The position numbers were made by a program, and so were the translations under genes. Positions 1 to 64,000 of a DNA stretch of 64,000 bases are shown piece by piece (position 1 is the first letter of the stretch; every line of letters begins with the position of its first letter). The notes under the pieces were generated by a model. That model did not search any database, was not told where the DNA came from, and saw only the letters and a list, made by a program, of their open reading frames with translations. This DNA is from Oceanobacillus caeni (GTDB lineage: Bacteria; Bacillota; Bacilli; Bacillales; Amphibacillaceae): positions 1-64,000 of the forward strand of contig NZ_JAHHXM010000018.1 of assembly GCF_019037185.1 (NCBI RefSeq), written 5' to 3'.

Positions 1-234
1 TGGGGGATGTTTACTTCTTTCTTACACTACAAATTAAAAGAACAAGGGAAACGACTTGTCAAAATAGATAAATGGTTTCCCTCTACAAAAACCTGCTCGA
101 AATGTGGGGCAGTAAAAGAAATCAAATTATCAGAACGTACTTATCAATGTGCATGTGGACTAAACCTTGATAGGGATTACAATTCAGCACTCAATATCAA
201 AAAAGAAGGCATTCGATTGTTAGAAAGTGCCTGA
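1..234 (+). CDS. tnpB: TnpB (OrfB) of an IS200/IS605-family element, C-terminal part only
   Basis: The reading frame is open from base 1, so the gene begins before the window and only about 77 C-terminal residues are present. It carries the zinc-ribbon of TnpB proteins, with CSKCG followed by CACG, and then the last RuvC-like block NLDRDYNSALNI with its conserved Asp. TnpB is the RNA-guided nuclease encoded by IS200/IS605/IS607 elements and the ancestor of Cas12. The stop codon is followed directly by the element's right-end hairpin. Whether the rest of the nuclease is intact cannot be judged here. Confidence 0.9.
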   Translation, partial: WGMFTSFLHYKLKEQGKRLVKIDKWFPSTKTCSKCGAVKEIKLSERTYQCACGLNLDRDYNSALNIKKEGIRLLESA

Positions 235-360
235 TAAAAAAATAAACTCTTGGAACAAGAGGGTTAGCTTGGTCAAATTCGTCAGCTACCAAAAGTGGCG
301 ATTACCCAAGAAGCCCCCACTTCAAGCAACCCGTAAGAGTGGTAAGTGGGGGTAGTTCAC
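235..360 (+). ncRNA. IS200/IS605 right end with putative omega-RNA scaffold
   Basis: Just after the tnpB stop lies a non-coding stretch ending in a strong imperfect palindrome. CCCCCACTT at 314-322 pairs with AAGTGGGGG at 344-352, and TAGTTCAC follows. Subterminal hairpins and a short TTCAC-like cleavage tail are typical of the right end of this family. In studied elements the same segment is transcribed as the guide scaffold (omega-RNA) of TnpB. That it works as such here is inferred from position only. The guide would come from the DNA immediately after about 360. Confidence 0.6.
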
Positions 361-585
361 TTACATTACATTGATATATATTTTGTTGCTGCCTCTAATT
401 TCCTTAATTAGGGGTTTTAATATGGCTAGAAACCTTGCTGAGTAACAACCAATCCATATTCAGACAAACGTTTGATTTGTGATGAATACATAGAATAAGA
501 ACAGCAACGAAAAGACTCGCCTAATTTTTGATATGTTATGAAATACCCGAGAAAGGCGAAAAGCCACTAACCTTATCGGCTAGGG
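361..585. other. Intergenic stretch between IS end and yolD; possible minus-strand coding remnant
   Basis: No intact gene is seen. On the minus strand a short open frame of about 45 codons ends at about 420, and a second short frame overlaps it. Neither has a recognisable start or family. In Bacillus a yolD gene is usually followed by a Y-family polymerase gene (uvrX/umuC-like), which is missing here, so this stretch may be debris left after insertion of the element. Confidence 0.3.
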
Positions 586-909
586 CTATTCCGTAACAAC
601 ATCTAAAATATCCATTAATCCTATTTTCGTATAATCATCTAACTGTATATATTTATCGGCGAGATCAATCTTTTTTATTTTGCCTTTAATCACTTTGTAA
701 TCATAATCGGAATAATATTTAATTTGAACGGGTAAATGATGATGAATAGCGAGTTGCAGTTTCATGTTTATTTCTTCTAATTCTTGCTCGTCTAACATTG
801 GCTTAGCTTTCCTTTCCTTGTCTTTCCACATCTTATTTAGCATCTGAATATGCTCTGGTAGCATCATAGCTGTCCATTTAATCGATCCACGATCATTTAC
901 TTCTGACAT
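586..909 (-). CDS. yolD: YolD-like family protein
   Basis: The protein has 107 residues and the YolD-like pattern: an N-terminal DRGxIKWTAMMLPEH segment, a charged middle, and a C-terminal beta-rich domain ending DDYTKIGLMDILDV. YolD-like proteins are small SOS-induced partners of Y-family translesion polymerases in Bacillus, normally encoded just upstream of uvrX/yqjW-like genes. Their biochemical role is not settled. Here the gene stands alone and is followed by a mobile-element end instead of a polymerase gene. A LexA/DinR box sits in its promoter, which supports the assignment. It is read toward lower coordinates. Confidence 0.85.
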   Translation of the reverse strand: MSEVNDRGSIKWTAMMLPEHIQMLNKMWKDKERKAKPMLDEQELEEINMKLQLAIHHHLPVQIKYYSDYDYKVIKGKIKKIDLADKYIQLDDYTKIGLMDILDVVTE

Positions 910-927
910 AATAAAACCACCTACCCT

Positions 928-972
928 TAGAACGTTTGTTCCTATTATAACACAAAAATATTATCATATGAA
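928..972 (-). promoter_or_regulatory. SOS promoter of yolD with LexA (DinR) box
   Basis: Read on the minus strand, a perfect -10 TATAAT (944-949) lies 17 bp from a weak -35 TTTCAT (967-972). Directly after the -10 is GAAC-N4-GTTC (930-941), which matches the Bacillus LexA/DinR operator core. A box overlapping the start site is the normal arrangement for repression by LexA. The gene start is about 20 bp further on. Confidence 0.75.
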
Positions 973-1142
973 ACATATGTTTTAGAAGGGACTTGGTGGA
1001 AGATACAGAAAAGTGTATGGGGCCATATGGAATGGTGGAAAAAATGTAAATAGGCTCTTGCAAATAAGGTATCTGGATAATTGATACCCAAAGAGTAGCC
1101 ATTTAAAAAGCCTACTCTTTAGGATGAGTTTAATGTTATGAA

Positions 1143-2141
1143 TTAATTAGATTTTAATACCAAGCCGTCGAAATTAGGGGTTTCTTTAAGGAATTCTAAA
1201 TCAAAAGAGGATTGACCAAACTCTTTCAGCACTTCCTCATCAATTTCAGTTGTATACGTCATGCGGTCCATTGCTTTTGCTACGATTTCTTTGTCCATTT
1301 CCTGTTTCGTTAAATCTTTAATCGCCTTAATCACTATATCTTGCGTTTCCTCTTGGTTGTTATGAATAAAATCTATAGCTTTTTGTTGTGCTTTCACTAG
1401 GCCTTGAACCGTTTCTTTATTTTCTTCTATTAGGTTACCCGAGGCCACTAAAACTACGTTCGGAAGGTTTTCTCCATATGCAATTTCTTCTGTGCTTACA
1501 ACTACATTCGCACCGTTTTCAATTAAAATAGTTGCCCATGGTTCTGGAACCGCCGCTAAGTCTACTTGACCTGTTTCAAACATTCCTTGATATGTTGCTG
1601 GATTACCAGTAACATGTTTTAAAGAACCCCCAATACGTGCAGATGCTAAATCATCTAGGTCTTTTTCCATTAAAAAGGTTTCAAATTGAACATCATGTGT
1701 ACAGCCAATTCCTGGTGTGATGAATGTTTTTCCTTTCATGTCCTCCAAGCTTTCGATTCCACTTTGTTCACTGGCAACAACCACTGTGCCACCTGTTGAC
1801 GCGCCACCGATGATTTTGACATTAGCTCCATTTGAATAGTTGTTTAAAACCGGCCCTGGTCCAACTAACCCAGTGTCAATTTCACCAGATTTTAATGCAG
1901 TCATAAAGGTTCCACCATCAGGAAATGTACGATATTCAATTTCAACATTTTCTCCCAACGCTTCTTCATAGTATCCTTTTTCACGTGCAATCATTGCTGG
2001 TGCGTGATCAATATTGGGGAAATAGCCAATAACAACTTTTTCCTTTCCTTCTTTTCCGCCGGAAGTTTCATTCCCCCCACCACATGCTGCTAATACTCCT
2101 ATGATGAGCACGAATATAGTCATTAATAACCATTTTTTCAT
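1143..2141 (-). CDS. ssuA: ABC transporter substrate-binding lipoprotein, SsuA/TauA/ThiY-type
   Basis: The protein is a periplasmic-binding type 2 lipoprotein of the nitrate/sulfonate/taurine (NMT1-like) group. A signal peptide ends in the lipobox VLAAC with the lipidated Cys at residue 20. Conserved stretches include IGYFPNIDHAPAMIA near the N-terminus and PEPWATIL near the middle. I chose the ATG at 2141 because GGAGGAAGAAGG lies just before it; a longer frame from 2183 would overlap the permease gene. It is the last gene of a three-gene minus-strand operon. The true ligand is not visible. Sulfonates or taurine are likely, since cysK is divergent from the operon. Confidence 0.85.
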   Translation of the reverse strand: MKKWLLMTIFVLIIGVLAACGGGNETSGGKEGKEKVVIGYFPNIDHAPAMIAREKGYYEEALGENVEIEYRTFPDGGTFMTALKSGEIDTGLVGPGPVLNNYSNGANVKIIGGASTGGTVVVASEQSGIESLEDMKGKTFITPGIGCTHDVQFETFLMEKDLDDLASARIGGSLKHVTGNPATYQGMFETGQVDLAAVPEPWATILIENGANVVVSTEEIAYGENLPNVVLVASGNLIEENKETVQGLVKAQQKAIDFIHNNQEETQDIVIKAIKDLTKQEMDKEIVAKAMDRMTYTTEIDEEVLKEFGQSSFDLEFLKETPNFDGLVLKSN

Positions 2142-2160
2142 CCTTCTTCCTCCTCGTGTA

Positions 2161-2928
2161 TTATGCTGCTTCTTTTTGTTCAAGTCCCCATTTCACCAAG
2201 ACTCTTTTTTCTATCCGTTGAAAAATAAGAATATCAACGGTTACCCCAATAACACCAATAACGAACATGATTGCAATCACCATATCCATCCGTCCAAAGT
2301 CAGATGCATATTTCAAGGTATAACCGAGTCCTGGCCCTGTACTTAGTAACTCTCCTGCCATTAAGGCGCGCCATGCAAAAGCCCATGCTAAGCGGGTTCC
2401 TGTGACAGCATATGGAACCGCCGCTGGTAACATAACGCGGATGAATAAATCAATTCCAGTAGATCCCATGGTTTGGGCTGCTTTAATATAAAGTGGTTGA
2501 ACATTTTTAATCCCTGTCCGCATATTAATCGTCATAACAATAGCGGCACCAAGTACGATAATGAAAATGACTGATTTTTCATTGAGTCCAAACCACATGA
2601 TCGCTAGTGGAAGCCAAACAATACTAGGAATACTTTGTAGTGCCAGTATCAGTGATCCCAACGTTTCATCCGCGGTTTTCACATTGGCTAGGAATACGCC
2701 TAATAAAACACCAATAATAAGTGCAATGGATAAACCAATGATTAATCGAGTAAAACTAGCCCCTAAGTCCTCTATTAAGGAACCATCAGCTAAACTTTCC
2801 CGAAGGCTTAACAGCACATCTACCGGTGATGGCAAAATGACAGCTGGAATATGAAAGATTCTAATTGCTAACTCCCAGAGTCCAAATAATGCCACAAAAA
2901 AGAGGATTCGTTTAATAGCTAACTGCAT
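2161..2928 (-). CDS. ssuC: ABC transporter permease, SsuC/TauC family
   Basis: This is a 255-residue BPD-type permease with about six hydrophobic segments. The cytoplasmic EAA-type loop (IKAAQTMGSTGIDLFIRVML) contacts the ATPase. It is of usual length for SsuC/TauC/NrtB permeases. Its start overlaps the end of the upstream ATPase gene by 17 bp, and it ends 19 bp before the start of the binding-protein gene, so the three are surely co-transcribed and translationally coupled. Substrate specificity cannot be told from the permease alone. Confidence 0.88.
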   Translation of the reverse strand: MQLAIKRILFFVALFGLWELAIRIFHIPAVILPSPVDVLLSLRESLADGSLIEDLGASFTRLIIGLSIALIIGVLLGVFLANVKTADETLGSLILALQSIPSIVWLPLAIMWFGLNEKSVIFIIVLGAAIVMTINMRTGIKNVQPLYIKAAQTMGSTGIDLFIRVMLPAAVPYAVTGTRLAWAFAWRALMAGELLSTGPGLGYTLKYASDFGRMDMVIAIMFVIGVIGVTVDILIFQRIEKRVLVKWGLEQKEAA

Positions 2929-3697
2929 CGTATAACTCCTCTTCTACGACATTATCTATCTCATTTTTTAATAATTTCGTAATCATGTCTTCATAGTAGA
3001 CAATTTCTTGTATGTGCTGTTCTCGTGGCCGATCGATATCTATAGGAATCTCTTTTAATATTTTACCGGGGTGTGTGCCTAATACAATAATTCGATCTGA
3101 TAATTTAATAGCCTCTTGGATACTATGTGTAACAAAAAGAATGGTCTTTTTCGTTTCGGACCAAATTCTTTCTAGTTCATCTTGAAGCCTTCTTCTCGTT
3201 TGCTCATCTAATGCACCGAACGGTTCATCCATTAGAAGAACGCGTGGATTCATGGCTAGGGCTCTAGCAATGGAAACTCTTTGCTGCATCCCGCCTGAAA
3301 GTTCATGTGGGGAATGTTTGGCATAGGAACTTAACTGCACCAACTGTAAATATTTCTGTACAATGACTCTTGCTTCTTTCTTTTTCATTTCTTTCTTTAA
3401 AGCGAACATGATATTTTCTTCAACAGACAGCCATGGAAAAAGGGCTGCTTGCTGAAACACCATTCCCCTGTCTTTTCCTGGTTTTGTAATTAAGCAATCG
3501 TCCAAGTGTAACTCTCCTTCGCTTGGCGTCAGAAGACCTGCAACAATATTAAGGAGTGTTGATTTACCACATCCAGAAGGCCCTAGAAGAGAAACGAATT
3601 CTCCTTCTTTTATGTTTAAATTAATGTCTTTTAAAACTAGTTCCGTTTTCCCGTAGTTCGTAAAACGCTTCTGTACATTTTTTATCGTTAGGAACAT
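2912..3697 (-). CDS. ssuB: ABC transporter ATP-binding protein, SsuB/TauB family
   Basis: The nucleotide-binding subunit shows Walker A GPSGCGKST (about residues 39-47), the signature LSGGMQQR, Walker B VLLMDEPFGALD and the switch His in FVTHSIQEA. All catalytic parts are present. The ATG at 3697 is preferred because AAAGGTGG precedes it by nine bases; a GTG at 3733 in the same frame has no visible ribosome-binding site. It is the first gene of the operon ssuB-ssuC-ssuA. Sulfonate or taurine import is inferred from family and from the divergent cysteine synthase. Confidence 0.88.
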   Translation of the reverse strand: MFLTIKNVQKRFTNYGKTELVLKDINLNIKEGEFVSLLGPSGCGKSTLLNIVAGLLTPSEGELHLDDCLITKPGKDRGMVFQQAALFPWLSVEENIMFALKKEMKKKEARVIVQKYLQLVQLSSYAKHSPHELSGGMQQRVSIARALAMNPRVLLMDEPFGALDEQTRRRLQDELERIWSETKKTILFVTHSIQEAIKLSDRIIVLGTHPGKILKEIPIDIDRPREQHIQEIVYYEDMITKLLKNEIDNVVEEELYDAVSY

Positions 3698-3733
3698 GCG
3701 TTTTTCCCACCTTTTAATAACCTTATAATTCAC

Positions 3734-3929
3734 ATCATAATAATAGGAATATTTATAATTAGATTATATGACGATAATAGGGAAAGTCAATTAGTTTTTA
3801 GAAAATTAGGCAAAAAATCTCGGTTTTCCATTGTTAATAACCTCTAAATGCGTTAAAATTTAGTATACATACTACTTTAGTTGGAATTGGTACTTTCAGA
3901 TAGAATAAAATCAAAAGGTGGTACTCAGG
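3734..3929. promoter_or_regulatory. Divergent control region between ssu-type operon and cysK; possible CymR site
   Basis: This 196-bp AT-rich spacer must hold both promoters. TTGGAATTGG at about 3879-3888, with a TAGTATAC stretch about 20 bp upstream, resembles the GGAATT half of CymR operators that control sulfur genes in Bacillus. AATAGGAATAT near 3743 could serve the other direction. The matches are partial, so a role in sulfur control is only a suggestion. Confidence 0.3.
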
Positions 3930-4853
3930 ATGAAATTATATTCAACTATTCTCGACCTTATCGGTAAGACACCAATCGTACAATTAAACAGACTGCCTGA
4001 TCCAAACGGTGCTAATGTTTTTATGAAATTGGAATCTTTTAATCCCGGCGGAAGTGTCAAAGATCGAGCGGCATTTAATATGATTGAAGAAGCGGAAAAG
4101 GAAGGAAAGTTGATTCCAGGAAAAAGCACAATCATTGAACCAACATCCGGTAATACCGGAATCGGACTTTGCATGGTTAGTGCCGTAAAAGGTTATCGTT
4201 GTATTGTTACGATGCCTGACAATGCGACGAAAGAGCGGATCAAAATTATGAAAGCTTATGGAGCGGAAGTTGTTTTAACTCCATCAAGCCAGCGAATGCA
4301 AGGCGCTATTGACGAAGCGGATAGAATAGCCAAAAAGACACCAAATAGTTTCATTCCAATGCAGTTTGAAAACAAAGCAAATGCAGATGCACATCGAGAA
4401 ACAACTGCTGTAGAAATTATGGAAGCCTTTGATGGGAAATTGGATGCATTCGTGTTAACAGCAGGTACAGGTGGAACTGTTACAGGGACTGGAGAAGAAT
4501 TAAAAAAGCAAATTTCTCATTTGAAAATTTACGTTGTGGAACCAAAAGGATCACCTGTTCTCTCAGGCGGTAAACCGGGTCCGCATAAGATTCCAGGAAC
4601 AGGGCCAGGATTTATTCCAAGTATTTTAAATCAAGAAATTTATGATGAAATTCTTCATGTCGATGATGACGATGCACAAAATATGGCTAGAAGTCTTGCT
4701 GCAAAAGAAGGAATTTTTGTGGGAGCTTCTAGTGCAGCATCGGCCTTTTCTGCGATTCAAGTAGCGAAAACACTCCCATCTTCTGCAAATGTTTTATGCA
4801 TTGCTCCAGATACTGGTGAACGTTACTTATCATCAGATTTATTTCCAGAATGA
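3930..4853 (+). CDS. cysK: Cysteine synthase A (O-acetylserine thiol-lyase)
   Basis: This PLP enzyme joins sulfide to O-acetylserine to give cysteine. The 307 residues match the family length. SFNPGGSVKDRAAFNM holds the PLP Lys at residue 44, PTSGNTGIG forms the substrate loop, and TAGTGGTVTG binds the cofactor phosphate. The protein ends in the usual GERYLSSDLF. The start at 3930 has AAAGGTGG eight bases upstream. The gene is divergent from a sulfonate-type ABC importer, which would feed sulfur into it. A terminator-like hairpin follows. Bacillus genomes usually have more than one such paralogue, so it may not be the main copy. Confidence 0.93.
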   Translation: MKLYSTILDLIGKTPIVQLNRLPDPNGANVFMKLESFNPGGSVKDRAAFNMIEEAEKEGKLIPGKSTIIEPTSGNTGIGLCMVSAVKGYRCIVTMPDNATKERIKIMKAYGAEVVLTPSSQRMQGAIDEADRIAKKTPNSFIPMQFENKANADAHRETTAVEIMEAFDGKLDAFVLTAGTGGTVTGTGEELKKQISHLKIYVVEPKGSPVLSGGKPGPHKIPGTGPGFIPSILNQEIYDEILHVDDDDAQNMARSLAAKEGIFVGASSAASAFSAIQVAKTLPSSANVLCIAPDTGERYLSSDLFPE

Positions 4854-4886
4854 GCCAGGAGGACAGGTCTATCCCTCTGGTTTTTA

Positions 4887-4945
4887 GAAAAAAGAAGTAA
4901 TTGCCCTCCCGCGACCAAAGTGTAGGGTAATTATTTCTTTTTTTC
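4887..4945. terminator. Terminator-like hairpin, member of a repeated family
   Basis: AAAGAAGTAATT (4891-4902) pairs with AATTATTTCTTT (4929-4940), followed by a T run. The loop contains GACCAAAGTGTAGGG. Very similar hairpins occur near 7287, 14241, 14436 and 51972, so this is a shared repeat as well as a likely cysK terminator. Confidence 0.75.
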
Positions 4946-5114
4946 ATCCAACATTCATTTTGGTTAATCAAAGGGAAATTAACCTATACGTTTTAAATGA
5001 AATAACAATCATTCATTGGAATATTTCCGAAAAACAAGAATAAGTTTATTAGAGAGGTTCTTCAGGATCATACATAACATCTCAATTTCTACTATTATTA
5101 AGGGGGAAATATTC

Positions 5115-6635
5115 TTGAGGTACAACAATCCAAACACAGAAGGTTCTATCCTTTCATTTAAAAAACGTTATGATAATTTTATTGGTGGTGAATACCGTGC
5201 ACCCGTGAAGGGGCAATACTTTGACAATGTCACTCCAGTAACTGGTGAAGTGTTTTGTGAAATTGCTCGTTCCACGAAAGAAGATGTTCAATTAGCAGTT
5301 GATGCGGCACACGCGGCGAAGGATGCATGGGCAAAGACGTCAGTTGCAGAAAGAGCAAATATACTAAATAAAATTGCTGATCGAATAGAAGAAAATAGGG
5401 AAGTTTTAGCAGTGGCTGAAACTTGGGATAATGGAAAAGCCGTTCGGGAAACACTTGCCGCAGATATCCCGCTTGCAGTTGATCATTTCCGCTATTTTGC
5501 TGGTGCTATCCGCGCGCAAGAAGGTGGCATCAGTCAAGTGGATAATGATACGGTTGCCTATCATTTCCATGAACCATTAGGAGTAGTTGGGCAGATTATT
5601 CCGTGGAATTTTCCATTGCTAATGGCAACTTGGAAACTAGCACCTGCATTAGCAGCTGGGAATTGTGTTGTTTTAAAACCAGCTGAACAAACTCCGGCAT
5701 CGATTCACGTTCTTCTAGACATTGTGAAAGATTTATTGCCGGCGGGAGTGGTTAATGTGGTGAATGGCTTTGGGGTAGAGGCCGGAAAACCACTTGCAAC
5801 GAATCCTGGTATTTCCAAAGTTGCCTTCACAGGGGAGACAACTACTGGAAGATTAATCATGCAATATGCTTCGGAAAATATTATTCCAGTAACTCTAGAA
5901 TTAGGTGGGAAATCGCCGAATATTTTCTTTGAAGATGTGATGGATAAGGATGATGGTTTCTTAGATAAAGCTATTGAAGGAATGGTCATGTTTGCCTTGA
6001 ACCAAGGGGAAGTTTGTACTTGTCCATCCCGTGCGCTTGTTCATGAATCTATTTATGACGCATTTATCGAAAGAGCAATCGAACGGGTAAACCAAATTAA
6101 AATTGGTCACCCACTTGATACAGAAACGATGATGGGAGCACAAGCATCAAATGAACAATTGGAAAAAATAAGCTCCTACTTAAGTATTGGAAAACAAGAA
6201 GGTGCGGAAGTCTTAGTTGGCGGAAATGTTAATAAATTAGAAGGAGAACTGGCAGGCGGATATTATGTAGAACCAACTATTTTTAAGGGCGATAACAAAA
6301 TGAGAATTTTCCAAGAAGAAATTTTTGGACCGGTTCTTTCTGTAACGACCTTCAAGGATAAAGAGGAAGCACTAGAAATCGCCAATGATACGTTATATGG
6401 ATTAGGAGCGGGGGTTTGGACGCGAGATATTAACACGGCATATCGTTTCGGTAGGGAGATTGAAGCCGGTCGTGTCTGGACAAATTGCTATCACCAATAC
6501 CCAGCACATGCTGCATTTGGCGGATATAAGAAATCTGGTATTGGAAGAGAAAATCATTTAATGATGCTAAGCCATTATCAACAAACGAAGAATTTATTGA
6601 TAAATTATAGTGAGACGGCAACTGGTTTATTTTAA
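5115..6635 (+). CDS. NAD-dependent aldehyde dehydrogenase, AldB/ExaC-type
   Basis: The product belongs to the acetaldehyde dehydrogenase branch of the ALDH superfamily. The cofactor-binding [17 protein letters not shown] motif, the general base Glu in LELGGKSP (about residue 262) and the catalytic Cys in [11 protein letters not shown] (about residue 301) are all present. I place the start at TTG 5115, with AAGGGGGAA just upstream, giving 506 residues, the family norm. The frame extends upstream to 5016, but that part resembles no ALDH. The next gene is DUF779, the usual neighbour of this enzyme in many bacteria, which suggests ethanol or acetaldehyde metabolism. Confidence 0.9.
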
Positions 6636-6685
6636 TGGGTTGCGGGAAATTTTATTAGATTTGTAGCTTGGGTGGTAGTGAGAGT

Positions 6686-6784
6686 AACGGATATCAGCAA
6701 TCAGTACCGGAATATCAGTAAAGAATAGCGGATATCAGTAAAGATTAACGGAATATCAGTAATGAATAAAGAAATATCAGTATT
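6686..6784. repeat. Five ~21-bp tandem repeats with core GGAATATCAGTAA
   Basis: ATATCAG recurs at 6691, 6712, 6732, 6753 and 6774, so the period is 20-21 bp, two helical turns. The fuller unit reads about CGGAATATCAGTAAAGAATA. The repeats lie between the aldehyde dehydrogenase and the DUF779 gene. They could be a minisatellite or a row of binding sites; the sequence does not decide. Confidence 0.7.
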
Positions 6785-6811
6785 AAGCAGTAGTAAGTAA
6801 CGGATTTTGTC

Positions 6812-6853
6812 AAAGGAGCATTCATTCCATCGTGAAGGGTTGCTCCTTTTTTC
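6812..6853 (+). terminator. Hairpin between aldehyde dehydrogenase and DUF779 gene
   Basis: AAAGGAGCA (6812-6820) pairs with TGCTCCTTT (6841-6849) and a T run follows. It ends about 20 bp before the DUF779 start, so it may act as an attenuator or partial terminator inside the two-gene unit. Confidence 0.65.
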
Positions 6854-6872
6854 ATTAAAAAGGAGGCATCAT

Positions 6873-7232
6873 ATGGTTAAACGTGTCATTGCGACGGAAG
6901 AGGCTTTGAAATTGATTGACAAATTAAAAGATCTTCATGGGCCATTAATGTTTCATCAATCAGGAGGATGTTGTGATGGGAGTTCCCCGATGTGTTATCC
7001 AAGGGATGAGTTTCGTACAGGAGATTCAGACATCCTTTTAGGGGAAATTAGCGGCACACCATTTTTCATAGCTAAAGATCAATATGAGTATTGGAAGCAT
7101 ACGCAGCTTATTATTGATGTTGTCGATGGACGCGGGGGAATGTTTTCTCTGGAGGGTCCTGAAGGCAAACGATTTTTAACGAGGTCGCGGGTGTTTACGG
7201 GGGAGGAGAGGAAAGTACTGTTTAATCAATGA
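6873..7232 (+). CDS. DUF779 domain protein
   Basis: The 119-residue product matches the DUF779 family, with a conserved QSGGCCDGSSPMCYP motif rich in Cys and a DTxF-like segment later. The start at 6873 has AGGAGG seven bases upstream; the longer frame from 6807 runs through the preceding hairpin and is not used. Members usually sit next to an acetaldehyde dehydrogenase, as here. Their function is unknown; the paired Cys suggest metal or redox chemistry, which is inference. Confidence 0.85.
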   Translation: MVKRVIATEEALKLIDKLKDLHGPLMFHQSGGCCDGSSPMCYPRDEFRTGDSDILLGEISGTPFFIAKDQYEYWKHTQLIIDVVDGRGGMFSLEGPEGKRFLTRSRVFTGEERKVLFNQ

Positions 7233-7281
7233 AGAACAGGACTGACAGCAATTGTTGCGATTATCGCACAAGTCACCAATA

Positions 7282-7427
7282 GAAAAAAGAAGTAATCGCC
7301 CCCGCTAGGTCAAAGTGTAGGGTAATTACTTCTTTAAAACGAAACTTATATCTCTTACGTCAGCCGCTCTTCTTGCGGCATGTATGTTAACTTAGGCGGG
7401 TGTTCATAGCACCCGTCTTATTTTATT
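7282..7427. repeat. Structured multicopy repeat, copy R1 (three hairpins)
   Basis: The copy has three hairpins in order. The first is AAGAAGTAAT/ATTACTTCTT (7287-7333). The second sits in a conserved core at 7359-7388 with GCCGC/GCGGC arms. The third is GGCGGGTG/CACCCGTC (7395-7417), followed by a T-rich tail. Two further full copies lie near 14236-14365 and 14436-14576, so the pair of locations brackets the jet operon. No coding potential is seen. Confidence 0.75.
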
Positions 7428-7558
7428 TAACAAGAGATAATCCATTTCGAAAGTCGTAGTTGTAAAAACTCAATTACATAAATTTGTCAGTTCACACGAT
7501 GGAGGATAGCCCCCGTCTCTGTGATAAAATATACTAGGAAGTAGAGGGGGGAGAATGC

Positions 7559-8869
7559 TTGATTCCAAGTGAATGGAAAGAGTATTTAGAAGAGCACATT
7601 TTATTAAAAAATGAAGAACTTCATTTAATAGATATAAATGAAAACAACGGAAACGTGGATATCCCTGTTATCAGGAGAACTGCTAGAACAAGAAGAACAG
7701 TTGCTAGGTTAACCATCGGAATCGTTACTGATCATACGGTCTCACCACCTGAAAAACTAGTAAAAGCTTTTAGTAGTTCAAAGGTCAAGAAGCATTTGAC
7801 TCTATCAGATGAAACGTATGATTGGATTCGTAATGGTTGGTTGATCAGGGAATATCGCTTTGAAAAAGATGAGCGGACCTTGAAGAGTGAGCAATATCGA
7901 ATGGGTTATGGTCTTTTTCAATATCAACAGTTCATTCAAAAACAAAAGGAAGAAGAAAAAAAGCAGCTTATCCATGAATGGAAAACACGCTGGGAAGAAA
8001 CGAGGGGCACTGGTAAAGTGGAGGATGGGCTCCGCTTAGAATTACTAGACTTATTAGAAAATAGATTACAACTGATTGCCAATGAGGGACAACGGTTTTT
8101 AGAAGGCCAAGTTGATAAAATGGAAACAGTAAATCCTTCTTGGAGGTTTAGAAAGCAAGTCCTATTCTTACATTTCTTAGTAGCTTTGTACCAGATTGCT
8201 GCTATTGAATATCATTATGACTGGAAGCAAATTGGCGCTCGTTATTATCGGAAAATAGGAGGGTCAAAGGAATTTGACTCCTATAAAAAAGATTTCATTG
8301 AAGAGGCAGAACGATTTCTCGAACGTCCGTTACATTTGTTAGGTCTTGCTAGTTTGGGTACGATTACGCCGATATTTTTTTCCGGACCAATGAGTGGGAA
8401 AAAAGTAACGTACAGCTATGGGAGTGTTCACGCTACAACCGATTTAGCGGTTTTTACCGACAACTTTCAAACGAGTGCGGAAGTGTTGTGGTTGGTGGAG
8501 AATAGAGGCGTGTTAACGCGGATGGCCTATGAAGAAGAATTTTTACTAGATTCCAAGAGCTTTGTGTTAGGAATTGATGGGCAGTTGCGATCAGCACACC
8601 GACAATTGATTGGAAATCTCGTTCCCTTTGTGAAACAAGTAATTATCTGGACGGATGTCGATGAAGCGGGTTTAACGATTGCTAAGGAAATTTTCCAGCT
8701 GACTGAAAATGAGCAAGTCCTTACAAAGTGGGTGGTTCCACCGTTAGAGATCGTAACTGATATAGAGGAGTTTGAAATACGGTATAAACAGTCGATTCAA
8801 GCTGGGAAGGAAGAACAGGAACAAGAGATTGGAGGAGTGAGGTATTGGAAGAATTGGATAAAGCCTTAA
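7559..8869 (+). CDS. jetD: Wadjet-type JetD, Toprim/DUF2399-like nuclease subunit
   Basis: The 436-residue protein has an N-terminal arm with a long charged helix (about 125-150) and a C-terminal Toprim-like domain. The key residues are Glu in LVENRG (314) and the Asp pair in IIWTDVDEAG (366 and 368). This Glu plus DxD pattern is the metal site of topoisomerase VI-type Toprim folds and of JetD, the subunit that cleaves plasmid DNA in Wadjet systems. The start is TTG at 7559, with GAGGGGGGAGA upstream. It overlaps the next gene by 25 bp. It is the first gene of the operon, whereas in the best-known Wadjet loci jetD is last. Confidence 0.8.
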   Translation: MIPSEWKEYLEEHILLKNEELHLIDINENNGNVDIPVIRRTARTRRTVARLTIGIVTDHTVSPPEKLVKAFSSSKVKKHLTLSDETYDWIRNGWLIREYRFEKDERTLKSEQYRMGYGLFQYQQFIQKQKEEEKKQLIHEWKTRWEETRGTGKVEDGLRLELLDLLENRLQLIANEGQRFLEGQVDKMETVNPSWRFRKQVLFLHFLVALYQIAAIEYHYDWKQIGARYYRKIGGSKEFDSYKKDFIEEAERFLERPLHLLGLASLGTITPIFFSGPMSGKKVTYSYGSVHATTDLAVFTDNFQTSAEVLWLVENRGVLTRMAYEEEFLLDSKSFVLGIDGQLRSAHRQLIGNLVPFVKQVIIWTDVDEAGLTIAKEIFQLTENEQVLTKWVVPPLEIVTDIEEFEIRYKQSIQAGKEEQEQEIGGVRYWKNWIKP

Positions 8870-10269
8870 TTTCCATTTTTGATACAGATGGAGATAAGCC
8901 AGAGCTTCTTCAGTCCATGCGTGATATTGCGGCATTATCTGGCGTGTTGAGTGAACTAAGTGATAAGGAATATTTTCAATCGCCGATTCACGTCCTACGT
9001 TTTTTGCGAGTGTTAAATATTATTAATCAAGAGGCGCTTGGGATTACGGATCCAATCGAGAATGAGGAAACACTTTTTTATCGTTACCGTCATACGTTCG
9101 GTTATGACGAAGAGATGACAATCGGCTTCATAAAACACTTGACGTTTGTGTTGGGAAAATACAACTGGATTGCAAAAACGGGGAAGCGAATCAAGATGCG
9201 TGATGTTGGTAAGCGAATGATGGATGTCTTGATTCGGCTTGCTAATGATTCCCTTGCGTATTATTTGAATGATGATGTTCAACGATCGCTTTTCCAAGCA
9301 AAAAGAGATGCGGAGCTAAGTGAGGCTTATGATGATAAGGGCATTTCTGGTGGGAACAAACTAATGAGTATGATTAAAAATGTGGAGGAAGCGGTCTCGC
9401 TATTAACCGAAAGAGAGTTAGAGTATTTGTCCGATCGCAACGCATTGAACCAGGTAGAGGTTATCCATCAATTGATGAAAGAATTGGAAGTAAAAATGGT
9501 TGAAAGGCTTGCTAAATTTGAAACGCTAGACCAGGAACTTGTTTTTGCTACTGTGAAGCAAAGGGGAACAACAGCGATAAGTGAAGGAACAAAGATAAGT
9601 CTTGGGACGATAAACAAGATTCTTAAGTTTGCCCATCTGCAAGAGACAGATTTTATCAAGACAATCCATCCTGAACTCTTCCGGAATTTTATTGTGAAGT
9701 CATTTGATCCACCAATAGGTTCGGATATACCTAATGCTCATCAAATCCTTAGTTTTATGGAACAGGGACAATATGAGGATGAGGAATTGGATGGTATGTG
9801 GGTACCGGTCAAATTTGCTAGTCCCTTGCCGCCGGTGGCAATTGATGAGGGGATCGAGTATGTGGAGAACTATGAACCAATCACGGAGGAAATCGAAGAA
9901 ACGGTGGAAGAGGATTTTCCAGAATTAGAAGAAGTGATGGAGGATCAACTAGAAGAGCTTATGGGAGACTCAAGATGGCAAATGACGAAACAAATGATTC
10001 ATACCGAGCAGATTGAAAAATACCTCGATAACGTAGACGAAGCAGGACTAGATGAATTAGTAGTTCAGGCTGGATCTGATAAATGGAGTGACGTCTTAAA
10101 TGGTCTAATTGGTGTGTCTGCACTCATTGCTAATAAAAAGGCAGATATCGATGAGAAAGCAAATCGAAAATTAGATGACAATAAGACGGAGAGAGATTGG
10201 AGGTGGATAGAGGATGAACAAGGAACCTATGGAATTAGAAAACGAGGAAGAAGAGATTCAAAATATTAA
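8845..10269 (+). CDS. jetA: Wadjet-type JetA, MukF/MksF-like kleisin
   Basis: The protein has 474 residues and is largely alpha-helical, with a very acidic stretch at about 340-385. Its size and place before a small MukE-like gene and a large SMC-like gene point to the kleisin subunit (JetA, MksF/EptA type) that bridges the SMC heads. I recognise it mainly by context and length; no short catalytic motif is expected. The start is TTG at 8845 inside the end of jetD, with GGAGG ten bases upstream. Its own end overlaps jetB by 56 bp. Confidence 0.75.
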   Translation: MEELDKALISIFDTDGDKPELLQSMRDIAALSGVLSELSDKEYFQSPIHVLRFLRVLNIINQEALGITDPIENEETLFYRYRHTFGYDEEMTIGFIKHLTFVLGKYNWIAKTGKRIKMRDVGKRMMDVLIRLANDSLAYYLNDDVQRSLFQAKRDAELSEAYDDKGISGGNKLMSMIKNVEEAVSLLTERELEYLSDRNALNQVEVIHQLMKELEVKMVERLAKFETLDQELVFATVKQRGTTAISEGTKISLGTINKILKFAHLQETDFIKTIHPELFRNFIVKSFDPPIGSDIPNAHQILSFMEQGQYEDEELDGMWVPVKFASPLPPVAIDEGIEYVENYEPITEEIEETVEEDFPELEEVMEDQLEELMGDSRWQMTKQMIHTEQIEKYLDNVDEAGLDELVVQAGSDKWSDVLNGLIGVSALIANKKADIDEKANRKLDDNKTERDWRWIEDEQGTYGIRKRGRRDSKY

Positions 10270-10924
10270 TCCCTTGTCAGCCTTGCAGTCGATACAGGGG
10301 TTTTTGACAAAGGAAGAAGAGCTTGTCTTTATGCAAATCTTGTTTTCTTCTTCTGCTACCATCCGAACGGGGAACTTTGGTCTATCACGTAAGGAAGTGG
10401 AGAAATTACTTGGTATTACGAATGATGAGGAAGCTTTTGCTTCATTTATTAAACGGGTGAATCAAGGGCTTAGCCGTTATTTTAAGGTGATTTATGATGA
10501 GCGTAGAAACCAAGTTGTAGCGCTAATGCGAGTACCCGCAAAACAAGCGAGAAATGTCTTGAACAAGGAGAGCCTTGCGATTCTCATGTTTATTTTTTAT
10601 CACCAAGAGGTGTTGCAAAATGAATACACGCTTTTCTCACAATTGATTCATAGTTTTGGTCATGAATCTCTGCAGGTGACAAGGAAAATTCAAGCAAACT
10701 TAGATCCTTTGAAAAAAATTGGTGCAATTGAAGTTTATGATACGAATTCTGATGAAGAGGCGTATCAACTTACGGCTATTGGTGTACATATGTTCTCCGA
10801 TTCGTATTTGCGGCGGTATGCGGAATTTAGTCAGTCGAATCAGCTTCATATGGAAGACGTGTTACGGTTCTTTAAACGATACAACATGAACGGAGGTGTG
10901 GGTGATGATTCCATGGAGACTTAG
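10214..10924 (+). CDS. jetB: Wadjet-type JetB, MukE/MksE-like (DUF4194-like) subunit
   Basis: The 236-residue product lies between the kleisin and SMC genes and has the winged-helix character of MukE-like KITE proteins, which bind the kleisin and DNA. Stretches such as SIQGFLTKEEELVFMQILFSS and LNPLKKIGAIEVYD-like segments fit the JetB/DUF4194 group. It overlaps jetA by 56 bp and jetC by 20 bp, so subunits are made in coupled fashion. The ATG at 10214 follows GATAGAGG. The assignment to JetB rests on context plus these weak similarities. Confidence 0.75.
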   Translation: MNKEPMELENEEEEIQNINPLSALQSIQGFLTKEEELVFMQILFSSSATIRTGNFGLSRKEVEKLLGITNDEEAFASFIKRVNQGLSRYFKVIYDERRNQVVALMRVPAKQARNVLNKESLAILMFIFYHQEVLQNEYTLFSQLIHSFGHESLQVTRKIQANLDPLKKIGAIEVYDTNSDEEAYQLTAIGVHMFSDSYLRRYAEFSQSNQLHMEDVLRFFKRYNMNGGVGDDSMET

Positions 10925-13900
10925 ATTTTCTGGTATTCGTGATTATACCCCGACGGTTATGGATTTTTCAGATAAAGATGATCACATTCTCATTTCTGGA
11001 CCAAATGGTGCTGGTAAGTCAACCATTACTTTTTGTATGGGTGGGGTACTTTATTCTAGTAAGGTTGATTTAGAAGGATTAAAGTCTAATAATCTTCCAT
11101 CAGATCAAACATGGCGGGCAAAAATTGAACTGCTTTTCAAAAATGAAGGAAAGGTTAAGGTCGATGCCCCACAGTTCGTTCAATTTCGGTTAGATATTGA
11201 GCAAAAGCCAGGGGATCCAATTAAGAAGGAGTTTTACATTGAAGAGGGAGATGTGATGGACGAATGGGAGCGGTCAACGAAATTTTCTTCTGGTGGAAAT
11301 CTTAATTTTTCCGAATATAAAAACCAAGTGCTATATAAGTATGCGGTTGATCCTGATGAGTTTTATTTGATTTGGTATCAAAAAGAAGTGAATCAATTTG
11401 CGGTTATGCATCCCGAAGAGCGGTTCCGGATTTTTAGTGAAATGAATGGAATTGATAAGATCCAGAAAAATTGGGAGCAAAGTAAGGAGCTTGTGAAGGA
11501 AACGGAACAAAGCCTGCAAGATGCAGAGAGTAAACAAGGGCTTAACAAAATGCATCTGAAGCAAAAAAAGATGGAGCTCGATAGGTACCACGATCGGAAC
11601 CGTCGGCTTGAGGAAGGGTTTAAGCAATATTATCTTGGTTTGAAATGGTTGGAAAATTATCATCTGAAGCAAATTGATTCCTTAAAAGGCCAGATTGAGG
11701 AATTGATTGATACAAAGGAAGAAAAGATGGATGAGAAAAAAACACTAGTCATCCATCACGTTGAGCAAAAAGAGCAGCATGCAGAGTTTACGGAAATGCT
11801 TGGCTTGCTTGACGTGCGTAAACAGGAATTGGTGGATGAGTTAGAGGAGTCCAATCAAAAGTTAAAAGCAACGCAAGAAGAACTAGATGCCATCTCTGAT
11901 CAAATTGAAGAAATTACTAAAAAAGTAGACCGTATTGGCATGACAGAAGAGGAAGTTACTGAGGCGTTGAGTGAAGCGGAACAAACCTACGCTAAGTTGG
12001 ATGTCTCTGTTCGTGAAAAGGAAGAAATGAGTAAAAGCCTTGCGGAAACTTTAGACAAGTTAACACCACAATTGGCAAAATTGGAAGTGGAAATCGAGCA
12101 AGACAATGAGAAGCAAAAACAAGTGAGAGATCTAATTGAGACGTATCATAGTAGCGGTGCTGTTCAAGCGGAAATGGACAGGAACGAACGGAAGCTTGAT
12201 TCTAATAAAGATGAGCTACGTGAACTGGTAGGGAAAGAAAAAGCGTTATTTAAGGAACTAGAGTACCTCCGAAAAAATCAGGTATACAGCCCTCGCCAGG
12301 AGGAGTCGATTCATTACTTTGAAGAAAACAATATTAAAGTCTATCCGTTGCGTGAGCTTCTGGAGTTAGATGAGACGGCAAAACAAAGTGATGAGCAGTT
12401 ATTTGATACGATTAAATATACATTATTTGTTAACAAAAAAGTATTTCAAGCGCCAAATGACTTGTATCATGTCCCATTGCCAAACGTAATTCCCAAAAAG
12501 ACAATTACCCATCTTCCGGACAAACATATCAAGATTAAGGATAATTTAAGTGATAACCTTTATGTATTTGCCGTAAAAGCACTATGGTGGACGCAAACCT
12601 TTTTTACCAAAGAAATGCCTGTGATTGAAAAAGGGATGTTAATGGATCAACAGGGGATAAGAGGATCCCAAGAAGAAAATAAAATTATTTTAAGTGAAAA
12701 AGTGTTGCAAAGCCATCAGGTTAAGCTAGAACAAGAGCTTGGCACAATCGGGGATAAGATGGATCAACTTACGAAAGAAATTGATGAGTTAAATAATAGA
12801 AATTCGATATTGTTTAGTCGGCGCGAGTCACTGAAGGATGCTGAAGCATTTTTAACGAAAGAAAATGAAAGAGAATGGCGGAGAAACCAATTTGACAAGT
12901 TAAATAGTGAAAAGAGTACCATTCTAGAGGAGCAATATACGATTCAGTCTAAAATAAATAGGCTTAATACGTCGCTTGCTGAATGGAAGCAGAAGGTTTC
13001 AACCTATAAGGAATTTCAGGCAACGTATGTTCAGTTTCAAAAAGAACAAGCAAAAGTTGCTAAAGTGCAAAAATTAAAAGGTTTGGTAGCTGAGCTAAAA
13101 CAAGATAAAAAAGAGAAAAACAATCAGTTAAATGAACTGGAAGATTTACTAGATGAGAAGAGACGTGAAGAGAGACGGTTAGCAAGAGATTTGGAGGATT
13201 TGGAAGATAAAGTTATCTATCAAGACCGTGAGATTGAACAAATAGAGAGACAAATAAGGAATAAGTCTGATGAGCGGGTAACGAGTGAAGAGGCCTATTC
13301 TAGAACAAGGAAAGAAGTAATAAGGCTACAGGAAACTGCACAACGGCTAATCGAGAAGTTTGAGGAAGAGGCGGAACAGTTACCTGAAACAACAAAGCCA
13401 CAAGCAGAGGAAATGCGAGACCTTGGAAAGACGAAATATGACAACGCGGTGAATGAAACAGGTATTGATGAAGCTGCACCGGAGAATTACAAGAAGATGA
13501 AAGAGGAATACGATCGGTCCGAAAATGAAGTGAAAAAATCAAAACTTTTATTGGAAGAATATACGGATAGAATGGAACGGCTTAAAGAAGATTTAGAAGA
13601 TACCATTAACATGAAAATAATTGGTGTGAATCAAAAGTTTGTTCATTATATGTCCATGTTCGGATTTGAAGGGAAAATTGAGTGGGACATGAACACCGAT
13701 CGACGTGGCCGAATTCGGTACACCCTATTCATTAAAGCGCGGAAAGAAGGCCACCGTGGAAAATTAGAAGATGTGAGTGTGAAAGCACGAGGAGGAAAAG
13801 TTGGAAAAGGTGTATCTGGTGGAGAGGAATCTCTTAGTTCCTTATTGTTTGCTCTAGCCTTGCTACAAACAATCGAAGCATCTCCGGGCTATATTGTTCT

Positions 13901-14108
13901 AGACGAGTTTGATAGTGCACTTGATGAGGGAAGAAAGGATAAAGTGTTTGAATTATATGAGCAGGAATTGAAGCGGAAAATGATTATTCTTACACCGAAG
14001 TCACATGAAGAGGAGTACCTTTATCGCTTTTCTAAAGCATATGTGGTGCACCATAACCCGAATATACCAAAAAGTACAGTATTTAAGGTTATGCGAGTTA
14101 ATGAATGA
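10905..14108 (+). CDS. jetC: Wadjet-type JetC, SMC/MukB-like ATPase
   Basis: This 1067-residue SMC-type ATPase has Walker A GPNGAGKST at residues 32-40, long coiled coils at roughly 170-430 and 620-870 around a hinge near 450-600, then the ABC signature GVSGGEESLSS (about 968) and Walker B GYIVLDEFDSALDE (about 996). It is the motor that extrudes plasmid DNA and hands it to JetD in Wadjet systems. The ATG at 10905 is chosen because GGAGG at 10892-10896 gives normal spacing; GTG codons at 10896 and 10902 are alternatives. It is the last gene of the operon. All ATPase motifs look intact. Confidence 0.88.
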   Translation: MIPWRLRFSGIRDYTPTVMDFSDKDDHILISGPNGAGKSTITFCMGGVLYSSKVDLEGLKSNNLPSDQTWRAKIELLFKNEGKVKVDAPQFVQFRLDIEQKPGDPIKKEFYIEEGDVMDEWERSTKFSSGGNLNFSEYKNQVLYKYAVDPDEFYLIWYQKEVNQFAVMHPEERFRIFSEMNGIDKIQKNWEQSKELVKETEQSLQDAESKQGLNKMHLKQKKMELDRYHDRNRRLEEGFKQYYLGLKWLENYHLKQIDSLKGQIEELIDTKEEKMDEKKTLVIHHVEQKEQHAEFTEMLGLLDVRKQELVDELEESNQKLKATQEELDAISDQIEEITKKVDRIGMTEEEVTEALSEAEQTYAKLDVSVREKEEMSKSLAETLDKLTPQLAKLEVEIEQDNEKQKQVRDLIETYHSSGAVQAEMDRNERKLDSNKDELRELVGKEKALFKELEYLRKNQVYSPRQEESIHYFEENNIKVYPLRELLELDETAKQSDEQLFDTIKYTLFVNKKVFQAPNDLYHVPLPNVIPKKTITHLPDKHIKIKDNLSDNLYVFAVKALWWTQTFFTKEMPVIEKGMLMDQQGIRGSQEENKIILSEKVLQSHQVKLEQELGTIGDKMDQLTKEIDELNNRNSILFSRRESLKDAEAFLTKENEREWRRNQFDKLNSEKSTILEEQYTIQSKINRLNTSLAEWKQKVSTYKEFQATYVQFQKEQAKVAKVQKLKGLVAELKQDKKEKNNQLNELEDLLDEKRREERRLARDLEDLEDKVIYQDREIEQIERQIRNKSDERVTSEEAYSRTRKEVIRLQETAQRLIEKFEEEAEQLPETTKPQAEEMRDLGKTKYDNAVNETGIDEAAPENYKKMKEEYDRSENEVKKSKLLLEEYTDRMERLKEDLEDTINMKIIGVNQKFVHYMSMFGFEGKIEWDMNTDRRGRIRYTLFIKARKEGHRGKLEDVSVKARGGKVGKGVSGGEESLSSLLFALALLQTIEASPGYIVLDEFDSALDEGRKDKVFELYEQELKRKMIILTPKSHEEEYLYRFSKAYVVHHNPNIPKSTVFKVMRVNE

Positions 14109-14235
14109 GATGCAGGGACAGGTCCCACTCATGTCAAATAGATACATGGTGGTGTTCGTAAAGTGGAGTCCTTCTTTTCACAAGGAAATGGAGTATGTTT
14201 TATTTGGAAAAGAAAGTATCCTTTGTGATCACCAT

Positions 14236-14365
14236 AGAAAGAAAAAAGTAACTGCCCAGCCCCGACCAAAGGTAAATGGGTAGTTACTTTTTTGAAACTT
14301 ATATCTAAGGTCAGCCGCTCTTCTTTGCGGCATGTATGTTGCTAAAGAGGGTGTTCATAGCACAA
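14236..14365. repeat. Structured multicopy repeat, copy R2
   Basis: It has the same order as copy R1: a long hairpin with GTAACT/AGTTAC arms, the core with GCCGC/GCGGC at 14309-14341, and a GGGTGTTCATAGCAC motif. The third stem is weaker than in the other copies. It begins about 130 bp after jetC. Confidence 0.7.
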
Positions 14366-14435
14366 TAATGATAGCACTTACTTCAAACATTGTTTTGATA
14401 GGAGCCGTAACAATTATTGTGATGATAGTCTTACA

Positions 14436-14576
14436 AAGAAAAAAGTAACCGTCCTCCCTAGTCCAAAGGTTAGATTGGCTACTTTTAAATAAAACTTCAA
14501 TACTTTAGGTCAGCCGCTCTTCATGCGGCATGTATGTTGCCTAGTCAGAGTGTTAGCAGCGCTCTGACTATTTTTA
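14436..14576. repeat. Structured multicopy repeat, copy R3
   Basis: The core GGTCAGCCGCTC...GCGGCATGTATGTTG is at 14508-14539. The third hairpin here is AGTCAGAG/CTCTGACT (14543-14569) with ATTTTT after it. In R1 the same position is paired by different bases, so pairing is kept while sequence changes, a sign of selected RNA or DNA structure. Confidence 0.72.
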
Positions 14577-14664
14577 GCTTATTATAATTGTATTTATATT
14601 ATACATGTATTTTGTTTACTTTTGCAATAAATCTAGAATAAAACTTCAAGATCCTTAAGTTTTA

Positions 14665-14712
14665 AAAGGCAGCTCTCACTATTAGTAACAGTGGGGCTGC
14701 TTTTACTTTTTA
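14665..14712. terminator. Terminator-like hairpin
   Basis: AAAAGGCAGC...CACT pairs with AGTG...GGCTGCTTTT over 14665-14706, with further T bases after. It lies in the 0.9-kb gap between jetC and the CoA-transferase operon. Apart from this hairpin and repeats R2 and R3, I see nothing in the gap. Confidence 0.6.
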
Positions 14713-14837
14713 ATACAAACATTTTGTCAGTGTGCAATGCTTTAGCGGTCACATATTCCTCCTTTAATAAATCAATCCTACAAAATCCGCCAAAAATTTT
14801 TATTGATTTTTATGAAAATTTGAATTAGAATGTTAAA

Positions 14838-14875
14838 TATAATAAATCAGAATATTCATTCCGAAATACGGAATG
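14838..14875 (+). promoter_or_regulatory. Probable promoter -10 and IclR-type palindromic operator
   Basis: CATTCCG (14857-14863), five bases, then CGGAATG (14869-14875) form a perfect inverted repeat of the TTCCG-N5-CGGAA kind bound by many IclR regulators. A TATAAT at 14838-14843 lies just upstream; no good -35 is seen. The operator would overlap the transcription start of the eight-gene operon. The IclR regulator encoded at 24634 is the natural candidate to bind it. Confidence 0.6.
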
Positions 14876-14992
14876 ACCAAAAAGTAGGTGGAAGGGGGAT
14901 TGAATATCTACAATCCAACTCATTAATTAAAGTTCTGGTTGTAGAAAGATGATAAAAGCTAAATGTATACCATTCCAGGGAGGAGAAGGCTT

Positions 14993-15679
14993 ATGAACAA
15001 ATTAATTGATCGCTCGGATGCGTTAAACTACATAAAGGATGGCGACACGCTTTTAGTCGGTGGATTTGGCTTATCTGGCACACCACTTACATTGCTAGAT
15101 GAATTAGCAAATTCGAATATACGTGATCTAACTGTAGTTAGCAATAATTTGGGGGAAGTTGGTAAAGGACTAGGAAAGTTGTTAGTATCTGGTAATTTAA
15201 AGAAAGCGGTAGGATCTTATTTTACGACGAACAGAGATGCGGTTGAGGCATGGAAAGAGGGGAAACTTGAAATCGAACTTGTTCCACAAGGTACACTAGC
15301 TGAAGCTATTCGCTGTGGAGGAGCAGGAATTGGTGGTTTTTATACAAAGACGGGTATCGGTACTACGCTTGCTGACGGGAAAGAGCAAAAAGTGTTTGAT
15401 GGAGAAACGTATATTCTTGAGCAAGCTATCAAGGGGGATGTATCTATTATCAAAGCTTTGAAAGCGGATACACTAGGCAATCTTATATATGATCACACAG
15501 CGCGTAACTTTAACGCGGTGATGGCAACGGCAGGGGAAATAGTAATTGCGGAGGTAGATGAAATCGTAGAAGTAGGGGATTTGCATCCATTAGAAATTGT
15601 TACACCACATGTTTATGTCGATCATGTTGTATTAAATAAATATGTGAAGAAGGGCGGTGTATATGTTGAGTCAATCTGA
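14993..15679 (+). CDS. scoA: 3-oxoacid CoA-transferase, subunit A
   Basis: The 228-residue alpha subunit of a family I CoA-transferase shows DGDTLLVGGFGLSGTP near the N-terminus and GGAGIGGFYTKTGIGT in the middle. With subunit B it moves CoA from a donor such as succinyl-CoA or acetyl-CoA to a free acid. ATG 14993 has AGGAG seven bases upstream; a frame start at 14963 is not needed. It is the first gene of the operon and overlaps subunit B by 17 bp. The acid substrate (acetoacetate, butyrate or similar) cannot be read from the sequence. Confidence 0.9.
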   Translation: MNKLIDRSDALNYIKDGDTLLVGGFGLSGTPLTLLDELANSNIRDLTVVSNNLGEVGKGLGKLLVSGNLKKAVGSYFTTNRDAVEAWKEGKLEIELVPQGTLAEAIRCGGAGIGGFYTKTGIGTTLADGKEQKVFDGETYILEQAIKGDVSIIKALKADTLGNLIYDHTARNFNAVMATAGEIVIAEVDEIVEVGDLHPLEIVTPHVYVDHVVLNKYVKKGGVYVESI

Positions 15680-16331
15680 ACGAATTAAAATTGCAAAGCG
15701 TGTAGCAGAGGAGTTATCGGAGGGGCAAATTGTAAACCTTGGTGTAGGAATACCAACGTTAATACCGGATTTTCTTGGGGATAAGAAGGTATTCCTTCAA
15801 TCCGAAAATGGATTATTAGGGATGGGACCTACTCCGGATGATGAAAATGTAAACATGGATTTAATTAGTGCAAGTAAGAAGCCAATTACGATGGAGAAGG
15901 GGGCTTCTTTATTTGACAGTTCAGATTCGTTTGTAATGATACGTGGCGGTCATATTGATGTAGCTGTATTAGGAGCTTTACAAGTAGACCAATATGGTGA
16001 AATAGCAAATTGGGCAGTACCAGGAAAAAGCATTTTAGGTGTAGGTGGGGCAATTGATCTTGTAGCTGGCGCAAAAAGAATTATTATTGCATGCACGTTA
16101 CAAGCAAAGGATGGGAAATCAAAACTTGTTAAAAAATTAACCTTTCCTAGTAGTGGAACAAGAAGGGCGAATATACTCGTTACAGAACATGCGGTATTTA
16201 AATTTACCAATACCGGAACAGAATTAATTGAAATTTTATCGGATATTAGCATGGAGAAACTAAAGGAAATAACCGGAGTTGAATTTGGATATGACAATGT
16301 GAAAATATCATCCTCCAAAATAACCAAATAA
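15663..16331 (+). CDS. scoB: 3-oxoacid CoA-transferase, subunit B
   Basis: The beta subunit of 222 residues carries the active-site Glu in LQSENGLLGMGP and the glycine motif VNLGVGIPTL. It is complete in length. The start is the ATG at 15663, with AAGGGCGG upstream; a GTG at 15657 in frame is possible. The overlap with subunit A makes stoichiometric production likely. Gene order A-B then transporter suggests that the acid imported by the TRAP system is the one activated here. Confidence 0.9.
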   Translation: MLSQSERIKIAKRVAEELSEGQIVNLGVGIPTLIPDFLGDKKVFLQSENGLLGMGPTPDDENVNMDLISASKKPITMEKGASLFDSSDSFVMIRGGHIDVAVLGALQVDQYGEIANWAVPGKSILGVGGAIDLVAGAKRIIIACTLQAKDGKSKLVKKLTFPSSGTRRANILVTEHAVFKFTNTGTELIEILSDISMEKLKEITGVEFGYDNVKISSSKITK

Positions 16332-16385
16332 GTTAATTTAAAGTTTTAAAAGCCCTTAAAAAATAAGATTACAAGGAGGAAAAGG

Positions 16386-17378
16386 ATGAAAAAGTTACTT
16401 GGTTTGTTTATAGGTATGGCTGCTATGTCGCTCATGTTAATCGGTTGTTCGTCTGATGGAACTGGAAAGGATGCCGCAGCTACAGAAAGTGGAGTGCCGA
16501 ACGAAATAACGTTTGGCTCAGCGACGGTTGGTGGATTTTGGTATACATTATCTGGCGCAATGGCGGATGTCATGACAGAAGTTTTTCCGGATTCATCTAC
16601 TACGATTGTTGAAGGCGGCTCCGTTTCTAACTTACTTGGGCTTGGTCAAGGGGTCTACCATATAGGATTTAGTAATGGTCAAACGGTTCCAGAAGCATTA
16701 AATGGTATTGCAGCTTTTGAAGAGCCAATTGATAATGTCAGTACAGTTGCAACACTCTATCCGAATGTATTTCATATCGCTGTCCGTGCAGATTCGGATA
16801 TTTACACGGTTGAAGATTTAAAAGGGAAAATAGTAAGTCCGGGAATTAAAGGATATAGCGGGGAGCTTGCCTTTCTGGATGTGTTAGAGCTTCACGATAT
16901 GACTTACGATGATTTAGGTGGTGTGGAATATGTCGGAACATCTGAAGCAGCGGATTTATTACGAGATGGTCATATTGATGCAATAACAGGGATGATTTCA
17001 GCACCAGTTTCTACTTTTCAAGAATTAGATACAACACTTGGTCTTCGCTTAATCCCACTTGATGAGGAAGTTGTTGCGGGTTTACATGAAAAAAATGAAG
17101 GATATCTAGATTATACAGTTGAAGCTGGAACCTATCCGAAGCAAAAAGAAGATGTGAGAACCGTTGCTGGTTATACGGTATTACTTGTTAATGATGATTT
17201 AATGAGCGAAGAAGCAGTTTATGATTTAACAAAAATGATGTTCGAGAATCGTGATACATGGGAAACGATTTCTTCCATTATGAGTGATTTTACACCAGAA
17301 TATTCGGTTGAAAATAATGTTGGTAAGTTACACCCAGGTGCGGAGAGATATTACAAGGAAGTTGGAGCCATGAAGTAA
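16386..17378 (+). CDS. TRAP transporter solute-binding lipoprotein, TAXI family
   Basis: The 330-residue protein has a lipoprotein signal peptide ending LIGC, with Cys at residue 21. The mature part has TAXI-family features such as GSATVGGFWYTLSGAMADV and GLGQGVYHIGFSNG. TAXI proteins bind organic acids outside the cell and deliver them to a sodium- or proton-driven TRAP permease. AAGGAGGAAAAGG lies just before the start. The permease gene follows after 31 bp. It differs from DctP-type binding proteins and is typical of Bacilli that import dicarboxylates or other acids. Confidence 0.9.
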   Translation: MKKLLGLFIGMAAMSLMLIGCSSDGTGKDAAATESGVPNEITFGSATVGGFWYTLSGAMADVMTEVFPDSSTTIVEGGSVSNLLGLGQGVYHIGFSNGQTVPEALNGIAAFEEPIDNVSTVATLYPNVFHIAVRADSDIYTVEDLKGKIVSPGIKGYSGELAFLDVLELHDMTYDDLGGVEYVGTSEAADLLRDGHIDAITGMISAPVSTFQELDTTLGLRLIPLDEEVVAGLHEKNEGYLDYTVEAGTYPKQKEDVRTVAGYTVLLVNDDLMSEEAVYDLTKMMFENRDTWETISSIMSDFTPEYSVENNVGKLHPGAERYYKEVGAMK

Positions 17379-17409
17379 ACAAATATAACGAAGAAAGGAG
17401 AGTGAAAAA

Positions 17410-19392
17410 ATGAGTGAAAAGGATTTAATTGAAAACACGGAGACTCAAGCATCTTCAGAATTTGATGATGATGGTATCCCCAACGCAAAGGTAAGAAACT
17501 TAAAAGGCTCCTTTAGTACCGCTATTTCGATTGTTGCCATTGGAATGTCCATTTTTCATCTTTACACGGCATTATTTGGTGTATTCGAATCGATTTTGCA
17601 ACGATCCGCACATATTGGATTTGCTTTGATTCTAGTATTTGCTATCTATAAACCTAGTAAAAAAGCTTCATCAGGGGAAAGAGTTCCTTGGTATGATTGG
17701 ATTTTAATTTTATTGACCATCGTATCTTACTCCTACTTTATCTTTAATGCCCAAGAGATTCAATCTCGTATGAGTTATATTGAAGCACTGACACCATTCG
17801 AGATTGCACTTGGTATTATAGCCGGTCTAGTCCTGATTGAGGCAACAAGGCGCGTGATAGGAAATACACTAGTCATTCTTGCATTACTCTTCTTGGCTTA
17901 TGGCTTCTGGGGGCATCTATTACCTGGTGCGTTATCCCATCGTGAATTTACAACGATGTGGATCATTGATCACTTGTACTATACAGTGACAGGGGTTTTT
18001 AGTACCCCACTTGGCGTATCCGCAACGTTTATCTTCTTATTTATACTATTTGGGAAGTTCCTAGAAGTATCTGGTGCAGGGCAGTTCTTTATTGATCTGT
18101 CTGTTGCTGGAATGGGGAAATATCGTGGTGGTCCTGCAAAGACTGCAATTATTGCTAGTTCTATTCTAGGAACCATTTCTGGAAGTGCCGTGGCGAATAC
18201 GGTAACAACTGGGGCTTTTACGATTCCTCTAATGAAGAAAACGGGATATAAGAAGGATTTTGCCGGGGCCGTTGAATCGGTGGCATCCACTGGTGGGCAA
18301 ATTATGCCACCAATCATGGGAGCATCCGCCTTTATTATCGCTGCCTATTTAGGTGTCCCTTATATGGATATTGCGATTGCGGCCATTATTCCAGCACTAC
18401 TTTATTATTTATGCTTATATGTTCAAGTTGATTTACGGGCGAAACGGAATGGTCTAGTAGGTTTGGACAAAGAGAAGTTACCAAGTACTTGGGGAGTATT
18501 CAAAAAGGGGTTTATGTTTTTTGTTCCTCTTGTACTGATTGTTGTTTTGCTAGTTGCTGGTAGTTCTCCGATGAAAGCAGGATTGTATGCCATTATTGCA
18601 ACAGTTTTAATTGCTGCGATTAGTAAGGCTAGCAGACTTTCATTTAAGACGATTATTAAAGCGTTAGATTTAGGTGCTAAGGCATCCCTTGAAACAGCAG
18701 TAGCCTGTGCAGCGGCAGGGCTAATTATTGGAATGATTAGTTTAACTGGTATCGGTTTGAAATTTAGTAGTATTATCATTGATCTATCGGGCGGGATTTT
18801 AATTTTAACTCTTATTTTCACGATGGTTACTAGTATTATCTTAGGAATGGGTCTTCCGACGGTTGCCGCATATCTAGTTCAAGTACCATTGACGATTCCG
18901 GCATTGATTGAACTAGGAGTATCCCCATTAGCTGCCCATATGTTTGTATTCTATTTTTCTGCATTATCAGCTATTACTCCACCGGTGGCATTGGCGGCCT
19001 TCGCAGCAGCAGGGATTGCAGGTTCTGATCCGATGAAGACGGGGTTAACAGCAGTAAGATTAGGGCTTGCAGCGTTTATTGTCCCTTTTCTATTCGTGTA
19101 TGGGGAAGAACTCTTATTAGTTGGTTCGGCACCAGCAATTTTGCTATCGGTCATCACTGCAACGATAGGGATTATTGGAATTGCATGCGCAATAGAAGGG
19201 TGGTTGTTACGTCATTCGTTTTGGTATGAGAGAGTCATCTTATTTATCGGTTCACTACTAATGGTCATTCCTGGAATTTATACAGATGTCGCTGGGGTGA
19301 TTATTATGGTCGCTATATATCTATTCCAACGTAACTTCCGAAAAGATCTACTAATTACAGAAACATATGAAGATGCAAAGGAGATGTATTAA
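17410..19392 (+). CDS. TRAP transporter permease, fused 4TM/12TM (DctQM) subunit
   Basis: The 660-residue membrane protein joins the small (DctQ-like) and large (DctM-like) TRAP subunits. Around 16 hydrophobic segments are seen after a soluble acidic N-terminus of about 35 residues. The large-subunit hallmarks ASTGGQIMPPIMGASAF and GMGLPTVAAYLVQVPLTIPA are present, as is the SALSAITPPVALAAFAAAGI motif near the C-terminus. Fused permeases go with TAXI binding proteins, as here. Its stop codon overlaps the next start (TAATG), so the dehydrogenase gene is translationally coupled. Confidence 0.92.
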   Translation: MSEKDLIENTETQASSEFDDDGIPNAKVRNLKGSFSTAISIVAIGMSIFHLYTALFGVFESILQRSAHIGFALILVFAIYKPSKKASSGERVPWYDWILILLTIVSYSYFIFNAQEIQSRMSYIEALTPFEIALGIIAGLVLIEATRRVIGNTLVILALLFLAYGFWGHLLPGALSHREFTTMWIIDHLYYTVTGVFSTPLGVSATFIFLFILFGKFLEVSGAGQFFIDLSVAGMGKYRGGPAKTAIIASSILGTISGSAVANTVTTGAFTIPLMKKTGYKKDFAGAVESVASTGGQIMPPIMGASAFIIAAYLGVPYMDIAIAAIIPALLYYLCLYVQVDLRAKRNGLVGLDKEKLPSTWGVFKKGFMFFVPLVLIVVLLVAGSSPMKAGLYAIIATVLIAAISKASRLSFKTIIKALDLGAKASLETAVACAAAGLIIGMISLTGIGLKFSSIIIDLSGGILILTLIFTMVTSIILGMGLPTVAAYLVQVPLTIPALIELGVSPLAAHMFVFYFSALSAITPPVALAAFAAAGIAGSDPMKTGLTAVRLGLAAFIVPFLFVYGEELLLVGSAPAILLSVITATIGIIGIACAIEGWLLRHSFWYERVILFIGSLLMVIPGIYTDVAGVIIMVAIYLFQRNFRKDLLITETYEDAKEMY

Positions 19393-20237
19393 TGAACCAA
19401 GTAACCGTAGTCGGATCAGGCGTAATGGGAAAAGGAATTGCATATAGTTGTGCAATTGCCGGGTATACCGTTTTCCTAAATGATATTAGTGAAGAGATCC
19501 TTCAAAGGGCTAAGAAGGATATTACGCATTTGTTAGAAACTAGTTTTGAAAAAGGATATGTACGTGAGGAAGTCTATCAACATGCTTTAGGCAATATTCA
19601 TTATGAAGCGGATCTTGAAACAGTAGCGAAAGATTCTAGCCTAGTCATTGAGGCTGTATTAGAAAAAATAGAATTAAAGATTGATGTCTTTAAGAAATTG
19701 GATCAAATTTGTAAGCCAGATACGATTTTGGCAACTAATACTTCCACGATGAGTCCAACGGAAATTGGTGCGCAAACGTCACGACCAGATAAAGTTGTCG
19801 CGATGCATTTTTTTAACCCGGTACACAAAATGAAATTAGTGGAAATCATTCGTGGTTTGGAGACATCGGATGAAACGGTCGCCTATGTAAAAGAAGTTGC
19901 TTCCAAATTAAATAAAGAATCGGTGGAAGTAAATGAATTTCCGGGCTTTGTAACATCAAGAATGAATTGTTTAATTGGGAATGAAGCGATGAACATGTTG
20001 ATGGAAGGCGTGGCTAGTGCAGGGGATATTGATAAAGCACTGAAACTAGGGTTGAACCATCCAATGGGACCGCTGGAACTAGCTGATCTAGTAGGCCTTG
20101 ATACGCGATTACGGAATATGGAGTATTTATATGAAACATTAGGTGAGAAATATCGACCTTGCCCACTTTTAGTGAAGTATGTCAAAGCAGGTAGATTAGG
20201 TAAGAAAAGTGGAAAAGGATTCTATGAATATAGCTAG
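19392..20237 (+). CDS. hbd: 3-hydroxybutyryl-CoA / 3-hydroxyacyl-CoA dehydrogenase
   Basis: This NAD-dependent enzyme oxidises 3-hydroxyacyl-CoA to 3-ketoacyl-CoA. The Rossmann motif GSGVMG is at residues 8-13, and the catalytic His lies in MHFFNPVHKMKLVEII. The C-terminal helical domain contains GFVTSRMN and NHPMGPLELADLVGLD. At 281 residues it is the single-domain short form, as in butyrate or hydroxybutyrate metabolism. It overlaps the permease stop and is followed after 11 bp by the hydratase gene. Confidence 0.92.
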   Translation: MNQVTVVGSGVMGKGIAYSCAIAGYTVFLNDISEEILQRAKKDITHLLETSFEKGYVREEVYQHALGNIHYEADLETVAKDSSLVIEAVLEKIELKIDVFKKLDQICKPDTILATNTSTMSPTEIGAQTSRPDKVVAMHFFNPVHKMKLVEIIRGLETSDETVAYVKEVASKLNKESVEVNEFPGFVTSRMNCLIGNEAMNMLMEGVASAGDIDKALKLGLNHPMGPLELADLVGLDTRLRNMEYLYETLGEKYRPCPLLVKYVKAGRLGKKSGKGFYEYS

Positions 20238-20248
20238 GAGGGAAACGG

Positions 20249-21028
20249 ATGGAACCTGTCAGTTATGTCGACGTGGAAATTCAACAAGGTATTTATTTTC
20301 TTACTTTAAATCGAATTGAAGCACGAAATGCGCTTGATGCTAAGATGTTAGCCGAAATTGAAGGCGCATTAGATGAGGCGGAGAAAAGCCAAGATGTGAA
20401 GGTAATAGTTGTTCAAGGTGCAGGTGGGAAGTCATTTGCTGCAGGTGCGGATATTAAACAGTTGCAAGCCAGAAAACCGCTAGAGGCACTTGTTCCGGGG
20501 ATGCAAGGACTTTACCAGAAAATCGAGAACTGTAGCAAGGTAACGATTGCCGCCGTTGATGGATATACATTAGGCGGGGGATGTGAGCTTGCATTAGCTT
20601 GTGACATACGAATCGCAACGAAAAATGCCAAGTTTGGCTTACCGGAATTGAATCTGGGAATTATTCCTGGAGCTGGTGGGACACAACGGCTTGCCAGAGT
20701 CATTGGAAAAGGCCGGGCGCTGGACATGATATTAACAGGGAAAATGATTGATGGTGAAGAAGCAGAAAGAATTGGTCTAGTTACCTATTATGTCGAGCGT
20801 GAGGAATTGAAAGAAAAAATAGAAGAAGTTGCTAGTCAGATTATGAGGAAGGGTCCGGTCGCCATCCAATTAGCGAAGCATGCAGTCCATAAAGGCTATG
20901 ACCTCGATATGGAAACGGCATTATGGATAGAGAAACTATCCCAGTCGATAGCTTTTGGAACAGAGGATAAGCAAGAAGGGACAACAGCTTTTATCGAAAA
21001 AAGGCAAGCTGAATTTCAAAATAAATAA
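20249..21028 (+). CDS. Enoyl-CoA hydratase (crotonase family)
   Basis: The 259-residue crotonase hydrates 2-enoyl-CoA to 3-hydroxyacyl-CoA. Oxyanion-hole and catalytic segments are present: SFAAGADIKQL, GGGCELALACDIRIA and PELNLGIIPGAGGTQRLARVIG, with both expected Glu residues. AGGAGGGAAACGG precedes the start. It sits between the hydroxyacyl-CoA and acyl-CoA dehydrogenase genes, a standard order for a C4-acid pathway. Confidence 0.92.
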   Translation: MEPVSYVDVEIQQGIYFLTLNRIEARNALDAKMLAEIEGALDEAEKSQDVKVIVVQGAGGKSFAAGADIKQLQARKPLEALVPGMQGLYQKIENCSKVTIAAVDGYTLGGGCELALACDIRIATKNAKFGLPELNLGIIPGAGGTQRLARVIGKGRALDMILTGKMIDGEEAERIGLVTYYVEREELKEKIEEVASQIMRKGPVAIQLAKHAVHKGYDLDMETALWIEKLSQSIAFGTEDKQEGTTAFIEKRQAEFQNK

Positions 21029-21043
21029 GGGGAGATGCAGGAT

Positions 21044-22210
21044 ATGAATTTTGAATTTGCTGAGGATATTAAATTTTTAAAGGAGAATGTAAGGAAATTT
21101 GTGCGAGAAGTTGTGGAACCAGTAGCAATGGAAATCGAGGAAAAAGATCATATTCCGGAACATATCGTTGAACAATCGAAAGAAATGGGGCTATTCAGCT
21201 TAAGTATACCAGAAGAGTATGGTGGACTTGGCCTTGATATGGTCGGAAAATGTGCTATCTATGAAGAACTTGGTAAGACACATAACGGGTATACAACACT
21301 AATCGGAGCACATACTGGGATAGGTTCTGTCGGAATTGTGGAACTTGGTACAGAAGAGCAAAAACAAAAATATTTGCCTAAAATGGCATCAGGAGAATGG
21401 ATTGGAGCATTTGCCCTAACCGAACCAAGTGCGGGCTCTAATGCTGCTAATCTGAAAACTACTGCAGTTCGAAAAGGGGATAAATACATTCTAAATGGCT
21501 CGAAACACTATATCACGAACGCCGTAGATGGTCATGTTTTCACCGTGATGGCCGTAACAGATCCTTCAAAAGGAGCAAAAGGAATTACATCTTTTATTGT
21601 TGAAAAGGACTTTCCAGGATTTAAACTCGGTAGTGTGGAACAAAAAATGGGCCTAAGGGGTTCCCATTCTGCAGAGCTATTTTTTGAAGATATGGAAGTT
21701 CCAGCTGAGAATGTCTTAGGGGAAGAAGGAAATGGATATATTAATGCCTTGAAGATTCTTGCAAATGGTCGTGCGGGTTTAGCAGCACGCAACCTTGGTT
21801 CATGTGAAAGATTGCTAGAGCATTGTTTGTCCTATGCTAGCGAACGAGAACAGTTTGGAAAACCAATACTAGAAATCCAAAGCGTGCAAAATATGTTAGC
21901 TGAAATTAGCATGCAAATTGAAGTATTACGTTCCATGACTTACCGGGTTGCTTGGATGACAGACCAGAACCAACGTGTCGTGAAAGAGGCAGCAATTGCC
22001 AAACTATTTGGTTCAGAGGTTTACAATAAAGTTGCAGATCTCGCGGTACAAATTCATGGGGGAATTGGCTATATGAAAGATTATCCGATTGAAAGATATT
22101 ATCGTGATGCAAGAATTACGAAAATTTATGAAGGTACCTCTGAGATACAACGGAATATTATCGCAAGTGAATTAATCCGAAGTCTAAAGAAGAAAGAGGT
22201 TAAATCATGA
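21044..22210 (+). CDS. Acyl-CoA dehydrogenase (short-chain type)
   Basis: This FAD enzyme catalyses the first step of beta-oxidation. The 388 residues include [18 protein letters not shown] (FAD and substrate contacts), [19 protein letters not shown], and the C-terminal [18 protein letters not shown] with the catalytic Glu of SCAD-like enzymes. I use the ATG at 21044, nine bases after AAGGGGAG; an ATG at 21035 is too close to it. Its end overlaps the thiolase start. Electron transfer flavoprotein genes are not in the window. Confidence 0.9.
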
Positions 22211-23397
22211 TGAAGAATTCCTATATTATTGGCTCTGTCCGAACGGCAATTGGAAAAATGGGAGGGACGTTAAAAAACGTTCCCGTCGATCACTTGGCGG
22301 AAAAGGTTATTCGTGAAGTGCTCCAAAGATATGGTCCAGAGGTTGCAGTTGATGAGGTCATTCTTGGACAAGCAAAACAAAGCGCGGATACATCAAACTT
22401 AGCAAGGTTAGCTGCTTTACGTGCTGATTTACCTGTATCTGTTACAGGTTACACTGTTCATCGTCAATGTGGGTCAGGGTTGCAAGCAATTAATAATGCG
22501 GAAATGCAACTAAGGATGGGGTTATCCGATGTAGTTGTTGCAGGTGGAGCAGAAAGTATGAGTACTGCACCGTACTATATTCGCAATGCACGCTATGGTT
22601 ACGGGGCAGGAAATGGGCTACTGCTCGATCCAAATACGGAAAGTCAACCGTGTTCACAGCCAGTGGAGAAATATGGGAATTTGACAATGGGACTAACGGC
22701 AGAGAATTTAGCGGAAAAATATAATATTTCCCGGATAGAGCAAGATGAATTTGCCCATCGTAGTCAGGAATTAGCGGATCAAGCGATTAATGGAGGTAAA
22801 TTTAAGGAAGAAATCGTTCCGTTTGAGGTAAAAGAACGTAAAAAGACGATTTCTTTTGAAAAAGATGAACATCCACGACTTTCTTCGGTTGAAAAGATAA
22901 GCACACTTAAACCTGTCTTTAAAGAAAATGGTTCCGTTACCGCAGCGAACTCCAGTGGCAGAAATGATGGTGCAGCAGCAGTATTAATGATGAACGAAGA
23001 GAAAATGAAGGCGTATGGTTTGAAACCAAAAGCGAAAATTATCGCTCAAGCAGTTAGCGGTGTTTCTCCTGAAATTATGGGGATTGGCCCTGTAGAATCC
23101 ACTCAAAAGGCTTTAAAGCAATGTGGTTTATCCATAAATGATATTGGTTTAATCGAGTTAAATGAAGCATTTGCAGCGCAAGCATTATCCGTTATTAAAG
23201 AAGCGGAAATGGATATAAATCGTGTGAATGTCAATGGTGGAGCAATCGCCCTCGGGCATCCAATTGGCGCAACAGGAGCCATCTTAATGACAAAATTACT
23301 TCATGAAATGGAACGTAGAGGTGAGAAATACGGTCTTGTTACCCTATGTATTGGTGGGGGGCAAGGAATATCTACTATAGTTGAGTATCTTCCATAA
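22207..23397 (+). CDS. Acetyl-CoA acetyltransferase (thiolase)
   Basis: The 396-residue thiolase splits 3-ketoacyl-CoA with CoA. The nucleophilic Cys is in HRQCGSG (88), the His in [14 protein letters not shown] (about 351) and the second Cys in LCIGGGQG (about 381); NEAFAAQ is also present. It overlaps the acyl-CoA dehydrogenase end by four bases. It is the last gene of the operon, before a perfect hairpin. With the preceding genes it completes conversion of a C4 acyl-CoA to two acetyl-CoA. Confidence 0.93.
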
Positions 23398-23403
23398 AAA
23401 GGG

Positions 23404-23433
23404 AGGAAGCTGGCATTTTTTTGCCAGCTTCCT
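23404..23433 (+). terminator. Terminator hairpin after the thiolase gene
   Basis: AGGAAGCTGGCA (23404-23415) and TGCCAGCTTCCT (23422-23433) form a perfect 12-bp stem with a T-rich loop. It lies seven bases after the thiolase stop and should end the operon, although no long T run follows. Confidence 0.7.
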
Positions 23434-23539
23434 ATGAATTAGGTAGTAAATAGAGGAATTTACAACCTTTACGGATTTCTAATGAGAAGGGGAAGAATTT
23501 TCATGAATAAGAATACGTAAATCAAAGGAGGAAAACGAA

Positions 23540-24544
23540 CTGAAAAGACATATTGTTCAGATTCTCCCGATGTATCATCCAGATGGGGAAAAATTATTAA
23601 ATCGCTTAGCGAATGTGACTAAATTTGCTGACTTTAATGAAAAGGAAATTATTCATTTTTTAAAGAATCATTCTGTTGAAGGCATTATATTAAGAGCACC
23701 TGCCCAAATTACGCCAGCTATTCTCGATGCATGTAAAAATGTAAAGGCAATATCCGGAGCGGGTGTTGGTCTTGATAACATAGATGTAGCCTATGCAACA
23801 GAAAAAGGAATTAAAGTATTACATGCACCAAAACTTAATAGTCAAGCAACAGCAGAACATACAGTAAGTTTAATTTTAGCAACCATGAAGAATCTCGTAG
23901 CCTTTCATCAAGAAACGAAACAAGGAAATTATAATTATCGTGACGGAAAATATACGCTAGAAGTTCATAAGAAGAAACTTGGGTTGATTGGGTTTGGGAC
24001 GATTGCTCAAAAGGTAGCGAAAATCATGAAGCTTGGTTTTGATATGGACGTCACTGCTTATGTTCGTACGATAAAACCCGAAAGACAGGAGAACGCAGAT
24101 ACAATAGGGGTAGAACTTACTAAAAGCATGGAAAAGGTTTTTCGTGAAAGTGATGTGATTAGTTTACATATCCCGTTAACCGATGAAACGTATGAGTTAA
24201 TCGATAGAAAATATTTCAATCTGATGAAGCAAAGTGCCGTTTTGATTAATACGTCACGCGGTGGAATTATTCACGAAAAGGATCTAGCGGACGCGCTAAA
24301 GAAAAAGCAGTTTCTCCGTGCGGGGATGGATGTTTTTTCGATAGAACCTCCCTCACCTAACCATCCATTTTTTGAATTAGAAGAAGTGATTGTAACACCA
24401 CATATAGGTGGAATTAGCGAGGAGGCAGCCAAGACTACATCAACAGTAATTGTGGAAAATCTCTTAAAGGTATTGAATGGGGATAGGGTGCCTACGATTG
24501 CGAATGAAAAACAATTGATCATGAAGGGGATGGATGCTTTCTAA
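23540..24544 (+). CDS. D-isomer-specific 2-hydroxyacid dehydrogenase, apparent CTG start
   Basis: The NAD-binding motif LGLIGFGTIAQKVAKIM, the Arg of NTSRGGIIHEKDL and the His of VIVTPHIGG place it in the SerA/GyaR-like D-2-hydroxyacid dehydrogenase family. The first ATG (23570) has no ribosome-binding site. An in-frame CTG at 23540 lies eight bases after a perfect AAAGGAGG and gives the natural N-terminus MKRHIVQILPMYHPDG, 334 residues. It lies between the beta-oxidation operon and its IclR regulator. The substrate is unknown; a hydroxy acid related to the imported acid is a guess. Confidence 0.85.
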   Translation: MKRHIVQILPMYHPDGEKLLNRLANVTKFADFNEKEIIHFLKNHSVEGIILRAPAQITPAILDACKNVKAISGAGVGLDNIDVAYATEKGIKVLHAPKLNSQATAEHTVSLILATMKNLVAFHQETKQGNYNYRDGKYTLEVHKKKLGLIGFGTIAQKVAKIMKLGFDMDVTAYVRTIKPERQENADTIGVELTKSMEKVFRESDVISLHIPLTDETYELIDRKYFNLMKQSAVLINTSRGGIIHEKDLADALKKKQFLRAGMDVFSIEPPSPNHPFFELEEVIVTPHIGGISEEAAKTTSTVIVENLLKVLNGDRVPTIANEKQLIMKGMDAF

Positions 24545-24633
24545 TTTATCAGTTGGGATGAAGAAAAAACTTCTGATGAAAGTCTCCTTTATCACCTTAT
24601 ACAATGGGAGAGGAAAGAAATGAGGTAATCCGT

Positions 24634-25428
24634 ATGAGCCAGAGCCTTGTAAAAGCGATAAAAATATTAGATTGTTTCTCTACAAAAGCTGAATTATCCC
24701 TTATCGAGTTAGTAGAATTGTCTGGTTTACCTAAAACGACCGTGTTTCGCCTCCTATCATCATTAGAAGAAACAGGGTTAGTGGTAAAGGTGAAAAATAC
24801 TAGTCACGATGTTAAATTTCGCTTAGGTCTTAAACTATTGGAATATGGTAATTACGTAAACGAGCAAATTGAATATCGAAAAATAGCCTTACCGCACATG
24901 ATGGAGCTAAATGAAACATTAAATGAACTTGTTCACTTGACGGTAGTGGAAAAAGAAGAGGCTGTCTATGTAGAAAAAATAGATAGCACCAAACCGGTTC
25001 GTTTAGTCATTGAAAAAGGTAGAAGATCTCCTCTTTATGCTGGGTCGGCACCGAAATTATTACTAGCAAGTATGGATGATGCAGTCATTGATTCATATCT
25101 CGAAAAAGTAACGATAAAACAAATTACAAAAAACACGATTCGTAATGTAGCTGAATTAAAAGAGGAAATTCGCAAAATTAGAGAACAAGGTTATTCTTTT
25201 AGTCGTTCCGAGCATTTTAAAAATACGATGGGATTCTCCTTTCCAATTTATAATCGGAATGGGAAGACAGTTGCAGCAATCGGAGTAAGTATTTCATCAA
25301 ACGACTACTCAGAGGAACGTGGAAAAGTCATTATAGAAAAGACGAGAAAAGCAGCACAAAATATATGGAAAGATATGGGGTGGAACCCGGATTCTTGTCC
25401 CTCTAAGCTAACTTTTGGAAATAGATAA
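24634..25428 (+). CDS. IclR family transcriptional regulator
   Basis: The 264-residue protein has an N-terminal winged helix (LIELVELSGLPKTTVFRLLSSLEETGLV) and a C-terminal IclR effector domain with RSPLYAGSAPKLLLASM and GYSFSRSEHFKNTMGFSFPIY. IclR proteins sense small organic acids. The ATG at 24634 follows GAGGT by seven bases. Its place at the end of the acid-utilisation cluster and the CATTCCG-N5-CGGAATG palindrome before the first gene suggest that it controls that operon. Confidence 0.9.
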   Translation: MSQSLVKAIKILDCFSTKAELSLIELVELSGLPKTTVFRLLSSLEETGLVVKVKNTSHDVKFRLGLKLLEYGNYVNEQIEYRKIALPHMMELNETLNELVHLTVVEKEEAVYVEKIDSTKPVRLVIEKGRRSPLYAGSAPKLLLASMDDAVIDSYLEKVTIKQITKNTIRNVAELKEEIRKIREQGYSFSRSEHFKNTMGFSFPIYNRNGKTVAAIGVSISSNDYSEERGKVIIEKTRKAAQNIWKDMGWNPDSCPSKLTFGNR

Positions 25429-25499
25429 TGGTTTTATCCCATCTCACGCTTCTGGAGAACAAAGAAGGTAGGTCGTAAAGGTCCGATAAGTGCAACTAA

Positions 25500-25545
25500 C
25501 CATCAGAGGGGGATGAGGGAACCCCCCCACTGATGGAAATTTTCT
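25500..25545. terminator. Convergent terminator between iclR-type gene and mntH
   Basis: CCATCAG-A-GGGGG (25500-25512) pairs with CCCCCC-A-CTGATGG (25522-25536), with TTTTCTTT after it on the plus strand. It lies between two genes that face each other and could serve both. Confidence 0.7.
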
Positions 25546-26904
25546 TTATCCTAAATCATGTCCTGTCACGATAATATAACCCACAAGAAAAATGTTTAAT
25601 ACGATAATGACACCTGTGATGATCCAAGCTAGAACCTTTACCCAGTTACTGTTGGCGAAAATCCCCATTTTTTCCTTGCTGTTTGTAAAGAGAACAAGGG
25701 GTACAATGGCGAATGGCAGCTGCAGGCTTAGAATAACCTGACTCCATAACAGAAGGTCAGCTGTCCCGCGAGAACCGGCAATCCATGTCACGATAAATGC
25801 TGGAATAACAGCAATCAATCGAGTGATGATCCGACGAAGCCACGGTGAGATGCGCAGATGAATAAAGCCTTCCATTACAATTTGCCCGGATAGCGTTCCA
25901 GTAATGGTAGAGTTTTGACCCGAAGCAAGCAGGGCAACTGCGAACAGTGTACTTGCTATTCCTACGCCAATCGTTGGGCTTAAGAGTTTGTAGGCCTCTT
26001 CAATTTCGGAGACTTGACTACCTAAGCCGTGAAATGCAGAAGCACCGAGAATTAGGATTGCTGAATTGATTAAAAATGCTACAGTTAAGGAAAAAGTAGA
26101 ATCCATAACTGAAAATTTTATTGCCTCTTTCTTGCCATTATCGTCCCGCTTGTATTGGCGAGTTTGTACAATGGAAGAATGAAGGTATAGATTATGTGGC
26201 ATAACCGTTGCTCCAAGTATACCTAATGCAATAAAGAGCATTCCCGGATTTGTCACAATTTCCTTGCTAGGGATATAGCCTTCCAGGAGATCGGCAATAA
26301 CTGGTTTGGACGCAATCACTTCAAATACAAAGACACCGAAAATGGTTACCATTAGGACGATGACAATGGATTCGATTATCCGGAACCCCTTTTTTTGCAG
26401 AAGTAAAAGTAAGAGTACATCTAGCGTTGTAATGAGAATCCCGACCGTCAAAGGAATGCCAAACAGCAAATTTAATGCGATAGCTGAACCGATTACTTCC
26501 GCTAGATCTGTTGCAATAATAGCAAGTTCCGTTAAGATCCATAGCACAAAGGCTGTCTTTTTCCCTGTCGCGTCCCTTGTTGCTTGGGCGAGGTCACGAC
26601 CTGTCACGATTCCCAGTTTAGCTGATAAAGTTTGTAGCAGAATGGCCATTAAATTTGCAATCAAAATGACGGACAATAGAGTATATCCAAACCGTGCACC
26701 GCCGGCAATCGATGTGGCCCAGTTTCCGGGGTCAACATACCCAACGGCAACAAGGGAACCTGGTCCCGCGAATGCAAAAAATTTACGCCAAAATCCAGCA
26801 TTTGCTGGAATCTTTACGCTATTATTTACTTCCTCCAGACTAATATTTGAACTTTGTTTTAACCAACCGCCTTTTTTCTCTTGCTGTTGTTTATCCTTGC
26901 GCAT
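25546..26904 (-). CDS. mntH: Nramp-family divalent metal (Mn2+) transporter
   Basis: The 452-residue membrane protein has about 11 helices and the two Nramp metal motifs, VDPGNWAT in the first helix and MPHNLYLHS in the sixth. These coordinate Mn2+ or Fe2+ during proton-coupled uptake. Length is close to B. subtilis MntH plus a longer N-terminal tail of about 35 polar residues. AAGGGATAAAT precedes the ATG on the minus strand. It is a single-gene unit. A partial MntR-like site lies upstream. Confidence 0.92.
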   Translation of the reverse strand: MRKDKQQQEKKGGWLKQSSNISLEEVNNSVKIPANAGFWRKFFAFAGPGSLVAVGYVDPGNWATSIAGGARFGYTLLSVILIANLMAILLQTLSAKLGIVTGRDLAQATRDATGKKTAFVLWILTELAIIATDLAEVIGSAIALNLLFGIPLTVGILITTLDVLLLLLLQKKGFRIIESIVIVLMVTIFGVFVFEVIASKPVIADLLEGYIPSKEIVTNPGMLFIALGILGATVMPHNLYLHSSIVQTRQYKRDDNGKKEAIKFSVMDSTFSLTVAFLINSAILILGASAFHGLGSQVSEIEEAYKLLSPTIGVGIASTLFAVALLASGQNSTITGTLSGQIVMEGFIHLRISPWLRRIITRLIAVIPAFIVTWIAGSRGTADLLLWSQVILSLQLPFAIVPLVLFTNSKEKMGIFANSNWVKVLAWIITGVIIVLNIFLVGYIIVTGHDLG

Positions 26905-26943
26905 ATTTATCCCTTCTAAGAAAAGTTCTAGTATGTTAATTAG

Positions 26944-26968
26944 GTTTGTTTAAGGCAAAAGTACTATA
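26944..26968 (-). promoter_or_regulatory. Possible mntH promoter with MntR-like site
   Basis: On the minus strand, TATAGT (26963-26968) could be a -10 and is followed at once by TTTGCCTTAAACAAAC (26944-26960). The TTTGCCT half resembles DtxR/MntR-type operators and the partner half is poor. The position downstream of the -10 suits repression when manganese is plentiful. The gap 26969-27170 is AT-rich and shows nothing else I can name. Confidence 0.35.
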
Positions 26969-27173
26969 AAATTAAAAGTTATAAATTATATATACCCTTT
27001 AATTTACCCATTAAATCCCGCATTAGTCACAACATCATTTTTATTACGAAATACTTTTTTTCGGTCATCATTCAAAAAAACGTTTGATTTAGGATGGAAT
27101 ATTGAAAGAGTAAGGACAACGGTAACGTATGATAATAACCTTATCGTAAAAATATGTATGGGTAGATCATATA

Positions 27174-27202
27174 TTGTTAACTGTACATAAAGATGCTATA
27201 AT
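27174..27202 (+). promoter_or_regulatory. SigA-type promoter of the antitoxin gene
   Basis: TTGTTA (27174-27179) and a perfect TATAAT (27197-27202) are 17 bp apart. The coding start is 35 bp further on. Confidence 0.75.
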
Positions 27203-27236
27203 TTAGGCACAAAAATGAACCGAGGAGATGCTTTTT

Positions 27237-27503
27237 TTGCCTGAAATTCGCCCGATAAAGGAATTAAGAAATACAACTGAAATATCTGAACTGTGTCATC
27301 AAATCAAGGAACCAGTTTTCATTACGAAGAATGGGTATGGTGATTTAGTGATTATGAGTATGGAAACTTATGAAGACTCGTTAGGAAAGCTAGAATTATA
27401 TCAAAAGTTAGCTGAGGGAGAAGCACAAATTGAAAACGGGGAAAATCTTCTAAATGGTGAAGCAGTATTTAAGAACTTGAAGAAAAAACATGGTGGAGAA
27501 TAA
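27237..27503 (+). CDS. Phd/YefM-family antitoxin, no toxin gene beside it
   Basis: The 88-residue product has the Phd/YefM fold signature: IRPIKELRNTTEISELC, EPVFITKNGYGDLVIMSMETYED. Such proteins neutralise Phd-Doc or RelE-type toxins and repress their own promoter. The TTG at 27237 is chosen since GAGGAG lies nine bases before it, while the ATG at 27228 touches the GAGGAG. A hairpin follows the stop and no toxin frame is present on either side. It may be an orphan regulator or the remnant of a pair. Confidence 0.82.
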   Translation: MPEIRPIKELRNTTEISELCHQIKEPVFITKNGYGDLVIMSMETYEDSLGKLELYQKLAEGEAQIENGENLLNGEAVFKNLKKKHGGE

Positions 27504-27508
27504 GAGAA

Positions 27509-27545
27509 AAAGCCAAGCACGATCAACATGTTTGGCTCTTTAACA
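27509..27545 (+). terminator. Terminator hairpin after the antitoxin gene
   Basis: AAAAGCCAA and TTTGGCTCTTT form a stem around a loop of about 13 bases, directly after the stop codon. Confidence 0.6.
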
Positions 27546-27593
27546 GTTGTATTGATTAGATTTTGACAAGGAGGAACTGTTTCTGTCCTTTTG

Positions 27594-28592
27594 TTAAAGT
27601 TCAAACTCCTTAGCCAACAACCGCACCACATTCTTCCTATTTTTAATTCCAGAAACATTCGGTATCACCATAATTTCATCGGCATCATAAGCTTCAGCAA
27701 TTTTTATCATTTCTTCTTTTGCGTGTTTGGCTGTTCCAACGATCATTCGCTTTCGGTTTCCTTTTACTTTTTGTGCTTCAATAGAGCTAAAGCCACGTTT
27801 CTTTGCTGTTTGAACAGATGGGTAATAAGGTGGTTGGTTATCTGATTCAATAAAATGTAACCATAGATCAAATGCTTTTGCTAGATCCTCCGCTTCCTTC
27901 TCTGTTTCCCCAACTACTGCAAAGACCGCAACAATTGTCTTTGGTTGTTTTAGAAAAGTGGAAGCTTGAAAGTGATCACGGTAGCTCTTTGCAACTTGGG
28001 TTCCTTTTATTCCAGGCTTTGTGAAGTGTGCAAACACATATCCTAAGCCTAGTTTCGCAGCAACTTCCGCACCTTTTTCACCAGTTCCGAGCATCCACAT
28101 TTCAGGTTTTGTAGGAACTTTTGGAGTGGCAATCAAGGATTGAAAACGGTGTTCGTCTTCTATATTATCGGTAAAATATTTTTTCAAATCCATTACTTGT
28201 TGTTCATAGGATGTTTTCTTAGTCTTCCCTTCATTCAATGCTTGGTTTACGATGCGAAAACTTGGTGATCTACCAATTCCAAGGTCCATTCGATTGGGAT
28301 GAAGAGCTTCCATCATTCGAAAGTTTTCCGCGACTTTGTAACTACTGTAATGTGGAAGCATGACACCACCTGATCCAATGCGTATGTCATTCGTTGAGGA
28401 TGCCAAGTGCATCATCAACATTTCCGGACTGCTATTCGCTACAGAATCTACAAAGTGATGCTCGGATACCCAAAATCGTTTGTATCCTAGTGTTTCTGCA
28501 TATTTTGCAAGTTCTGTCGTTTCCCATAATGCATCATGTGCGTTGTTGCCTTCATCAATTGGTGAATAATCCAATATGCTTAATGAAATCAT
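27594..28592 (-). CDS. LLM-class flavin-dependent oxidoreductase (luciferase-like)
   Basis: The 332-residue TIM-barrel protein of the bacterial luciferase family shows LGYKRFWVSEHHF, SSPEMLMMHLASSTNDIRIGSGGVMLPHYSSYKVAENFRMM-type segments and GIGRSPSF. This is the common YvbT/YceB-like subgroup, probably using FMNH2 or F420-like flavin and oxygen on an unknown small molecule. AAGGAGCTACGC precedes the ATG on the minus strand. It stands alone between the antitoxin and the arabinose island, and its substrate cannot be inferred. Confidence 0.87.
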   Translation of the reverse strand: MISLSILDYSPIDEGNNAHDALWETTELAKYAETLGYKRFWVSEHHFVDSVANSSPEMLMMHLASSTNDIRIGSGGVMLPHYSSYKVAENFRMMEALHPNRMDLGIGRSPSFRIVNQALNEGKTKKTSYEQQVMDLKKYFTDNIEDEHRFQSLIATPKVPTKPEMWMLGTGEKGAEVAAKLGLGYVFAHFTKPGIKGTQVAKSYRDHFQASTFLKQPKTIVAVFAVVGETEKEAEDLAKAFDLWLHFIESDNQPPYYPSVQTAKKRGFSSIEAQKVKGNRKRMIVGTAKHAKEEMIKIAEAYDADEIMVIPNVSGIKNRKNVVRLLAKEFEL

Positions 28593-29119
28593 GGTTGCGT
28601 AGCTCCTTTATTCATCGCTTTGTTCTATGATAACGCATGGAAAGAGGGGAGACAATGAAAAAGAACCATGGTGACAGTCTCTTTGTCCTAGTTAATGTAA
28701 TGATTGGTTTAGTGAAATAGATAAGCTATTTATCCTAACTATTAATGGATGGGTAGCTTTTTTATTGGCATCTAGTAATACTGAATCTGGCATTGGATGC
28801 TGACTTTATGACAGATACCAGTTCCAATAGCCCTATTAGATACTGGTAAAATCAATTTTACCTACTTCGATGAATTAATCAAAAATTAAAAAAACATTGA
28901 ATTATCATATGAAATGTTGTACGTTTATGTGGTAAGTGATTGCGCTTTCTGCACTAGGTTGTTCAATAACTGATTGTAAGCTCGATTTGGTAAAGAAGGG
29001 GGGCTAAAGTATTTAAGGCTATTCCAGTACTTTTAGCTTTATATAATCTATAAATTACCTAGTAGAGAATAACCTTATAACATGTACTTACTAATATCTA
29101 TTTAATCAGGGAGGAGTAT
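28593..29119. promoter_or_regulatory. 527-bp control region of the arabinanase gene
   Basis: No gene is seen. A TTGTACG half-site at 28917-28923 and ACATGTACTTAC at 29080-29091 resemble AraR operator halves. GTGATTGCGCTTTC near 28937-28950 loosely resembles a CcpA cre site. GGGCTAAAGTA (29001-29011) and TACTTTTAGC (29028-29037) form an inverted repeat, and TATAAT at 29042-29047 may be a -10. AAGCTA...TAGCTTTTTT at 28725-28763 is a weak hairpin. All of these are partial matches. Confidence 0.35.
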
Positions 29120-31690
29120 ATGATGAAAAAATACACGGGGAAAGTTACCGTTATTATTCTAGCGTTGGTTCTAACTACTTTAGCTTTGCCTTTCCCTTTA
29201 TTGGCAAATGAAAAGGAAGCAGGTGACAATCAGCAAAAACAAGATATAACGAAAGAAGGGGAACGTCCTGATTTTAAAGAGGTTTCCGTTCATGACCCTT
29301 CGATTATAAAAGAAGGTAATATGTATTATGTATTTGGTACTCACATCGAGGCTGCGAAATCATCGGATTTAATCCAGTGGGATAGTTTTGCTAACGGATA
29401 TACAACTCCAAATAACACTTTATACGGGGATTTGTCCGAAAACTTATCGGAATCTTTTAAATGGGCTGGTGAAGATGATTCTGATAGTAAAGGTGGATTT
29501 GCAGTTTGGGCACCGGAAGCAATCTGGAATGAAAGTTATGTAAATGAGGATGGCTCAAAAGGTGCTTATATGATTTATTATAGTGCATCTTCCACATATA
29601 TTCGTTCGGCAATAGGGTTTGCTGTTTCTAAAAATATTGAAGGTCCATATGAATATGTGGATACCATTATTTATTCAGGTTTCACCAAAGAAGATGCAAA
29701 AGATGGAAATAGTCATATCAATAAACAATGGAAAAACACGCATATTGATGAGTTAATAGAGGATGGAAAAGTAGAGGAACTCAATCCGAATTGGTTTAGG
29801 GACGATAAAGTAGGTTCTTATAACAATACGATGTACCCAAATGCTATCGATGCTGCGTTATTCTATGATGAGAATGGCAGGTTATGGATGACATATGGTT
29901 CTTGGTCTGGTGGTATTTTTCTATTGGAGATGGATCAAGAGACAGGACAGCCAATTTATCCTGGAGAAGACGGAGAGACTCCTGATGGTCGCATGATAGA
30001 TAGATACTTTGGAACGAAGATTTCTGGAGGGTATGGTAAATCAGGAGAAGGTCCTTATATCGTCTATAATGAGGAAAACAATTATTACTATTTGTACGTA
30101 ACATATGGATGGTTAGGTGCCGATGGTGAATATAATATGAGAGTATTCCGATCGGAGAATCCAGATGGCCCATATTTGGATGCAGATGGACAAAATGCTA
30201 TTCTTCCAGGAGATGTAGACCATTCTCCATACGGTAATAAGCTAATGGGGCATTTTTTATTTGAAAGAAAAGTTGGGGATCCAGGTTCAGGTGTTGGTTA
30301 TGGATATATCTCACCAGGACATAATTCTGTTTATTTCGAAGAAGAAACAGGGAAACATTTCTTAGTATTTCATTCTCGATTCCCAGAGAGAGGGGATTCG
30401 CATGAGCTTCGAATTCATCAAATGTTTTTCAATGAGGATGGATGGCCTGTCGTAGCCCCATATCGCTATGGAGGAGAGACATTAGAAAAGGTGGATCGCA
30501 AAGACTTGGTGGGAGATTATCAGTATATTAATCATGACTTAGATATAACTAATGACATACACAAAGATGTCCATATTACGCTCAACAAAAATAATAAAAT
30601 CACCGGAGCGGTTAATGGTAAATGGAAAAAGACGGGCCATAACCAGGCAGAGCTAAATGTAGATGGTGAAATATATAAAGGTGTATTTGTCCGTCAATAT
30701 GATCCTGTTTCTGAACATTACGTCATGACTTTCACGGCATCGTCGGAAAATGGAAAGAGCATTTGGGGAAGTAAACGTGAAGAAGGAAAGTCAGATGAAG
30801 ATATTGTTAAGGATGTCGAAGGGGATTTGAGTTTAGGAGATACAAATAACGTTTACACGGATTTAATCCTCCCAACAGATGGGGCGAGGGGTACTACAAT
30901 TTCTTGGAACTCTTCTCACCCAGAGGTTATTTCTGAAAAGGGGGAAGTAACCCGTCCTGAGTCCGGAAAACCTAGTGTAGAGGTAACATTGACAGCCACT
31001 ATCGTTAAAAATAACGTTATAACAGAGAAGAAATTCACTGTTACAGTACTACCAAAAAGTGAAAAACAGTTAGTTGCTAAGTATTCATTTGAAGATAATT
31101 TAGTAGACAATACAGGGAATTTTTCTGAAGGGAAGATTACTGGTAATCGTATAGATAATACTGGTGGTGAGATTTCCTTTAAGAATGGAATAAAAGGAAA
31201 AGCGGCTGTTTTTAATGGGCAATCAGGAGTGAAGCTTCCAGATAATTTAATTTCCGAATCGAGTTATTCTGTATCTTTTTGGTTAAATCCAAAGAAACTA
31301 ACGGGCCATACTACTAGTTTCTTTGGTGCAAAGGATTCTAATAACTGGGTTAGTTTGATACCAGGTGGTTTTCCTGGTGATAATCAGGTTGTTGTTTGGT
31401 CTGGTGGGTCTGTTTTTAAAGATGCGAAAAGCGAGGTAAAACTTCAAACAGATAAATGGTCTCATATCGCATTTACAGTAGATGAAGGAGATATTGTAGT
31501 TTATATAAATGGAGAAGAAGTTGTGAAACAGTCTGGGTTTAACGATGTATTCACCTCAGGTAATAGTCAGTTTAGCCTGGGCGTAAACTGGTGGGATGCG
31601 CCTTATCAAGGATTAATGGACGAATTAGAAGTCTATCATGGTGTACTCTCTGATGAAGATGTAAAAGAGTTAGCAAAAACAACAAAATAG
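29120..31690 (+). CDS. Secreted GH43 endo-arabinanase with Ig-like and LamG-like domains
   Basis: The 856-residue enzyme starts with a signal peptide (about 1-30). A GH43 five-blade propeller follows, with catalytic Asp in VHDPS (59), Asp in YPNAIDAALF (244) and Glu in KSGEGPYIVY (310). Then comes an atrophied bacterial Ig-like domain (about 555-648, with ISWNSSHPEVISEKGEVTRP) and a LamG/concanavalin-like carbohydrate-binding domain (about 650-856). It probably cuts alpha-1,5-arabinan outside the cell, giving oligomers for AraNPQ. GGGAGGAG lies just upstream; ATG 29123 is an equal alternative start. It is much longer than B. subtilis AbnB because of the binding modules. Confidence 0.87.
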   Translation: MMKKYTGKVTVIILALVLTTLALPFPLLANEKEAGDNQQKQDITKEGERPDFKEVSVHDPSIIKEGNMYYVFGTHIEAAKSSDLIQWDSFANGYTTPNNTLYGDLSENLSESFKWAGEDDSDSKGGFAVWAPEAIWNESYVNEDGSKGAYMIYYSASSTYIRSAIGFAVSKNIEGPYEYVDTIIYSGFTKEDAKDGNSHINKQWKNTHIDELIEDGKVEELNPNWFRDDKVGSYNNTMYPNAIDAALFYDENGRLWMTYGSWSGGIFLLEMDQETGQPIYPGEDGETPDGRMIDRYFGTKISGGYGKSGEGPYIVYNEENNYYYLYVTYGWLGADGEYNMRVFRSENPDGPYLDADGQNAILPGDVDHSPYGNKLMGHFLFERKVGDPGSGVGYGYISPGHNSVYFEEETGKHFLVFHSRFPERGDSHELRIHQMFFNEDGWPVVAPYRYGGETLEKVDRKDLVGDYQYINHDLDITNDIHKDVHITLNKNNKITGAVNGKWKKTGHNQAELNVDGEIYKGVFVRQYDPVSEHYVMTFTASSENGKSIWGSKREEGKSDEDIVKDVEGDLSLGDTNNVYTDLILPTDGARGTTISWNSSHPEVISEKGEVTRPESGKPSVEVTLTATIVKNNVITEKKFTVTVLPKSEKQLVAKYSFEDNLVDNTGNFSEGKITGNRIDNTGGEISFKNGIKGKAAVFNGQSGVKLPDNLISESSYSVSFWLNPKKLTGHTTSFFGAKDSNNWVSLIPGGFPGDNQVVVWSGGSVFKDAKSEVKLQTDKWSHIAFTVDEGDIVVYINGEEVVKQSGFNDVFTSGNSQFSLGVNWWDAPYQGLMDELEVYHGVLSDEDVKELAKTTK

Positions 31691-31698
31691 TAAATTAA

Positions 31699-31735
31699 AA
31701 GACTAGGTTACCTATTTACCCGGTAACTTAGTCTT
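31699..31735 (+). terminator. Hairpin after the arabinanase gene
   Basis: AAGACTAGGTTACC (31699-31712) pairs with GGTAACTTAGTCTT (31722-31735) with one mismatch. There is no long T run, but it follows the stop codon by eight bases. Confidence 0.65.
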
Positions 31736-31744
31736 GGAAAATAC

Positions 31745-31761
31745 AAATGTACGTATAAGAT
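31745..31761. promoter_or_regulatory. Possible AraR box upstream of araN
   Basis: AAATGTACGTATAAG is centred on TACGTA, like the stronger AraR sites at 36437, 44865 and 49307. One flank is conserved and the other is not. It lies 260 bp before araN. Confidence 0.4.
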
Positions 31762-31810
31762 TGAAATAACCTTGATTAACTTATTGACCAATTTATCTTA
31801 GGGTGATACT

Positions 31811-31969
31811 ATGGAACTATCAAATAAATACCTTTGGTTTTCGGAACTATCGCTTCTGCCTTCACTTACTATTTTTAACTTTATTATGTATGCGTTTCCA
31901 AAGGAGCCTGGGTGTTTAGAACGTTATTCTATGGGGGTGAATTTGTCAATAAATAGTTCAAATCTGTAA
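31811..31969 (+). CDS. Unrecognised 52-residue ORF before araN
   Basis: An ATG at 31811 follows AGGGTG and opens a 52-codon frame ending 51 bp before araN. The product begins MELSNKYLWFSELSLL and has one hydrophobic stretch of about 20 residues. I recognise no family. It could be a small membrane peptide, a leader frame or decayed coding DNA, as several decayed genes lie in this island. Confidence 0.3.
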   Translation: MELSNKYLWFSELSLLPSLTIFNFIMYAFPKEPGCLERYSMGVNLSINSSNL

Positions 31970-32020
31970 TTTGTTTGGAAGTGCTTTAATAAATGACAAG
32001 TATTAATAGGAGGTTATACG

Positions 32021-33367
32021 ATGAAAAAGGTGTTTGTACTATTCCTTTTTGCTCTTATGTCCATGATGTTAATGGCATGTGGTGGTAAAGGGAGTGGCTC
32101 TGAAGAAGTAGCTGCAGATGAATCGAAAGTAGTTGGTGATGACATAGAAGGTGCAACGGAATTAACATATTGGACTTTTGTAGGACAGCACATCGATTTA
32201 TTTGAAGAAGCAGCAATTCATTGGAACGAAGAAAATCCTGATAGACCTATTAAATTAGTTGCGGAAGCATTTCCGTTTGACCAAATGCATAATAATCTTT
32301 TACTTTCTCTGCAATCTGGAAAAGGAGCACCTGATATAGCAGACATTGAGCTTGGTAGATTTGCAAATTACTTACAAGGTGAACCGCAGTTAGAGCCTAT
32401 GAATGAATATGTGGAGCCACTATTGGATCAAGTTATTCCAGCTCGCTTTAAAATTTATGCAAAAGATGGTAATTACTATGGTATTCCCACTCATGTAGGC
32501 GCGACAGTGATGTACTATAATACAGAAATTATGGATGAAGCAGGAGTTGATATTGATTCTATTAAAACATGGGATGATTTTATAGAGGCTGGAAAGCAAG
32601 TGGTTGAGAATACGGACTCCGTCATGTGGAATGTTGGTACGACAGATTGGTTAATGGATTATTGGCCTATGATTTCGCAGCAAGGTACGGACATGTTTAA
32701 TGAAAATGGCGAATTAATCGTTGACAGTCAAAAGCATATTGATACGCTGCAATTTTTACATGACCTTATTTATAAGCATAAAATTGCTGAGCTAACCCCG
32801 GGTGGTATGAACCAATCGGAAGAATTTTACGGATACATGAGTGATGGTGGTGCAGCTACTATTCTTGCACCAATTTGGTATATGGGTAGATTTATTGATA
32901 GTATGCCGGAACTTGAAGGAAAAATCGCTATTCGTCCATTACCAGCTTGGGAAGAAGGCGGAGACCGCTCTGCAGGAATGGGCGGTACGGGTACAGTTGT
33001 TACGAACCAATCTGAGGATGCCGAACTTGCTAAAGAATTCCTAGCTTATGCGAAACTATCTGAAGAGGGTAGTATTAATTTATGGAAAGTACTTGGGTTT
33101 GATCCACCGCGCTGGGATGTGTGGGAAAGTGATGCGGTAAGGGAAGATAATAAATATTCCCAGTATTTTGGAGATGGAATCTTTGATGTTCTATTAGATG
33201 TGAAAGATGAAATTAATGAACTACATCTAACAGAATACACTCCAGATATCGTAACAGAGTATAATACGAATATTGCGGAAAGTGTATTACGTCAACAAAC
33301 ACAGACACCAGAAGAAGCACTAAAACAGGCAGCAGAAACAGTTCGTTCGTCAATGCAAAATAATTAA
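32021..33367 (+). CDS. araN: Arabino-oligosaccharide ABC transporter, binding lipoprotein AraN
   Basis: The 448-residue sugar-binding protein (family 1) has a signal peptide ending LMAC, with Cys at residue 20. The mature part has FDQMHNNLLLSLQSGKGAPDIADIE and GIPTHVGATVMYYNTEIMDEAG, typical of oligosaccharide binders. AraN of Bacillus binds arabinotriose and arabinobiose. AGGAGG lies eight bases before the start. Unusually, a strong terminator separates it from the permease genes araPQ, about 415 bp downstream. Confidence 0.88.
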   Translation: MKKVFVLFLFALMSMMLMACGGKGSGSEEVAADESKVVGDDIEGATELTYWTFVGQHIDLFEEAAIHWNEENPDRPIKLVAEAFPFDQMHNNLLLSLQSGKGAPDIADIELGRFANYLQGEPQLEPMNEYVEPLLDQVIPARFKIYAKDGNYYGIPTHVGATVMYYNTEIMDEAGVDIDSIKTWDDFIEAGKQVVENTDSVMWNVGTTDWLMDYWPMISQQGTDMFNENGELIVDSQKHIDTLQFLHDLIYKHKIAELTPGGMNQSEEFYGYMSDGGAATILAPIWYMGRFIDSMPELEGKIAIRPLPAWEEGGDRSAGMGGTGTVVTNQSEDAELAKEFLAYAKLSEEGSINLWKVLGFDPPRWDVWESDAVREDNKYSQYFGDGIFDVLLDVKDEINELHLTEYTPDIVTEYNTNIAESVLRQQTQTPEEALKQAAETVRSSMQNN

Positions 33368-33401
33368 AAATGGAAGCAGGGACTCCTGCTTCCATTTTTA
33401 A
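33367..33401 (+). terminator. Strong intrinsic terminator after araN
   Basis: AAAATGGAAGCAGG (33367-33380) and CCTGCTTCCATTTTT (33385-33399) form a perfect 14-bp stem with a 4-base loop and a T tract. It would stop most read-through from araN into araPQ. Confidence 0.85.
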
Positions 33402-33782
33402 TTATAGAATATATTAATTATTTTCTAAAAATATATTGAAAAAATAGGGCAATAAAGTTATACTTTAAATACTAATAACTTATACGTATATTTATATTGA
33501 CCTCTAGATAGATTTGATAATATATTCGTACATCAATCACTGATATAACGAGTCTATATTTATTTAATCTGTAATTTGTAAACGTATACAGATGATAGGA
33601 TGGTTTTATCATTAATCTGTTGAAAGGGTGGGGTATATGGGAAGTAATTATAGATAAACAGTTGATAGAAAACTAGATTAATTTATTAAAGAATATGGAA
33701 TAAATGATTTAATGAATAAAGTCTACAAAATGGGCTTATAACTTGTACGTCCAATATGATAAATTGTTGAGGAGGAAGCAAT
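33402..33782. promoter_or_regulatory. araPQ control region with several TACGTA-like sites
   Basis: The gap holds ACTTGTACGTCC at 33741-33752, the best AraR-like site, plus ATACGTAT at 33482-33489 and GTAAACGTATAC at 33578-33589. A short frame from the ATG at 33637 stops after six codons and looks like decayed coding sequence. GAGGAGGAAGC lies before the araP start. A separate promoter for araPQ is likely, given the terminator upstream. Confidence 0.45.
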
Positions 33783-34760
33783 ATGGAATCTTTGTCAAAG
33801 AGTCCCAATCTAACTTCAAAACCATCTAAAAGTCCAAAATCGCCAAAAAATAATTCGAACAAACAACCGAATTCGTTTTTTAGATTTATTAATTCGAAAA
33901 AAGTAGTCCCTTATTTATTTGTATTACCTTTTATTATCTCTTTCTTAATTTTAACGCTATATCCCGCAGTACAAGGTATTATTATGAGTTTTCAAAAGGT
34001 GTTACCGGGGCAAGTTACGTTTATAGGATTGGCCAACTATGAAAGATTAGCTAATCCTATATTTTATAAAGCATTACTAAATACAACGTTATATGTAATA
34101 TTTACTGTCTTGATTTTGACTGTTATTCCTATGTTGTTAGCTATTTTCCTAGATTCGAAGTTTGTTAAATTTAAAACGTTTTTCCGTGCTTCTTTATTTC
34201 TACCGGCATTAACTTCTACCATTGTAGGAGGGATGATTTTTCGATTAATGTTCGGTGAGCAGGATACAGCAGTAGCTAACCAAATCATAAGCCTATTTGG
34301 TCTAGATGCTATAAACTGGAGATTTACGAGCTGGGCTGCCATATTCTTAATGGTTATTCTTGCATCATGGAGATGGATTGGGGTAAATATTTTGTATTTC
34401 CTTGCGGCATTACAAAATGTCCCAGAAGAATTGTATGAAGCTGCCGATATTGATGGGGCTTCAAAATGGCAGAAGTTAAGATATATAACAATACCACAAT
34501 TAAAGCCAATAATCATATTTGTTAGTACGATTACCATCATTAATGGATTTAGAATGTTTGAAGAAAGCTTTGTCTTCTGGGAAGCTGGTTCACCGGGTAA
34601 TATTGGTTTATCTGTAGTAGGGTACATTTATCAGGAAGGTATCCGTCAAAATGATATGGGTTATGGTTCTGCTATAGGTGTTATTTTAATGTTGATTATC
34701 GCTGTGATAAGTCTTATTTATTTAATTGCAACTGGAACCTTTAAAAGAGGTGAAAATTGA
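33783..34760 (+). CDS. araP: Arabino-oligosaccharide ABC transporter permease AraP
   Basis: The 325-residue permease has about six hydrophobic segments and the EAA loop ELYEAADIDGASKWQKLRYI for contact with the ATPase. A Ser/Lys/Asn-rich cytoplasmic tail of about 35 residues precedes the first helix. GAGGAGG lies before the start. It overlaps araQ by four bases. The importer has no ATPase gene here; in B. subtilis the shared ATPase MsmX powers AraNPQ, so the same is likely. Confidence 0.88.
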   Translation: MESLSKSPNLTSKPSKSPKSPKNNSNKQPNSFFRFINSKKVVPYLFVLPFIISFLILTLYPAVQGIIMSFQKVLPGQVTFIGLANYERLANPIFYKALLNTTLYVIFTVLILTVIPMLLAIFLDSKFVKFKTFFRASLFLPALTSTIVGGMIFRLMFGEQDTAVANQIISLFGLDAINWRFTSWAAIFLMVILASWRWIGVNILYFLAALQNVPEELYEAADIDGASKWQKLRYITIPQLKPIIIFVSTITIINGFRMFEESFVFWEAGSPGNIGLSVVGYIYQEGIRQNDMGYGSAIGVILMLIIAVISLIYLIATGTFKRGEN

Positions 34761-35602
34761 TGAATATTAAAAGTAAAAATAAAATTTTGACATGGATTGC
34801 TACCATAAGTTTTGGAGTTATTTCACTTATTGCTTTATTTCCCATTATAAGTTTGGTGATTTCGTCATTCCGGCCATCATCAGAGTTAATGAGACAAGGA
34901 ATTAGTTTTAGTATTAACTTCAGTCAATTAAGTCTAGATAATTATTTATATATTTTCAACCAAGCCCCGGAGTATTGGGCTTGGTACGGTAACAGTTTAG
35001 TAATTTCGGCAATAACAATTGTATTATCCTTATTTTTCTCATCAATGGTCGGGTATGCTTTAGCTGTTTACGATTTTAAAGGGAAAAACTTCTTCTTCCT
35101 TTTAGTATTACTTATTTTAATGGTACCGTTTGAAATCTTGATGTTGCCACTCTATCAATTAATGATTAATACGCAATTAGTGGATACGTACTTTGCTGTT
35201 GTTCTTCCAATGGTGGTTGCTCCTGTTGCCGTCTTCTTCTTTAGACAATACGCTCTGGGATTACCAACCCAATTGATGGATGCAGCTAGGATAGACGGTA
35301 GCACAGAATATGGAATCTTTTTCAAAATTATGCTTCCCCTTATGGGACCTTCTCTTGCGGCAATGGCGATTTTACAAGGGTTGGGTAGTTGGAACAATTT
35401 CCTATGGCCATTACTTGTACTTAGGTCGAATGATATGTTCACACTACCAATAGGATTAGCAACACTACTTACACCGTATGGAAATAACTATGATGTATTA
35501 ATTGCTGGGTCAGTTTTAACCATTATTCCAATTATTATATTGTTTATTTTCTTCCAACGTTACTTCATTGCAGGATTAACAACTGGAGGAGTTAAAGGTT
35601 AA
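34757..35602 (+). CDS. araQ: Arabino-oligosaccharide ABC transporter permease AraQ
   Basis: The second permease has 281 residues and six hydrophobic segments. Its EAA loop is QLMDAARIDGSTEYGIFFKI. Length and order match AraQ/MalG-type permeases. It starts inside the end of araP and is followed after 45 bp by a DUF624 gene. Confidence 0.88.
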   Translation: MMNIKSKNKILTWIATISFGVISLIALFPIISLVISSFRPSSELMRQGISFSINFSQLSLDNYLYIFNQAPEYWAWYGNSLVISAITIVLSLFFSSMVGYALAVYDFKGKNFFFLLVLLILMVPFEILMLPLYQLMINTQLVDTYFAVVLPMVVAPVAVFFFRQYALGLPTQLMDAARIDGSTEYGIFFKIMLPLMGPSLAAMAILQGLGSWNNFLWPLLVLRSNDMFTLPIGLATLLTPYGNNYDVLIAGSVLTIIPIIILFIFFQRYFIAGLTTGGVKG

Positions 35603-35647
35603 AGGTTACAAACATAGAAATAAAAGATGAATGAAGGTGAATGGGAT

Positions 35648-36262
35648 ATGTATGCCAATGGGTTTGTATCTACATTAGATCGTATTGCTACTTGGATCAC
35701 TAGGATGGCTTTATTAAATCTGTTATGGGTTTTATACTCTTTACTAGGATTGTTGATTGCTGGGGTTTTTCCAGCGACTATTGCAACGCTTGGAGTGGTC
35801 AGGAAGTGGATGATGGGCGAACAAGACATCAAGATTTGGAAAACATTTAGAAAAATATATAAACAAGAATTTACATCAGGTAATGGATTAGGGTGGGTAC
35901 TTACTGGAATCGGTGGAGTCCTATACCTTAATTATAAAGCAATCCAGGCGTTCGGAGGACAGCTTTCTTTTATTGTTCCATTCGCCTTCTATCTGCTCCT
36001 GTTCTTATATACGATCATCATTATATGGTCATTCCCGTTGAAGGCACATTACCATGCAGGAGTATTTCAACATATAAAAAATGCATTAGTTATAGGTATA
36101 ACGAAGATTCGTATTTCCATAGCAACTATTATTACCCTTTTCGCAGTTGTTTATCTATCATTAGAAATTCCAACGTTGATTCTATTTTTTATCTTTAGTT
36201 TGTCAGCGCTCATTTGGTTTTGGTTCTCCTTTCGTATATTTATAACTCTAGATAGGAAATAA
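35648..36262 (+). CDS. DUF624 (YesL-like) membrane protein
   Basis: The 204-residue protein with about five hydrophobic segments shows the DUF624 N-terminal pattern, with NLLWVLYSLLGLLIAGVFPA and then VVRKWMMGE. DUF624 genes are found next to sugar ABC importers in Firmicutes, as here beside araPQ, but the function is unknown. ATG 35648 has AAGGTGA seven bases upstream and is preferred over the ATG at 35627. A hairpin follows the stop. Confidence 0.82.
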   Translation: MYANGFVSTLDRIATWITRMALLNLLWVLYSLLGLLIAGVFPATIATLGVVRKWMMGEQDIKIWKTFRKIYKQEFTSGNGLGWVLTGIGGVLYLNYKAIQAFGGQLSFIVPFAFYLLLFLYTIIIIWSFPLKAHYHAGVFQHIKNALVIGITKIRISIATIITLFAVVYLSLEIPTLILFFIFSLSALIWFWFSFRIFITLDRK

Positions 36263-36281
36263 AATTTTACTAACATGAAAA

Positions 36282-36322
36282 TTAGGAGAGGCTCTATGAT
36301 TGAATGTCCTCTCCATTTCCTT
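36282..36322 (+). terminator. Hairpin after the DUF624 gene
   Basis: AGGAGAGG (36282-36289) pairs with CCTCTCC (36308-36314), followed by ATTTCCTT. It is a likely end of the araPQ-DUF624 unit. Confidence 0.55.
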
Positions 36323-36432
36323 ATTACCATTGATATATCCACTTTAGATATAGACAATTGTACTAATTTGACGCAATTCACCTATTCTTTCCACTGTTAG
36401 CCCATAATTTATTATAGTTTTTTAAAGGGCCC

Positions 36433-36492
36433 TTGATTGTACGTACATTTTTGAATATAATGTCCCTATATAGTATAAATATACGTATGAGG
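36433..36492 (+). promoter_or_regulatory. AraR-controlled promoter before the araD-like pseudogene and abfA
   Basis: TTGATT (36433-36438), a 17-bp spacer and TATAAT (36456-36461) form a good promoter. The palindrome TTGTACGTACATT (36437-36449) fills the spacer, matching the B. subtilis AraR box. ATATACGTATGA (36479-36490) is a weaker second site, 40 bp between centres. It should drive the pseudogene and the GH51 genes downstream. Confidence 0.75.
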
Positions 36493-36509
36493 GGGTTTAG
36501 AAAAAGGAG

Positions 36510-36863
36510 ATGATTGCTGTTGGTGAAAAAATTGAAACAGAAGCGGATTTAGTACTTCCTAAATTTAAATTAGTAACATTCTCGTAGATAAATGTAAGTG
36601 GTTTCAATAAAGGAGAGGGATTAGTAGCTATTAAACCAAGCGGTGAATTTAATTTTGGCTAGATGGTAGTACATTCTATTAATTTACAAACAGATCAACT
36701 GTTCAGTTTTGTTGATATGGAAAAAATTGAATGTGTTGTCATTCATAGAGAAACGGTAAGGCAGTTCCATAATGAAATAATTGGATTAAGGCAGCTTGAA
36801 GTAGATAAAACGATTTGGGTTGAATTTGCTAAAAAATATCAGGCATTAAGGGTTAGTAGATAA
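36510..36863 (+). pseudogene. Degenerate araD-like (ribulose-5-phosphate 4-epimerase) gene
   Basis: After AAAAGGAGA, an ATG at 36510 opens a frame reading LPKFKLVTFS, stop, INVSGFNKGEGLVAIKPSGEF, stop, MVVHS. It aligns with the intact AraD at 46618, which reads [17 protein letters not shown] and [11 protein letters not shown] in the same order. The first stop (36585) is TAG where AraD has the Trp codon TGG. The second is at 36660. The last part (66 codons from 36663) aligns only for its first few residues; the rest is not recognised. It is still behind an AraR-controlled promoter and has no coding value. Confidence 0.75.
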
Positions 36864-36888
36864 GTAGCTTTCTTCAAATACCTAATGA

Positions 36889-38430
<1,542 letters not shown>

Positions 38431-38441
38431 GAGGTGTCATA

Positions 38442-39920
38442 ATGGGGAATAGAATAACAATTAATACCGATATCGTTGAAGGTAAAATAAATAAAAATAT
38501 CTATGGTCATTTTGCGGAACATTTAGGTAGAGGAATTTACGAAGGTTTATGGGTTGGCGAAGACTCCTCGATTCCAAATACAAATGGAATTAGAAATGAT
38601 GTTTTGGAAGCCCTTAAAAAATTAGATATTCCTGTTTTACGTTGGCCAGGCGGATGCTTTGCTGATGAATACCACTGGAAAGATGGGGTAGGTCCGCGGT
38701 CAAATCGTAAACGTATGGTGAATACGCACTGGGGAGGAGTTGTTGAAAACAATCACTTTGGTACACATGAATTTATGATGCTCTGTGACATGTTAGGTGC
38801 TGAACCCTATATTAATGGAAATGTCGGTAGTGGTACCGTTCAAGAAATGTCAGAGTGGGTTGAATACATGACCTTTGACGGTGAATCACCAATGGCGAAC
38901 TGGAGACGTGAGAATGGCAAAGAGGATCCTTGGAAATTGAAATACTTTGGTGTCGGTAATGAAAACTGGGGATGTGGTGGTAACATGCGTCCAGAATATT
39001 ATGCAGATCTATACCGTCGTTATCAAACATATGTAAGAAACTATGCGGATAATCAAATTTATCGTATCGCAGGTGGTGCGAATGTGGATGATTATCACTG
39101 GACAGAAGTATTAATGCGGGAAGCCCATCATGTAATGGACGGTTTAAGCTTACATTATTATGTACATCCAGGTGGTTTTTGGAATAAAGGTCAAGCAGTA
39201 TACTTCAAAGAAGAAGAATGGGATATTGCCATGCAAAAAACGCTGTATATGGATGAACTCATTACCAAACATAGTACGATCATGGATAAATATGATCCGG
39301 AAAAGCGGATTGGTATGATTATTGACGAATGGGGTGCATGGTATGATGTCGAACCAGGTACAAACCCAGGATTTTTATATCAACAAAACACAATTAGAGA
39401 TGCTGTTATTGCAGGGGTACATTTTAATATATTCCATCAGCATAATGACCGTGTGCAAATGGCAAATATTGCTCAAATGGTTAATGTTATTCAAGCGGTT
39501 ATTTTAACGGAACAAGATAAAATGATTTTAACCCCAACTTATCATGTGTTTGAAATGTATAAAGTTCACCAAGATGCAGAGAAAATAGGTTTAAACATAG
39601 AAGCAGATACGATTCAAGAGAATGGTCAAAGTTATCCGCATATAAGTGCTTCTGCTTCTAGGAAAGATGATACCGTGCATATTAGTTTATGTAATTTAGA
39701 TAAAGAACAGTCAGCATCATTAAACGTTGATTTACGTGGAATGGAAGTTAGTAAAGTAAATGGTCGTATATTAACTGCAAAGGAAATGAATGCTATTAAT
39801 ACGTTTGAAGATCCTGAAAATGTCAGCCCAATGGAATTTACAGGATATAAACAGGTGGGTAACCATTTAAATATAGTACTTCCATCTAAATCTGTTGTAA
39901 TATTGTCTATTAAACCATAA
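38442..39920 (+). CDS. abf2: GH51 alpha-L-arabinofuranosidase (second copy)
   Basis: The 492-residue enzyme is a divergent paralogue of its neighbour, with acid/base Glu in GVGNENWG (174) and nucleophile Glu in [10 protein letters not shown] (296). [19 protein letters not shown] is the sugar-site motif of the Abf2 branch. There is no signal peptide, so it acts inside the cell. B. subtilis also has two GH51 enzymes with different linkage preferences (AbfA, Abf2). The tandem order here suggests division of labour between 1,5-, 1,2- and 1,3-linked arabinose. Confidence 0.92.
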
Positions 39921-40036
39921 TTATACTTAAATGAATGGGGGGTATCCCCCTATACATCATTAAGAAGAACCTATAGAAAATTGGGACGATTTCAGGTAAC
40001 AAAGTGTTTGTTTAGCTTTAGTTGTGAATATAGGAT

Positions 40037-40266
40037 ATGCGCATATCCAAATACACTGCTTTTGACGATAAATTTGAGGAAGAATTATTAGATGGTGTTG
40101 TAACGGTAGAAGGAGATGCCACAAGAACAGATCCTAATTCATGGGCAGGTAGTTTATACAAATCTACCAATGATAATAAGATCCCAGTAAAGGTAAAAGC
40201 AGTCCCTTATTATGCTAGTGTAGTTGTAAACCTTGGGAAATGCTAGTCTGGATAAATGAAGATTAA
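40037..40266 (+). pseudogene. C-terminal remnant of a GH127 beta-L-arabinofuranosidase
   Basis: The frame FEEELLDGVVTVEGDA, then VKVKAVPYYAS, then after a one-base shift MLVWINED and a stop at 40264, matches the C-terminal domain of GH127 (former DUF1680) enzymes. These typically read ELLGGVV, AIPYYAWANRG and GEMLVW. The shift falls in GGGAAATG, where one A seems lost. All of the catalytic domain is gone. An intact ancestor would have allowed use of beta-linked arabinose of plant glycoproteins. Confidence 0.65.
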
Positions 40267-40331
40267 GTATAAATATACCTTCTGTTTTTATTAAATTAAT
40301 TATTTATAAAAAGAAGCTCTAATGTAATCTG

Positions 40332-40371
40332 TAACAGAAACTGTTATAATATACCTCATACGGACAAGTTT
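40332..40371 (+). promoter_or_regulatory. araR promoter with AraR-like box and small palindrome
   Basis: TATAAT (40345-40350) is the likely -10. On the minus strand, AACTTGTCCGTATGAG (40355-40370) matches the TTGTCCGTAC type of AraR box just after it, which suggests autorepression. TAACAG-AAA-CTGTTA (40332-40346) is a perfect palindrome overlapping the -10; its binder is unknown. Confidence 0.55.
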
Positions 40372-40397
40372 GAAATATATAGAAACAGAGGTGTACC

Positions 40398-41510
40398 ATG
40401 AAAACGAAACACAGTATAGTAAGGGAATATATTCAATCTAAAATACTAGATGGAACTTATGAACCGCACCAAAAGATTAGCTCAGAAAGTGAACTGATGG
40501 AACGCTTTAGTGTAAGTCGTCATACCGTTCGTCTTGCCATTGGGGATCTCGTAAATCAAGGTTGGTTGTATCGTAAGCAAGGAGCGGGTACATATTGTGC
40601 GGAAAGAAATGAAACGGGATCGAATGATTATAACCGGAAGAATATCGCCATCATTACAACGAATATTTCAAATTATATTTTCCCTTCCATCATACAGGGA
40701 GCAGAATCACTTTTAAGTAAAAATGATTATCAGGTTAGTTTATATAGTACGGATAACGATCATGAAAATGAAAAGAAAATATTGGAGAAAATCCTAACCT
40801 ATAATGTGGACGGTGTCATTATAGAACCAACACAGAGTGCGATTTCAAATCCTAATATAAATTACTATCTGAATCTAGAAAAGTCCAATATCCCTTATAT
40901 TATGATTAATGCTTATTATGATGAATTGGAACCATTGAGTATTACGATAGATGATGAAAAAGGCGGATTTATCCAGACAGAGCATCTTATTGAACAAGGG
41001 CATGAGAATATTCTAGGTTTCTTTAAAACGGATGATTTACAGGGTACTAGGAGAATGAAAGGCTATTTAAAGGCTCATCGTAGCCATCATGTACAAATTA
41101 GACCTAGTAATATCATCACATACCACACGCAAGAAATAATGACTAAACCACAGGAAGAATTGGAAAAAATATTGGAACTTCCAAACGAAGAATGGCCAAC
41201 TGCTATTGTTTGTTATAATGATGAACTTGCTATGTTATTGTTGGACGTATTACGTAAGAAAAACATCAAAGTACCGGAAGATATATCCTTAATAGGTTAT
41301 GATAACTCTTTATTATCCAGAGTATCCGAGGTGAAATTAACTACGATTAAACATCCGCAAAGTGAGATGGGCGAAGCGGCTGCAAAAATGATATTAAACT
41401 TGATTAATCGGAAACAAGGTCTTAACAAGGAAGAAGTGGAAGAATCCATCGTATATGAACCAGAACTTATAAAAAGGAATTCAACAAAAGATATAAGAGA
41501 GTTAGTTTGA
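40398..41510 (+). CDS. araR: Arabinose-responsive repressor AraR
   Basis: The 370-residue protein joins a GntR-type winged helix (about 1-70, SSESELMERFSVSRHTVRLA) to a LacI-type sugar-binding domain (about 80-360, GVIIEPTQSA and ISLIGYDNS). This chimera is the hallmark of AraR, which leaves DNA when it binds L-arabinose. The putative targets are the TACGTA-centred boxes listed in this island. AGAGGTG precedes the ATG. It sits between the GH51 pair and a GH43 gene, on the same strand as all other genes of the island. Confidence 0.93.
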   Translation: MKTKHSIVREYIQSKILDGTYEPHQKISSESELMERFSVSRHTVRLAIGDLVNQGWLYRKQGAGTYCAERNETGSNDYNRKNIAIITTNISNYIFPSIIQGAESLLSKNDYQVSLYSTDNDHENEKKILEKILTYNVDGVIIEPTQSAISNPNINYYLNLEKSNIPYIMINAYYDELEPLSITIDDEKGGFIQTEHLIEQGHENILGFFKTDDLQGTRRMKGYLKAHRSHHVQIRPSNIITYHTQEIMTKPQEELEKILELPNEEWPTAIVCYNDELAMLLLDVLRKKNIKVPEDISLIGYDNSLLSRVSEVKLTTIKHPQSEMGEAAAKMILNLINRKQGLNKEEVEESIVYEPELIKRNSTKDIRELV

Positions 41511-41537
41511 AAAATATAGATATGGGAGAGGTTATCT

Positions 41538-42701
41538 ATGACTATAAAAGTGTTGGATAGTGTTCAAGTTACGACCGGTCTTGGTTTAAAACCCGAATTG
41601 CCAAACAGGGTTGCCTTTGAAATGGAAGAAGGGGTAAAGGTAGATGTCGATGTCGTTTGGGAGTGCTTTCAAGAAGATAAATATGAAGAACCCGGGACTT
41701 TTCAGGTAAAAGGGAAAATTAAAGTAAAAGAATATCCCAACCCTCTGGTAGAACAAAGAGCGGATCCTTATATTTATAAACATACAGATGGTTATTATTA
41801 TTTTACAGGATCTTACCCTGAATATGACCGAATTGTTCTTAGAAGATCCAAATCGATAGAAGGTCTAAAAGATGCCAAGGAGATTGTTATTTGGAAAAAA
41901 CATGAAGAAGGAATTATGTCCGAACATATTTGGGCACCAGAAATTCATTATATTGATGGAAATTGGTATGTCCATTTTGCTGCAGGGGATCATGATGATG
42001 CTTGGGCTATACGTCCTTATGTATTAGAAAACAAATCTAAGGATCCCTTTGAAGGGGAATGGCTGGAAAAAGGTCAGGTTAATACTGACTTCCAAAGTTT
42101 CTCATTAGATGCTACAACATTTGAACATAGGGGAAAAAGATACTTAGTTTGGGCGCAAAAGGTGGATAATGATACCATTTCTAATTTGTATATTGCTGAA
42201 ATGGAAAATCCTTGGACCATTAAATCCAAACAAGTTGTTCTTTCCACTCCTAATCTACCTTGGGAACAAGAAGGATTTTATGTGAATGAGGGTGCTTCCT
42301 TCATTAAACGAAATGGTAAAGTGTTTATTGCTTATTCGGCTAGTGCAACGGACTACCGTTATGCAATGGGAATATTGACAGCGGATGAAAATAGTAATCT
42401 ATTGGATCCGAAAGCGTGGACGAAATCAAAAGAACCAGTCTTTGTAACATGCGAGGAAACGAAGGAATATGGACCAGGTCATAATAGTTTTACAGTTGCG
42501 GAAGATGGAGTTACTGATTTACTAGTCTATCATGCTCGTCCATACAAGGAGATTGTAGGTAACTCTTTATATGATCATAATCGTCACGCACGTGTGCAAC
42601 AATTATTTTGGGATCAACACGGGAATCCATACTTTGGTTATCCAGGTATGACGAAAGATCTAAAAGAAAAAAAGATTGTTGCTACGGTTACTGTGAAATA
42701 A
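41538..42701 (+). CDS. Cytoplasmic GH43 arabinofuranosidase with N-terminal Ig-like (Big_4-type) domain
   Basis: The first 65 residues form a Big_4-like Ig fold (LPNRVAFEMEEGVKVDV, EPGTFQVKGKI). A GH43 propeller follows with catalytic Asp in RADPYIY (76), Asp in SLDATTF (191) and Glu in VNEGASF (251). No signal peptide is seen, so an extracellular-type Ig domain sits on what looks like a cytoplasmic enzyme. The GH43 part is a close paralogue of the gene at 49497, which lacks the Ig domain. It follows araR after 27 bp and may be co-transcribed. Arabinofuranosidase or exo-arabinanase activity is inferred. Confidence 0.85.
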   Translation: MTIKVLDSVQVTTGLGLKPELPNRVAFEMEEGVKVDVDVVWECFQEDKYEEPGTFQVKGKIKVKEYPNPLVEQRADPYIYKHTDGYYYFTGSYPEYDRIVLRRSKSIEGLKDAKEIVIWKKHEEGIMSEHIWAPEIHYIDGNWYVHFAAGDHDDAWAIRPYVLENKSKDPFEGEWLEKGQVNTDFQSFSLDATTFEHRGKRYLVWAQKVDNDTISNLYIAEMENPWTIKSKQVVLSTPNLPWEQEGFYVNEGASFIKRNGKVFIAYSASATDYRYAMGILTADENSNLLDPKAWTKSKEPVFVTCEETKEYGPGHNSFTVAEDGVTDLLVYHARPYKEIVGNSLYDHNRHARVQQLFWDQHGNPYFGYPGMTKDLKEKKIVATVTVK

Positions 42702-42707
42702 GCGGCA

Positions 42708-42956
42708 ATGAGGTGTAAAGGTTGTTTGCAATCTATCATCGTATCAGATGAGTATATCCAACAGCTAATTAAGGAGCAATTACAATTGGAAACCGATTTG
42801 GTTGATGACCAAACATATAATGAAAGACTTCAAACATGTAAAAACTGTCCATCTCTTCTTTATGGGAATACTTGTAGTCATTGCGGATGCTTTGTTCAAT
42901 TTAGAGCGAAGTTGTCTTATAAAACTTGCCCTTATCCCGAGGGATCAAAATGGTGA
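42708..42956 (+). CDS. Small Cys-rich (DUF6171-like) protein
   Basis: The 82-residue product has two CxxC-type knuckles at the ends (MRCKGC and CKNC, CSHCGC) and a final Cys in KTCPYPEG. The Cys spacing suggests zinc binding. Very similar small proteins are annotated as DUF6171 in Bacillaceae, without known function. The ATG is only six bases after the GH43 stop and lacks a clear ribosome-binding site, so translation may be coupled. A hairpin follows. Confidence 0.7.
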   Translation: MRCKGCLQSIIVSDEYIQQLIKEQLQLETDLVDDQTYNERLQTCKNCPSLLYGNTCSHCGCFVQFRAKLSYKTCPYPEGSKW

Positions 42957-42971
42957 GTGGTAATTAACAAA

Positions 42972-43015
42972 TCTTAGCCGGTAGGATGTTTATCTTATCG
43001 GCTCCCTTTTTATAT
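42972..43015 (+). terminator. Terminator hairpin
   Basis: AGCCGGTA...TATCGGCT at 42975-43003 forms an imperfect stem with CCCTTTTT after it, ending the araR-GH43-DUF6171 unit. Confidence 0.65.
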
Positions 43016-43019
43016 AAAA

Positions 43020-43364
43020 TGGAGGGATTGTAAGTAAATCTCAAATGGATTATTCCAATTAGCAAAAGTACTAGGAGCCGAAGATGTCCCATTACCCAAA
43101 ATAGAAGTTAGAAGAAAATGCTACACAGGTCTGTTTTTCCTTATTTAAGAGAATAATTTTAAGCAGCGATCCTAATTCAATTAATGGTGGAACTGCGTCG
43201 GAGTCGGGCATTCTTATAGTTGTAAGATTAGCTTTTAACAAAATAAGTTGGGGGTCATGGGATAGGTCTTGTATCCTTGGGAAGATGGAGATTGGAAAAC
43301 AGGATGTGACATGTCTATGTACATATACAATAGCTTTTATTATTTAAGGAAAAGAGGAGAAAAC
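43020..43364. other. Gap before galM with decayed coding traces
   Basis: No intact gene is visible. On the plus strand one frame reads NGLFQLAKVLGAEDVPLPKI and another SDPNSINGGTASESGILI, both interrupted by stops. A third, directly before galM, reads YPWEDGDWKTG. These look more like protein than random DNA, but I cannot place them in a family. They fit the pattern of decayed genes in this island. Confidence 0.35.
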
Positions 43365-44414
43365 ATGCAAGTAAAACAAGAAAGGTTTGGAGAAGTTGAT
43401 GGTAACACTGTATATTCTTTTACAATCAAAAACGAGCGCGGCGTAGAACTAACCTGCATTAATTACGGCTGCATTATAACTGAAATGATAGTACCGGACT
43501 TGCAGGGGAATTTTGAAAATGTTTTCCTTGGGTACGATACGCTAGAGGAATATTTAAATGATACAACATACTTGGGGGCTATTATTGGTCGCGTTGGCGG
43601 GCGAATAAAAGGTGCGCAGTTTAAATTGGATGGACAATCCCACACACTTGCAAAAAATGAAGGAAACAATCACCTCCACGGAGGGATAAAAGGATTCAAT
43701 CGTGTTATTTGGGATGCCGAAGTGTTTGAACAAGAAAATGAAGCTGGTGTTCAATTTAAGTATTTAAGCCCAGATGGTGAGGAAGGGTATTCAGGGAATG
43801 TGGCAATAAAGGTTACCTATTCACTGAATAATGAAAATGAGTTAGTCATTACTTATAACGCTGTTTCAGATAAAAAAACGCCTATCGCGTTGACAAACCA
43901 TTCTTATTTTAATTTAAGCGGTAACCTTAAACGGGATATTTTAAATCACACACTAAAACTAAAGAGTGATAGATTCTTAGAACTGGATCAAGAGTTTATC
44001 CCAACCGGTGCAATGTTAGATGTAAGAAATACCCCGTTTGATTTTACCGAAGAGAGAACCATTAAATCAGGAACAGTTTCCAATCATCCGCAAAACGTTC
44101 TGGTAGGGAAAGGCTATGACCATCCATTTCTTTTAAGCAATAATCATGATGAAGAAATAGTACTGAAGGATCCTGAGAGCGGACGAACATTAATTGTAGA
44201 AACAGACGAGGTTGGAGTTGTTGTCTATTCTGGTAATTTAATAGGTGATAAAGGTTATATTCGAGATATTCCAGCGAGGAAGCATCTGGGAATTTGTTTG
44301 GAAACACAAGGTCTTCCTGATGCAATTCATCACCCCGCATTTCCTTCAATAATTATTGATAAGGACCAAAAATATAGCTCAGCAACGAGATACAAATTTG
44401 GAGTAGAGCGATAG
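43365..44414 (+). CDS. galM: Aldose 1-epimerase (mutarotase)
   Basis: The 349-residue protein interconverts alpha and beta anomers of sugars. Conserved segments are GNNHLHGGIKGFNRVIWDAE with the substrate His, ALTNHSYFNLSG with the catalytic His, and ICLETQGLPDAIHHPAFPS with the catalytic Glu. The ATG at 43365 follows AGAGGAG; the longer frame from 43269 includes decayed sequence. In an arabinose island it probably speeds mutarotation of freed L-arabinose before isomerisation. Confidence 0.92.
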   Translation: MQVKQERFGEVDGNTVYSFTIKNERGVELTCINYGCIITEMIVPDLQGNFENVFLGYDTLEEYLNDTTYLGAIIGRVGGRIKGAQFKLDGQSHTLAKNEGNNHLHGGIKGFNRVIWDAEVFEQENEAGVQFKYLSPDGEEGYSGNVAIKVTYSLNNENELVITYNAVSDKKTPIALTNHSYFNLSGNLKRDILNHTLKLKSDRFLELDQEFIPTGAMLDVRNTPFDFTEERTIKSGTVSNHPQNVLVGKGYDHPFLLSNNHDEEIVLKDPESGRTLIVETDEVGVVVYSGNLIGDKGYIRDIPARKHLGICLETQGLPDAIHHPAFPSIIIDKDQKYSSATRYKFGVER

Positions 44415-44464
44415 TTTTTTTAGTAGCGAGTAAAAGAGCCGGAGGGACAGGATCCATAGCATCA

Positions 44465-44513
44465 AGCTAACAAAAAATAGGGAAAATCATCTTTAAGTTT
44501 TGTTAGCTTTTTT
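44465..44513 (+). terminator. Strong terminator after galM
   Basis: AGCTAACAAAA (44465-44475) pairs perfectly with TTTTGTTAGCT (44498-44508), then a T run. The remaining 475 bp up to the kinase gene are AT-rich and contain the AraR-controlled promoter described at 44858. Confidence 0.85.
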
Positions 44514-44857
44514 CCCTCTATTACTCGTTTAGAATATTTTTTGAAAACCAAATAAGCATTCACGAATAATGGAAAATGTAATCCAAAATATAGGTTGTGA
44601 TTACATCAATTGCAGTATTGTTCGCATTTCAATGGGTTTATTTTGTGTACTTATATGTACATGTTTTGCCGTAGCCTCAGTTCAATTAAAAATTTTATGT
44701 TATAACCGTAAAAATAATTAAAAGTTATACACCTTCCTACATTACACCTGTCTTATTAAGAATTTATATTTGGCCTCCACTTTGAATTGTTTGTTTATAT
44801 ATAGGGAGAAAAGAAAGAATGGTTACCATGAACTTATAAGTATTGAGACATCTTAAG

Positions 44858-44886
44858 TTGACAGATGTACGTACAATACTTACACT
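44858..44886 (+). promoter_or_regulatory. araBDA promoter with AraR box
   Basis: A perfect TTGACA (44858-44863) and TACACT (44881-44886) are 17 bp apart. ATGTACGTACAAT (44865-44877), a near-perfect palindrome, lies between them, so bound AraR would block RNA polymerase. The start codon is about 100 bp further on. Confidence 0.8.
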
Positions 44887-44987
44887 AGAATTGTAATTGT
44901 AAAAAGAGAAATGAAACAACTTAAGTAAAAAAGGGAAACTGCTCCTTTTGATTTAGTTTTGAAATTGCTATCAGAGAGGGGATTAAC

Positions 44988-46595
44988 GTGAATACAAATC
45001 AAGTGAACATCAAGAAAGCGATTACTAAGGGAGAAACCTCGCTTGGAATCGAATTTGGATCTACACGTATAAAGGCAGTATTGATAGATAACCGTTTTGA
45101 AACAATTGCATCTGGAAGTTATGAATGGGAGAATCGTTTGGAAAATGGATTTTGGACGTACAACTTAGTGGATATTATCACTGGTTTACAAACAGCCTAT
45201 AGTGAAATGAAGCAAGAAATTGAACGCAATTATGGAGTTACCATTCGGACAATTGGTTCCATTGGGTTTTCTGCAATGATGCATGGGTATATGGTCTTTG
45301 ACAAAACTGGTGAACTACTTGTTCCGTTTCGAACGTGGCGTAATACAACAACTAGCGTTGCAGCAAAAGAATTAACTGATTTGTTCCAATTCAATATACC
45401 CGAAAGGTGGAGTATTGCTCATCTTTATCAAGCAATATTAAATGAAGAGAAACATTTGTCGCGTGTTGACTTTATGACCACTTTAGCTGGATTTATTCAC
45501 TGGTTACTTACTGGAAAAAGAGTCATTGGTATAGGTGATGCTTCGGGTATTTTCCCAATTGATGAGTCATCGAAGGATTACGATGAATCCATGATTAAGC
45601 AGTTTGATGAAAAAATTGCTGATAAAGGTCTTCCTTGGAGCCTTAGGGATATTCTTCCTGAGGTTTATAACGGGGGAAAGCAAGCTGGTACACTAACTGA
45701 AATGGGAGCCAAAATTCTAGATAGATCACGAAATTTACAACCAGGCATTCCGCTTTGTCCTCCTGAAGGTGATGCGGGAACAGGGATGGTTGCTACGAAT
45801 ACTGTGAAGAAACGTACAGGAAATGTTTCAGTAGGAACTTCCGTATTTTCTATGATCGTATTAGAGAAAGGGCTCTCAAAGGTCTATCCAGAAATTGATT
45901 TAGTTACAACACCGAATGGAAGTCCGGTTGCGATGGTTCATGCAAATAACTGTTCAAGTGATCTTAATGCTTGGCTTGGTTTATTCCGTGAATTTTCCGA
46001 GGCAATGGGGCAAAAGGTGGAATCTAATCAATTATTCGAGGTGATGTTGAACAAAGCTTTGGAAGCAGATCCAGATGGTGGTGGTTTGCTTAGCTATGGT
46101 TATTTCTCAGGTGAAAATATAACAGGTTTAGAAAAAGGCCGGCCATTATTTGTTCGCTCACCAGAAAGTAATTTCAATTTAGCCAACTTCATGAGGACTC
46201 ATCTTTTTACAGCATTTGGCGCCTTGAAAATTGGGATGGATATTTTGGTGAAAAAAGAAAACGTTGCCATTGATGGCATTTTAGCTCATGGTGGTTTATT
46301 TAAAACTCCTATAGTCGGGCAAAAAATTGTTGCAGCTGCAATGAATGTTCCCGTTTCTGTAATGGAAACAGCTGGGGAAGGTGGTGCGTGGGGAATGGCG
46401 CTTCTTGCTTCTTACATGTTGAATAAGGAGAGTAATGAAAGTTTGGAGGACTTCCTTGATAAGAGAGTTTTTAAAGATGTTGAAGGGAAGGAAATTTATC
46501 CTGATGGAGTTGACGTTGAAGGATTTGAAGAATTTATCGAGCGATACAAAAAAGGTTTAGTGATTGAAGAGGTTGCTGTAGCTAATTTGATATGA
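44988..46595 (+). CDS. araB: FGGY-family kinase, probable L-ribulokinase
   Basis: The 535-residue sugar kinase begins with the phosphate-binding [17 protein letters not shown] motif, and shows [28 protein letters not shown] and the C-terminal [26 protein letters not shown] block of FGGY kinases. It is followed by araD and araA, so it surely phosphorylates L-ribulose. It is not of the 560-residue AraB type of B. subtilis and looks closer to the xylulokinase-like kinases found in lactobacillus ara operons. The GTG start follows GAGAGGGG. Confidence 0.87.
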
Positions 46596-46617
46596 GAGGA
46601 AAACGGGAGGAATTAAT

Positions 46618-47313
46618 GTGTTAGAACAATTGAAAGAAGACGTATTTGAAGCCAATTTAGACCTGCCAAAACACGGACTCGTAAAATACACATGGGGAAA
46701 TGCAAGTGCTTTTGATCGAGATAGCGGATTATTTGTTATCAAACCGAGCGGTGTTGATTATAAAACAATGAAAGCTAGCGATATGGTAGTTGTTGATTTA
46801 GATGGAAATGTTGTAGAAGGAGAATTGAACCCATCATCGGATACTCCGACTCACGCTGTACTCTATAAACATTTTCCCGAAATCGGTGGTATTGTTCACA
46901 CTCATTCCACTTGGGCAACGATCTGGGCGCAAGCCGGTCTTGATGTTCCGGCGATGGGAACCACTCATGCAGACACATTTTATGGGGCTGTTCCATGTGC
47001 TCGCTTCTTGACGCAAGAGGAGATTGACCGTGGATATGAAATCGAAACAGGGCGTGTCATTATCGAAACCTTTGAAGAACGTGGGTTAGATGTCTTGGCG
47101 GTTCCAGGTGTATTACTTCATGGCCATGCTCCATTTACATGGGGAAAAGATGTTCAATCAGCGGTGATGAATAGTGTCGTGCTTGAGGAAGTTGCCAAGA
47201 TGAATTTATTTGCCCGTGAATTAAACAGTTTTGCTGAAGAATTACCACAAAGAATTTTGGATAAACATTATCTACGTAAACATGGGGAAAATGCCTATTA
47301 TGGGCAAAAATAA
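46618..47313 (+). CDS. araD: L-ribulose-5-phosphate 4-epimerase
   Basis: The 231-residue class II aldolase-like enzyme turns L-ribulose 5-phosphate into D-xylulose 5-phosphate. Zinc ligands are in [12 protein letters not shown] and [11 protein letters not shown], and WGNASAF and KPSGV form the phosphate site. The GTG at 46618 has GGGAGG seven bases upstream. It lies 22 bp after the kinase and 38 bp before the isomerase. A decayed relative lies at 36510. Confidence 0.94.
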
Positions 47314-47351
47314 TACAACTAAACTATTAAACTACGAAAAGAGGAATTAGT

Positions 47352-48776
47352 ATGTCAACAATGGGGAAAAAAGAATTTTGGTTTGTTGTTGGTTCGCAAC
47401 ATCTTTATGGAGAAGAAACGTTAGCAGAGGTTAAAGCAAATGCACAAAAAATAACAGATGCTTTAAATGAAAGCGGTATGTTACCTTATCCTCTTGTCTT
47501 GAAAGATTTAGCTGTAAATGCGGATCAAATTACAAATACGATGAAAGAAGTTAACTATCGTGATGAAGTTGCTGGTGTTATCACATGGATGCATACTTTT
47601 TCACCTGCAAAAATGTGGATTCGCGGAACGAAGTTATTACAAAAACCGTTGCTTCATTTAGCGACACAATTTAATGAAAGTATTCCATGGCAAACGATTG
47701 ATATGGATTTTATGAACCTAAACCAAGCAGCTCATGGTGACCGTGAATATGGTTTTATCAATGCCCGTTTAAATAAACAAAATAAAGTTGTTGTCGGGTA
47801 TTGGGAACGTCCTGAAGTGAAACAGCAAATCGCCGAATGGATGGATGTTGCGGTAGCCTATAACGAAAGTTTTAACATTAAAGTTGCTCGCTTCGGTGAT
47901 AACATGCGTAATGTTGCCGTTACAGATGGAGATAAGATTGAAGCGCAAATCCAATTTGGTTGGACTGTAGACTACTTTGGTATTGGAGACTTAGTTCAAT
48001 ACGTCAATGCTGTTAAAGAAGAAGAAATTGATGCCTTATTCGCGGAATATGAGAAACTTTATGAATTTGATTATGGCACATACAGTAAGGAAGACTGGGA
48101 GTCTAGTGTAAAAGTACAAGCAAGCTATGAAATTGCTATCAGGCGTTTTCTAGATGATGGAGGTTATAATGCTTTCACTTCTAACTTTGAAGATTTATAC
48201 GGCATGAAACAGCTTCCTGGTCTTGCGGTCCAACGTTTAATGGCGCAAGGGTATGGCTTTGCAGGCGAAGGTGATTGGAAGACTGCGGCTCTTGACCGTT
48301 TACTCAAAGTGATGAGTCATAACCAATCTACGGGCTTTATGGAAGACTACACCTATGAATTAGCTGAAGGCCAAGAATCCATCCTACAATCACATATGCT
48401 TGAAGTAGATCCAACTTTAGCAAGTAACAAACCAAAAATTATTGTATCACCATTAGGCATTGGTGATCGTGAAGATCCTGCCCGTTTAGTATTTGATGGA
48501 AAAGCTGGAGATGGTGTCGTTGTTTCTATGGCTGACTTTGGTACTCATTTCAAACTTCTAATTAATGAAGTTTCTGCATTTGAGCCAACTACGCAAGCTC
48601 CAAATCTTCCGGTTGCTCGTGTACTTTGGGAAGTGAAGCCAAACTTCCATGATGGAGTTAAAGCTTGGATCGAAAATGGCGGTGGTCATCACACAGTCGT
48701 ATCACTGAATTTAACAACGGATCAAATTGTAAGCTATGCAAAACTGGTTGATTTAGATTACGTCGTTATTAAGTAA
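47352..48776 (+). CDS. araA: L-arabinose isomerase
   Basis: The 474-residue enzyme converts L-arabinose to L-ribulose. Metal and catalytic residues lie in [12 protein letters not shown] (Glu), FMEDYTYEL (Glu), [10 protein letters not shown] (His) and GGGHHTVVS (His). Length is as in the Bacillus family, and the N-terminus has the usual [25 protein letters not shown] precedes the start. It is the last gene of the B-D-A operon, a different order from the A-B-D order of B. subtilis. Confidence 0.96.
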
Positions 48777-49334
48777 AGTTATCCACTCTCTGGGGAGGTC
48801 ATGCTTTCCTGGAGGGGGAATATAAATAGTGTTTCAATATAATAACTTATATATGATATAGCGCTTTTTTTACTTGTATATATTTACAAAGCTATATAAT
48901 AAAGGTCGTTGGATTTGGTCTATTTTTCTAGAGGAAGAACCTATTAAATAAGCAAAGCAATCATACGTAAATATGAATTAGAGCATGATTTAAACATCAT
49001 TTAGGAAAAATGTTTAGAAGAAGTAGGTAGAAGATTATTCGATATCATGAGAGTGTTTCCATAGAAATAGTTTGTTAAGCAGAGTGTAAGGATAAAAACA
49101 CACTCTGCTTTTTGGATTTAGATAGAATTATTTGCTGTTTATATGTTTCGATGAATACCTATACGTATATGATGTTATCCAAATTTGCCGAAATGCTATT
49201 GTAACTTATATTAAAAATGTGCTTTAAAAGTGTTTATATAGTTGTATGATTGGAAGTTTATTTGGATATTTATATAAAATGAAGTAGATAATTACAATAA
49301 ATCTATATATGTACGTACATCATTTATATTGTTG
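48777..49334. other. Gap after araA with a terminator and a decayed frame
   Basis: AGCAGAGTGT (49078-49087) and ACACTCTGCT (49100-49109), a perfect 10-bp stem with T bases after it, form a terminator. Before it, a frame from 48948 to 49064 reads ISKAIIRKYELEHDLNII, one stop, then EKCLEEVGRRLFDIMRVFP. It looks like the tail of a decayed gene that I cannot name. CTATACGTATATGA at 49159 is TACGTA-centred but weak. Confidence 0.45.
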
Positions 49335-49363
49335 TTGACACTTGTACGTTCGAGTGCTAATAT
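49307..49363 (+). promoter_or_regulatory. Promoter of the GH43-MFS unit with two AraR boxes
   Basis: A perfect TTGACA (49335-49340) lies 17 bp from TAATAT (49358-49363). ATATGTACGTACATCAT (49307-49323) is a near-perfect AraR palindrome upstream, and CTTGTACGTTCGAG (49341-49354) lies within the spacer. Their centres are 33 bp apart, close to three helical turns, which would suit cooperative binding as described for the B. subtilis ara promoters. Confidence 0.78.
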
Positions 49364-49496
49364 AGTTCATAGATAGAGGCGGTTACAACATCTAATTGTA
49401 TAATGGAAAATGATTAATAGTGTTAGTGTTAGTAGATTTTATTTTCCATAAATGTAAACCGCTTTCTCATTTATAGAAATTAAGGAGTGGATAGTT

Positions 49497-50483
49497 ATGA
49501 CAGAAGAAATAAATAATCCAATCGTTTTGCAAAGGGCAGATCCTTTTGTCTATAAACATTCAGATGGATTTTACTATTTTACAGGTTCCTATCCTCTGTA
49601 CGATCGTATTGTTTTAAGAAGGGCAAAAAGCCTAAATGATTTACAAGAGGCGGAAGAAGTAGCAGTTTGGTGGAAACATGATAATGGGAACTTAAGTGAA
49701 TTAATTTGGGCTCCTGAAATTCATCGAGTAAATGGAAAATGGTATATTTATTTTGCTGCAGCACCTGATAAAAATATTGATGATGATACATTTAACCACA
49801 GGATGTACGTTCTTGAAAATGCGTCTGATAATCCACTTGAAGGTGATTGGAAAGAAAAGGGTGAAGTTAAAACTGGAATGTCAACGTTCTCGTTAGATGC
49901 AACAACATTCTTTCATAAGGGAGAACAATTTTACGTATGGGCACAACAAGATTTAAATATTATGGGACATTCTAATCTTTATATCGCAAAGATGAAAAAT
50001 CCTTGGACGCTTGCAACAGATCCGGTTATGTTAACAAAACCTGAGCTTCCGTGGGAAATCAAAGGATTTTGGGTAAATGAAGGTCCCGCCGTTTTGATTA
50101 GGAATGGAAAGGTATTTATAACTTATTCTGGTAGCGCTACCGGTGTGGATTACTGTATGGGACTTTTAACAGCTAATGAAGAGGATGACTTATTAAATCC
50201 GAATTCCTGGAAAAAGAAACAAGAGCCAGTATTCCAGAGCTGTCCCGAAAATGGACAATATGGGCCAGGACATAATAGCTTTACTGTATCAAAGGATGGT
50301 AACGATACCATTTTAGTTTATCATGCGCGTAACTACACGGACTTAGTTGGAGATCCGCTCTATGAACCGAACCGCCATGCGAGGGCACAGGAATTACATT
50401 GGGATGAAAATGGTAATCCGATTTTTGGAAAACCAGTACCAGATACAAGATGGACACCAGATACACCAGAAGTTTTGAAATAA
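49497..50483 (+). CDS. Cytoplasmic GH43 arabinofuranosidase
   Basis: The 328-residue GH43 enzyme has the propeller triad Asp in RADPFVY (15), Asp in SLDATTF (134) and Glu in VNEGPAV (195). The protein lacks a signal peptide and any accessory domain. It shares long blocks with the enzyme at 41538, such as FTGSYPxYDRIVLRR and YGPGHNSFTV, so the two arose by duplication. AAGGAGTGG lies before the start. It lies 16 bp ahead of a sugar symporter gene, suggesting that the symporter brings in its substrate. Confidence 0.87.
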   Translation: MTEEINNPIVLQRADPFVYKHSDGFYYFTGSYPLYDRIVLRRAKSLNDLQEAEEVAVWWKHDNGNLSELIWAPEIHRVNGKWYIYFAAAPDKNIDDDTFNHRMYVLENASDNPLEGDWKEKGEVKTGMSTFSLDATTFFHKGEQFYVWAQQDLNIMGHSNLYIAKMKNPWTLATDPVMLTKPELPWEIKGFWVNEGPAVLIRNGKVFITYSGSATGVDYCMGLLTANEEDDLLNPNSWKKKQEPVFQSCPENGQYGPGHNSFTVSKDGNDTILVYHARNYTDLVGDPLYEPNRHARAQELHWDENGNPIFGKPVPDTRWTPDTPEVLK

Positions 50484-50499
50484 TGAGGAGTGTATAGAA

Positions 50500-51750
50500 A
50501 TGAACAACTTGAAACAACTTAAGTTTTGGAATTTCGGCGGAATGTACTTTTTCTACTTTATGATATGGGCATTAATATTTGCCTTTTTACCATTTTGGCT
50601 ACAAAATACAGCAAATTTAGATACAAGTGTTTCGGGTTTGGTTTTCTCGGCTATGGCTGTAACCGCTCTAATTCTAGAACCAATATATGGCGTGATTCAA
50701 GATAAACTAGGATTGAAAAAATATTTATTTGGTTTTGTTGTTTTATGTCTCTTATTTATAGGGCCGTTTGTTCAATTTGCATTTCTTCCACTTCTGCAAT
50801 TTAATGCAATATTTGGAGCGATTATTGGTGGGGCCTACTTAAGTTTATGTCTAAACGGTGGTGTAGGTGTTGTTGAAGCGTATATCGAACGTTCCACACG
50901 TGAAAATAATTATGAATATGGCCATGTTCGTTTATTTGGGTCACTAGCTGGAGGAACAGCAGCATTTATTGGTGGAATCATGTTTGTTAGAAATCCATTT
51001 AGTATTTTCTGGGCTGCAACTTGTTCGGCAATTATTCTTGGAGTATTATTGTGGACAGTTAAAGTAAAGAATGAGGACACCAAGGCTAGAACAAATGTGG
51101 AAAAGGAAGAGGAATCCCCTGTTACTAAAGAAAATATAATGAATGTATTTAAAAATAGGAGTTTCTGGGGATTTTGTCTTATAATAATAGGTAGCGCTAC
51201 CATGTTTGATGTATTTGATCAGCAATTTCCAAATTACTTTGCTAGTTTTTTCAATGATTCATCACGTGGAGAACTTGTGTTTAGTCGAATTGCATCTGTT
51301 CAGGTATTTCTAGAGGCTGGTTTTATGGTGTTAACACCATGGTTTATTAATAAAATTGGAGCAAAAAATGGTTTAATCTTAGCAGGTTTAATTTTATTTG
51401 TACGTGTATTAGGAGCGGCTTTCTTTACAGATATCTGGATGCTAGCATTTTGGAGATTACTTGCTTCTATAGAAATGCCTTTAATGCTTGTATCTATTAT
51501 GAAATATATTACTGGTATTTTTGATGTCCGTCTATCGGCAACAGTTTACATGCTTGGTTTTAACTTTGCAAAGCAGATTGGTATAACTATTTTCTCTTCT
51601 GTTATGGGGCAACTATACAGAGTTATGGGATTCCAAAATGCATATATTGTAATGTCTATCATGGTTTTGGTATTTGTTATAGCTGGTGGGATTATTATGG
51701 TAAGTGATAAGAAACACCATAGCAGATTAGAGTTTCAATCTGTATCATGA
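50500..51750 (+). CDS. MFS oligosaccharide:H+ symporter (LacY-like)
   Basis: The 416-residue carrier has about 12 hydrophobic segments. The N-terminal KFWNFGGMYFFYFMIWALIFAFLPFWL stretch is typical of the LacY/RafB oligosaccharide:H+ symporter family, as is VIQDKLGLKKYLFG in the first loop. It is co-transcribed with a GH43 arabinofuranosidase under AraR control, so arabinose-containing di- or trisaccharides are the likely cargo. GAGGAG lies nine bases upstream. It would be a second import route besides AraNPQ. Confidence 0.85.
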   Translation: MNNLKQLKFWNFGGMYFFYFMIWALIFAFLPFWLQNTANLDTSVSGLVFSAMAVTALILEPIYGVIQDKLGLKKYLFGFVVLCLLFIGPFVQFAFLPLLQFNAIFGAIIGGAYLSLCLNGGVGVVEAYIERSTRENNYEYGHVRLFGSLAGGTAAFIGGIMFVRNPFSIFWAATCSAIILGVLLWTVKVKNEDTKARTNVEKEEESPVTKENIMNVFKNRSFWGFCLIIIGSATMFDVFDQQFPNYFASFFNDSSRGELVFSRIASVQVFLEAGFMVLTPWFINKIGAKNGLILAGLILFVRVLGAAFFTDIWMLAFWRLLASIEMPLMLVSIMKYITGIFDVRLSATVYMLGFNFAKQIGITIFSSVMGQLYRVMGFQNAYIVMSIMVLVFVIAGGIIMVSDKKHHSRLEFQSVS

Positions 51751-51967
51751 TAAGGTTTGCCAACTTTTAATTAAAGCGGATACAGGTGGAAAATTATAGA
51801 GCACTTTAAGCAATGAAGATGCGCTCAAAATCTTTTGGGAAAAGTCGAATCAAGCATTAGTAGGCTAAAAGATTTCCTATTATATTTGGTGATTTACGAT
51901 GCAATCGCTTTACTATTCTATTCGTTTTGTTTGAACTGGATTAACAGTCTTATCGTGCTTGTCATCA

Positions 51968-52019
51968 TAAAAAAAGGAAGTAATCACCCTTCACAATACG
52001 GGGTAATTACTTCCTTTTA
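51968..52019. terminator. Terminator hairpin, member of the AAGTAAT repeat family
   Basis: AAAAGGAAGTAAT (51972-51984) pairs perfectly with ATTACTTCCTTTT (52006-52018). It resembles the hairpins at 4891 and 7287 in sequence and loop. The rest of the gap 51751-52129 holds only short frames without support. Confidence 0.75.
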
Positions 52020-52129
52020 GTACTACATTCATCGTTTATCAGCTACTATTTTATGGTAAGATTATCTACTTAATTGAATGCAACTGCTCTCACAGAAAAA
52101 GCGGAGGCAAGGAACCCGTTACCTCAGCT

Positions 52130-53029
52130 CTATTTCACCCACTCATTCACCAATTCCTCGTTATCTTCAATCCATTTTTCAGCACCAACCGTTGGATCTT
52201 CTCCGTTTTCTTCGGCTTCATTTACATAGCTCATTAACTCACCGATGGATTGGTCATCCATTTTCCATTTTTTTACCCATTCATTCACTTCTGGGAAATC
52301 TTCTTCAAAACCATGACGAGTTGCATGGTGAATCTTTTCGGCTCCCCCGAAGACTTCTTTAGGATCTTCTAAATATTTTAAATCTAATTCTGAAAATATA
52401 CGATGAGGATTCCATAGCGGTGCAACAATCGGCTCTTCATCCTCCATAGCTTTCTCGATTTCTGTTAGCATTGCAGGTTCAGAACTAGGTATTAGCTCAT
52501 AATCCAAATTATACTCTTTTATTACTTCTTCGGTAGTTAACATGGTACCCGCACCTGGGTCAAAGCCGGTAATCTCACCTTGGAATAATTCCTGATTTTC
52601 CCTTAGATCTTCTATACTATTGATATCCTCCATATAACTTGGAACAACTAATCCCACTTTTGCATTGTCATACCAAGTTTCTTCAGAGAAGTTAACTTTA
52701 TCTTTATACTGTTTCACATATTCTTTATCTTGAACAGGTAACCACACTTCCAAATTAATATCTAATGCATCATTTTCCAATGCAGCCATTTGGGTCCCCA
52801 TATCAAGCAGGTGAAAATTGACCTCATAACCTTTTTCTTCAAGAATAACTTTCCACATATTCGTAACAGCTATATTTTCTGCCCAGCTGATTTGCCCAAT
52901 ATTAATGGTCTTTTTTGACGCAGTATCTTTTTGTTTTGCTGATGTTGTGCCGTCTCCCCCTCCACAAGCACTAAGTAGCATCATAAGTACGATTGTGATA
53001 AGCCATATTTTCCCCTTTTTAAAATACAT
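52130..53029 (-). CDS. opuAC: Glycine betaine-type ABC transporter binding lipoprotein
   Basis: The 299-residue lipoprotein has its lipobox LLSAC with Cys at 22. The ISWAENIAVTNMWKVIL, LEVWLPVQDKEY and PLWNPHRIF segments carry the Trp residues that box the trimethylammonium head in OpuAC/ProX proteins. It binds glycine betaine or a related osmoprotectant. No permease or ATPase gene is next to it, so it must work with components encoded elsewhere. It lies 29 bp downstream of gbsR on the same strand, forming a gbsR-opuAC unit. Confidence 0.87.
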   Translation of the reverse strand: MYFKKGKIWLITIVLMMLLSACGGGDGTTSAKQKDTASKKTINIGQISWAENIAVTNMWKVILEEKGYEVNFHLLDMGTQMAALENDALDINLEVWLPVQDKEYVKQYKDKVNFSEETWYDNAKVGLVVPSYMEDINSIEDLRENQELFQGEITGFDPGAGTMLTTEEVIKEYNLDYELIPSSEPAMLTEIEKAMEDEEPIVAPLWNPHRIFSELDLKYLEDPKEVFGGAEKIHHATRHGFEEDFPEVNEWVKKWKMDDQSIGELMSYVNEAEENGEDPTVGAEKWIEDNEELVNEWVK

Positions 53030-53058
53030 GTTTAAGCATCTCTCCCTTTAAATTATTT

Positions 53059-53604
53059 CTATTCTTTTGGTATAAATGTATAAATTTCCTCTGTTCGAAT
53101 ACTTTCTACCAATTTTTCAAGCCAACGGTAGTATACTTTTGATTGATTCAATAAATCATAATCTTTCTTTGCCTCGTTACGAATATCATTAGAGATAGAC
53201 TCATCTTCATAAATCTCTAGTAAAAGTTTCTCTGCTTTTGCTATAGCTTCCATGTTTAATTTCACTTCACGTTCCCACATTTGGCAAAAATAGGCCATAA
53301 AGGAATGGAAAAAATCCTTTTCCGCTGCATACGTATGTTTTCTTGTGCCACGTTGAAATCTTTTCTTTACCATTTCAATTTGTTGTAGTTTACGAACATT
53401 GGTACTCATACTTGGTTTACTCATACCTAATTCTTCACGCATTTCATCCAAATTCATTTGATCTTTAAAATACATCGTGGCATAAATTCTTCCTGCTGCG
53501 GGAGTAACTCCATATAAATCCATTGTTTCGGAAATTGCTTCTATCACTTGATCTTGCGCATATTCTAACTTTTCTTTTGCCCTCTCATTATGTGCTTTAT
53601 CCAA
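53059..53604 (-). CDS. gbsR: Choline-responsive repressor GbsR
   Basis: The 181-residue MarR-like regulator of the GbsR/OpcR group has a winged helix (MNLDEMREELGMSKPSMSTNVRKLQ) and a C-terminal helical domain. GbsR of B. subtilis senses choline and represses gbsAB and a choline importer. Here it is divergent from gbsAB, with a 38-bp direct repeat in the shared region. GGAGGATTTAT precedes the ATG on the minus strand. Confidence 0.92.
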   Translation of the reverse strand: MDKAHNERAKEKLEYAQDQVIEAISETMDLYGVTPAAGRIYATMYFKDQMNLDEMREELGMSKPSMSTNVRKLQQIEMVKKRFQRGTRKHTYAAEKDFFHSFMAYFCQMWEREVKLNMEAIAKAEKLLLEIYEDESISNDIRNEAKKDYDLLNQSKVYYRWLEKLVESIRTEEIYTFIPKE

Positions 53605-53627
53605 TATAAATCCTCCAAATAAAAACG

Positions 53628-53665
53628 TTGTTCATTAAATTAAATTTCTTCTTAACAAACTTAAT
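53628..53665. promoter_or_regulatory. Probable GbsR operator 1 (before gbsR)
   Basis: TTGTTC, seven variable bases, then TAAATTTCTTCTTAACAAAC and TTAAT. The same pattern recurs at 53770. For gbsR on the minus strand, a perfect TTGACA (53686-53691) lies upstream and a weak -10 TAACAT (53664-53669) touches the site, so autorepression is plausible. Confidence 0.65.
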
Positions 53666-53735
53666 GTTAAACAAAAATAAAAATATGTCAAATGCTATAT
53701 CTGGGGAATTATCTGAAAAAAATTAACTTTTCCCT

Positions 53736-53807
53736 TTGACAAAGGAAAATGGCTTATGTTAAATTAAATTTGTTCGGAACGTTAAATTTTTTCTTAACAA
53801 AATTAAT
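53736..53807 (+). promoter_or_regulatory. gbsAB promoter with probable GbsR operator 2
   Basis: A perfect TTGACA (53736-53741) is 17 bp from TTAAAT (53759-53764). The second copy of the 38-bp repeat (53770-53807) starts six bases after it and differs from copy 1 at two positions in the conserved 25 bases. This is a natural roadblock position for a repressor. Confidence 0.7.
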
Positions 53808-53836
53808 CATTTTAATATGGATGAGGAGGGGATAGA

Positions 53837-55306
53837 TTGGATATCAAGAAAAACTACATAAATGGCGAATGGGTTTCTGCCCTCTCTGGTGAAGTAAGAG
53901 AAATTATTAACCCATATAATCAAGAAGTCATTGCTGTTGTTTCGGAAAGTAAGGAAGAAGATACAAAACTAGCAATCTCTGCTGCAAGGGAGGCATTTGA
54001 TCAAGGCGAATGGTCGAATACGTCCGCTACAGAACGTGGGCGTATCGTTGCTAAGATTGCACAGTTAATTGAAAGGGATAAAGAGGAATTAGCGGAGATG
54101 GAATCCCTTGATACTGGTAAAACAGTAGAGGAAAGTCGTGGTGACATGGATGATATTGCTGGTGTCTTCCGTTACTATGCTGAGCTCGCTGATAAAGATG
54201 GTGGAGAAATCATTGATTCTCCTATTCCAAATACCATCAGTAAAGTAGTGAAAGAACCTGTTGGAGTTTGTGGGCAAATAACTCCATGGAATTATCCATT
54301 ATTACAGGCCTCATGGAAACTAGCACCAGCATTAGCTGCGGGAAACACGTTAATCATGAAGCCAAGTGAGATTACTCCACTCACTACGGTGAAAGTTTTT
54401 GAATTAATGGAAGAGGCTGGTGTGCCAAAAGGGGTTGTGAACCTTGTACTTGGTGCCGGCAATAAAGTTGGTGCAGAACTTTCTGCTAACGACGATGTAG
54501 ACCTTATTTCCTTTACCGGCGGAATCCAAACTGGAAAAGGGATTATGCGGGCGGCAAGTGGCAATATGAAAAAAATTGCACTTGAGCTCGGTGGAAAAAA
54601 TCCGAATATCATTTTTGCGGATGCCGATTTTGAAACCGCAGTTGATCAAGCATTAAATGCCGTATTTTTCCATGCCGGTCAAATTTGCTCAGCTGGTACT
54701 CGTGTCATTGTCGAAGAATCGATTCATGACAAATTTGTTGAGGCACTTGCGGAACGCGTGAAAAACATCAAACTTGGCAGCGGCTTTGATGAATCAACCC
54801 AAATGGGACCACTTATTTCAGAGACTCATTTAAATAAAGTCATAAATTATGTGGAAAATGGCATCAAAGAAGGCGCGAAAGTAGCGGTTGGCGGAGGACG
54901 TCCGACTGACCCAGAATTGCAAAAGGGATTTTTCTATTTACCTACTGTTCTAACTGATTGCACAACGGACATGGATGTCGTACAGAATGAAGGTTTTGGT
55001 CCTGTTATTACTGTAGAGAAGTTTTCAACAGAGGAAGAAGCTATTAAACTAGCAAATGATTCGATTTACGGCTTATCTGGTGGAGTTTGGACAAAAGATA
55101 TTGCCAAAGCGGAACGTTGTGTTACTAAGATGCGCATGGGTACCGTTTGGATTAACGAATTTAATGTCTACTTCCCACATGCACCATGGGGAGGCTATAA
55201 ACAATCTGGTATCGGTCGTGAATTAGGCAAAACAGGTTTAGAAGAATATCAAGAAACCAAACATATTTTTCAAAATCTAGACCCACAGCCGATTAATTGG
55301 TTTTAA
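53837..55306 (+). CDS. gbsA: Betaine aldehyde dehydrogenase
   Basis: The 489-residue aldehyde dehydrogenase oxidises glycine betaine aldehyde to glycine betaine. Glu in ALELGGKNP (250) and Cys in HAGQICSAGTR (284) form the active site, and TPWNYPLLQASWKLAP binds NAD. The TTG start at 53837 has GAGGAGGGG upstream. Together with gbsB it makes the osmoprotectant betaine from choline. It is divergent from its regulator. Confidence 0.94.
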   Translation: MDIKKNYINGEWVSALSGEVREIINPYNQEVIAVVSESKEEDTKLAISAAREAFDQGEWSNTSATERGRIVAKIAQLIERDKEELAEMESLDTGKTVEESRGDMDDIAGVFRYYAELADKDGGEIIDSPIPNTISKVVKEPVGVCGQITPWNYPLLQASWKLAPALAAGNTLIMKPSEITPLTTVKVFELMEEAGVPKGVVNLVLGAGNKVGAELSANDDVDLISFTGGIQTGKGIMRAASGNMKKIALELGGKNPNIIFADADFETAVDQALNAVFFHAGQICSAGTRVIVEESIHDKFVEALAERVKNIKLGSGFDESTQMGPLISETHLNKVINYVENGIKEGAKVAVGGGRPTDPELQKGFFYLPTVLTDCTTDMDVVQNEGFGPVITVEKFSTEEEAIKLANDSIYGLSGGVWTKDIAKAERCVTKMRMGTVWINEFNVYFPHAPWGGYKQSGIGRELGKTGLEEYQETKHIFQNLDPQPINWF

Positions 55307-55398
55307 AAGATTGGTAGGGTTTGAGATTGGGTTCGTGAAGATTAGGCTAAAGTTCACAAAAGGAATACGGAATTTCGTAACTATTAGGAGGAATAAAC

Positions 55399-56607
55399 AT
55401 GAGTTTAAACATGAAAGTAGAACATATGCACAAATTTCACCAATTTGAATTACCAACTGCAATTAAGCACGGAATTGGCTCCATCAAGTATGTAGGGGAA
55501 GAAGTTAAAAATCTTGGAGTTACAAAAGCACTACTTGTAACGGACCCAGGAATTTATAATGCTGGCGTAACGAAACCAATTGAAAAGCACTTAAAAGAGG
55601 CTGGAGTGGAAGTGGTACTTTTCAATAAAGTAGAACCAAACCCCCCTGTACGTCTCATTGCGCAAGGATCTAACGTGTATAAAGAAGAAAATTGTGATGG
55701 ATTAGTTGCTGTTGGTGGAGGAAGCTCCATGGACACAGCGAAGGCAATCGGTGTAGAAGCAACGCATGAAGGCTCCGTACTAGATTACGAAGCAGCGGAT
55801 GGAAAAAAACCATTAGAAAATCGCATCCCACCATTAACCACGATTCCAACAACTGCTGGAACTGGTTCAGAAGTTACACAATGGGCAGTTATCACAGATG
55901 AAGAGCGCGAATTTAAATTCAATACGGGTGGTCCATTAATTGCGGCTCACTTAACGATTATTGATCCGGAATTACATGTTTCCATGCCACCACATGTTAC
56001 GGCAATGACTGGTATTGATGCTTTGGCACACGCAATTGAGTGCTATACCATGCATTATGCACAACCAGTAACAGATGCGGTTGCACTGCTTGCGATAGAG
56101 TACGTTGGAAAATACATTCGCCGTGCCTATGCAGATGGTGGAGATATTGAAGCACGTTATGGAATGGCACAAGCGGCAATGCTAGCGGGATTATCTTACG
56201 GTAGTGAATCTGCGGGTGCAGCACATGCGATGTCTCAAACATTAGGTGGGATTATCCCAGTTGCTCACGGTCAATGTGTTGCTGCAATGATGGGGCCAGT
56301 TATGGAATACAACTGGAAAGGCCATCCAGCTAAGTTTGCCCGCATCGCTCAAGCTTTAGGTGTAAATACATTCGAAATGACAACCGAAGAAGCAGCAAAA
56401 GCAGCTGTACATGAGGTTTATCAACTAGTTGAGGATTTAGAAGTTCCAACACTAGAGGAACAAGGTGTTTCACCAGAGATGATTGATCGTCTAGCAAAAG
56501 AGGCAATGAAAGATCCACAAACAATCGGGAACCCGAGAGATCTAACCGAAGAAAATTACAAATGGATTTATAAACGTTGCTTTGATCTAACGCCGAAGAC
56601 ATTATAA
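55399..56607 (+). CDS. gbsB: Choline dehydrogenase, iron-type alcohol dehydrogenase
   Basis: The 402-residue group III (iron-dependent) alcohol dehydrogenase oxidises choline to betaine aldehyde. GGGSSMDTAKAIG binds NAD. MTGIDALAHAIECY and IPVAHGQCVAAM supply the metal His ligands, and TTIPTTAGTGSEVT is the family signature. TTAGGAGGAA precedes the start. It follows gbsA after 92 bp and is the last gene before the 52-bp repeat array. Confidence 0.94.
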   Translation: MSLNMKVEHMHKFHQFELPTAIKHGIGSIKYVGEEVKNLGVTKALLVTDPGIYNAGVTKPIEKHLKEAGVEVVLFNKVEPNPPVRLIAQGSNVYKEENCDGLVAVGGGSSMDTAKAIGVEATHEGSVLDYEAADGKKPLENRIPPLTTIPTTAGTGSEVTQWAVITDEEREFKFNTGGPLIAAHLTIIDPELHVSMPPHVTAMTGIDALAHAIECYTMHYAQPVTDAVALLAIEYVGKYIRRAYADGGDIEARYGMAQAAMLAGLSYGSESAGAAHAMSQTLGGIIPVAHGQCVAAMMGPVMEYNWKGHPAKFARIAQALGVNTFEMTTEEAAKAAVHEVYQLVEDLEVPTLEEQGVSPEMIDRLAKEAMKDPQTIGNPRDLTEENYKWIYKRCFDLTPKTL

Positions 56608-56765
56608 GACGCATGGGGATAAGGTTGAACTTTAAATGAATGGTGCAGTACTTTTAGGGAGAACTAGAAGTACTGCACTTTCTTTTTTTATGCTTTCCAT
56701 AAGGATCGGAAGTATGGGATTCATTCTTTGATGACTTACCGAATGAGAGATCTTTTTCTAGATAC

Positions 56766-57160
56766 GGTCACTCATTTGCATGATGAGTGACCAAGAGGGT
56801 ACTTTTTATCTGGGTTCGGTCACTCATTCGCATGATGAGTGACCAAAGGGGTACTTTTTTTCTGGATTCGGTCACTCATTCGCATGATGAGTGACCAAAG
56901 GGGTACTTTTTTTCTGGATTGGGTCACTCATTCGCATGATGAGTGACCAAAGGGGTACCTTTTTCCTGGGTTCGGTCACTCATTCGCATGATGAGTGACC
57001 AAAGGGGTACCTTTTTCCTGGGTTCGGTCACTCATTTGCATGATGAGTGACCAAGAGGGTACTTTTTATCTGAGTTCGGTCACTCATTCGCATGATGAGT
57101 GACCAAAAGTGAGATCTTTTTCCGGATTGGGTCACTCATTTCCCAAATAGATAGGTGACT
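56766..57160. repeat. Tandem array of seven 52-bp hairpin units plus a partial eighth
   Basis: Units start at 56766, 56818, 56870, 56922, 56974, 57026 and 57078, each exactly 52 bp; a degenerate eighth starts at 57130. Each unit begins with GGTCACTCAT, a 7-base loop and ATGAGTGACC, a perfect 10-bp stem, then AAAGGGGTAC and a T-rich tract. Units 4 and 5 are identical, and units 1 and 6 share the same loop and tail variants. A worn tail of one more unit precedes the array (56728-56765). There are no unique spacers and no coding frame. Confidence 0.92.
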
Positions 57161-57277
57161 AAATGCTAGATGCAGGACTTCTCCCATGAATACGTTGCTT
57201 CCATAATTTGGCCGCTAGATAAAATTGAAAAACATGGTATAATAACGTTTTATTCATAAAAAGAAGGAGGATGCCGC

Positions 57278-57463
57278 ATGGCGAAAAAGTCTTTAGTTGT
57301 AAAACAGGAAAAGCCACAAAAATTTGCAGTTCGTGAATATAGTCGTTGTAAGCATTGCGGCAGACCACATAGTGTGTTGAAAAAATTCGAATTGTGTCGG
57401 ATCTGCCTTCGTGAATATGCAAATAAGGGTCAAATTCCTGGCCTAAAAAAAGCAAGCTGGTAA
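57278..57463 (+). CDS. rpsN: 30S ribosomal protein S14, zinc-ribbon (type Z) paralogue
   Basis: The 61-residue S14 has the C+ zinc ribbon with Cys at 24, 27, 40 and 43, and the family end [11 protein letters not shown]. The main copy of this form normally lies in the large S10-spc ribosomal cluster; no other ribosomal gene is seen here. Its N-terminus ([20 protein letters not shown]) differs from the usual main copy, so it is probably a second, divergent paralogue. AAGGAGGATGCC precedes the start, and an extended -10 TGGTATAAT lies at 57235-57243. Confidence 0.88.
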
Positions 57464-57515
57464 TTTAATGAATTAATTTTTCCCTATAAGGGATGTTTAT
57501 ATAAATCATTTCGTT

Positions 57516-57545
57516 AAGCCTTGATATGTCTTCAAGGCTTTTTTT
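57516..57545 (+). terminator. Terminator after rpsN
   Basis: AAGCCTTGA (57516-57524) and TCAAGGCTT (57532-57540) form a stem with a T run after it. Confidence 0.8.
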
Positions 57546-57654
57546 AGATGCTTGACAGAACACCCCTTTTTAATTAGGTGATGAAGGCAAGCCTTGAGTA
57601 TTTTTTAAGAGATAAGAATGTATAAAAATTTAGCTTATTAAATCTTATCATAAG

Positions 57655-57812
57655 GAAGGCCACGTCCAGCTCCAGCGCTAAAGCCGTAGCGAGACTTCCT
57701 TCACCTCCGTACGATAAGTCAACATCGACTCACTCCCGTTCGTCGTGTTTCCTTTATCTCCTACGGCTCAGTCCAGTCCGTACGTCGTTAAACGGGCGCT
57801 TGCGCTTTTGTT
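57655..57812. repeat. Bacillus-type intergenic repeat (CCAGCTCCAGCGC...GGGCGCTTGCGCTTTT)
   Basis: This GC-rich block stands out against its AT-rich surroundings. Its ends, GTCCAGCTCCAGCGC (57664-57678) and CGGGCGCTTGCGCTTTT (57793-57809), are ones I recognise from dispersed intergenic repeats of Bacillus genomes. Only one copy is in this window. The rest of the gap up to 57985 shows only a hairpin. Confidence 0.5.
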
Positions 57813-57928
57813 AAATGTATAAATGATTGTGTTCGAACTCCTTCAACATGGAGAAAAACTTCTTCCAAAAATGTCCCAATCAACTTGAAGTCTGCTATCA
57901 AAAACGAGGCCAGTCTTTAAAAGAAAAG

Positions 57929-57970
57929 GACATTACATGTTATTTTGATCAACTATGTAATGTCTTTTTG
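57929..57970. terminator. Bidirectional terminator after the sporulation lipoprotein gene
   Basis: GACATTACAT (57929-57938) pairs with ATGTAATGTC (57955-57964), with T bases on both outer sides. It lies 15 bp beyond the end of the minus-strand lipoprotein gene. Confidence 0.7.
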
Positions 57971-57984
57971 TATATGAAGTATTT

Positions 57985-58671
57985 CTATTTTGCCATGTTT
58001 AACAATTGTAATAAATCGTCAGAGGCAGATTTGTAATTTTCTCCTTGAATATCATCTTTTATGTTCTCGATGATCGTTGTTGCATCCGGGTTAGTGACTG
58101 TCAGAACTTTTACATTGCCGTTGAATAGCTCATTTACCATAGCTTTTGCCTGGGATAAATTATCATGATCATCATTTTTAGGATTGACTCCATCTGGTTC
58201 TCCTTTTCCAGACATACCTTCGTCTCCGCTAAGTAAATTTCGTTGCATATTATCGTATTGATGATTGGTAGTTTCGGCTTTATTTCTAGCTAAAACAATC
58301 GAATCGTCAATTACGAAAACTTTAATACCTGTAATGCCTTCTCCTTTTAAAATGGACTCAAAATAGGAAGAAACGCCACCCTCATGGATTCCAGAGCTAC
58401 CAATGGAACTGTAAATGTTTTGTCCTATTCCATTGTATGTATTTCCGTGAAGGTTTGTTGTCCTGCTTTTAGCATCGGTTTCACTTGGAATGATATCAGG
58501 ATTTGATATATCTCTGTTTCCATGATCAGGATTTGCTGTGTTACTAACATTTTCAGTATTGTTGTTACTGTTATCGTTATCACCATGTTCTTGGTTATCG
58601 TTGTTGCATGCGCTTAAAAGCATGCTAATAACGATTATCACCATTGCAATTGTTATTTTCATTTTCTTCAT
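57985..58671 (-). CDS. YhcN/YlaJ-type sporulation lipoprotein
   Basis: The 228-residue lipoprotein has the lipobox LLSAC with Cys at 22, followed by an Asn/Asp-rich linker of about 55 residues. The C-terminal part fits the YhcN/YlaJ family (GITGIKVFVIDDSIVLARN, KVLTVTNPDATTIIENI), whose members are made in the forespore and found in spores. GGAGGTAACAAAC precedes the ATG on the minus strand. It is a single-gene unit and supports a spore-forming host. Confidence 0.8.
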   Translation of the reverse strand: MKKMKITIAMVIIVISMLLSACNNDNQEHGDNDNSNNNTENVSNTANPDHGNRDISNPDIIPSETDAKSRTTNLHGNTYNGIGQNIYSSIGSSGIHEGGVSSYFESILKGEGITGIKVFVIDDSIVLARNKAETTNHQYDNMQRNLLSGDEGMSGKGEPDGVNPKNDDHDNLSQAKAMVNELFNGNVKVLTVTNPDATTIIENIKDDIQGENYKSASDDLLQLLNMAK

Positions 58672-58792
58672 TGTTTGTTACCTCCAAATTGTAATGTAGT
58701 TAATCATTAGGTTACCCAAAAATTATTAATGTATGAATGGTTATTTTTGGTCCATACTACATTTAAAGTAAGTAGGTTAGGAGGAATATTCT

Positions 58793-59542
58793 GTGACAAA
58801 GGATAATGAAAATAAAACATCTGAGGAAGAAAGAATATCCAGACGAAGGTTTATCAAAAGTTCAGGTGTAGCAGTTGGTGGACTAGCAGTTGGTGGTGTA
58901 ATTGGAGGCTTGATTCCTTGGCGTACTGAAGATAACAAGCAACAGCGCCAAGCTGCAAATGAAACCAAAAACTATAACCAAGCCTTAATGTTTTTTAGTC
59001 AGGCCGAATTTAAAACTGTGGAAGCAGCTACCGAACGTATCTTTCCAAAGGATCATAACGGTCCGGGGGCAAAGGACCTTGGTGTGCCGTTTTATATTGA
59101 CCATCAATTAGCGGGATCTTATGGATTTAATTCAAGAGATTATATGGAACCTCCTTTTTTTCATGGCGAAAAAGAGCAAGGTTATCAAGGCCGGTTAAAA
59201 CGTCGGGAAATTTTCCGCGTAGGATTGCGGGAACTGCAAAATTATTCCCACCAAAAATATAAGAAGGAATTTAGTGAACTGTCGACAGAGGAACAAGATG
59301 ACATCTTAAAAGATTTTGAGTCCGATAAGGTAAAACTTTCAACTATTTCTGCTAGCGGATTTTTTAATATGCTTCGTGGTGTAACTTTGGAAGGGTTGTA
59401 TAGTGATCCGCTTTACGGTGGAAATATTGATATGGACGGTTGGAGAATGCGTGACTATCCGGGGGATCAAATGAATTATCTCGATGTTATTGAAGAGGGC
59501 TTTAAAAAAATTGAGCCTCGAAGCTTACGTGATCATATGTAA
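58793..59542 (+). CDS. Gluconate 2-dehydrogenase subunit 3-like protein, Tat-exported
   Basis: The 249-residue protein has a twin-arginine signal SRRRFIK (16-22) followed by a Gly/Val-rich hydrophobic stretch. The mature part matches the small gamma subunit of membrane-bound FAD dehydrogenases (FKTVEAATERIFPKD, GADxLGVPFYIDHQL-like). It acts as the export chaperone for the catalytic subunit, which has no signal of its own, and carries it across the membrane. The GTG start has AGGAGG eight bases upstream. The partner GMC gene follows after 63 bp. Confidence 0.88.
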   Translation: MTKDNENKTSEEERISRRRFIKSSGVAVGGLAVGGVIGGLIPWRTEDNKQQRQAANETKNYNQALMFFSQAEFKTVEAATERIFPKDHNGPGAKDLGVPFYIDHQLAGSYGFNSRDYMEPPFFHGEKEQGYQGRLKRREIFRVGLRELQNYSHQKYKKEFSELSTEEQDDILKDFESDKVKLSTISASGFFNMLRGVTLEGLYSDPLYGGNIDMDGWRMRDYPGDQMNYLDVIEEGFKKIEPRSLRDHM

Positions 59543-59605
59543 TGATCATTATTTGTTGTAAGCATATATGAAAAATAATTTTGTAAATAAGGTGGTTTAA
59601 AACGT

Positions 59606-61321
59606 ATGGTTAAAAAAATGCCAAAAACGGATGTTGTAATTGTTGGTGTTGGGTGGGGAGGAGGTATTATTGCCTCCGAATTAACGAAGCAGGGACTTTC
59701 TGTAGTTGGTCTAGAGAAAGGATTAGAGCGAAGTACCGAGGATTATTATATGGTGCATGATGAATTAAGGTATGCACTGCGTTATGAATTGTTCCAGGAT
59801 TTATCTAAGTCCACACTGACCTTTAGAAGTAATGAAAAAAAGCGCGCTTTGCCAATGAGACATTATGGTTCATTTTTAATGGGGGAAGGAGTCGGTGGAG
59901 CAGGGGTACACTGGAATGGACAGACATATCGCTTCCTTCCATATGATTTTGAAATTCGTAGCCAAACGGTGGAACGTTATGGGGAAAAGAAAATTCCTAA
60001 AGGGATGACTATCCAAGATTGGGGCATAACGTATAATGAATTAGAGCCTTATTACGACAAGTTTGAAAAAATGGCAGGTATCTCAGGAGAAGAAAACCCA
60101 TTAGGGGGAAAACGTTCCGACAAATATCCGACAGGGCCAATGAAGCATTCCCCACAAATGAAGATGTTTACAGAAGCAACAAAAAAACTCGGCTATCACC
60201 CATATACCGTTCCATCAGCAAATTTATCTGAACCATATACAAACCCAGATGGGATATCTAGAGCAGCTTGTCAATATTGCTCCTTTTGCGAACGATTTGG
60301 CTGTGAATATGGAGCAAAAGCAGATCCTGTTGTAACGGTTATCCCTGTTGCTAATAAAACAGGAAAATTTGACTTGCGCACACATTCATGGGTACGTCGA
60401 ATCCTACATAAGGATGGAAAAGCAACAGGTGTACTATATACCGACTTGACGACCGGAGAGGAAATTGAACAACCAGCGGATGTAGTTGTAATAACGAGCT
60501 ATGTATTCAATAACACTAAGCTATTATTAACATCCAAAATTGGACGCCCTTATGATCCAGCTACTGGTACTGGCGTAATCGGTAAAAATTATGCTTATCA
60601 AGTCGTTAAGGGTGCGGCAACTGGTTTTTACGATGACATGGAGTTTAATAATTTTGCTGGCGCGGGAGCGTTGGGAGTAGTAATTGACGATTTTAACGGT
60701 GATAATTTCGATCATTCCGACCTTAATTTTATCCATGGCGGCTATTTAGCATTAACTCAAACTGGTGCAAGGCCGATTCAAAACAATCCAGTTCCTAAAG
60801 GAACACCTTCTTGGGGAGCAGAGTTTAAGGATAAATCACTAAAGTATGCTAATCGCTCACTATCTGTCGGTGCAATGGGAGCAAGTATGCCATTTCGCCA
60901 TCATTACTTGGATCTCGATCCAACATATAAGGATACGTTCGGAGACCCACTCCTTCGCATGACATTTGATTTTGAGGATCAAGATCGGGAACTGGCCAAG
61001 TTTACAGCCAAAAAAGCCAGAGGGATTCTTGAAGAGATGGGTGCTGATCATGTGGATGCTATGGAAGAACTTGGGCCATATGATATTACTGTTTATCAAT
61101 CAACTCATAATACGGGCGGAGTAATAATGGGAGACAATCCAGATACGTCGGCCGTCAATAACTATTCACAGATGTGGGATATGGATAATCTATTTGTTGT
61201 AGGTGCATCCTCTTTTCCACATAATAGTGGTTACAATCCAACGGGGACGGTTGGGGCATTAGCTTATCGAGCGGCGGAAGGAATTATGACGTATTCCAAA
61301 AAAGGCGGTCAACTAGTATAA
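59606..61321 (+). CDS. GMC-family FAD dehydrogenase, gluconate/sugar dehydrogenase large subunit
   Basis: The 571-residue flavoprotein has the FAD motif VIVGVGWGGG (11-20), GEGVGGAGVHWNG and the C-terminal NSGYNPTGTVGALAYRAAEG with His residues of the active site. A cluster CQYCSFCERFGC (222-233) resembles the site that binds an iron-sulfur cluster in bacterial FAD glucose and fructose dehydrogenases. It should oxidise a sugar or polyol outside the membrane. No cytochrome c subunit gene follows, so electrons may pass to a quinone or to another carrier. The substrate is unknown. Confidence 0.88.
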   Translation: MVKKMPKTDVVIVGVGWGGGIIASELTKQGLSVVGLEKGLERSTEDYYMVHDELRYALRYELFQDLSKSTLTFRSNEKKRALPMRHYGSFLMGEGVGGAGVHWNGQTYRFLPYDFEIRSQTVERYGEKKIPKGMTIQDWGITYNELEPYYDKFEKMAGISGEENPLGGKRSDKYPTGPMKHSPQMKMFTEATKKLGYHPYTVPSANLSEPYTNPDGISRAACQYCSFCERFGCEYGAKADPVVTVIPVANKTGKFDLRTHSWVRRILHKDGKATGVLYTDLTTGEEIEQPADVVVITSYVFNNTKLLLTSKIGRPYDPATGTGVIGKNYAYQVVKGAATGFYDDMEFNNFAGAGALGVVIDDFNGDNFDHSDLNFIHGGYLALTQTGARPIQNNPVPKGTPSWGAEFKDKSLKYANRSLSVGAMGASMPFRHHYLDLDPTYKDTFGDPLLRMTFDFEDQDRELAKFTAKKARGILEEMGADHVDAMEELGPYDITVYQSTHNTGGVIMGDNPDTSAVNNYSQMWDMDNLFVVGASSFPHNSGYNPTGTVGALAYRAAEGIMTYSKKGGQLV

Positions 61322-61417
61322 CAAACTATAATAAAAATCATCCGCTGATGATAAGCAAGTCAGTCTGTTTCACGCAAAAGGTACACAGATATTTTTTCCC
61401 ATTTTTAAAACATAATA

Positions 61418-61456
61418 GAACGGGCCCGAAAATTTCCACGGGTCCGTTCTTCATTT
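61418..61456 (+). terminator. Terminator after the GMC dehydrogenase gene
   Basis: AGAACGGGCCCG (61419-61430) pairs with CGGGTCCGTTCT (61439-61450), with one mismatch, followed by TCATTT. The remaining gap to 61564 shows nothing else. Confidence 0.75.
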
Positions 61457-61563
61457 ACTTTACTGGGGTTTTGCCCTAGCCTCTACTTTACCACGAATCT
61501 CACTAAAACAAATGAAGGCGCTACCGTCATGGCAATTCCTAACACTTTTTAATTAACTAACAA

Positions 61564-62073
61564 TCATTCATCAGCTTTATAATGATGTAATGGTGGAGGA
61601 ATTAACCATCCTTTTTCTTTATTCAATCGAAGAGCCTTAACCCCGAGTGCTGCTTTTTGCATATGAAACTGTCCAAACATCCCGGCAATGTCTTCTCTAA
61701 TGGATTGCCCTATAATCGTACTGCATGCGACTAATCCAGCTGCAATATTTTCTGATAACATCGCGGCAATTTCTGGGTCAGTAAAACGTGCGCCAGCTGG
61801 AATGTCTTCTAAGTGGGCTTTAGGTCGTTCGGGTGGACTTGGAGGTAATCCAACTCCATTTTCTTTTAATAACGTTTCAATTTGTTGGATTTCTTGCTGG
61901 CCATTGTTAATAGTTTCCTCAAGCAACTTTAACAAATCTTCATCACCAGCATGATTTAAGTGAGTTTGATAACCTGCAATTGCTCCTTTTGCCGTTAATA
62001 AAAAGGACCATGTACCAAATACTTCCCCATAGTGCATCGGTTCATCTTGGGGATTACCACTTAAAATTCCCAT
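61564..62073 (-). CDS. DUF3231 family protein
   Basis: The 169-residue product is an all-helical DUF3231-type protein, with GTWSFLLTAKGAIAGYQTHLNHAGD and ADIAAGLVACSTIIGQSIREDIAGMF-like segments. Many Bacillaceae carry several copies; some relatives are spore-coat or ferritin-like proteins, but no function is established. The ATG at 62073 lies seven bases after AGGAGG; two ATG codons further upstream, at 62097 and 62079, are too far or too close. The gene is alone on the minus strand. Confidence 0.78.
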   Translation of the reverse strand: MGILSGNPQDEPMHYGEVFGTWSFLLTAKGAIAGYQTHLNHAGDEDLLKLLEETINNGQQEIQQIETLLKENGVGLPPSPPERPKAHLEDIPAGARFTDPEIAAMLSENIAAGLVACSTIIGQSIREDIAGMFGQFHMQKAALGVKALRLNKEKGWLIPPPLHHYKADE

Positions 62074-62331
62074 CTTCATCCTCCTAAATAAATTCATTAT
62101 AGTGCCACCTTTCTCTTATGCACCAATTGTTATGTTTCTCAAAACGGCTTATTTCATTCACCAAAGGGGAAATTCCTCGTCCTAGTTTAACTTTTTTAAA
62201 ATGACGTTCAAATGTCCACGGATAAGTGACCTAAGACCCCATGGATAATTAATGAATACTCGTGCAAACTACAAGTATGGAACAATTATACTTGAAAGTT
62301 ATGCCTTTAGGTTAAAGGAGGATTCGTGAAC

Positions 62332-63663
62332 ATGCTATTTGAAGATCCAGTGTTGGCTAGTAGATTTTTAACATTAATGACTCTTACCTTCCATATTATT
62401 TACGCAACCATTGGGGTTGGCGTGCCATTGTTTATTATGATTGCACACTGGATTGGAATTCGAAAAAATGATGAACATTATATTATTATGGCGAGGCGCT
62501 GGTCGCGAGGATACATGGTGACTGTTGCAGTTGGGGTTGTGACAGGTACAATTATTGGACTTCAACTTTCTCTGCTTTGGCCGAATTTCATGGAAATTGC
62601 GGGGCAGATTATCGCTTTACCGCTATTTATGGAGACCTTTGCTTTTTTCTTTGAAGCCATTTTCTTAGGAATCTATGCCTATACGTGGGATCGTTTTGAT
62701 AATCAGAGAAAACACTTTTTATTATTAATCCCAGTTGCCATCGGTGGGGGAATGTCTGCTTTTTTTATTACGATTGTCAATTCGTTTATGAATACACCGA
62801 CAGGATTTGAGATGGTGGATGGTGCACTTGTTCATGCAAATCCGATTGCGGCCATGTTTAATCCAGCCATGCCGACGAAAGTATCTCATGTCGTGGCAAC
62901 CGCGTATATGACTGCTGCATTTTTATTAGCATCGATTACCGCATTTAAGTTATTAAAAGGTTCTAGGCATGTCTATTATAAAAAAGCTCTATACTTAACG
63001 ATGAAAATTGGACTGATTTTTTCTATTGCATCTGCTATTATTGGTGATTTTTCCGGAAAACTTCTTGCTGAATACCAACCAGAAAAATTAGCTGCGGCTG
63101 AATGGCATTTTGAAACTGAGGGAGAAGCACCTTTGGTCATGTATGGCTTTTTGGATAAAAACCAAGAGGTCCACTATGCTATAAAGGTTCCCTATATGCT
63201 AAGTATTCTTGCACATAGTAATCCTACAGCAGAAGTGATCGGATTGAATGAATTTAAGCCAGAAGAAACACCTCCCCTCATTGTCCATTATTTTTTTGAT
63301 TCCATGGTAACAATTGGGATGTTCTTATTGGTTCTTTCCCTTATTTATTGGATGGGGATTAGACGTCACTGGGCCTTTGTAAGATCTACATTCTTTCGTT
63401 GGTTGATTGTATTAAGTGGGCCGTTAGCCTTTCTTGCAATGGAATTTGGTTGGTGGTTAGCTGAAGTAGGAAGGCAGCCATGGATACTCCGGGGAATCAT
63501 GACGGTAGAAGAAGCGGCAACATCCAGTGATTATGTCAATGTCATGATTGTTTTATTTGCTCTATTGTATATCGTTTTAGGGGTCGGTACCGTTGTGGTG
63601 TTACGCCGAATCTTTAAAAATAATCCAATCGAAGTAGAACTAAAAGGGAATGATTCACCATGA
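62332..63663 (+). CDS. cydA: Cytochrome bd-type quinol oxidase subunit I
   Basis: This subunit has 443 residues and about nine hydrophobic segments. The N-terminal LASRFLTLMTLTFHIIYATIGVG contains the first haem His, and GRQPWILRGIMTV is near the quinol site. Length is shorter than E. coli CydA, as in the short-Q-loop CioA/YthA-like form of Bacilli. The oxidase reduces oxygen with quinol as donor. AAAGGAGG is close to both a GTG at 62326 and the ATG at 62332; I prefer the ATG for spacing. Its last four bases overlap the next start. Confidence 0.9.
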   Translation: MLFEDPVLASRFLTLMTLTFHIIYATIGVGVPLFIMIAHWIGIRKNDEHYIIMARRWSRGYMVTVAVGVVTGTIIGLQLSLLWPNFMEIAGQIIALPLFMETFAFFFEAIFLGIYAYTWDRFDNQRKHFLLLIPVAIGGGMSAFFITIVNSFMNTPTGFEMVDGALVHANPIAAMFNPAMPTKVSHVVATAYMTAAFLLASITAFKLLKGSRHVYYKKALYLTMKIGLIFSIASAIIGDFSGKLLAEYQPEKLAAAEWHFETEGEAPLVMYGFLDKNQEVHYAIKVPYMLSILAHSNPTAEVIGLNEFKPEETPPLIVHYFFDSMVTIGMFLLVLSLIYWMGIRRHWAFVRSTFFRWLIVLSGPLAFLAMEFGWWLAEVGRQPWILRGIMTVEEAATSSDYVNVMIVLFALLYIVLGVGTVVVLRRIFKNNPIEVELKGNDSP

Positions 63664-64000
63664 GTTTAGAAATTTTAGGAATAACTGTACTTTGGACATT
63701 TCTTTTCGGCTATGTCATTATCGGCTCCATTGATTACGGTGCGGGATTTTTTAATGCGTACAGTATTATCACAGGGAAGCAACATATTTTATCAAGGATT
63801 ATTCAACAGTATTTATCTCCAGTTTGGGAAATTACGAATGTGTTCTTTGTTTTCTTCTTCGTTGGAATCGTTGGCTTTTTTCCACAAACGGCTTATTACA
63901 TTGGAACGATTTTTCTTGTTCCGGGGAGTATCGGATTAATCCTTTTGGCCATTAGGGGATCTTATTATGCGTTTGAGACATATAGCTCTAGGGGGCATAA
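63660..64000 (+). CDS. cydB: Cytochrome bd-type quinol oxidase subunit II, N-terminal part
   Basis: An ATG at 63660 overlaps the subunit I stop (ATGA) and the frame stays open to the window edge, giving about 113 residues. The protein begins SLEILGITVLWTFLFGYVIIGSIDYGAGFF and continues with SPVWEITNVFFVFFFVGIVGFFP, the pattern of CydB/YthB subunits. About three hydrophobic segments are in view. The remainder lies beyond 64000. Confidence 0.9.
   Translation, partial: MSLEILGITVLWTFLFGYVIIGSIDYGAGFFNAYSIITGKQHILSRIIQQYLSPVWEITNVFFVFFFVGIVGFFPQTAYYIGTIFLVPGSIGLILLAIRGSYYAFETYSSRGH

What the first reader, a model, noticed from the sequence alone, without database searches (positions are those of the whole stretch)
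7559..14108. Wadjet-type defence operon with the nuclease gene first (jetD-A-B-C)
Four overlapping genes encode a Toprim-like protein with Glu314, Asp366 and Asp368, a kleisin-like protein, a MukE-like protein and an SMC ATPase with intact Walker A, signature and Walker B. Known Wadjet/MksBEFG/Ept systems cleave invading plasmids. The best-studied loci end with jetD; here it leads. The JetD looks closer to DUF2399-like than to the DUF3322/DUF2220 form. It may represent a less-studied subtype.
Basis: partly seen in the sequence, partly recalled or inferred. Interest (0 to 1): 0.8.

Follow-up and report, generated by a model that had tools for sequence, protein, structure and literature searches.

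The report
Wadjet anti-plasmid operon, compact type III
This is a four-gene bacterial defence operon that very probably cuts small incoming plasmids; it belongs to an already catalogued class (Wadjet type III), but to a short, rarely found branch that looks separate from the rest of that class.

Summary
Four overlapping genes at 7559-14108 match PADLOC Wadjet type III profiles over nearly full length: JetD3 (E 9.6e-180), JetA3 (2e-243), JetB3 (1.3e-123), JetC3 (E 0). The Toprim residues E314, D366 and D368 are invariant in 36 of 36 JetDs from types I, II, long III and this group.

Nuclease-first was the usual order in the type III loci I examined: 13 of 14 long-JetC loci and 12 of 13 compact loci, window included. 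Types I and II had D last in 5 of 5 each.

What is left is classification. PADLOC's type III holds a common long form (JetC about 1,480 aa) and this rare compact form (about 1,070 aa). JetC-head trees with Smc outgroups place the compact form outside I+II+long III (support 100) and reject compact+long (AU p 0.002-0.015); JetD agrees weakly. Without an outgroup the placement is unresolved. I found no report of this split, but the discovery paper was not held. The mechanism (loop extrusion, then cutting of circles) is inferred from type I.

The parts
7559..8869 (+). jetD: Toprim nuclease, 436 aa, TTG start; N-terminal part about 1-150, topo VI-A-like stretch from about 156, Toprim about 300-436; E314, D366, D368, Q420-E421
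8845..10269 (+). jetA: kleisin (MukF-like), 474 aa, TTG start
10214..10924 (+). jetB: MukE/KITE-like subunit, 236 aa
   Evidence: PADLOC PDLC00570 JetB3 E 1.3e-123; KITE fold not tested by a model
10905..14108 (+). jetC: SMC ATPase, 1067 aa from the conserved ATG (1070 aa from GTG 10896); Walker A, signature and Walker B intact
   Evidence: PADLOC PDLC00580 JetC3 1452.6 bits; Pfam AAA_23 50.3 bits; alignment A4
7275..7430 (+). flanking repeat upstream of jetD: start-less 3' remnant of a holin-like-toxin-type (Hol_Tox) gene with a three-hairpin RNA tail ending in a terminator-like stem; not part of the Wadjet machine
14234..14363 (+). flanking repeat, same family, downstream of jetC
14436..14575 (+). 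flanking repeat, same family, second downstream copy with terminator-like stem 14542-14570

Best explanation
A chromosomal Wadjet (JetABCD) anti-plasmid operon of the compact, nuclease-first kind that PADLOC files under type III. JetC, JetA and JetB form an SMC motor that loads on DNA and extrudes loops with ATP. When a small circular DNA has been fully reeled in, the stalled motor activates the JetD dimer, whose Toprim site (E314, D366, D368) cuts the plasmid. Shown here: gene set, family membership by profile, intact ATPase and Toprim motifs, JetD's Toprim/topo VI-A-like fold in a predicted model, gene order in relatives. Inferred from type I work: loop extrusion, sensing of circularity and size, cleavage, plasmid restriction. 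Inferred from sequence: translational coupling in the order D-A-B-C.
Against: No activity data. The JetA model is poor (pLDDT 55.3), and five rows that are not MukF rank above its best MukF match. The JetD model had no Foldseek match at E <= 0.001; in the second look MksG ranks first but is tied, within 1 Z, with topo VI-A, reverse gyrase, topoisomerase I and a small Toprim protein, so the fold says Toprim rather than JetD. The middle segment of JetC where a hinge should lie matches no Pfam family and no segment of type I, II or long III JetC by hhalign.
Confidence: 0.88

Rival explanations
1. A chromosome-organising MukBEF/MksBEF-like condensin that has kept a Toprim protein for another purpose, such as decatenation or repair, rather than plasmid defence.
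For: SMC, MukF-like and MukE-like subunits occur in both groups; PMC7617805 (passages) notes Wadjet-group members such as MukBEF that fold chromosomes and lack JetD.
Against: The genome also has an ordinary Smc (L119). The nuclease gene is present in 13 of 13 compact loci counted, L002's JetC being cut by its contig end and a lone 74-aa JetD fragment (L063) left out. The acidic triad is invariant. The operon is patchy (6 of 58 genomes, own included and one of the six a fragment), unlike a housekeeping condensin.
Confidence: 0.06
2. An anti-phage or conjugation-blocking SMC nuclease with a target other than small circles (linear or replicating phage DNA).
For: PMC10586767 (passage) says most work is on type I and that type II/III may recognise different substrates. 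JetC here also matches mad3 (E 5e-13) and LmuB (E 1.4e-12) profiles.
Against: The far stronger match is JetC3 (1452.6 bits against under 50), and no other effector domain was seen in JetD.
Confidence: 0.06
3. A decaying, non-functional operon.
For: Flanking toxin-gene remnants show that the region accumulates debris.
Against: Four intact frames, intact motifs, and high identity to the nearest relative (JetA 93%, JetB 96%, JetC 88%, JetD 87%).
Confidence: 0.03

Closest known systems
PADLOC Wadjet type III, compact profiles PDLC00590/00559/00570/00580
   Same: All four window proteins match over nearly full length; same order in 12 of 13 loci, window included.
   Different: Nothing found that separates the window operon from these profiles.
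PADLOC Wadjet type III, long form (profiles such as PDLC00592, 00562, 00576, 00583)
   Same: Nuclease-first order in 13 of 14 loci; Toprim motif; weak match of the window JetC to long JetC3 profiles (best E 1.4e-5).
   Different: JetC 1462-1513 aa against 1067-1116; JetD 341-397 aa and over the JetD_C (PF09983) cut-off in the two tested, while the window JetD has no PF09983 match; window JetA, JetB and JetD matched no long-form profile, and the JetA, JetB and JetD tested from three long loci matched no compact one; JetC trees reject grouping.
Wadjet type I (JetABCD / MksBEFG / EptABCD)
   Same: Same subunit types; JetC size similar (1122-1216 aa); a GSKxF stretch of JetD shared by eye with type I L110.
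   Different: D last in 5 of 5 loci; JetA/JetB not matched by hhalign.
Wadjet type II
   Same: Subunit types; DUF2399 in JetD (126 bits in L101, below cut-off here).
   Different: D last in 5 of 5; JetC 1378-1404 aa and JetB 387-447 aa.
Topoisomerase VI A subunit / Spo11
   Same: Aligned over JetD model residues about 156-436 (rmsd 13-16); profile hit 1d3y E 0.0078.
   Different: Operon with an SMC motor; no topo VI-B gene seen beside it.

Membership tests
Wadjet (JetABCD) | Adjacent jetA, jetB, jetC and jetD genes | tested here: met
Wadjet (JetABCD) | JetD with Toprim acidic residues and a JetD/topo VI-A-like fold | tested here: met
   Residues. Fold: (MksG and topo VI-A top rows, tied with other Toprim proteins); Foldseek alone gave no match at E <= 0.001
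Wadjet (JetABCD) | JetC SMC ATPase with Walker A, signature and Walker B | tested here: met
Wadjet (JetABCD) | JetA is a kleisin | tested here: inconclusive
   Profile JetA3 met; structural match to MukF rests on a low-confidence model and is not the top match
Wadjet (JetABCD) | JetB is a KITE protein | tested here: inconclusive
   Profile JetB3 met; PDB profile search gave only weak winged-helix hits (best E 0.12)
Wadjet (JetABCD) | Restricts plasmid transformation by cutting circular DNA | not testable with these tools
   needs an experiment
Wadjet type III (as defined by PADLOC) | Best matches are type III profiles for all four subunits | tested here: met
Wadjet type III (as defined by PADLOC) | Nuclease-first order D-A-B-C (empirical, from this sample) | tested here: met
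Wadjet type III, long form | Long JetC of about 1460-1510 aa (empirical, from this sample) | tested here: not met
   1070 aa against 1462-1513
Wadjet type III, long form | JetC head and JetD group with the long form | tested here: not met
   JetC AU p 0.002-0.015 against grouping, with Smc outgroups; without outgroup unresolved. JetD AU p 0.039, but KH 0.105 and SH 0.118 do not reject
Wadjet type III | Hinge without channel (reported in PMC12647877, passage) | tested here: inconclusive
   no hinge family recognised

The most novel reading that the evidence does not exclude
The compact nuclease-first operons are a fourth deep lineage of Wadjet, branching before types I, II and long III, so that 'type III' joins two unrelated groups by gene order, and the nuclease-first order is either ancestral or arose twice. 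A short-armed SMC with no recognisable hinge family would make it a natural test of what the SMC arm and hinge are for.
Probability: 0.45. Interest if true: 0.5.

Novelty: new member of a known kind. Interest (0 to 1): 0.38.

Why it matters
PMC10586767 (passage) says most Wadjet research has been on type I and that characterising types II and III will show any mechanistic differences. PMC12647877 (passages) ties the hinge channel to obstacle bypass, says Wadjet-II and -III lack the channel, and notes that such channel-less SMCs tend to have longer arms except for a few Wadjet-III cases; the short JetC here may be one of those. If the compact form is a separate lineage, results on 'type III' should not be carried between the two forms, and databases should split them.

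Tried and rejected
Rejected: that D-first is peculiar to this genome. Looked for mobile carriers: JetA had no match in 72,556 plasmid records or 50,697 phage records, and no confirmed relative in viral contigs (75 stretches matched a pattern, 0 confirmed). Only JetA was used for these three.

Tried without use: phmmer of JetD against PDB sequences (one chance hit); JetA and JetB profiles against PDB sequences (no clear relatives); Rfam on the window (none at gathering threshold); Foldseek on JetD (best E 1.3e-3, a primase); the JetC middle segment by hhalign and Pfam; a C10 bootstrap tree (timed out; replaced by AU tests on trees found with LG+G4). hhalign negatives for JetA and JetB do not discriminate, since types I and II also fail to match each other there; only the JetD long-compact failure stands out (0.2%, the five other JetD pairs 91-96%). 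Against separation: JetC long-compact scored 99.2% in hhalign, but over columns that are mostly coiled coil. Papers not held: PMC6387622 and the type II structure paper. Searches for a fourth type: 0 papers; 32 papers, 15 listed; none names one in its title or the abstract start shown.

Full report
What is there. The window holds four + strand genes at 7559-8869, 8845-10269, 10214-10924 and 10896-14108 that overlap by 25, 56 and 29 nt. The JetC start is more likely ATG 10905, the first residue conserved in relatives. SD-like GGAGG stretches precede jetA, jetB and jetC inside the preceding gene, which suggests translational coupling. A terminator-like stem lies upstream of jetD (7394-7418) and one downstream of jetC (14542-14570) (consensus matches only, 8 found in the region against 5.2 expected).

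Family. PADLOC profiles give JetD3 (E 9.6e-180, residues 1-435 of 436), JetA3 (2e-243), JetB3 (1.3e-123) and JetC3 (1452.6 bits). Pfam sees a Toprim/DUF2399 stretch in JetD just below its cut-offs and an AAA_23 head in JetC. NCBIfam gave no match near its cut-off for JetD or JetA and none for JetB. The PF09983 (JetD_C) search found nothing in the whole own genome.

Gene order. Compact loci: 12 of 13 distinct loci are D-A-B-C (window, L001-L008, L057, L061, L062; L002's JetC runs off its contig), and one deep relative, L058, is A-B-C with a convergent D. L064 and L065 repeat L001 and L007 (same identities and contig lengths) and were not counted; L063 (a 74-aa JetD fragment), L059 and L060 (weak JetD matches in other surroundings) were dropped. 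Long type III: 13 of 14 loci fetched are D-A-B-C; one (L056) has A-B-C with no D identified (two downstream frames tested, two upstream ones not). These 14 come from the 78 genomes with a match, nearly all from its strongest. Type I: 5 of 5 fetched, of 37 genomes with hits, are D-last; type II: 5 of 5, of 28. In types I and II, A and B were checked by profile in two operons each (L106, L108, L101, L104); in the others they are inferred from size and place. L103's JetC seems split into two frames, L109 and L110 have an extra frame between B and C, and L052 (long III) has an opposite-strand frame between A and B.

Two kinds under one name. The long-JetC profile rang in 78 of 299 sampled genomes of the phylum at E <= 0.001, many of them weak coiled-coil matches. 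The compact JetD profile rang in 5 of 398 counting the own genome; only the own genome and G433 were full-length matches there, G398 (the L058 operon) matched in two pieces. Among 58 relatives it rang in 6 including the own genome: 3 of 27 other same-genus genomes, one same-family genome and one fragment. The window JetA, JetB and JetD matched no long-form profile; JetC matched long JetC3 profiles weakly (best E 1.4e-5), less well than one JetC2 profile (9.4e-8). JetA, JetB and JetD of L051 and L055, and JetA and JetB of L056, matched no compact profile. JetC-head trees: with one Smc outgroup, 36 sequences and 390 columns, the four Jet groups are monophyletic (99-100) and I+II+long III form a clade of support 100 without the compact group. 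With 14 Smc, 49 sequences and 365 columns, the split {I, II, long} is again 100. AU tests reject compact+long at p 0.0046, 0.0042, 0.0147 with LG+C10+G4 and 0.0020 with Q.pfam+F+R4, the last two on trees found with LG+G4. Compact+II (0.031-0.036) and compact+I (0.009-0.043) are rejected less strongly, and SH does not reject compact+II under Q.pfam (0.054). Against this: without an outgroup the placement is unresolved (II+compact, support 34), the Smc branch is long, and sampling of types I and II is thin. JetD, 36 sequences, 172 columns: I+compact 79; AU rejects long+compact at 0.039, but KH (0.105) and SH (0.118) do not, and II+compact is allowed (0.271).

Setting. Upstream lie an aldehyde dehydrogenase (5016-6635) and a small DUF779-like gene (6807-7232; names recalled, not searched), kept in order in the nearest relative L001 (95.7% and 91.4% identity). 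In 5 relatives, none of which had a JetD3 match, the same pair is followed by other genes. L001 has the operon at the same place but a different right flank. Base composition of the operon is that of its surroundings (GC 0.37-0.42 over 1-24000).

Flanking repeats. Copies of a dispersed repeat lie at 7275-7430, 14234-14363, 14436-14575 and partly at 4885-4940; 15 of 58 genomes, own included, have matches. Of three peptides tested, one from a relative matches Hol_Tox (PF16935) at 34.4 bits against a cut-off of 23.3, a second reaches 19.3, and the one from the window matches nothing. The window's upstream copy folds with z -5.56, has no start codon, and Rfam has nothing at gathering level. They look like neighbourhood debris, not part of Wadjet.

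Literature. PMC10586767 (passages): types I-III by sequence and operon organisation, most work on type I. PMC12647877 (passages): three types differ in operon organisation; Wadjet-III lacks a hinge channel; long arms except in a few Wadjet-III cases. PMC10123090 (passages): mksFEBG order, MksG nuclease. PMC7617805 (passages and the phylogeny section): a Wadjet-group tree exists in its Data S1, which I could not read, so the compact branch may already be drawn there. PMC8954581 and PMC10740426 (passages): type III reported in Weizmannia coagulans and Bacillus cereus. PMC12287153, PMC12786226 and PMC9252829 (passages) added nothing on type III order. Searches found no fourth type. The 2018 discovery paper was not held, so whether its tested type III was compact or long is unknown to me.

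Verdict. An apparently intact, ordinary member of a catalogued defence class, with a modest and open question about how that class should be divided.

Noticed in passing
window 7275-7430, 14234-14363, 14436-14575, 4885-4940: Dispersed Hol_Tox-type toxin-gene remnants with a conserved three-hairpin RNA tail flank the operon; no Rfam match at gathering level; related copies in 15 of 58 genomes searched, own included.
   Followed up: partly
L058:478-7556: A deep relative of the compact form has A-B-C with a convergent jetD after jetC, so the nuclease gene has changed place within this lineage.
   Followed up: partly
L060:570-6673: A Wadjet-like operon with a 960-aa SMC and a type I-like JetD whose first two proteins match no PADLOC profile at E <= 0.001; the same genome has a long type III JetC on another contig.
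   Followed up: no
L059:3498-6268: A JetD-like 364-aa protein (weak JetD3 match) in a run of three genes, with no frame over 850 aa in the 14 kb fetched.
   Followed up: no
L063:6199-6423: A 74-aa JetD fragment, apparently a remnant of a lost compact operon.
   Followed up: no
L002: A 5.8-kb contig of a Paracaedibacteraceae MAG encodes an operon 59-85% identical to the window's, as close as the Bacillaceae ones; probably a misbinned contig.
   Followed up: no
window 7559-14108 against L001-L008: JetA and JetB are more conserved (78-96%) than JetC (65-88%) and JetD (58-87%) among these eight loci.
   Followed up: no
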